A stretch of 32,050 nucleotides of DNA from Candidatus Peribacteraceae bacterium (GTDB taxonomy: Bacteria > Patescibacteriota > Gracilibacteria > Peribacterales > Peribacteraceae). The position numbers and the translations under genes are program-made. Positions 1 to 32,050 of the stretch are shown here, piece after piece. Each line of letters begins with the position of its first letter. The first letter of the stretch is position 1. The stretch spans positions 1 to 32,050 of the forward strand of contig JAQTSK010000016.1 of assembly GCA_028711345.1 (NCBI GenBank), in the 5' to 3' direction. The notes under the pieces were generated by a model, which saw nothing but the letters and a program-made list of their open reading frames with translations, was not told where the DNA came from and did no database searches.

Positions 1-617
1 ACAAGGTGAGGGAAGCGGCGAGAAAACTGGTGATAGCGATTAGCGATAAGCGATTAGCGATAAGCAATAAACTCGTTGCAGTACACGGAAGGAAGGATTG
101 GTTTGAAGAAATGACTGGTGATCTCACTGTCAGGATTGATTTGCGTGACTGTCGGCTTGGTGAGAAAACCTTCTACCAGATACGTAGCGGAACGCCCGTG
201 AGAATCGAGATAGGACCCAAGGATCTTGCGGAGAATTCCTGCGTCATCAAAAGCCGCATCCGAACCCGTGAGCAAGCCATCAAGGCCCCTCTCGACAAAG
301 CTCCCGAAATCGTCCGGGAAATGCTCAAGGAAGATCAGATCACGCTGTTTAATAATGCGAAGAAGATGCAGCGGGAGAAAACCGTGGAGCCTGCGAACTA
401 CGACGAGCTCAAGAAGGCGATGGCAGACGGCAAGTGGGCGCTGATCCCATGGGACGGGACCAAGGAAACCGTCGAAAAATTCAAAGCGGATACCTCCGGC
501 GGCACCTACCGCTGCTTCGCGTTCGATGCAAAGGAAGATGCGGGAGGAATGAAGGATCCCATCTCCGGCAAGGTGAGTGCGTTCAAGAAGAGAATTTTCG
601 TGGCGAAGGCGTATTAA
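1..617 (+). CDS. proS: Prolyl-tRNA synthetase, C-terminal part (5' end outside window)
   Basis: Frame is open at the window start; ...GEKTFYQIRSGTPVRIEIGPKDLAENS...TYRCFAFDA...KKRIFVAKAY matches the anticodon-binding and C-terminal region of ProRS. Confidence 0.8.
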   Translation, partial: KVREAARKLVIAISDKRLAISNKLVAVHGRKDWFEEMTGDLTVRIDLRDCRLGEKTFYQIRSGTPVRIEIGPKDLAENSCVIKSRIRTREQAIKAPLDKAPEIVREMLKEDQITLFNNAKKMQREKTVEPANYDELKKAMADGKWALIPWDGTKETVEKFKADTSGGTYRCFAFDAKEDAGGMKDPISGKVSAFKKRIFVAKAY

Positions 618-731
618 ATTGTTCAATGGTTCAATTGTTAAATTGTTAGCATGCATCGATCAGATTTCTCGGATGGCCTCACCGGACAAATAAATCGCTT
701 GCGAACCATTTAGCCATTTAACAATTTAACC
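616..731. repeat. Inverted pair of 8-bp arrays upstream of queA
   Basis: AAATTGTT CAATGGTT CAATTGTT AAATTGTT (616-647), 56-bp core, AACCATTT AGCCATTT AACAATTT AACC (704-731). Confidence 0.85.
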
Positions 732-733
732 AC

Positions 734-1768
734 GTGTCGTCTTTTCATTCCATCCTCTCTTCCTTCGATTATCCGCTCCCTCCCGAGCTGATCGCCAAGG
801 AACCCGCTTCCCCGCGGGACAGCGCGCGGCTGCTTATCTGCAACCGGAAGAATCAGGCAGTCACGTTCGACCGATTCTCGAACATCATTGAATATCTGCC
901 GGAGAACGCAGTCCTCGTCTTCAACCGGACCAAAGTCATTCCGGCTAAGATGACACTCCGGAAGATCACGGGGGGTGCTGTTTCGGCACTGCTCTTGAGC
1001 GTTCAACCGGAAACCATCACCGTGCTGGCATCGGGAACCCTGAAGCCGGGAGACAAGCTGATCTGGCAAGGCGGACATTCGTTGACGGTCATCAATAGAA
1101 ACAATCAGGAAGCGCTTCTAAAGCCCTCATTCCCGATCACCGAACTCCGCGATCTACTCGACCAATTCGGTGAAACCCCTCTCCCTCCGTACCTCAAAGA
1201 TTCCCCTCTCCCGGAAGATCGCAGGCGCAGTGAATATCAAACGGTTTTTGCAACGGAGAATGGATCAGTAGCTGCACCGACCGCAGGCTTACACTTCACG
1301 GAAAGTTTGATCAATAATATTGAACAGTCAGGCAGGGGAGTCGCGTACGTCACGCTCCATGTGCACCTCGGTACATTTGCGCCGCTGACGGAGGAACAGT
1401 GGATCCAGAAAAAGCTCCATACCGAGCACTATTCCATCGATGAACAGACTGCATCGATGCTCAATCGGGCGAAAGCTGACGGCAGGCCGATCATCGCAGT
1501 CGGAACAACGACGGTTCGAACTTTGGAATCTGCATCAAATGCATCGACGCTGGTCCGGCTGAACGGATCCACCGGCCTGTTCCTCACAGAAGAATCATCA
1601 CTCCATTTCGTCGATCATCTGATCACAAACTTCCACGTGCCGAAATCCAGTCTGCTGATGCTTGTGTCCGCTTTCACGGGGCGGGAGAAATTATTCGAGC
1701 TCTACGATCGGGCGATCAAGGAGCGGATGCGGTTCTTCTCCTTCGGGGATGGGATGATGGTGATATAA
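734..1768 (+). CDS. queA: S-adenosylmethionine:tRNA ribosyltransferase-isomerase
   Basis: FDYPLPPELIAKEPASPRDSARLL, GSVAAPTAGLHFT, HLGTFAPL, TNFHVPKSSLLMLVSAF; GTG start. Confidence 0.96.
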   Translation: MSSFHSILSSFDYPLPPELIAKEPASPRDSARLLICNRKNQAVTFDRFSNIIEYLPENAVLVFNRTKVIPAKMTLRKITGGAVSALLLSVQPETITVLASGTLKPGDKLIWQGGHSLTVINRNNQEALLKPSFPITELRDLLDQFGETPLPPYLKDSPLPEDRRRSEYQTVFATENGSVAAPTAGLHFTESLINNIEQSGRGVAYVTLHVHLGTFAPLTEEQWIQKKLHTEHYSIDEQTASMLNRAKADGRPIIAVGTTTVRTLESASNASTLVRLNGSTGLFLTEESSLHFVDHLITNFHVPKSSLLMLVSAFTGREKLFELYDRAIKERMRFFSFGDGMMVI

Positions 1769-1772
1769 ATGC

Positions 1773-1848
1773 TTCCGCAGCCGGGACGCAGCGTCCCGGG
1801 ATCGGCGCCTTCCGCCGCCATCTGCGACGCGGCGTCGCAGCTGCGGAA
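1773..1848. repeat. Intergenic palindromic element that can fold as a cloverleaf-like four-way junction
   Basis: Outer stem TTCCGCAG/CTGCGGAA (1773-1780/1841-1848) encloses CCGGGACGC-A-GCGTCCCGG (1781-1799), a GGCG/CGCC hairpin (about 1804-1819) and CTGCGACGC-G-GCGTCGCAG (1822-1840). A related copy is at 24390-24446. Confidence 0.85.
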
Positions 1849-1892
1849 ATCATAGGAGATTGTTGAATTTCATATCAGTTAGGTTGGTTGCC

Positions 1893-1920
1893 TTGGTTTC
1901 CCCACATCACCCAGTACAAT
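1893..1920 (+). promoter_or_regulatory. Candidate sigma70-type promoter (TTGGTT-N16-TACAAT) 8 nt before ATG 1929
   Basis: Hexamers read directly; suggests ATG 1929 rather than TTG 1860 as the start. Confidence 0.5.
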
Positions 1921-1928
1921 TCCCGACA

Positions 1929-4037
1929 ATGACGTCTGTGTCCGCCCTCAATTTCTGCCTCTTGTCAGGTTTCCTGCTCCTTGGAAGCGTCATGCTCGCA
2001 GTCCGCTTGCTACCGGAGGCACGGGCTTCCTTCCTCGGTCTCCTGACATACGGCGGCTTCACGTTCCTCTGTCTCATCATCGGCATACAGACGATCCTGG
2101 GATGGATGGGAATCCTGACCGGAACGTGGGTGACCGTGACGGGATACGGACTCGGCGCCGTGATGATCGCACTGTCCGCCCGATCATTCAAAGCCCACTG
2201 TCCGCTGCCAAAGAAACCGCACCCTGCACTGCTTCTCTTGATCCCTCTGGGAATCCTTCTCTTGATCGAGCTCTATAACGGACTCATCTTCCCCGTCTGG
2301 GAGTACGACAGCATTTCGTACCATCTTCCCATGGTCAGGCAGTGGTTCCTGAGCGGAAGCCTGCGTCAGGCGTACTTTTCGGTTTTCGCCGGACCCGTCG
2401 GCTACTACCCAAGTACGGGAGAACTCCTGACACTCTGGCCGATGCTGCTGACCAAGTCCGATGCATTCGCGAACATCCAGAATATTCTGCTCCTGCCGCT
2501 CGGTGCTGCGGCTCTGCTGCAATGGACGAGACGGAACGGCATTCCGGATCGCACGGGAATCCTCTGCCCCCTCCTGTGCCTCACTTCCCCCATCGTTCTG
2601 AAGGAACTCGGCGCACCGCATGTAGATTTTTTCTTCATGCTCACGTTCATTTTCGCGCTCCTGTTCCTGACCGATTTCGTGCGGAATGGCACTGTCCGCT
2701 CGTGGCTCCTGACTTGTCTGGCACTCGGCCTGTTCCTCGGAACAAAATATCTCGCCGTTCCCGTTGGAATCCCGCTGCTCGCAATCACGATTGTGCAGGT
2801 TGTTCGCCGCTTGAAATACTGGAAAGGAATCCGTCTCGGAGCGATCACCGGAGGCGTCGTTGCATTCATGCTCATGGGCGGACACTGGTACCTCCGGAAT
2901 ATGCTGCTAACAGGTAATCCCCTTTTTCCGGCATCTCTCAGCATCGGATCGTTCACGATACTCCATGGCTACGGATCGATGTCGGACACGATGTTCTCGG
3001 TGTCCCTCCTCTCCAAGCTTCCGTCCATGAGCCTTGGCGTCATTCCTCCCCTGACAACATTATTCGTGTGGAGGATGGGATATCAGATTCTGCTGATGCT
3101 GCTGGCGACATTCCTGATCATTCCAATGCTCTGCCGCGAATGCCTTCAACCGGGAAGACGAATGCTATTTCGATATGACACATGGATACTTGCTATCCTT
3201 CCCGTTTTGATCGTTCTCTATCTGGCGGCGCCGAATACGTACCTGCACTTCGATGCGAACATCCGGTACGCCATCCTCCTGCTGCCGGTCGGAGGGTATC
3301 TGACTGCAGAGCTTGCAAACCGTTCACGTCCCTTGGCTGCAATTCTGACAATCGGCAGCATCCTCATCATCAGCATAACTCTCGTCAAAACTCTACGTGC
3401 TCCGGATCTGCCGCATGAAACAGGAACGCTCAGACTCATTCAGGAATCTTTGCCGGTCTTCCTGCCCTTCGCTCTGCGATTCATCACTCTTGCAATCGTA
3501 TGCGGATTGCTGACGTGGACTCGCTGGAAACGACAATGGAGGATCGGCCTGCTCATTACGATGATCGCACTCCTTCCATCGACGTTGCTCCTGCCGACCG
3601 GGGCGATGTCTGCGATGCGTCAGGAACAGACATTTCCTTCGCTTCATGAGAAATACTCCTTCCTCTCACCACTGCTCCGCGGATTCGAATGGATTGCACG
3701 GGAAACTAAGACCGATGATCGGATCGCCTACGCCGGTTTCCACTTCCGCTACCCGCTCATGCATCCCCTCGATCGGACGGTCGAGTACGTTCCCGTGAAT
3801 GATTGCCTACACTGCAACTACGTCGATTTCCGCGATGAACCCGAGGGGATCTATGCCCGCGCATCGAAGGAGCAATGGATCAGGAATCTTCGTACAGCTG
3901 AAATCTCCTATCTCATCTTGCACAATGAATCGGGATTCCTAAGCTACGAACCGGGTTGGGCAGAATCAATGCCTGAGGTATTTGAGCCTGTTTTCAGAGA
4001 AGAAGGAGTGGAAGTATTCAAAGTGATAATGAAGTGA
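1929..4037 (+). CDS. Multi-spanning membrane protein, glycosyltransferase (PMT/RgtA-like) type
   Basis: About 700 aa with many hydrophobic segments; early loop motif VWEYDSISYHLPMVRQWF...GYYPSTGELLTLW resembles the GT-C/PMT-like superfamily. Confidence 0.6.
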   Translation: MTSVSALNFCLLSGFLLLGSVMLAVRLLPEARASFLGLLTYGGFTFLCLIIGIQTILGWMGILTGTWVTVTGYGLGAVMIALSARSFKAHCPLPKKPHPALLLLIPLGILLLIELYNGLIFPVWEYDSISYHLPMVRQWFLSGSLRQAYFSVFAGPVGYYPSTGELLTLWPMLLTKSDAFANIQNILLLPLGAAALLQWTRRNGIPDRTGILCPLLCLTSPIVLKELGAPHVDFFFMLTFIFALLFLTDFVRNGTVRSWLLTCLALGLFLGTKYLAVPVGIPLLAITIVQVVRRLKYWKGIRLGAITGGVVAFMLMGGHWYLRNMLLTGNPLFPASLSIGSFTILHGYGSMSDTMFSVSLLSKLPSMSLGVIPPLTTLFVWRMGYQILLMLLATFLIIPMLCRECLQPGRRMLFRYDTWILAILPVLIVLYLAAPNTYLHFDANIRYAILLLPVGGYLTAELANRSRPLAAILTIGSILIISITLVKTLRAPDLPHETGTLRLIQESLPVFLPFALRFITLAIVCGLLTWTRWKRQWRIGLLITMIALLPSTLLLPTGAMSAMRQEQTFPSLHEKYSFLSPLLRGFEWIARETKTDDRIAYAGFHFRYPLMHPLDRTVEYVPVNDCLHCNYVDFRDEPEGIYARASKEQWIRNLRTAEISYLILHNESGFLSYEPGWAESMPEVFEPVFREEGVEVFKVIMK

Positions 4038-4095
4038 AGAAACCGAGGAGTCCGAAGAGTCCGAGGAAACCGACGAAGTACGCTATACTTCATAC

Positions 4096-4452
4096 ATGCA
4101 CGAAAGACCATACGAGAAACTCATTGTCTGGCAGGAGTCGTACAAATTGTGTCTTTCAGTCTACAGGTTGACGATTAAATTTCCTCCACATGAGCGATTC
4201 GGACTTGTGAGCCAAATGAGAAGATCCTCCTACAGTGTTCCAATCAATATCGCCGAAGGAAACTCGAAGAAGTCAACGAAGGAGAAGGAACGATTTTTTG
4301 AAATAGCACATGCATCTTTGGAAGAATTGCACTGTGAATCTCATCTCTCGAAAGATCTTGATTATATTTTTGTCCAAGAATACGAAGCATTGGATGACCA
4401 CATTCAGCGTATCAGTTTTCTTTTAACCAAACTTCGGAGTTCGCTTGGCTGA
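4096..4452 (+). CDS. Four helix bundle protein (S23/IVP-like)
   Basis: YEKLIVWQESYKLCLSVYRLTIKFPPHERFGLVSQMRRSSYSVPINIAEGNSKKSTKEKERFFEIAHASLEEL is typical of this family. Confidence 0.88.
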   Translation: MHERPYEKLIVWQESYKLCLSVYRLTIKFPPHERFGLVSQMRRSSYSVPINIAEGNSKKSTKEKERFFEIAHASLEELHCESHLSKDLDYIFVQEYEALDDHIQRISFLLTKLRSSLG

Positions 4453-4506
4453 TGTTCATCGGACTCTTCGGACTCCTCGGTTTCTTCGGTTTCCTCCCTC
4501 ACTATC

Positions 4507-5601
4507 ATGTCACTCAAGATCGGAATTGTGGGCTTACCGAATGTCGGCAAATCGACGTTGTTCAATGCGCTGACAAGAAGCCACGGCGCACAGGCGGCGA
4601 ACTACCCGTTCTGCACTATCGAACCCAACGTCGGTGTGGTGGAGGTGCCGGATGAACGGCTGAAGAAACTTGCCGAAATCGTGAAGCCTGAAAAAATCGT
4701 TCCGGCCATCGTGGAGTTCGTGGATATCGCGGGATTGGTCAAAGGCGCATCCAAAGGTGAAGGACTCGGCAATGCATTCTTGAGCCACATCCGCGAAGTG
4801 GACGCCATCTGCCACGTCGTGCGCGTCTTCGAAGGATCCGAGGTCATTCACGTGGAAGCAACCATCGATCCCAAGCGCGACAGAGAGACCATCGAAGCCG
4901 AGCTCTGCATCGCGGACTTGGATAGGGTCGCAAAGAAGATCGACAAAGTGCAGGGAGGAGCGAAGACCGGCAACAAGGAATTGATGAAGGAGCTCGTCGT
5001 GCTCGAGAAGATCAATGCAGCCCTCAGAGCAGGAAAACTGGCATCCACAGTCGAGCTCGGAAAAGAGGAAATCCCATACCTCAAAGCCATGCAGCTGCTT
5101 ACGGCCAAGCGGATGATCTACGGGCTGAACACGGATGAGCAATCACTCGGAAAGGTGTCACTGCATGATGCGAAAATCAAAGCGGGCCTGACGGACAGCG
5201 ATACGGCGATCATCGTCTCGGCGAAGATCGAAGAAGAATTGATCGAACTCACGCCGGAGGAGGGCAAGAGCATGCTCAAAGAACTCGGCGTGGAATCATC
5301 GGGCTTGGACCAGCTGATCCGTGCCGCGTACGACGCACTGGGACTCCAGACGTACTTCACCGCCGGCGTGAAAGAAGTACGGGCATGGACAGTGAAGAAA
5401 GGCGCTACGGCACCGGAAGCCGCCGGCGTGATCCACACGGACTTCGAGAAAGGCTTCATCCGCGCGGAGACCATTGCCTACGCGGATTACGTCGCAAGCG
5501 GCGGAGAACATCAGGCAAAGGAAGCGGGGAAGATGCGGATCGAGGGGAAAGACTACATTGTGAAGGACGGGGATGTGATGCATTTTCGATTTAATGTATA
5601 A
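4507..5601 (+). CDS. ychF: Redox-regulated ATPase YchF (Obg-family GTPase)
   Basis: [75 protein letters not shown]-terminal [17 protein letters not shown]. Confidence 0.97.
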
Positions 5602-5602
5602 C

Positions 5603-5631
5603 TTGCCAAGAAGTATATTCCAGAGTATTAA
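5603..5631 (+). promoter_or_regulatory. Candidate promoter TTGCCA-N17-TATTAA 9 nt before ATG 5641
   Basis: Hexamers and spacing read directly. Confidence 0.5.
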
Positions 5632-5640
5632 GTTATTCCT

Positions 5641-6204
5641 ATGCCCGTCACCAATGAAAATTCCAATCAATTGATAAGATTCCGTATGCAAGAGGCAAAA
5701 GCAGTCAGCACACAGCGACAGCCCGATTTTGACGATATTCCCGAACGGCTCGCATGTGTCTGCGCCATCGTTTCCGGTTGTGAGCAACGTTTGGGTGCAC
5801 TGCTTCCGTCATTGGTCATCGCAACTGACAACAGAACAAGAGGTTTGCTCATCGAAGAGAGATGGAATGACCCCTCTCAGACAATCGGACAAATCGAACG
5901 GCACTTCCGAAGTCCCTCAAGACCGCCGAGAAAGGAAGGAAAAGTATTGATTGTTGATCAGGTGCTTAATATGCAACTGACCCCAAACCAATTTGTTCTC
6001 CCGCTGGTAAAAGAATGCCCGGATCTGATCACCCTTGAATTAGCTGAGCACTCATGGTCAACACACCAAGTGTCAAAGCCCCTCGATACAGTGAATGATC
6101 CACTCCCCCCAAATCACTGGGCAAAAAGGTACAGGCTCGTAGCATACTTTGATCAGTTGCTCGGAGAAATGCAAAGTTTGCTCGGAGAGAGGGCTGCACG
6201 ATAA
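5641..6204 (+). CDS. Hypothetical protein (187 aa)
   Basis: ORF with ATG start and a promoter-like sequence directly upstream; family not recognised. Confidence 0.6.
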   Translation: MPVTNENSNQLIRFRMQEAKAVSTQRQPDFDDIPERLACVCAIVSGCEQRLGALLPSLVIATDNRTRGLLIEERWNDPSQTIGQIERHFRSPSRPPRKEGKVLIVDQVLNMQLTPNQFVLPLVKECPDLITLELAEHSWSTHQVSKPLDTVNDPLPPNHWAKRYRLVAYFDQLLGEMQSLLGERAAR

Positions 6205-6699
6205 TCACGCTGCGATTCCTCCCCCCACCTTGAGCGACGCCATCACCTGCTGCTGCAGCGCCGCTTTCAGCGGATACACCTCCGCAACATTCCCCATCGG
6301 GGCATCGGATGAGCCATGCTTTTCCTTCGGCTTCGTCGTGGGCTTCACCGCCAACTTCGGCTCCTTGCCGCTCACATCGACCGCCACCTCGAACTGGCCT
6401 TTCTTCAGCGCCTCCTTCGCACTTGCAGACATCCCTTCCAACGCCGCATCCATTCCCTGCGTATCGATGAAGGTCGCTACCACATCTTTGGCTTGTTCCT
6501 GTACGGATGGCTCCGTCTCCAGATGAAGTTTGACCTCGGCAAACTCGGCGTTCCGCTTCATCTCGTCCTTGGCGTATTCAGGACCGCGCTCACGAACCTT
6601 CTCCCTCAGCCATGCATACTCGGCCGGCGAACGGAGCTTCAAGCGTTCCCACTTGCTGCGCTCACGACTGGGAAGACTATCCAAAAATGAATCTGACAT
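6205..6699 (-). CDS. Hypothetical protein (164 aa), charged and helical
   Basis: ORF abuts the preceding gene tail-to-tail; TATACT lies 6 nt before the ATG. Confidence 0.6.
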   Translation of the reverse strand: MSDSFLDSLPSRERSKWERLKLRSPAEYAWLREKVRERGPEYAKDEMKRNAEFAEVKLHLETEPSVQEQAKDVVATFIDTQGMDAALEGMSASAKEALKKGQFEVAVDVSGKEPKLAVKPTTKPKEKHGSSDAPMGNVAEVYPLKAALQQQVMASLKVGGGIAA

Positions 6700-6861
6700 G
6701 AGCGCAGTATAATGGATTGCTTGCCCGCGGGGAGAATCCTACGCTGTATCAGCTGCAATCAGACGTCCGGCACTCCACACTTCGGTTTAGGAACGACACT
6801 TTGGAGTATTACGAGTGAACAAGTTAAGTATTTTGGCTTACAAAAGAGCATTTATTTGTCA

Positions 6862-6891
6862 TTGACAAGTTTAGTAGTAATATTATAGTAT
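6862..6891 (+). promoter_or_regulatory. Candidate promoter TTGACA-N18-TAGTAT
   Basis: Perfect -35 hexamer in an AT-rich intergenic region upstream of the ORF at 6921. Confidence 0.55.
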
Positions 6892-6920
6892 CGCACTGTA
6901 ATTTATCCTCCCCCATTCAT

Positions 6921-7364
6921 ATGGCTGCACCTGAAGCTTCAACTCTCAACAAACACACAGAAACAGCGCTTGAATCTATCGACAGAATGAAAGAGACCGT
7001 AATGAGAAGGTATGCAGAAGAAACTCAAGAGAGTCCGTTGAATGTAGAGAGGAACGAAGAACACCTCCGATCCCTTCTTGCCGTGTTCGGAAACATGCTA
7101 TTGGCCATTGGTACTGATCTGGATGAGGATGGGGCGTTTAAGTTGGGAAGTATCCTCGCTGATGAAGTGATTGCGGCAATACGGAAATTGAATTCTGAGG
7201 ATGCAGATCTTGTAAGTCGTAATTTAGGACCGGAGATGGCTGCACGTATGAGAAGGGGTAGGTCAAGGAAGCTACCCGTACAAGAGAGCATTTCTGCCCT
7301 TGTTGCATCTCGAGTGGAGAGTAGCCGAGAACTTCTAGGCGAGGGGCAAGCGACGGTTGCGTAG
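6921..7364 (+). CDS. Hypothetical protein (147 aa)
   Basis: ORF between a promoter-like sequence and an intrinsic terminator. Confidence 0.65.
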   Translation: MAAPEASTLNKHTETALESIDRMKETVMRRYAEETQESPLNVERNEEHLRSLLAVFGNMLLAIGTDLDEDGAFKLGSILADEVIAAIRKLNSEDADLVSRNLGPEMAARMRRGRSRKLPVQESISALVASRVESSRELLGEGQATVA

Positions 7365-7386
7365 ATTCAATTACCGAAAAGCAAGG

Positions 7387-7407
7387 GCCGCTCGAAGCGG
7401 CTTTTTT
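7387..7407 (+). terminator. Intrinsic terminator
   Basis: GCCGCT-CGA-AGCGGC followed by TTTTTT. Confidence 0.85.
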
Positions 7408-7532
7408 GAACTTCAATATCACCAAGAAAATTTGGACGCGATTGCATGCTCTACCTCCCGCTCAAAGCCACATTCGTCTGTTCGTCGGTTTCTTTGGACT
7501 CCTCAGTTTCTTCGTTTTCCTCCTTTCGAGCA

Positions 7533-10500
7533 TCAACTGCATCCCGACGTCCCCCCACAATCCAGACACACCTCGCAGCTGCCGTTCCTCTTCACCTTGA
7601 AGCTGCCGCAGGCTAAGCACATCGATCCGGTATAACCCTGCTGCCTCGCAATCTCGACTTTGCTGGGCGCGGCATCGGTCTGTTCTGAAGCAATGGATGA
7701 TTCGATCTTCGTCTCCTCTGCAACGGCGGAACGAAGAGTAGTCGGCGCCGGATCGCCTTCGTCTAAGATAGGCAGACGCATCGCGAAGGCTTCTTTGCTC
7801 TTCGTTCCATCCAGATACGCTTTCTCGACTAATTCCCTGTTGTGGAACCGCATCGCCTGCTCTTTGGCAAGGAACTTGAGCGCCAGCCAGCGGCCGAGGT
7901 AGTCCATCAAGCTCTTCACCATCGGGATCTCGCGGTTCATGGTCATGCCCATCGGCTCGAATCGCACGTGCACCAGCTTGCCGCAGAGCACGTCCAGCGG
8001 GACGCCGTACTGCAGGTTCATGGAGAGCGACAGCGCCAGCGTATCCATGACGCCGGAAAGCGTGGAACCTTCCTTGTTCATCTTGATGAATATCTCACCG
8101 GGGCGGCCGTCCTCGTACATGCCGACGTGGAGGTAGCCCTCATGACCGGCGACCGAGAACTTGTGGGTGATGGAGAGCCGCTCATCAGGCAGCTTGCGGC
8201 GGCGCGGGACTTCTTTGATGACGATCTTCTCGACAACAGTTGCCTTCTCTTCTTCCTTGTCTTTTTTCTTATCAGACTTGGCGCCCAGCGGCTGGCTCAT
8301 CTTGCAGCCGTCGCGGTAGAGCGCGTTGGCCTTCACGCCGAGCTTCCATGACAGATAGTAGGCCTGCTTGAAATCCTCCACCGTCGCTTCGTTCGGCAGG
8401 TTGATCGTCTTGGAAATGGCACCCGTAATGAATGACTGTGCGGCGGCCATCATGCGGATGTGGCCTTCCGCGGAGATGTACCGCTTGCCGATCTTGCCGC
8501 ACTTGCTGGCACAGTCGAAGACAGGGAGATGTTCGGCCTTAAGATGCGGAGCTCCTTCGACCGTCATCCGGCCGCAAATGGTGACATTCGCCTCCTCGAT
8601 CTGCGCCTCGATGAAGCCGAGTGCCTTGAGCAGATTGAATGATTGATCGTTCAGTTGCTCATCCGTGAACTTGAGCCGCTTCATCGTCTCATCTCCGAGA
8701 ACCCAGCGGTTGAACGCGAAGCCGAGTTCGAAGACGGTGGGCAGCGACTTCTCGATCTTCGCGATGTCTTGATCGAGAAACCCCTTCTCCTTGAGCGACG
8801 CGCGGTTGATGTGCGGTGCGCCCTCCAGACTCAACGTTCCGATGGCATACCGCATGATGTCGGCGATCTGATCGGACGTGTACTGAAGCTCGACGAGTGC
8901 CGGCCGCAGCGACTGGTTCGCGATCTTCATGTACCCGCCTCCCGCCAGCTTCTTGAACTTCACGAGCGCGAAGTCCGGCTCGATGCCCGTCGTGTCGCAG
9001 TCCATCAGCAAGCCGATGGTTCCGGTCGGCGCGACGACTGTGACCTGCGCATTGCGATAGCCGTGCAGCATCCCCTCCGCGAGTGCGCGGTCCCACGTCT
9101 CCTTGGCTGCCGCGAGCAACTCCTGAGGGCACAGACGCTGATCGATGCCGACCGGCGTCACGCCCAGACCCTCGTACTCGTTTGCCGGTGCGTTGTAGGC
9201 GGCACGGCGGTGATTCCGGATCACGCGGAGCATGTGCTCGCGGTTGCGGTCGAATCCTTCGAAGGGACCGAGGACGCCGGACATCTCTGCGGACGTCGCA
9301 TACGCCTCACCGGTCAGAATGGCGGAGAGTGCGGCGCAGATGGACTGGCCGAGTTCGCTGTCGTAGGCGATACCCATCTGCATCAGCATCGCGCCGAGGT
9401 TGGCGTAGCCGAGTCCGAGCGTGCGGAAGCGGTAACTCAGATCGGCGATCTCGCGGCTGGGGAACTGCGCCATGAGCACGGAGATCTCCAGCACCATCGT
9501 CCAGATGCGCGCGGCATGCCGGTACTCTTCAACCATGAACGCCTTCTTGCCGGTCGCGGGATCGTTCCTGATGAACGTCAGAAGATTGAGGGACGCAAGG
9601 TTGCAGGCGGTGTTATCCAGAAACATGTACTCACTGCAGGGATTGCTCGCATTGATGCGGCCGTCCTCGGGACAGGTGTGCCAATCATTGATCGTGGAAT
9701 CGTACTGCACACCGGGATCGGCGCAGGCCCATGCGGCGTAGGCCACCTGATCCCAGAGGGCGCGCGCCTTGATGGTTTTGCAGGGTCGTGCCTCGCGTCC
9801 TTCCTTGGCCGCTTTGCGGCGCTCGGTGCGCCAGATCAGGTTCCAGTCGGCATCCTGCTCGATCGCCTTGAAGAAGGCGTGGGGGATGCGGACGGAGTTA
9901 TTGGAGTTCTGACCCGAAACCGTAGCATAGGCTTCGCCGTTAAAATCGGTGTCGTAGCCGGAGGCGGCGAGAGCGGCGACTTTCTTCTCCTCGTTCACTT
10001 TCCAATTCACAAACTCCTCGATGTCCGGATGATCCAGATCCAGACAAACCATCTTGGCAGCCCTGCGTGTGGTTCCGCCCGATTTAATCGCACCCGCGGC
10101 TCTGTCGCCGATCTTCAGGAAGCTCATGAGACCGGAACTCTTGCCGCCCTGCGACAAGGGCTCCCCTTCTCCGCGGAGATTGCTGAAGTTCGTGCCGGTA
10201 CCGGATCCATATTTGAACAATCGCGCTTCGCGGACCCACAGATCCATGATGCCGCCCTCATTCACCATGTCATCGGCGACGCTCTGGATGAAGCAGGCGT
10301 GCGGCTGGGGATGCGTGTAAGCGTCTTCGCTCTTCCTGATCTCTCCCGTGACCGGATCCGCATAGTAGTGCCCCTGCGCCGGACCGGTGATGTCGTACGC
10401 GGAGTGAATACCCGTGTTGAACCACTGCGGACTGTTCGGGGCGGCCATCTGACGGACCAGCATGTACTTGAGCTCATCCTCGAACGCTTGGGCGTCATGC

Positions 10501-10967
10501 GACGTCGCAAAGTACCCGTGCTGTTCCCCCCACAGCCGCCAGCAGCCGGTGAGCCGGCGGATCACCTGCTTCACCGAACGCTCCGGTCCCGTGACGACCT
10601 TGCCGTTCGCATCTTTGAGAATAGTTCCCTTTGCATCGGTCTGCGGAACCCCCGCCTTGCGGAAGTATTTGGACACGACGATGTCCGTCGCCACCTGACT
10701 CCACGCGGCCGGAACCTCCGCATCCTTCATCTCGAAGACGATGGAGCCGTTCGTGTTCGTGATCCTGCTCGTGCGACGATCGTACGTCACCTGTTCCAGC
10801 GGATCGGAGCCGGGTGTCGTGAACCGTCGGCTCACCACCATCCCCTGTCTCGTACCGCGTTCGGAATGAACCTGCTTCTGGGCTTTTTTCTTGGCGGCAT
10901 CGAGAACGGGGGCGGCTTCATCGCGGGGAATGTCCTGAGCAGTATCTGTGGAAGTGCGTGGATTCAT
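7533..10967 (-). CDS. nrdJ: Adenosylcobalamin-dependent (class II) ribonucleoside-diphosphate reductase
   Basis: [99 protein letters not shown]; C-terminal CxxC pairs. ATG at 10967 preferred over the longer ORF start. Confidence 0.95.
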   Translation of the reverse strand: [1144 protein letters not shown]

Positions 10968-10981
10968 GACGGGGAGGGGGG

Positions 10982-11030
10982 ACACAATATATAGTGGCTG
11001 AAGTACGGACACTGCCACAACATCTGTGTA
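10982..11030 (-). promoter_or_regulatory. Putative NrdR-box pair upstream of nrdJ
   Basis: ACACAATATATAGTGG (10982-10997) closely matches the NrdR box pattern ACACwATATATwGTGT; a weaker half-match CCACAACATCTGTGTA (11015-11030) has its centre about 33 bp away. Confidence 0.65.
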
Positions 11031-11198
11031 GTGTACGCAGAAGTTGACGGCACTCAAGTGTGGATATTTTCTTCCGATGCAAAACCGGCTCAGTAATAAT
11101 TTCTTGATCTGGATGAAGAAAATAATGATTTTGGTTGTAAATTCCAATGTACATGACAGCATTATTTTTTAATGCTGCCAGAAGAAGTGGTTATGAAA

Positions 11199-11226
11199 CT
11201 GTTAACTGTTAACTGTTAACTGTTAA
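11199..11226. repeat. 7-bp tandem array (CTGTTAA)x4 upstream of the oxidoreductase gene
   Basis: Four perfect copies read directly. Confidence 0.95.
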
Positions 11227-11280
11227 CTTCATTCGGATACAGTAGAGCTCATAGATAATCCATTCTTTGTCCAATCTGCC

Positions 11281-11976
11281 ATGTCATCCGCATCCAAGGT
11301 CACCATCACGATCATCGTCGCCGGCACCAATGAGCCGAGCAACGCCGATTATCTGGCGGAAAGAATGATGGAAGGGATGCGCTCGTCACAACCGGACATC
11401 ATGCTCAGGAAATACCGCCTGAAGGACATGACGCTGAATCACTTCACACTCGAACACTACGCGACAGACCATGCGGATGATGACTTTCCGATCCTGCAGA
11501 AGGCCGTTCAGGAAGCGCATGCTGTCGTGATCGCAAGTCCTATTTGGAACTTCAGCGTTCCTGCCCATTTGAAAAATTTGATCGATCGCATGGGGTCGTT
11601 CGGACTGGATGAGAAGACACGCTCCGTTGGAACCATGAGCGGAAAACCGGCATACCTGATCTTCACCGGAGGATCACCCTCCGTCACATGGCCGCTCTAC
11701 CGGCGGACATTGTCACACGTCTCCGTCGGGCTGCAGTACTTCGGCTGCGCCGTCGTCGGCACGCACTTCGAAGGACGATGCACCCTGGGGCGCGGAAAAT
11801 TCGGTCTGGTCGTGGACAAGCGTCCGGCAACACTCGCGGCAATGATTGAGAAGGGGAAGGCGTTCGCGGAACTCGTAAAGAAATTCAAAACGACCGGTAA
11901 CCTGCCGCTTCAGTACAGGATCAAACGATCAATTGTGAGTGCGGGGCAGAAGGTGAGGAGGAGGTTGGGGTGGTGA
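11281..11976 (+). CDS. NAD(P)H-dependent FMN reductase / flavodoxin-fold oxidoreductase
   Basis: IIVAGTNEPSNADYLAERM..., AVVIASPIWNFSVPAHLKNLIDRMGSFG, GKPAYLIFTGGSP. Confidence 0.8.
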   Translation: MSSASKVTITIIVAGTNEPSNADYLAERMMEGMRSSQPDIMLRKYRLKDMTLNHFTLEHYATDHADDDFPILQKAVQEAHAVVIASPIWNFSVPAHLKNLIDRMGSFGLDEKTRSVGTMSGKPAYLIFTGGSPSVTWPLYRRTLSHVSVGLQYFGCAVVGTHFEGRCTLGRGKFGLVVDKRPATLAAMIEKGKAFAELVKKFKTTGNLPLQYRIKRSIVSAGQKVRRRLGW

Positions 11977-11995
11977 GAAAATGGGCTCTAAGTGT

Positions 11996-12024
11996 TTGAC
12001 ATAGAGTGAAATATATTTCATTAT
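11996..12024 (+). promoter_or_regulatory. Candidate promoter TTGACA-N17-CATTAT exactly 6 nt before ATG 12031
   Basis: Hexamers read directly. Confidence 0.55.
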
Positions 12025-12030
12025 ATATGT

Positions 12031-12450
12031 ATGGCGGCCAACGTTCCTGACGATGAATATTTTGAACGGCATCCAGATGAAATCACGCCTTCGGGACTCA
12101 ACAACCTTCATTGGAGTGTAGCTTATGCACTTACAAATGTGGATAGACCAGATCTAGATCCAGAGTTTCGTGCAGTAATTGAAGTCATCGAAGAACTAAG
12201 GATAGATGCCAAAGAACTACTGGCAGCGCTTAGCGAAAGAACAAAAAGAACGGCTGCAATTATGAGTGTCCAAGCATCGGCAGTTTTTACACTCGGTCTT
12301 TCAGAGGCAGAAATGTATGAGCGATATCCGGAATTAGCTCCATCTGAGGAAAAGGTAAACTCACTCAGCGAAGAGGTAGATCCGCAACTCATTCGAATCT
12401 ATCTCCTGTTGCGCACTCGGGGGTGGAGTCATAGTGCGATTACATACTAG
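12031..12450 (+). CDS. Hypothetical protein (139 aa)
   Basis: ORF with a strong upstream promoter; no family recognised. Confidence 0.6.
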   Translation: MAANVPDDEYFERHPDEITPSGLNNLHWSVAYALTNVDRPDLDPEFRAVIEVIEELRIDAKELLAALSERTKRTAAIMSVQASAVFTLGLSEAEMYERYPELAPSEEKVNSLSEEVDPQLIRIYLLLRTRGWSHSAITY

Positions 12451-12608
12451 CCGCCAACCAACACCACCTCCTCATCCACAAGTCCCGCCTTCCTGAACAT
12501 CTCCCACGTCCTTGTACCTCCTTCGACAAGAATGCTTTAAATACCGTGGAAATCCTGAGTCGGTGTCGTCAGTACTCGCCATATAAAGACCAGGTGCCAA
12601 TCGAAGTG
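12447..12608 (-). pseudogene. ribD 3'-end fragment (decayed duplicate)
   Basis: Minus strand reads FDW...VLTTPTQDFHGI*SILVEGGTRTWEMFRKAGLVDEEVVLVGG*, parallel to the RibD tail FDWQSFWQALTTPSGDFHGISSILVEGGSRTWGAFREAKTVDEEVILVGG*; internal TAA. Confidence 0.9.
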
Positions 12609-12618
12609 ATTCGGATGC

Positions 12619-12688
12619 GCTTCAGTACAGGATCAAGCAATCAATCGTGAAGGCGGGACAGAAGGTGAGGAGAGGGTTGGGGTGGTGA
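12619..12688 (+). pseudogene. 3'-end fragment of the flavodoxin-fold oxidoreductase gene (decayed duplicate)
   Basis: LQYRIKQSIVKAGQKVRRGLGW* versus the intact gene's LQYRIKRSIVSAGQKVRRRLGW* (11908-11976). Confidence 0.92.
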
Positions 12689-12726
12689 GGATGGAATGCG
12701 GCATTGAGAATGGCGCATGTAGAATC

Positions 12727-13986
12727 ATGGTCATGGCGACACCATCATCCCGATCGTTCCTCAGGAACTACTACCTCTTCAGCTTCTTCTACGACTTCAT
12801 CTTCGCGTACGCGGTCTACAACGCGCTGTTCCAGCTTCGGGGACTGTCGGTATTCCAGATCTCCATACTCCTCGCGTGGTGGGCGTTCGTAGCAATGGTA
12901 CTCGAAGTTCCGACAGGGGCACTTGCCGACAAGTGGAATCGCAAGACAATGCTGACACTTGCACCGGTACTCAAATCGTTCTGCTTCCTCTGCTGGTACA
13001 TCGCAAGCGGGAACTTCTGGCTCTATGCCCTCGGATTCGTCTTCTGGGCTCTGGGAAGCACTTTCGTTTCCGGGACAACGGAATCACTGCTTTTCGACAC
13101 GTTGAAGAATGCCGGAGTTGAAGAGACCTACAACGTCGTCCTGAGCAAGAAGAAGTTCTTCTTTCACATCGCACTTGCCATTTCCATGATTGCCGGTGGT
13201 TTCATCGCCTCCTTCAACATCGATTGGGCGATCCTGAGCTCCGTAATGCCGCTGGCGCTGTGTGCACTCTTCGCCTTCCGGCTTACGAATGCACCCAAAG
13301 CAGAGGCTGCTCGTTCTATCCACTACCTCGACCACATACGCGAGGGAATCAAGGAAGTCCGAATGAACCGTGTCCTTCTGCCCTTGATCCTCTACCTCCT
13401 TGGCATCGCGCTGTTCGCAGATTTGGAGGAGTTCGACCAACTCTACTACCAGCTCGTCCACCTCCCGCTCTGGGCCTTCGGCATTGTCGGATTCCTCTTG
13501 TCTGTCGGCAATGCAGCCGGCGCCTCCTTCGCCCATCGACTGCAGGGGATGACCGTGCCGTTCTACCTCCTGCCGTTCCTCTGCGGGCTGCTTCTGATCA
13601 TCGTCGGAATCTGGCCAAGCATTCCGGCTCTCGTCGCGCTCGAAGCATCATACCTCCTCTCAACACCCGTTCACATCATCACCGAGGGCAACATCCAGTA
13701 CGCCATACGGAGCACCAGTCGCGCCACCGTGACGTCCGTCACGACGCTGCTCGTCAATCTGACCGGAATCGTCATAACGATTTGCATCGGACTGATCAGC
13801 AAGTTTTGGGGATTGCAGAGTGCGTATGTAGTTTTCGCGGTATTCCTCATAGGATTTGCAATCTGGGCCTATGGCAGGCGGCATGCAATCAGCTTACAGC
13901 TATCCCGGAAAACGTCCCGAATGCTCACAGTGGATCTTACCCCCCGACAAGTATCACCTCCTCATCCACCGTCTTCGCTTCCCTGA
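12727..13986 (+). CDS. MFS transporter
   Basis: Twelve-TM-like protein; LEVPTGALADKWNRKTMLTLAPVLKS is the MFS loop 2-3 motif. The 3' end overlaps ribD by 50 bp on the opposite strand. Confidence 0.85.
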   Translation: MVMATPSSRSFLRNYYLFSFFYDFIFAYAVYNALFQLRGLSVFQISILLAWWAFVAMVLEVPTGALADKWNRKTMLTLAPVLKSFCFLCWYIASGNFWLYALGFVFWALGSTFVSGTTESLLFDTLKNAGVEETYNVVLSKKKFFFHIALAISMIAGGFIASFNIDWAILSSVMPLALCALFAFRLTNAPKAEAARSIHYLDHIREGIKEVRMNRVLLPLILYLLGIALFADLEEFDQLYYQLVHLPLWAFGIVGFLLSVGNAAGASFAHRLQGMTVPFYLLPFLCGLLLIIVGIWPSIPALVALEASYLLSTPVHIITEGNIQYAIRSTSRATVTSVTTLLVNLTGIVITICIGLISKFWGLQSAYVVFAVFLIGFAIWAYGRRHAISLQLSRKTSRMLTVDLTPRQVSPPHPPSSLP

Positions 13987-15052
13987 ATGCCCCCCACGTC
14001 CGAGAGCCGCCTTCGACGAGAATACTTGAGATACCGTGGAAATCTCCTGAAGGTGTTGTCAGTGCTTGCCAGAACGATTGCCAATCGAAAGTGACTGAAT
14101 GCTCCGCGGGTAGATACCCGCTCCCGTTGTTTAAAATTTTGTGATCCCGATTGAGTGGAATCGTCAAAATCCTCACTCCCCTCTTTTCTAGAATCCGCAT
14201 CTTTTCCTCTGGTTCTTCTGGTTCCTCTGAATCCTCTGGTTCCTTCCTGACGACGATTGTCCCCTCCGCCAATTCCCCATTCACCACCCTCGCAGTGAGC
14301 GGGATTCTGAAATGTGGATCGAGAATAATGCGATAAGGCTCTCCCCTTCCCCCGTCGGAGAAAGGGGCTGGGGCCTGCCCTCCGAAGCCTTGGCGAAGGA
14401 GGGGGTGAGGGCGCACCGTCAGCTCCGGATCATCCGCCAGAACGGTCCCGATGCCGACGAGAATCGCATCATGCCGCGCCCTAAGGAACAGATGCGACCA
14501 CCGATCCTGTTCCTCGGAAGTGATCATCAACCGCGGGCTGCCTGAAGCATTCGCGAATCGTCCATCGACCGTCATCGCCGACTTCAGCGTGATCCACGGT
14601 CTGCCATTCCTCATCACTGAAACAAATCCGCGATTCAATCTGGCACATTCCTCCGGCAATACCGGACCGATGACCTCAACTCCATGCGACTGCAGAAATT
14701 GAATCCCCCGTCCCGCGACGTTCGGATTCGGATCGATCAGTCCGTACACAACAATCTTGATCCCCTTCTCGACAATGAATTGTGCGCACGGCGGCGTCTT
14801 TTTGTCCGTGTGGCAGCATGGTTCCAGATTCACATAAAGAATATCATTTGCGCTAATTTTTTGATCAGACTTTTCCAGAAGCTGACGCTCTGCGTGAGCG
14901 TTGCCAAATCCTTCGTGAAAGCCTTCGGCGATAATCATTCCATCACGCACGAGGACTGCGCCGACCATGGGGTTGATGCCGGTCAGTCCCCGACCGTTCT
15001 CGGCAAGTGCCAAGCAACGGCGGAGGAATATGATATGAGATGAGGTATTCAC
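13937..15052 (-). CDS. ribD: Bifunctional diaminohydroxyphosphoribosylaminopyrimidine deaminase / uracil reductase, with two repeat-derived insertions and a short C-terminus
   Basis: GLTGINPMVGAVLVRDG, AEGFHEGFGNAHAERQLLE, YVNLEPCCHTDKKTPPCAQFI, WITLKSAMTVDGRFA, ILVEGG; GTG start. Confidence 0.88.
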   Translation of the reverse strand: MNTSSHIIFLRRCLALAENGRGLTGINPMVGAVLVRDGMIIAEGFHEGFGNAHAERQLLEKSDQKISANDILYVNLEPCCHTDKKTPPCAQFIVEKGIKIVVYGLIDPNPNVAGRGIQFLQSHGVEVIGPVLPEECARLNRGFVSVMRNGRPWITLKSAMTVDGRFANASGSPRLMITSEEQDRWSHLFLRARHDAILVGIGTVLADDPELTVRPHPLLRQGFGGQAPAPFSDGGRGEPYRIILDPHFRIPLTARVVNGELAEGTIVVRKEPEDSEEPEEPEEKMRILEKRGVRILTIPLNRDHKILNNGSGYLPAEHSVTFDWQSFWQALTTPSGDFHGISSILVEGGSRTWGAFREAKTVDEEVILVGG

Positions 15053-15273
15053 AGCAATTCCAGAAACTCACGCTGGGATAAGCCTGCGGATTTCAAAATC
15101 CCGAATAGTAAACCTCGCTTTATATCCCGCTTGTGCATAGGGACGACCACCAATCGCCTTTGATCCTGCGACACGAGAACCAAATGACTGCCGTTCTGTC
15201 TGACCTTTTTGAAGCCGACCGTCTTGAGCGCGCGAACGAGTTGCGCCGGATTCAGAGCGGGCAATCTGTTCAT
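15049..15273 (-). CDS. hicA: HicA-family mRNA interferase toxin
   Basis: LVRALKTVGFKKVRQNGSHLVLV...VVVPMHKRDIKRGLLFGILKSAGLSQREFLELL. Confidence 0.88.
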   Translation of the reverse strand: MNRLPALNPAQLVRALKTVGFKKVRQNGSHLVLVSQDQRRLVVVPMHKRDIKRGLLFGILKSAGLSQREFLELL

Positions 15274-15275
15274 GG

Positions 15276-15536
15276 TCAAACGGGAATGGCGGCACTGACG
15301 CTCGCCACGATAGGCTGACCGCGAAACGCCGGTCGCACCTCGTGAAGATCCTGAAGCGCGAGGAGATATGTCTCAATGGCCTCCTGTGCATGCTTGGTTG
15401 CCTCCTCGAATGTTTCCCCCTGTGTCAGGCAGCCCGGCAGCATGGGTACGCTGACGACGTATCCTCCCTCCTCCGCAGATTCGAAAACCGCGAGAAAATT
15501 GCCGATGGTTTGTCGTGAAGTTTTCATCTTTGACAT
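15276..15536 (-). CDS. hicB: HicB-family antitoxin
   Basis: FLAVFESAEEGGYVVSVPMLPGCLTQGETFEEATKHAQEAIETYL; start MSKMKTSRQ chosen because TACAAT lies 6 nt upstream. Confidence 0.85.
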   Translation of the reverse strand: MSKMKTSRQTIGNFLAVFESAEEGGYVVSVPMLPGCLTQGETFEEATKHAQEAIETYLLALQDLHEVRPAFRGQPIVASVSAAIPV

Positions 15537-15621
15537 GCTCGTATTGTACTCATCCGACCTCACCGCGTCCACTCATTGCAGCCAAAAATGACAACTGAGA
15601 TTGTGACAATACGATAATACA

Positions 15622-15651
15622 TTGACACCCCCTCGCTCGGGATGGTAGGAT
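15622..15651 (+). promoter_or_regulatory. Candidate promoter TTGACA-N18-TAGGAT for the regulator/his cluster
   Basis: Hexamers read directly upstream of the YerC-like gene. Confidence 0.6.
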
Positions 15652-15759
15652 TCACTTCGTCACGCATCGCCGCATGCTTCTCCGGTCTGAACGGCCGAGC
15701 TACGGAGTGCAGGCACCTTCCTCTCATCCTCTCCTCTTCTCAATCCTCTCCTCCTTCCC

Positions 15760-16113
15760 ATGTCCCGCAAATCCTACACCGAAGGCAACTACAGAACGGA
15801 CCCCTGGTTCAGGACTCTGTGCAAGGCTCTCGCAGCATGCGAAACCGAAGCCGACGTGGCGGCATTCCTCCGCGATGTCGCCACTCTTTCGGAATTGAAA
15901 GCGTTGAGCGAGCGGCTGGAAGTGGCGAAGAGAATCGATGCCGGCGAGACGTACCGGTCCATCATGGAAGCCACCGGTGCGTCGACGACGACCGTGACGC
16001 GCGTGGCACGGTTCACGCTGGACGGTGCAGGAGGCTACAAGCGCTTCCTGACCAAGAACCATCATCATACGACGCACGCCACACGCGGGAAGAGACCGAC
16101 GCCGACATCGTAG
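15760..16113 (+). CDS. TrpR-superfamily YerC/YecD (HisR-like) regulator
   Basis: FLRDVATLSELKALSERLEVAKRIDAGETYRSIMEATGASTTTVTRVARFTLDGAGGYKRF; directly upstream of hisG. Confidence 0.88.
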   Translation: MSRKSYTEGNYRTDPWFRTLCKALAACETEADVAAFLRDVATLSELKALSERLEVAKRIDAGETYRSIMEATGASTTTVTRVARFTLDGAGGYKRFLTKNHHHTTHATRGKRPTPTS

Positions 16114-16139
16114 AACACTCGAGACGATTCGACTTCACT

Positions 16140-16162
16140 CCCTCCCCGCCGGAGGGTTTTTT
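16140..16162 (+). terminator. Intrinsic terminator / attenuator candidate between regulator and hisG
   Basis: CCCTCC-CCGCC-GGAGGG followed by TTTTTT. Confidence 0.8.
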
Positions 16163-16182
16163 GTATTTTTCCCATTCTTCCC

Positions 16183-17073
16183 ATGGACATTGCTTCCTCA
16201 TCACCTTTCAACGGCAGCGGCTCGCTGCGCATCGCCATCCAGAAATCCGGAAGACTGTCGGAAGGATCGCTCGCGCTGCTCCGGCAGATCGGCCTCGAGT
16301 TCGAAACCTACCGCGACCGGCTCTTCACGCGCTGCCGGAACATGCCTGTGGACATCCTGTTCCTCAGGGATGATGACATACCGGAATACGTGCGGGACGG
16401 AGTAGCCGACCTCGGCATCGTCGGAAGTAACGTCCTCGACGAGTCGTCATCGCCCGTGAATCGTCTGCAGCTGCTCGATTTCGGTTACTGCTCGCTCTCC
16501 ATCGCCATACCGGACCAATCGCCGATCACCACGGTTCAGGACCTGGAAGGCAGGCGAATCGCAACGTCGTACCCAGCCACGCTGGCGCGCTTCCTCAAAG
16601 ATCAGGGAATATCCGCGGAATCGGTGCTTCTCAAAGGTTCGGTCGAAATCGCGCCCGCGCTGAAGATCGCGGATGCGGTCTGCGATCTGGTGTCCACGGG
16701 ATCGACCCTGCGGACAAACCGGCTCAAAATCCTCACGACACTCGCGAAATGTCAGGCGGTACTCATCGGTCGGGGAGAACCTGATCCGAAGAAGGAGGAT
16801 CTCGTCCGGAAACTGCTCCTGCGCGCTCGATCAGTTCAGGAAGCGAGGAGATACAAGTACATCATGTTCAACGCGCCGGAATCGGCGCTGGAATCGATTA
16901 AGAAGCTCGCCCCGGGATCCCGGAGCCCCACCGTCATGCCCCTTGCGGAACCCGGCTTCATCGCCGTGCACTCGATGGTGCTGGAAGAAGCGTTCTGGGA
17001 CGTCGTTGAACAAATCCGCGCCTGCGGCGGCAGCTCCATCCTCGTCACGCCCGTCGAAAAATTTGTGCGATGA
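16183..17073 (+). CDS. hisG: ATP phosphoribosyltransferase (long form)
   Basis: LRIAIQKSGRLSEGSLALLRQIGLEFE, DDIPEYVRDGVADLGIVGSNVLDE, VCDLVSTGSTLRTNRL, C-terminal regulatory domain ending ILVTPVEKFVR. Confidence 0.95.
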   Translation: MDIASSSPFNGSGSLRIAIQKSGRLSEGSLALLRQIGLEFETYRDRLFTRCRNMPVDILFLRDDDIPEYVRDGVADLGIVGSNVLDESSSPVNRLQLLDFGYCSLSIAIPDQSPITTVQDLEGRRIATSYPATLARFLKDQGISAESVLLKGSVEIAPALKIADAVCDLVSTGSTLRTNRLKILTTLAKCQAVLIGRGEPDPKKEDLVRKLLLRARSVQEARRYKYIMFNAPESALESIKKLAPGSRSPTVMPLAEPGFIAVHSMVLEEAFWDVVEQIRACGGSSILVTPVEKFVR

Positions 17074-17113
17074 ATTTCAAAAACATCCGCAGATCTGTAG
17101 ACCTGTTCTCCCC

Positions 17114-17161
17114 TATTCCCCTATTCCCCTATTCCCCTATTCCCCTATTCCCCTATTCCCC
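17114..17161. repeat. 8-bp tandem array (TATTCCCC)x6 in the hisG-hisD gap
   Basis: Six consecutive copies read directly. Confidence 0.95.
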
Positions 17162-17175
17162 TCACCCCTACTCTC

Positions 17176-18492
17176 ATGTCCCCCCTCCCCATCATCCGTA
17201 ACTGCGAACTCACCGGCAGTGCACGTCAAACGATTTTCCGCAGAGCACAGGCGGATATCGATGCCTTAATGAAACCCGTCAAAACCATCATCGACGATAT
17301 CAAAGAGCGCGGCGACCAAGCCGTCGTGGAATACATCTGCCGGTACGATGCGCCGAATTTCCTCGCCGATCAGATGCTCGTCACCAAGCAGGACATCATG
17401 AAAGCCTACGCCGACGTGCCGCCTGGGACGCTTACAATCATGAAGCGGCAGATAGAGATCTCACGCAATTTCCACATGAAGCAAGCGGAGAAGATCTACG
17501 CTGATGCGGATTGGAGCATCGAATACGTTCCCGGAGTACGAACCGGCGTTCGGAAAGGACCGATCGACGCCGTCGGTCTCTACGTTCCCGCAGGTAAAGC
17601 GCCGCTCCCGACTGTGAGCCAGATCCTCACCGTCGCAGCCAAAGCCGCTCGCGTTCCACGTATCTGCGTGTTCTTTCCTCCCACCGCGTACTATCCGGAA
17701 ATTATCGTTGCGGCTGATCTGGCGGGTGCGGATGAGATCTACCGCGTCGGCGGAGTCGCAGCAATCGCTGCGATGGCGTACGGAACGGAATCGATCAAGT
17801 CAGTCGATAAAATCGCCGGACCCGGATCGCCGTGGGTACAAGCTGCAAAACTTCAAGTCTTCGGACAAGTGGGAATCGACATGTTGAGCGGCCCGAGCGA
17901 AGGACTGGGGATGGCCGATGACACGGCAAATCCCGCATGGGTGGCTGCCGACATCCTCGCGCGGCTGGAACACGGCCCGGACTCGGCCTTCCCGATCGTC
18001 ACGACGTCGAAGATGCTGGCGGAAGCAACCCAAAAAGATGTCAGTCTGCAAGCGCCCAAGCGAAGCCGGTACGAGAAATTCATCAAACCGGCGCTCAACA
18101 ATGGTTATCAGGCGATTATCCTCGTGGATTCCATCGATGAAATGATCGCCGTCGCCAACGAGTACGGTGCCGAACACTTGCACATTCAGGTACGTAATGC
18201 GGAAGACGTCAGCAAGCGCATCCGCAACGCCGGATCGATCTTTATCGGCTCATACGCACCCGTCCCGATTGGAGACTTTGCCTCCGGCACCAACCACTGC
18301 TTGCCCACTTCCCGCGCCGTCGCCTTCAGCTCCCCCGTCTCCGTCGAAACGTTCATGAAGACAAACGAGTACCAGATTCTGACGAAGGAAGGCCTTGAAG
18401 CTCTGGCTCCCATCGTCCGGACGATCAGCGACGTCGAAGGGCTGGATGGGCACAAGGAAGCCGTTGATATCAGGTTGAGGCATCAAGAATAA
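17176..18492 (+). CDS. hisD: Histidinol dehydrogenase
   Basis: GVRKGPIDAVGLYVPAGKAPLPTVSQILTVAAKAARV, KIAGPGSPWVQAAKLQVFGQVGIDMLSGPSE, EYGAEHLHIQV, FASGTNHCLPTSRAVAFSSPVSVETFMK. Confidence 0.97.
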   Translation: MSPLPIIRNCELTGSARQTIFRRAQADIDALMKPVKTIIDDIKERGDQAVVEYICRYDAPNFLADQMLVTKQDIMKAYADVPPGTLTIMKRQIEISRNFHMKQAEKIYADADWSIEYVPGVRTGVRKGPIDAVGLYVPAGKAPLPTVSQILTVAAKAARVPRICVFFPPTAYYPEIIVAADLAGADEIYRVGGVAAIAAMAYGTESIKSVDKIAGPGSPWVQAAKLQVFGQVGIDMLSGPSEGLGMADDTANPAWVAADILARLEHGPDSAFPIVTTSKMLAEATQKDVSLQAPKRSRYEKFIKPALNNGYQAIILVDSIDEMIAVANEYGAEHLHIQVRNAEDVSKRIRNAGSIFIGSYAPVPIGDFASGTNHCLPTSRAVAFSSPVSVETFMKTNEYQILTKEGLEALAPIVRTISDVEGLDGHKEAVDIRLRHQE

Positions 18493-18520
18493 TTTTCAAT
18501 TTACAATTTTCAATTTTCAA
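18493..18520. repeat. 7-bp array (TTTTCAA/TTTACAA)x4 upstream of hisB
   Basis: TTTTCAA TTTACAA TTTTCAA TTTTCAA. Confidence 0.9.
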
Positions 18521-18534
18521 TTCCCCCCCATCTC

Positions 18535-19179
18535 ATGAAACCTCTCGGAATCATCTGGAAATCAGCAACATCAATGGCTGTCTCGCTGACCAGAAGCACC
18601 CGCGAATCCTCCATCGAAGTCCTGATCGACGATGCACCGCGACGTGAGTTCAAGCTCACGACCGGCATCGACTTCTTCAATCACATGCTGGAAACCCTCG
18701 CTTGGAGATCGTGCCTGAACATTGATGCGTCGTATGAAAACACGCAGTTCCGGCTGACGCACGTCATCACGGAAGATATCGGCATCGTGCTGGGAATGGC
18801 ATTCGCCAAACTCATCGAGAAGCGTATCCCCGTCGGCGTGAACGGTGCCGGCTCGGGGATCCTCGGCATCGATGAAGCCTTGGCAATCGCCTCCATCAGC
18901 TTCGAAGGCCGGTCCATGGCCACGCTCGATTTCTCACGGGCTCCCGGATGTACAGTCGTCCAAGTGGAAGATGCACTGACAGCCGACATGGCCGAGTTCT
19001 TCCGTGGCTTCGCGCAGGGTGCACGAGCGACGATCAACATTCAGGCACTGAGCGGCGCCGATCCGCACCACTCGTGGGAGGCCGTGTACCGCAGCTTCGG
19101 CCTCGCGCTCAAAGATGCGCTTACTCCAAATCCTTGGCGCGCGGGAACGACTGTGGGGGTAAAGGGGACGCTGGATTGA
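18535..19179 (+). CDS. hisB: Imidazoleglycerol-phosphate dehydratase (dehydratase domain only)
   Basis: GIDFFNHMLETLAW, DIGIVLGMAF, QALSGADPHHSWEAVYRSFGLALKDAL. Start may be 18574 (MAVSLTRST). Confidence 0.95.
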   Translation: MKPLGIIWKSATSMAVSLTRSTRESSIEVLIDDAPRREFKLTTGIDFFNHMLETLAWRSCLNIDASYENTQFRLTHVITEDIGIVLGMAFAKLIEKRIPVGVNGAGSGILGIDEALAIASISFEGRSMATLDFSRAPGCTVVQVEDALTADMAEFFRGFAQGARATINIQALSGADPHHSWEAVYRSFGLALKDALTPNPWRAGTTVGVKGTLD

Positions 19180-19192
19180 TTTTTTAATTCCC

Positions 19193-19210
19193 GCGGGTCA
19201 GCAGACCCGC
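19193..19210. repeat. Hairpin GCGGGTC-AGCA-GACCCGC between hisB and hisHAF
   Basis: Perfect 7-bp stem. Confidence 0.75.
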
Positions 19211-19252
19211 TCTACCCTTCCTGCCCTATCAACCTTTTGCCCTTTTTCCCTC

Positions 19253-21460
19253 TTGCCCTCTTGCCCTCCCATCGTCGGCATCCTCCAAACCGCCTCGTGC
19301 AACACGGGAAGCATCATGCGATCCCTCTCACGACTTGGCATCACTTCGGGAATCGTCCGGACCCGGGACGATATCGACGGCATCGACGGCCTGATCGTCC
19401 CCGGTGCCGGAGCGGCAAAAGCGGCGATGGATGATCTGCACAGCCGCAATCTGATCGATGTGCTTCGGTCGTTTAGGAAGCCGCTGCTGGGCCTCTGTCT
19501 CGGTATGCAACTGCTGTTCGATAATTCTGAAGAAGGGCCGACTGAGTGTCTCGGAATCATCCGTGGAACGGTGCGGGCATTGCCGGATAACGTGATCAAA
19601 CCGCACATGGGCTGGAACAGGCTTTCAACGGGTGAATATGCCTACTTCGTCCACAGCTTCGTCTGCGTACCGGACGATCCGCGCGTCATCACGATGACCG
19701 TGCGATACGGCGACGACCTCTGCGCAGGTGTGCGCTCCAAGAATTTCTTCGGCGTTCAGTGGCACCCGGAGAAGTCAGGGATTGCGGGTGATTCGCTGCT
19801 CCGATCGTTCGCGAAGCTATGCTCCGAACCCCGCCCCCCCTCCCCCGGCTGTGAGCCGGAGCCGCAGGCGACGGTGAACCCGGGGGAGGGGTCGGGGGAG
19901 GGGGCATTCCGAATCATTCCTGCAATCGACATCCTCGATGGAACAGTTGTGCGCCTCAAACAGGGTGACTTCGATCGCGTCACGTTATTCGAAACAGATC
20001 CGCTGGCGCTGGCAAAGAAGTTCGAAGCCGACGGCGCTCAGGCACTGCACCTCGTCAATCTGTGCGGAGCCAAATCCGGCCGGATCGATGATGCATTTAT
20101 CACTCTTGTGCGATCCATCGCATCCGAGACATCATTGTCCATTCAAGTCGGCGGCGGCATACGGACACTCAAAGACATTGCCCGCCTCCTCGATGCCGGC
20201 GCCGACAACGTGGTTCTCGGCACCGTCATTCTGACCGATCCCGGATTCCTCCGCGCTGCAATCGACCTCTTCGGTCAGAATCGGATTTTGGCTGCACTGG
20301 ATACGCTCGATGGCATCGTTCGCATCCGCGGCTGGCAGGAAACATCCGCGATACCGATTGATGATGCTTGTCGGTCAGTTCAAGCATCACGATGCAGCCG
20401 GATCCTCGTTACAGACATTGATAAGGACGGAATGGAGCGGGGCCCGAACGTGGAACTGTATCGGAAGCTCAGCAAATCTTTTCCGGAACTTTCGATCACC
20501 GCGAGCGGTGGCATTGGAACGCCGGACGATTGCAGAATCCTCGCTGATGCCGGATGTACCGGCGCAATTGTGGGAAAAGCGCTCGTGAGCGAAAAGCGAT
20601 CATTCAAGGAATTCTCTGCTTCATCAATCCGAATTATTTCTGATTCTATGCCGTCCGTTAGCTGCCGAATTAATTCGGCAGCTAACGGTATCAATACAAC
20701 CAAAACTCTCGCCATTCGCATCATTCCCTGTCTGGACATTGATAACGGCCGGGTGGTCAAAGGAACCGCCTTCCAAAACCTGCGCGATGCCGGTGATCCC
20801 ATCGAGCTTGCCAAGCGGTACTGCGCCGAGGGAGCCGATGAACTCGTCTTCCTCGACATCACGGCAACATCGGATAATCGCAAGACAATGATCGACCTGG
20901 TGTCACTCGTAGCAGATGCGGTGAATATTCCCTTCACGGTCGGCGGGGGCGTCAGATCCGTAAACGATGCCCGAGCGCTACTCAATGCCGGAGCGGATAA
21001 AGTCGCGGTCAATTCCGCAGCCGTCAGGAATCCGACGCTTCTCTCTGCAATGGCACAGAAACTGGGCAGCGCCAATACCGTCTGCGCGATTGACGCAAAA
21101 CGCAAAGGAACCTCCTGGGTTGTGCTGGTTCGTGGCGGCAGGGACGATACGGGCATCGATGCCATTGCGTGGGCGAAGAAAGCAGCCGAACGCGGTGCAG
21201 GAGAACTACTCGTCACCTCCTTCGACCGCGACGGCACCGGCGAAGGATTCGACGTCGAGCTCCTGAGCACAATCAAGCAGGTTGTGAAAGTCCCCGTCAT
21301 CGCATCCGGCGGAGGAAAGTCCCTCCGATCATTCGTGGATGCCGTGAAGATCGGCAGAGCGGATGCCGTCCTCGCCGCGAGCGTCTTCCACTTCGGAGCG
21401 CTCAGCATTGCCGATGTGAAAAATGCTTTATCCGCCGCTTCCTTCCCCATACGACCATGA
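19253..21460 (+). CDS. Trifunctional HisH-HisA-HisF fusion (IGP synthase glutaminase + ProFAR isomerase + IGP synthase cyclase)
   Basis: One ORF with no stops. HisH: GLCLGMQLLF and VQWHPEKS. HisA: RIIPAIDILDGTVVRLKQGD, VGGGIRTLKDIARLLDAGADNVVLGT, VTDIDKDGM. HisF: IRIIPCLDIDNGRVVKGTAFQNLRDAGDPIELAKRY, VGGGVRSVNDARALLNAGADKVAVNSAA, SFDRDGTGEGFD. Confidence 0.93.
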   Translation: MPSCPPIVGILQTASCNTGSIMRSLSRLGITSGIVRTRDDIDGIDGLIVPGAGAAKAAMDDLHSRNLIDVLRSFRKPLLGLCLGMQLLFDNSEEGPTECLGIIRGTVRALPDNVIKPHMGWNRLSTGEYAYFVHSFVCVPDDPRVITMTVRYGDDLCAGVRSKNFFGVQWHPEKSGIAGDSLLRSFAKLCSEPRPPSPGCEPEPQATVNPGEGSGEGAFRIIPAIDILDGTVVRLKQGDFDRVTLFETDPLALAKKFEADGAQALHLVNLCGAKSGRIDDAFITLVRSIASETSLSIQVGGGIRTLKDIARLLDAGADNVVLGTVILTDPGFLRAAIDLFGQNRILAALDTLDGIVRIRGWQETSAIPIDDACRSVQASRCSRILVTDIDKDGMERGPNVELYRKLSKSFPELSITASGGIGTPDDCRILADAGCTGAIVGKALVSEKRSFKEFSASSIRIISDSMPSVSCRINSAANGINTTKTLAIRIIPCLDIDNGRVVKGTAFQNLRDAGDPIELAKRYCAEGADELVFLDITATSDNRKTMIDLVSLVADAVNIPFTVGGGVRSVNDARALLNAGADKVAVNSAAVRNPTLLSAMAQKLGSANTVCAIDAKRKGTSWVVLVRGGRDDTGIDAIAWAKKAAERGAGELLVTSFDRDGTGEGFDVELLSTIKQVVKVPVIASGGGKSLRSFVDAVKIGRADAVLAASVFHFGALSIADVKNALSAASFPIRP
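19837..19891. repeat. Palindromic repeat element inside the HisH-HisA linker
   Basis: CCCCTCCCCCGG (19837-19848) and CCGGGGGAGGGG (19880-19891) are perfect 12-bp inverted arms; encodes the low-complexity linker PRPPSPGCEPEPQATVNPGEGSGEG. Confidence 0.85.
20655..20688. repeat. Perfect 34-bp palindrome inside the HisA-HisF linker
   Basis: CCGTTAGCTGCCGAATT|AATTCGGCAGCTAACGG. Confidence 0.97.
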
Positions 21461-22101
21461 TCGATCCCGCCACACTCAATTGGCAGAAATCTCCCGATGG
21501 ATTGCTTCCAGCGATTATTCAAGATTCACGGAGCGGCACCGTGCTCATGCTTGGCTATATGAATCAAGCAGCACTCGAGTCAACGCTCGAATCCGGCTTC
21601 GTCACCTTCTGGAGCAGATCGAAGAGAAGGCTTTGGAAGAAAGGCGAAGCATCGGGCAATACCCTCAAGATCCAGTCGATCTGCGCAGATTGTGATAATG
21701 ATGCGTTGCTGATCCGTGCGATTCCCGCGGGGCCGACATGTCACACGGGAAAAGAATCATGTTTTATGTCCCTGCAGTCGAGACGCCGCGTCCCGGATCT
21801 GCGCCCCGCAGACAACGCATATGCGATCCTCGATGACTTGATCGAAACCATTCGTCAACGATCCACAAGCAAGAGTAAAACGTCGTACACGAAACAATTG
21901 CTTGATGGCGGCATCGCTGCCTACGGCGCTAAGGTTCTGGAAGAAGCCGAAGAAGTCGTCCGCGCCGCGCGATCAGAAGGCAAGCAACGAACGATCGAAG
22001 AGAGCGCGGATCTGCTGTATCACTTGCTGGTTCTGCTGCGCGGAGAAGGGATTGAAATCGATGATGTGGCGGAGGAATTGAGGAAAAGACAGAGGGCATA
22101 G
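21457..22101 (+). CDS. hisIE: Bifunctional phosphoribosyl-AMP cyclohydrolase / phosphoribosyl-ATP pyrophosphatase
   Basis: GTVLMLGYMNQAALESTLESGFVTFWSRSKRRLWKKGE...AGPTCHTGKESCF; HisE KVLEEAEEVVRAARSE...ESADLLYHLLVLL. ATGA overlap with the fusion gene. Confidence 0.95.
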   Translation: MIDPATLNWQKSPDGLLPAIIQDSRSGTVLMLGYMNQAALESTLESGFVTFWSRSKRRLWKKGEASGNTLKIQSICADCDNDALLIRAIPAGPTCHTGKESCFMSLQSRRRVPDLRPADNAYAILDDLIETIRQRSTSKSKTSYTKQLLDGGIAAYGAKVLEEAEEVVRAARSEGKQRTIEESADLLYHLLVLLRGEGIEIDDVAEELRKRQRA

Positions 22102-22117
22102 CCAGACACCGTCCACA

Positions 22118-22145
22118 TTGCCACCGATTCGAAGACTGATACACT
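22118..22145 (+). promoter_or_regulatory. Candidate promoter TTGCCA-N16-TACACT 9 nt before ATG 22155
   Basis: Hexamers read directly. Confidence 0.5.
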
Positions 22146-22154
22146 GTGGAACAT

Positions 22155-23573
22155 ATGATATCCCTCCGCATCAAAGTTTTTATCGGAACATTCGCGCTTC
22201 TGCTGCTTGCCGGTCTGGGGTGGATGTTTGGTGAGTACATTCAATCCAGTGACCTGCACTCAATAAACGAGTCTTCGGGCTTTCGGGATGACCTTGTGTG
22301 CTCCAACAATGAGGATTGCATTGTCGCATCGTGGTCACTTTGCGGATGTGAGCATTCCAGCATAGTCAACGTACGGTCCCGAGGACAATTGCCATCAGGT
22401 GATTTGGGGTATGAGAACTGTGAGGGCATCTGCGGGATGAGTGCTGAGAGCATTGAGGACGTGTACTGTGATCGAAAATTTGGACAGAGATTGGGGACAT
22501 GCAAGGGGCATTGTTCAAGTTATGGAAGCGAAAAAACGTATCAGTGTAATGAATACTATTATGGGATACCTCCCTACCTTCAGAATGAACAAAAAAATAC
22601 ACAACGCAGCACTGTGCAGAATATTGAGAGTCGTTTCTCACATTCCTCATCGATTGCCTCCGAGGTGCCGGAACGATGGAATCGGTACTCACCTCCCTTC
22701 TTCCCTCCGCTCCAATTCTCCCATCCGCCGGAATGGGAAAGAAGTATTCCGGAACGAGTCTCACAGGTCACGTTCAACCGAGGGAGGAGTACGAAGAATC
22801 TGGTCTCTGTAAGCGTTTCACAGCATTCATCATCCGATCTTGGTCTGCAGCTATCGTCCTATGACTTTTTCCGTGGCCCATTCAGGAATCATCAATACCG
22901 GAAGTTCACGAATGCAAACGGTGTAGAAATCTATGCCAGCCTGGACAATGACGATACCTATGATGATGCGTTCGCATTCGTCAGTGGAAGAACCGTGTAC
23001 CTGAAGAATGGCGTCAATGACCTGACGGGGGCTGACGACATCACCTTCATGCAACTGCTGCAATCCATCCAAACGACTGGCGCGAGACACCTGGCCACAA
23101 CTCCATTCACTTCCCCCGTCTGCTCGACGTACGTCGATGATTTCTCAGACCTCTACTGGAGCTACCGGTATTCACAGCATGCGAAACCGCACGAAGTGTA
23201 CATCGTTGGGTCTGTCTGCAAGATAACGCCTGTGAAAACCCTCGTTTCATTTGCAGATTATCCTACTTCCCGATCGTTTGTGATCTTCGATGCCAATGAT
23301 GATTTCCTGCAGGAGAACACTTCATTTTCCTGCTCAACGATAGGCGATTTTGAGCCGCCTCGCATAGAATCCATCGTCGATGGCACTGCGAGTGCTTTCT
23401 GCTTCGGTTGGGATGCCGGGTGGACGTCTTTCGATGCTTTTGACATGCAAGTCGATTCGCTCATGTTCAGTGTGATGCCAGAGGAAAGTTCTGCTTACCA
23501 TGAACTCCGGAAGCGTCTCAGCCAGAGATTTAACATTGAGTTCCTCGAAAATGGAAAGCAGATAGAACCATAA
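22155..23573 (+). CDS. Hypothetical membrane-anchored/secreted protein
   Basis: N-terminal hydrophobic segment FIGTFALLLLAGLGWMFG; long Cys-containing extracellular-like region. Confidence 0.65.
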   Translation: MISLRIKVFIGTFALLLLAGLGWMFGEYIQSSDLHSINESSGFRDDLVCSNNEDCIVASWSLCGCEHSSIVNVRSRGQLPSGDLGYENCEGICGMSAESIEDVYCDRKFGQRLGTCKGHCSSYGSEKTYQCNEYYYGIPPYLQNEQKNTQRSTVQNIESRFSHSSSIASEVPERWNRYSPPFFPPLQFSHPPEWERSIPERVSQVTFNRGRSTKNLVSVSVSQHSSSDLGLQLSSYDFFRGPFRNHQYRKFTNANGVEIYASLDNDDTYDDAFAFVSGRTVYLKNGVNDLTGADDITFMQLLQSIQTTGARHLATTPFTSPVCSTYVDDFSDLYWSYRYSQHAKPHEVYIVGSVCKITPVKTLVSFADYPTSRSFVIFDANDDFLQENTSFSCSTIGDFEPPRIESIVDGTASAFCFGWDAGWTSFDAFDMQVDSLMFSVMPEESSAYHELRKRLSQRFNIEFLENGKQIEP

Positions 23574-23591
23574 TTCTCCTCACTTCCCCTC

Positions 23592-23924
23592 ATGAACATG
23601 CTGAAGAAATCATTCATTGCCATGGCAATATTGTCTGCGGGAATAGTGATCGGTACTTTCGGCATCGGCGCCGGGTTCGGTAACATCGACTGCGGATGCG
23701 GCTGCTGCGGCGGGACCACGTTGGCGCTGAAACGCATGCGTCCGCGACTCTTCATCGTTGATACGCTTTCTCAGGATACGGGAGACCAATCATATGCCGG
23801 TAGCTGCATCTCTGCCGGCTGTTCTCTGCCTGTATTTCCAATCTACGTCGATCTCTATGCCCTGAGCCTTGCTCTGATTATTGCTTCTCCGTTTTGCTCT
23901 CACCGTGTACCCCGTCTTGTGTAG
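23592..23924 (+). CDS. Small Cys-rich protein with N-terminal hydrophobic segment
   Basis: SFIAMAILSAGIVIGTFGIGAGFGNIDCGCGCCGGTT; C-rich leader as for other genes here; 3' end overlaps the YerC2 gene. Confidence 0.4.
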   Translation: MNMLKKSFIAMAILSAGIVIGTFGIGAGFGNIDCGCGCCGGTTLALKRMRPRLFIVDTLSQDTGDQSYAGSCISAGCSLPVFPIYVDLYALSLALIIASPFCSHRVPRLV

Positions 23925-24333
23925 CTCTCTCCAGATACTTCTGCAGAACGGATATCGGCTTCTTCACCTCTCCACTGCTCTTCATCTCCGTTTGTTGTTG
24001 CTCCTGCGACGAAGACACCATCCGATGATGCCGATGCGCATTGAGCACTTTGCGGTACCCACCCTCGCCGTTCTCGAGAAACTTAGCCACCCGCGTAACT
24101 GTTGTGGTGGATGCTCCTGTATTCACCGCGATGTCGCGATACTTCTTCCCCTGCGCCAGCTGCTTGGCGACCTCAAACCGCTCGCTCCACGCCTGCAGCT
24201 CGGACAGCGTGCCGATGTCGCGAAGAAAGTTCTCCATGTCCTGATCCGTTCCGCATGAACGGAATGCGGCTACCAAAGCCTTGAACCACGGTTCTTTCCG
24301 CCAGCTGTCATCGGTGAAGCGTCGTTTGGCCAT
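23878..24333 (-). CDS. Second TrpR-superfamily YerC/HisR-like regulator with C-terminal extension
   Basis: FLRDIGTLSELQAWSERFEVAKQLAQGKKYRDIAVNTGASTTTVTRVAKFLENGEGGYRKVL, parallel to the protein at 15760. Confidence 0.85.
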   Translation of the reverse strand: MAKRRFTDDSWRKEPWFKALVAAFRSCGTDQDMENFLRDIGTLSELQAWSERFEVAKQLAQGKKYRDIAVNTGASTTTVTRVAKFLENGEGGYRKVLNAHRHHRMVSSSQEQQQTEMKSSGEVKKPISVLQKYLERATQDGVHGESKTEKQ

Positions 24334-24389
24334 ACGGAAGGAGGTGGGGATTGAGAGGTGAGAGAGGAGGAGAGGAACACCATTTTGTA

Positions 24390-24446
24390 TTCCGCAGCCG
24401 GGACGCCGCGTCCCGGAATCTTGAGCAAAGCTGCCGCTCTGCAGAA
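24390..24446. repeat. Second copy of the TTCCGCAG-CCGGGACGC palindromic element
   Basis: TTCCGCAGCCGGGACGCCGCGTCCCGG...CTGCAGAA, compare 1773-1848. Confidence 0.8.
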
Positions 24447-24456
24447 ATGGAGCCAA

Positions 24457-25539
24457 TTACACATCGGCCATGACCCCACGTACCGCCGAGAGTACACGTT
24501 TCACATCCTTCCGAGAAGGAACAGCGGTCATGATGAGGTTTTCCGGAACACCGGGGCAAATCGCAAGCGACTTCATCGCGATCTTCCACTCCAGCATCTT
24601 CCTCCGGAATTCCGCCGCAGGCATCGGAGTTGAGAAGATGGTGAACGGGGTGTAGGTCGGTCGGATGACAATTCCCGGAATACGGCCAAGATCCTTCTCA
24701 AATGCCTTCTTGCGTGCCATGAACGATGCCACGAACTTCTTCCCTGCAGGCAGATTGCGCATGATCGCCTCCCCTGCCGCCAGTGCCAGCCGGTTGACCT
24801 CGAACACCTGCGTGGCCCCCTGCGAATTGTCGAGGAGCCGGATGATCTCCTCGCACGCGTACAACGCACCCAGACGGAGACCGGAAATGCCGTAGCTCTT
24901 GGAGAAGCCGCGCATCACGATCAGATTCTTGTACTTCTTCAGAAGAGAAACGGCAGTGACGCCGGAAAAATCCACGTACTCTTCATCCAAAACCAGAATC
25001 CCCTTAAACCGCTTCAGGATGGTCTCGATCTGCGGAAGGGCGAGTAGAAGATTTCCGATGGGATAGTTGGGGTTGGCGATGAAGATCAGCTTTGCCATCG
25101 GCGTGATCGCCTCCATGAACCTATCCAAATTCAACGAGAAATCCGGCTCCAACGGCACTTCGATTACTTTTCCGCCCATGAACTTCACGGCATCCGCGTA
25201 GCATGGATACGTCGGCAACGTGAGCAGCGTGTCGTTCCCTACATCGATAAACGTCCGCGCGACAAGATCGATGAGCGCATCCACACCGCTGCCAAGGAAT
25301 ACGTTCTTTGTGGTTAATCCGTACTGCCGGGCCATCAGCCAGCGTACACGATCAATCGTTGCGATTTCAGGATACTGATTGACCAGAGGAAGCTCCTTCC
25401 GAAGGACTCGCAGAATAGGTGGAAATACTCGAGGCGCTCCGGGGAACTGCAATGAAAGGACATCAGGAGGCAAAGGGTGGCCCCACTGAATGCCGGTAAG
25501 AACGCGGACAGGAATCCGAACGAGGGAGGTAGGATCCAT
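24457..25539 (-). CDS. hisC: Histidinol-phosphate aminotransferase
   Basis: NVFLGSGVDALIDLVARTF, PTYPCYADAVKFMGGKVIEVPL, IFIANPNYPIGNLL, VLDEEYVDFSG, VMRGFSKSYGISGLRLGALYA. Confidence 0.93.
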   Translation of the reverse strand: MDPTSLVRIPVRVLTGIQWGHPLPPDVLSLQFPGAPRVFPPILRVLRKELPLVNQYPEIATIDRVRWLMARQYGLTTKNVFLGSGVDALIDLVARTFIDVGNDTLLTLPTYPCYADAVKFMGGKVIEVPLEPDFSLNLDRFMEAITPMAKLIFIANPNYPIGNLLLALPQIETILKRFKGILVLDEEYVDFSGVTAVSLLKKYKNLIVMRGFSKSYGISGLRLGALYACEEIIRLLDNSQGATQVFEVNRLALAAGEAIMRNLPAGKKFVASFMARKKAFEKDLGRIPGIVIRPTYTPFTIFSTPMPAAEFRRKMLEWKIAMKSLAICPGVPENLIMTAVPSRKDVKRVLSAVRGVMADV

Positions 25540-25552
25540 AGAATATGTGAAT

Positions 25553-25599
25553 GCAGGATTCTTCCTGCGGAGCGTACCAGTGTTTTATCTCGCTGTCAA
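25553..25599 (-). promoter_or_regulatory. hisC promoter (TTGACA-N17-TACGCT) with inverted repeat over the predicted start site
   Basis: TGTCAA at 25594-25599 and AGCGTA at 25571-25576 on the plus strand; GCAGGA-TTCT-TCCTGC at 25553-25568. Confidence 0.65.
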
Positions 25600-25744
25600 G
25601 TTGTGCCCTTTTGCCATCTTGCCTTTGTACGCCTTGATTCATTGTCCTGAAACTTGCGCGACACAACAGTAGCAACGGACATACGCAGGTCGCCGCTCTG
25701 GAGAGAAAATTCAAATCAGGTTCATTCCGTATGACATCAGCAAA

Positions 25745-25775
25745 CCCGCCATCCTCCACGGGAGAGGACGGCGGG
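25745..25775 (-). terminator. Intrinsic terminator for the dockerin-protein gene
   Basis: 12-bp stem (one G-U on the minus strand), short T run on the minus-strand side. Confidence 0.65.
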
Positions 25776-25820
25776 GGCTGAAACTTGTGACGACGAGAAA
25801 CTGATTCTGCGACGCAATGA

Positions 25821-27674
25821 TTACATCGTCGGAAGAGGCGCCAGAATCTTGCATTCCAAACTGCAGGATCCGGACGGACCGTTCGCGCTGCCGCGATCAC
25901 ACTGCTCACCCCAGTTCGGCCGGTCGTCCCTCCCGTCCTCGATGATCCCGTTGCCGCAGGTCACGGGCAACGGTGAACTGTGCAAACCTGCATTGGCTAC
26001 CAAATTGGCGTCGTTTGCTGCCAGCGCGCCGTTCGCGTCCGCATCGGTGGTGCAGATCTTCCATTCCGGGAACGGCAGGAACGGCTCAATGCTCATTCCC
26101 AGCGTTTGCTGGTTAATAAGGTGCGCATCGGCACCGCTCAGAATCTTGGTACCATCCACGTCACCGAGCATGACGGGGAGGGGCGTTCCCGCATGCTGTG
26201 CGGCACAACGGGCGACGTAGTAATCTGCGACAGTGAGGGTCGGGACAACATCCGTTTTTCCGCGCTGGACATCCGCGAACGGCAGATCCGCATCGGGAAG
26301 CAGCGCGATGCCGTTGATGTGCTTCTCGATCAGTTGGTAGTCGGTCGTATCGATGTCACCGTCGTTGTCCACGTCACCGAGAGCGCGCTCCTTCTGACAG
26401 ACAGCGCTGCATCCGTCGCCGTCCACGATGTTGCTGTCGTCACACTGCTCACCCCAGTTCGGCCGGTCGTCCCTCCCGTCCTCGATGATCCCGTTGCCGC
26501 AGGTCACGGGCAACGGTGAACTGTGCAAACCTGCATTGGCTACCAAATTGGCGTCGTTTGCTGCCAGCGCGCCGTTCGCGTCCGCATCGGTGGTGCAGAT
26601 CTTCCATTCCGGGAACGGCAGGAACGGCTCAATGCTCATTCCCAGCGTTTGCTGGTTAATAAGGTGCGCATCGGCACCGCTCAGAATCTTGGTACCATCC
26701 ACGTCACCGAGCATGACGGGGAGGGGCGTTCCCGCATGCTGTGCGGCACAACGGGCGACGTAGTAATCTGCGACAGTGAGGGTCGGGACAACATCCGTTT
26801 TTCCGCGCTGGACATCCGCGAACGGCAGATCCGCATCGGGAAGCAGCGCGATGCCGTTGATGTGCTTCTCGATCAGTTGGTAGTCGGTCGTATCGATGTC
26901 ACCGTCGTTGTCCACGTCACCGAGAGCGCGCTCCTTCTGACAGACAGCGCTGCATCCGTCGCCGTCCACGATGTTGCTGTCATCGCATGTTTCGCCTTCC
27001 TGAACGATTTCGTCACCGCACCAGGTGAGGTTCCGGACTGTCAACACCGCATCGGCGGGATTGTCCCCTTCCCTGTTCTCTTCGACGATGATCAGGTACC
27101 GCGCTTCGGCAACCAACGGAACATCGCTCAGAGAGACGAAAGAAGCTCCTCTCTCCCGCATCCCATCGACGAATGCCTGATCCGCAAGCTTCGCATCGGA
27201 AGCGAAAAACACTCCGGGGAAGAGGTAGTCATACATGAACGGTTGCCCCTGATTATTGAGCATTTCCAGACTCCTCGTCCGCTCCAGAGCCGCATCCTTC
27301 GACTCATACTTATACCCGTACAGTCTCTTGCCCGTCGTCAGTGCTTTGACAAGAGAGGCACCTTGCGAGAATCCTCCGTCGGCAACCGGCGTCAGGACGA
27401 AAGTCAGATCACCCACGGTGAATGATTCGGACTGTTCACCGTTATCGAACGTCATTTCCATGACCCTTTTACCGCCGACTGTCCCCAGTTCACTGACGGA
27501 ACCGCGGAAGGACGTCGTGCCTGCGGAGCCGAACGGAAGCGGGATCTCTCCGTCCCATGTCACTGATAAACGAGAGGAAGGCCGCAGCAAGACAACGATA
27601 ACGAAGCCGAGCACTGCGATACCCGTCCACATCAACAGCCAACGATGACTGTGTAAAAAAGAAGAGAACGTCAT
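25821..27674 (-). CDS. Membrane-anchored surface protein with dockerin-like and Cys-rich (CGNGIIEDG...C) repeats
   Basis: N-terminal TM WLLMWTGIAVLGFVIVVLL; LGDVDNDGDIDTTDYQLIEKHING dockerin-type calcium motif; CGNGIIEDGRDD...GEQCDDSNIVDGDGCSAVC repeat. Confidence 0.85.
   Translation of the reverse strand: MTFSSFLHSHRWLLMWTGIAVLGFVIVVLLRPSSRLSVTWDGEIPLPFGSAGTTSFRGSVSELGTVGGKRVMEMTFDNGEQSESFTVGDLTFVLTPVADGGFSQGASLVKALTTGKRLYGYKYESKDAALERTRSLEMLNNQGQPFMYDYLFPGVFFASDAKLADQAFVDGMRERGASFVSLSDVPLVAEARYLIIVEENREGDNPADAVLTVRNLTWCGDEIVQEGETCDDSNIVDGDGCSAVCQKERALGDVDNDGDIDTTDYQLIEKHINGIALLPDADLPFADVQRGKTDVVPTLTVADYYVARCAAQHAGTPLPVMLGDVDGTKILSGADAHLINQQTLGMSIEPFLPFPEWKICTTDADANGALAANDANLVANAGLHSSPLPVTCGNGIIEDGRDDRPNWGEQCDDSNIVDGDGCSAVCQKERALGDVDNDGDIDTTDYQLIEKHINGIALLPDADLPFADVQRGKTDVVPTLTVADYYVARCAAQHAGTPLPVMLGDVDGTKILSGADAHLINQQTLGMSIEPFLPFPEWKICTTDADANGALAANDANLVANAGLHSSPLPVTCGNGIIEDGRDDRPNWGEQCDRGSANGPSGSCSLECKILAPLPTM
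25897..26981. repeat. Exact-looking tandem duplication (period 543 bp) inside the dockerin gene
   Basis: 25897-26438 matches 26440-26981; shadow ORFs at 25980 and 26523 have identical translations across the unit. Confidence 0.95.
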
Positions 27675-27709
27675 GGGATGAAGGGGAAATGGATATTGAT
27701 TTCAATGCC

Positions 27710-27738
27710 ATTTTATCAGAAGTTGTGTATTTATGCAA
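27710..27738 (-). promoter_or_regulatory. Candidate promoter TTGCAT-N17-TAAAAT for the dockerin gene
   Basis: Hexamers read on the minus strand. Confidence 0.55.
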
Positions 27739-27818
27739 ATCGAAAGATCGAATGAACTCACGAATCGGCAGAGGTCTCGTATCCGATTCTCAAACCATGA
27801 GTTGCAATGATCGACTCC

Positions 27819-27858
27819 GTTCTCGTAGAGACGCCCGATCGGGTGTCTCTACGAGAAC
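27819..27858. repeat. 40-bp near-perfect palindrome downstream of fusA
   Basis: GTTCTCGTAGAGACGCCCGATCGGGTGTCTCTACGAGAAC, one non-complementary pair. Confidence 0.95.
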
Positions 27859-28002
27859 AAATCCCTTCTTGCGATAACGAGAAAGGGTATCACAGCAGCC
27901 AATTCCTGAGTGTATTCGAAGGCTCGACGGCTTCCGCATCGACCCCGACAGACACGTCGTTCGTCAAATCGATTCCCTTAATCGGCACAGGAGAACGACA
28001 TC

Positions 28003-30099
<2,097 letters not shown>

Positions 30100-30104
30100 A
30101 CAGT

Positions 30105-30195
30105 AAATGGTTAAATTGTTAAATGGTTAAATTGTTGGCAGGCAAGGAATAAGGGTGATGGAAGCAATAAAACAATTTAGCAATTTAACAATTGG
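30105..30195. repeat. Inverted pair of 8-bp arrays upstream of fusA
   Basis: AAATGGTT AAATTGTT AAATGGTT AAATTGTT (30105-30136), core, then AACAATTT/AGCAATTT/AACAATTG units to about 30195. Confidence 0.85.
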
Positions 30196-30295
30196 GGAAT
30201 AATGCATCTACCAGGATCGAATCTGTGTGATGATCGCCCGGCAGCCGCGGCAGTATAGGGAAAGAGGCACTGACACGAAAGGGATTATCGAGCTT

Positions 30296-30565
30296 TCATG
30301 ACTTCCGGTATATCGCATGATCCCCTATCGAATGCAAAATTGCCGTATCTTTGTGCATCTCGAGAATAATGCGATTTTTTCGATCGATGGAAATACTCCA
30401 CAAACCTCGGAGCTTTCCGCTGAGATCATGCAAACGCAGCGAGGGATGAAAGGGATTTTGTTGAAATTGCGTGATTGCTTTATGCGCCCGATGCTTCGTC
30501 TCTTGTGGTAGAGACTCCCAACGCTTATCAAACTTTGGCGCAAACAGGACGTGTCGTATCTTCAT
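30296..30565 (-). CDS. RelE/ParE-superfamily toxin
   Basis: FAPKFDKRWESLP...LRLHDLSGKLRGLWSISIDRKNRIILE...ILHSIGDHAIY. Confidence 0.8.
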   Translation of the reverse strand: MKIRHVLFAPKFDKRWESLPQETKHRAHKAITQFQQNPFHPSLRLHDLSGKLRGLWSISIDRKNRIILEMHKDTAILHSIGDHAIYRKS

Positions 30566-30804
30566 TTTTCCAAAGGAAGATATTCCTCAATAGAGTCTCC
30601 GGGGCCCATGATCCTGAATCTGCCCGCAGCAATATCCTTACGATTTTGATGAATATCCCTGAGAAGTTCCTCCTCGGAAATGACATCCTCCTCGTCAACG
30701 AAGCGGAGGACGTAGGCGCTGATAGTCATACCCGCGCTCTTCGCCCTCTTCTTCAAGGCAGCCAGTTTTTTCGGAGGGATGGAGATGGAGAGGACGGAAC
30801 GCAT
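30562..30804 (-). CDS. Antitoxin, ribbon-helix-helix-like
   Basis: MRSVLSISIPPKKLAALKKRAKSAGMTISAYVLRFV; ATGA overlap with the downstream toxin. Confidence 0.78.
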   Translation of the reverse strand: MRSVLSISIPPKKLAALKKRAKSAGMTISAYVLRFVDEEDVISEEELLRDIHQNRKDIAAGRFRIMGPGDSIEEYLPLEK

Positions 30805-30829
30805 GGTGAAAATATGGAAGTGTATGACA

Positions 30830-30858
30830 ATTGTATTACAGAGATCGTATAGCGTCAA
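30830..30858 (-). promoter_or_regulatory. Promoter TTGACG-N17-TACAAT of the toxin/antitoxin operon
   Basis: Hexamers read on the minus strand. Confidence 0.65.
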
Positions 30859-30868
30859 TGTCCCCCAT

Positions 30869-30898
30869 CGCAAAACGCCCTCCCGATGCGCAGGAAGG
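30869..30898 (-). terminator. Possible terminator of the Ser-rich protein gene
   Basis: CGCCTTCC...GGGAGGGCG stem followed by TTTT on the minus strand. Confidence 0.5.
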
Positions 30899-30928
30899 CG
30901 CTTGCTGGAATAATTAACGCGAACCGAA

Positions 30929-32050
30929 TTACTGTAAACCTCCTCCCAGTTTCCGGATCATGTCATCGATTCTTTTGATCAACCTTGCCTTGATCCCTGT
31001 AAGCAATTTCTGAGCAGAGGCAGGCGCCGTTCCGATCCGGTCATCGATTCTCTTGATTAACCGCTCGCGGATCTTCGTCAGAACACGCTGTCCGCCTGAA
31101 AGCGACGCAGTGGATGCGGCAGATGAAGATTGGCTGGAACTGGAAGCGGTTTGCTGAAGCACGCTCGTGCTGCTTGAGGACGATGACCCTGCAGAGGACC
31201 GGCTGGAACTGGAAGCGGATCTGCTACTCGAAGAGCTGGATGAAGATTGGCTGGAAGCCGATACAGATGAACTGGAAGATGAAGCGCCGATGACAATTCG
31301 CGGCGTGGAGGAAACGATCCGTTCGACCTGCTGACGTTGACCTCCGCGCTCGAGTTCAATCAGGAACTTGAACGTGGGCGTCACCTCGGTCTTCGGCATC
31401 GTCATCGTCATCATGAACATGGGAGCGGTCCCGTACAGTCGCTTATTCAGAATAGCGGGAAACATGAACTGCTCACGGTCGGGGATCCATTCCGAGAGCG
31501 TCAACCAAAGGGAATCCGACGCGGGCAAACGGCTGCCGTCCGGCATTTTGACATCGACCCAGAGATCGAACGTGACGCAGTCATTACCGCCGTTCGTGAT
31601 GTCGTTGCACTTCGCCTGCTGCTCGAACCAGATGTCGGTGACGCCCGGAAAAGCAGCGGCAGAGGAGGAAGCTGAAGACGGTTGAGAGGAAGACGTTGCG
31701 CTGGAACTGGAGCTCGATTGCGACGATGTAACCGAGGACGCGGACTGGCTGGAAGCGGAAACCTGAGAAGATACTGAAGAGGACGACCCCGTCTGATCCA
31801 CAAGATCCGGAGCCCCGACGCAAACACCGTCCAAACACCCCTGAGTACAAACAATCTCGGTACCGGTATACTCCGGCTGTTGCCTTCTTATTGCATCCTG
31901 GAATGGCGCACAATCAAACTCCGTCGCCTCTTCAGGTAATCGAGTGGGTAAACTGATCTGACATTCTTTTTCATGATCAAAGTTTAGGAAGCATGCAAGT
32001 GAGCACTTTGAGCCGCAAATATTCTTCATCACGCAGACCGTAGGCTCGTC
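30929..32050 (-). CDS. Ser-rich secreted/surface protein (N-terminus outside window)
   Basis: Frame open to the window end; two poly-Ser linkers flanking a globular domain; Cys-containing N-terminal part; duplicated C-terminal motif LTKIRERLIKRIDDRIG / LTGIKARLIKRIDDMIR. Confidence 0.75.
   Translation of the reverse strand, partial: DEPTVCVMKNICGSKCSLACFLNFDHEKECQISLPTRLPEEATEFDCAPFQDAIRRQQPEYTGTEIVCTQGCLDGVCVGAPDLVDQTGSSSSVSSQVSASSQSASSVTSSQSSSSSSATSSSQPSSASSSAAAFPGVTDIWFEQQAKCNDITNGGNDCVTFDLWVDVKMPDGSRLPASDSLWLTLSEWIPDREQFMFPAILNKRLYGTAPMFMMTMTMPKTEVTPTFKFLIELERGGQRQQVERIVSSTPRIVIGASSSSSSVSASSQSSSSSSSSRSASSSSRSSAGSSSSSSTSVLQQTASSSSQSSSAASTASLSGGQRVLTKIRERLIKRIDDRIGTAPASAQKLLTGIKARLIKRIDDMIRKLGGGLQ

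Follow-up and report, generated by a model that had tools for sequence, protein, structure and literature searches.

A TrpR-family repressor gene of Peribacteraceae probably doubles as the leader peptide of a histidine attenuator

The window, a 32,050-nt stretch of DNA, comes from a tiny uncultured bacterium of the Peribacteraceae (Patescibacteria/CPR) with a 1.77-Mb genome, and harbors a cluster of histidine genes preceded by yerC (hisR). The YerC product scored 66.9 bits against TIGR02531 (cut-off, 42.2), which identifies it as a HisR/YerC protein with a TrpR-family domain. A gap of 69 nt separates yerC from hisG, which is followed by hisD, hisB, a HisH-HisA-HisF fusion, and hisIE (Table 1). 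In this apparent triple fusion, HisH, HisA, and HisF are consecutive within a single 735-aa ORF (19253-21460). A second HisR paralog lies immediately 3′ of hisC (23881-24333 and 24457-25539, both on the minus strand); it carries an HRHHR tail and lacks a terminator. Further along, a minus-strand ORF (25821-27674) contains a long, near-identical internal duplication of dockerin-like and Cys-rich segments.

Table 1. Features of the yerC-hisG region, in window coordinates
Feature	Position	Strand	Basis
Candidate HisR operator TGTGACA-N6-TAATACA, abutting the -35 hexamer	15602-15621	+	Sequence; inference
Promoter-like site TTGACA-18 nt-TAGGAT, TG before the second hexamer	15622-15651	+	10/12 matches; consensus match only
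yerC/hisR, TrpR-family repressor ORF (117 aa); 3′ end, putative leader-peptide coding part	15760-16113	+	Pfam Trp_repressor, 7e-18; TIGR02531, above cut-off
His codons, CAT x3 (16060-16068) and CAC (16075-16077); proposed stall site	16060-16077	+	Sequence; enriched at like arm distance in 31/32 relatives
Antiterminator 5′ arm, inside codons R-G-K-R-P-T-P	16085-16105	+	Alignment A1; 15/19 pairs retained in the window
yerC stop codon TAG, within the antiterminator loop (16106-16128)	16111-16113	+	Sequence and alignment
Antiterminator 3′ arm, overlapping the terminator left arm	16129-16149	+	Alignment
Intrinsic terminator CCCTCC-CCGCC-GGAGGG-TTTTTT; stem 16140-16156, U tract 16157-16162	16140-16162	+	Sequence scan
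hisG, first gene after the attenuator	16183-17073	+	TIGR00070 and other NCBIfam models

A scan for promoter-like sites found none between yerC and hisG, the best nearby match being the one upstream of yerC. The half-sites of the adjoining candidate operator are spaced as in the HisR consensus TTTAnnnnnnTAAA (PMC9413887), and HisR binding is known to be stimulated by histidine (PMC9413887). Palindromes of the form TGTTTTA-N6-TAAAACA or TGTATTAATACA, followed by a TTGACA -35 box, also occur upstream of many relatives of the gene and of several short His leaders. These motifs suggest that HisR may repress its own promoter.

The first-pass annotation had described four His codons in the tail of the yerC ORF, an intrinsic terminator ahead of hisG, and pairing of GCGGG (16085-16089) with CCCGC (16145-16149). 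All of these were recovered. The ORF ends K-N-H-H-H-T-T-H-A-T-R-G-K-R-P-T-P-T-S-stop, the terminator was found by scan where it had been placed, and pairing of the two complementary pentamers makes up the five outermost base pairs of a conserved helix that extends further. Given the codon usage of the window, the chance of a three-His run within the 33-codon tail is ~2e-4; terminator-like sites numbered three in the scanned region, with 2.3 expected by chance. RNA folding, which had been proposed as a check, was no better for the single sequence (16040-16175) than for shuffles (z = 0.21). The single-sequence fold is uninformative; significance rests on comparison, i.e., on the His profile, covariation, and a synonymous-codon null.

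A search of 74 genomes of the family plus GTDB genomes yielded 72 YerC sequences; the 3′ end was intact in 69. In 32 of these 69 orthologs (group T), a His cluster and the stop codon are followed by a terminator ~11 to 29 nt past the stop; three members (L091, L100, and L107) were assigned by eye because a simple terminator scan missed them or scored them low. Most group T yerC genes are followed by a histidine gene, namely hisG, hisI, or a gene for divergent HisG, in some cases with a HisE fusion; the other neighbors code for a radical SAM protein, a methyltransferase, or a racemase-like protein. Orthologs outside group T are devoid of the terminator, mostly bear a protein-level HRHHR motif, and usually lie upstream of ribD. 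The same-genus relative G001 has only a ribD-linked paralog of this kind, also without terminator. Since some HisR paralogs have HRHHR yet no terminator, some of the His residues have a function in the protein itself. At L041, L120, L075, L005, L220, L218, and L225, genes for divergent HisG (some with HisE), radical SAM, racemase-like, and SLOG cluster4 proteins lie behind the putative HisR attenuators, which suggests that these are loci for histidine-derived metabolites.

We searched the last 26 codons of each group T gene for the best duplex with the left arm of the terminator, extended by 12 nt, without giving the program a target location. In 32 out of 32 genes this duplex fell on the same codons, R-G-E-R-x-A-S, downstream of the His run, forming an antiterminator of 15 to 22 bp, the loop of which contains the stop codon. 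Pairing was well above that of random synonymous codons (mean z, -2.96; combined Z, -16.8 for the 32 genes), whereas 48 other genes with a terminator past the stop, used as control, gave a combined Z of +1.1. In a plain MAFFT alignment of these sequences, which are related to one another, 90.8% of the cells paired (44 to 53% in slid controls) and 14 of the 19 pairs displayed compensatory changes on both sides, a figure matched by 0 of 500 shuffles. RNAalifold predicted the same helix unprompted. The mRNA leaders can thus form mutually exclusive antiterminator and terminator structures that have an arm in common and are conserved by covariation. Conservation of the His codons and the hairpin in relatives had been set as a check on the original proposal; both are kept, with compensatory changes in the terminator and the alternative helix. 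The window helix is the weakest of the 32 (-10.9 kcal/mol; p = 0.13 in the synonymous-codon test), so switching of this particular copy is less certain.

Placement of the His codons was profiled relative to the antiterminator 5′ arm, anchored by hand at the R-G-E-R codons; the duplex test had found this arm independently. In the four positions from -8 to -5 ahead of the arm, 71 of 128 codons specify His; the count drops to 2 of 32 at -4 and to 0 of 403 past the arm, the background being 0.33%. Enrichment before the arm was evident in 31 of the 32 group T genes. The run moves with the RNA arm (SD of its position, 2.0 codons) rather than with the protein core (SD, 7.9 codons), and the residues that flank it vary freely. 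At 5 to 8 codons of distance, the arm would emerge just outside a ribosome stalled on His. The codons used at the predicted stall site are CAU and CAC in a 69:15 ratio, compared with 105:80 in the downstream genes of the same loci.

The effect of ribosome position was assessed by a partition-function calculation with a footprint of -17 to +14 nt, which describes equilibrium only and ignores kinetics and NusA/NusG. The median probability of the terminator, P(terminator), was 0.05 with the ribosome on the His codons versus 0.885 with the ribosome at the stop, and the predicted direction of the switch was observed in 28 of 29 genes (p = 6e-9); L113, L097, and L104 showed little predicted switching. 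A codon-by-codon ribosome scan placed the minimum of P(terminator) exactly over the His positions. Antitermination was predicted to be best with the ribosome at -9 to -5 and was gone from -4 on, where the His codons cease and P(terminator) rises sharply. The outcome for the window copy depends on the upstream RNA included in the fold, P(terminator) at the first His being 0.30 in a short context and ~0.96 in a longer one. According to the model, ribosome position selects the RNA structure, with a weak effect in the window. The stall-versus-stop switch envisaged by the first-pass annotation is thus backed by computation across the relatives, albeit with an antiterminator of ~20 bp instead of 5 and with the window copy as its weakest instance.

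A covariance model (R1) built from the 32 group T sequences matched 50 of the 74 family genomes at E ≤ 0.01, including loci outside yerC. Opposite-strand matches and the low scorers L165, L166, L168-L174, L191, L192, L194, and L196 were not counted, as they lack leader codons or resemble GC-rich repeats. Short separate His ORFs, e.g., NRHHHAASLREERTASDVL or VFRTFSSHRHAHHHSHTREERMASVDLQF, precede hisG-type genes (hisG/hisI), and unrelated short ORFs bear the same HHH...REERTAS arrangement. Helix covariation holds on the mixed set of yerC and short leaders. Occurrence of the same RNA in short ORFs outside yerC marks the R-G-E-R-M-A-S ending of YerC as an RNA signature. The class also comprises Tyr-codon leaders (L160, L159, L158, and L148), with AYYTVPSSEERTATVA ahead of a prephenate dehydrogenase (tyrA-like) gene, and a Thr leader (L167) with a run of eight Thr codons ahead of thrS. 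In genome G070, the gene order is HisR, short leader, hisG. As the leader is thus a short ORF of its own in some relatives, its fusion or separation is traceable in evolution.

We extended the survey to 380 genomes of the rest of the phylum. YerC genes of other Patescibacteria families end in, e.g., KNHHHNLSPYGKRLG or VVHHHKSASSGKRVT and have a terminator behind them; the duplex test gave a Z of -8.2, and switching was predicted in 23 of 25 cases. Among the 31 downstream genes scanned in these families were six hisG genes, one HisS-like, one HisI, and one histidine-racemase-like gene. Mapped on the YerC tree, the trait requires ~23 changes, at least 7 of them forced by well-supported branches. 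In L197, L198, and L203, HisR has the core motif HWLHHG and a terminator, the next gene is hisG or hisS, and the arm pairs with GGY-coding bases; the ribosome might stall at these His codons of the core. The three loci were kept apart because their His codons may be conserved for the protein and lie very near the arm.

The sequences hold the parts of an attenuator, which are conserved, covary, and are energetically able to switch. From them we infer stalling, termination, repression, and a histidine response in living cells, as follows. A single transcript would start at the HisR-controlled promoter and run through yerC. When charged tRNA-His is scarce, the ribosome translating yerC would stall at the C-terminal His codons, leaving the next codons (R-G-E/K-R...) bare to pair with the terminator left arm, so that RNA polymerase would continue into hisG. 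When histidine is ample, the ribosome would reach the stop codon in the helix loop and block the helix; the terminator would then form, and the repressor alone would be made. We estimate at roughly 87% the probability that the 3′ end of yerC/hisR carries a ribosome-dependent transcription attenuator and that the ORF serves as both DNA-binding regulator and leader peptide. The conserved helix, the His placement, the computed switch, and the sister leaders all point to HisR, a predicted DNA-binding repressor, doubling as the attenuator leader. The initial suggestion that the regulator ORF could act as leader peptide was therefore largely right.

The hairpin could instead be a plain yerC terminator and the His-rich C terminus a protein feature involved in metal, ligand, or DNA contact, as conservation of HRHHR in the terminator-less paralogs, mostly upstream of ribD, would allow. 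This reading is very improbable. It does not account for pairing above the synonymous-codon expectation with compensatory changes, which ordinary genes near terminators do not show, for His codons that follow the RNA arm and not the protein core, or for HHH...REERTAS in unrelated short ORFs; the promoter scan ahead of hisG also speaks against it. Sensing of the stall through an arrest peptide in nascent HisR, or through binding of HisR to its own RNA, in place of tRNA-His charging is harder still to credit. Full-length SecM, MifM, and VemP do control downstream genes by C-terminal arrest (PMC7897499). However, the stall residue matches the downstream gene (His, Tyr before the tyrA-like gene, and Thr before thrS), and the surroundings of the His run are free to vary.

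Of more weight, although still unlikely, is that the attenuator operates in the family and the window copy is degenerating, weak, or constitutive. The low rank of its helix and the high P(terminator) in the longer context agree with such decay. On the other hand, the pairs retained in the window include A-U and G-C replacements that are rare elsewhere, and the four His codons, the terminator, and the order relative to hisG are intact. The covariance model also detected the window copy at E = 4.6e-13 against its own genome, a value obtained with this copy among the 32 sequences used to build the model.

In Escherichia coli, the TrpR repressor gene and the trpL leader peptide of trp control are separate loci. 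The arrangement described here likewise combines a repressor and an attenuator on one amino acid operon, and differs in that both reside in one gene. A similar layout is that of the proteobacterial his operon attenuator (Rfam RF00514), with which it shares the His codon run, ribosome stalling, the choice between antiterminator and terminator, and a first his gene behind them. However, RF00514 systems use a short dedicated leader peptide, whereas here a TrpR-family repressor of 117 aa would supply the leader from the 3′ end of its gene, and no covariance-model match at gathering score was obtained with RF00514 or any other Rfam family. A short leader without other role is typical of attenuators, though not required; it is absent here, where the leader is a yerC ORF with a Trp_repressor domain, and short forms exist in relatives. 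HisR (YerC) of PMC9413887 is similarly a TrpR-family protein beside his genes, and the candidate operator with similar half-site spacing lies here at its own promoter. In the Firmicutes covered by PMC9413887, His-leader attenuators were reported in lineages without HisR, whereas here the two controls are found in one gene. SecM, MifM, and VemP (PMC7897499) resemble this system in that the state of translation at the C terminus of a longer ORF controls the gene behind it. They are arrest peptides, whereas here the signal would be codon starvation and the output transcription termination. Ribosome-mediated attenuation and HisR are already known. Their union in one ORF, a variant of leader-peptide attenuation, was not found in the searched papers, and the open-access literature searched gave no precedent for a repressor ORF as leader.

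Ribosome-dependent attenuators for His, Tyr, and Thr probably form a family that extends across Patescibacteria and was repeatedly incorporated into the 3′-terminal region of a gene for a DNA-binding repressor. A single gene would then monitor the free amino acid through its protein and the charged tRNA through its message. Such a union of repressor and leader would be previously undescribed. ORFs for leader peptides are usually regarded as disposable; the one considered here would at the same time encode a functional repressor. Two classical histidine controls would thereby sit in one gene, a compact logic for reduced genomes. The RNA class provides a testable signature for amino acid specificity. 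Collectively, these findings suggest general use of coupled transcription-translation attenuation in a phylum whose gene regulation has been little studied.
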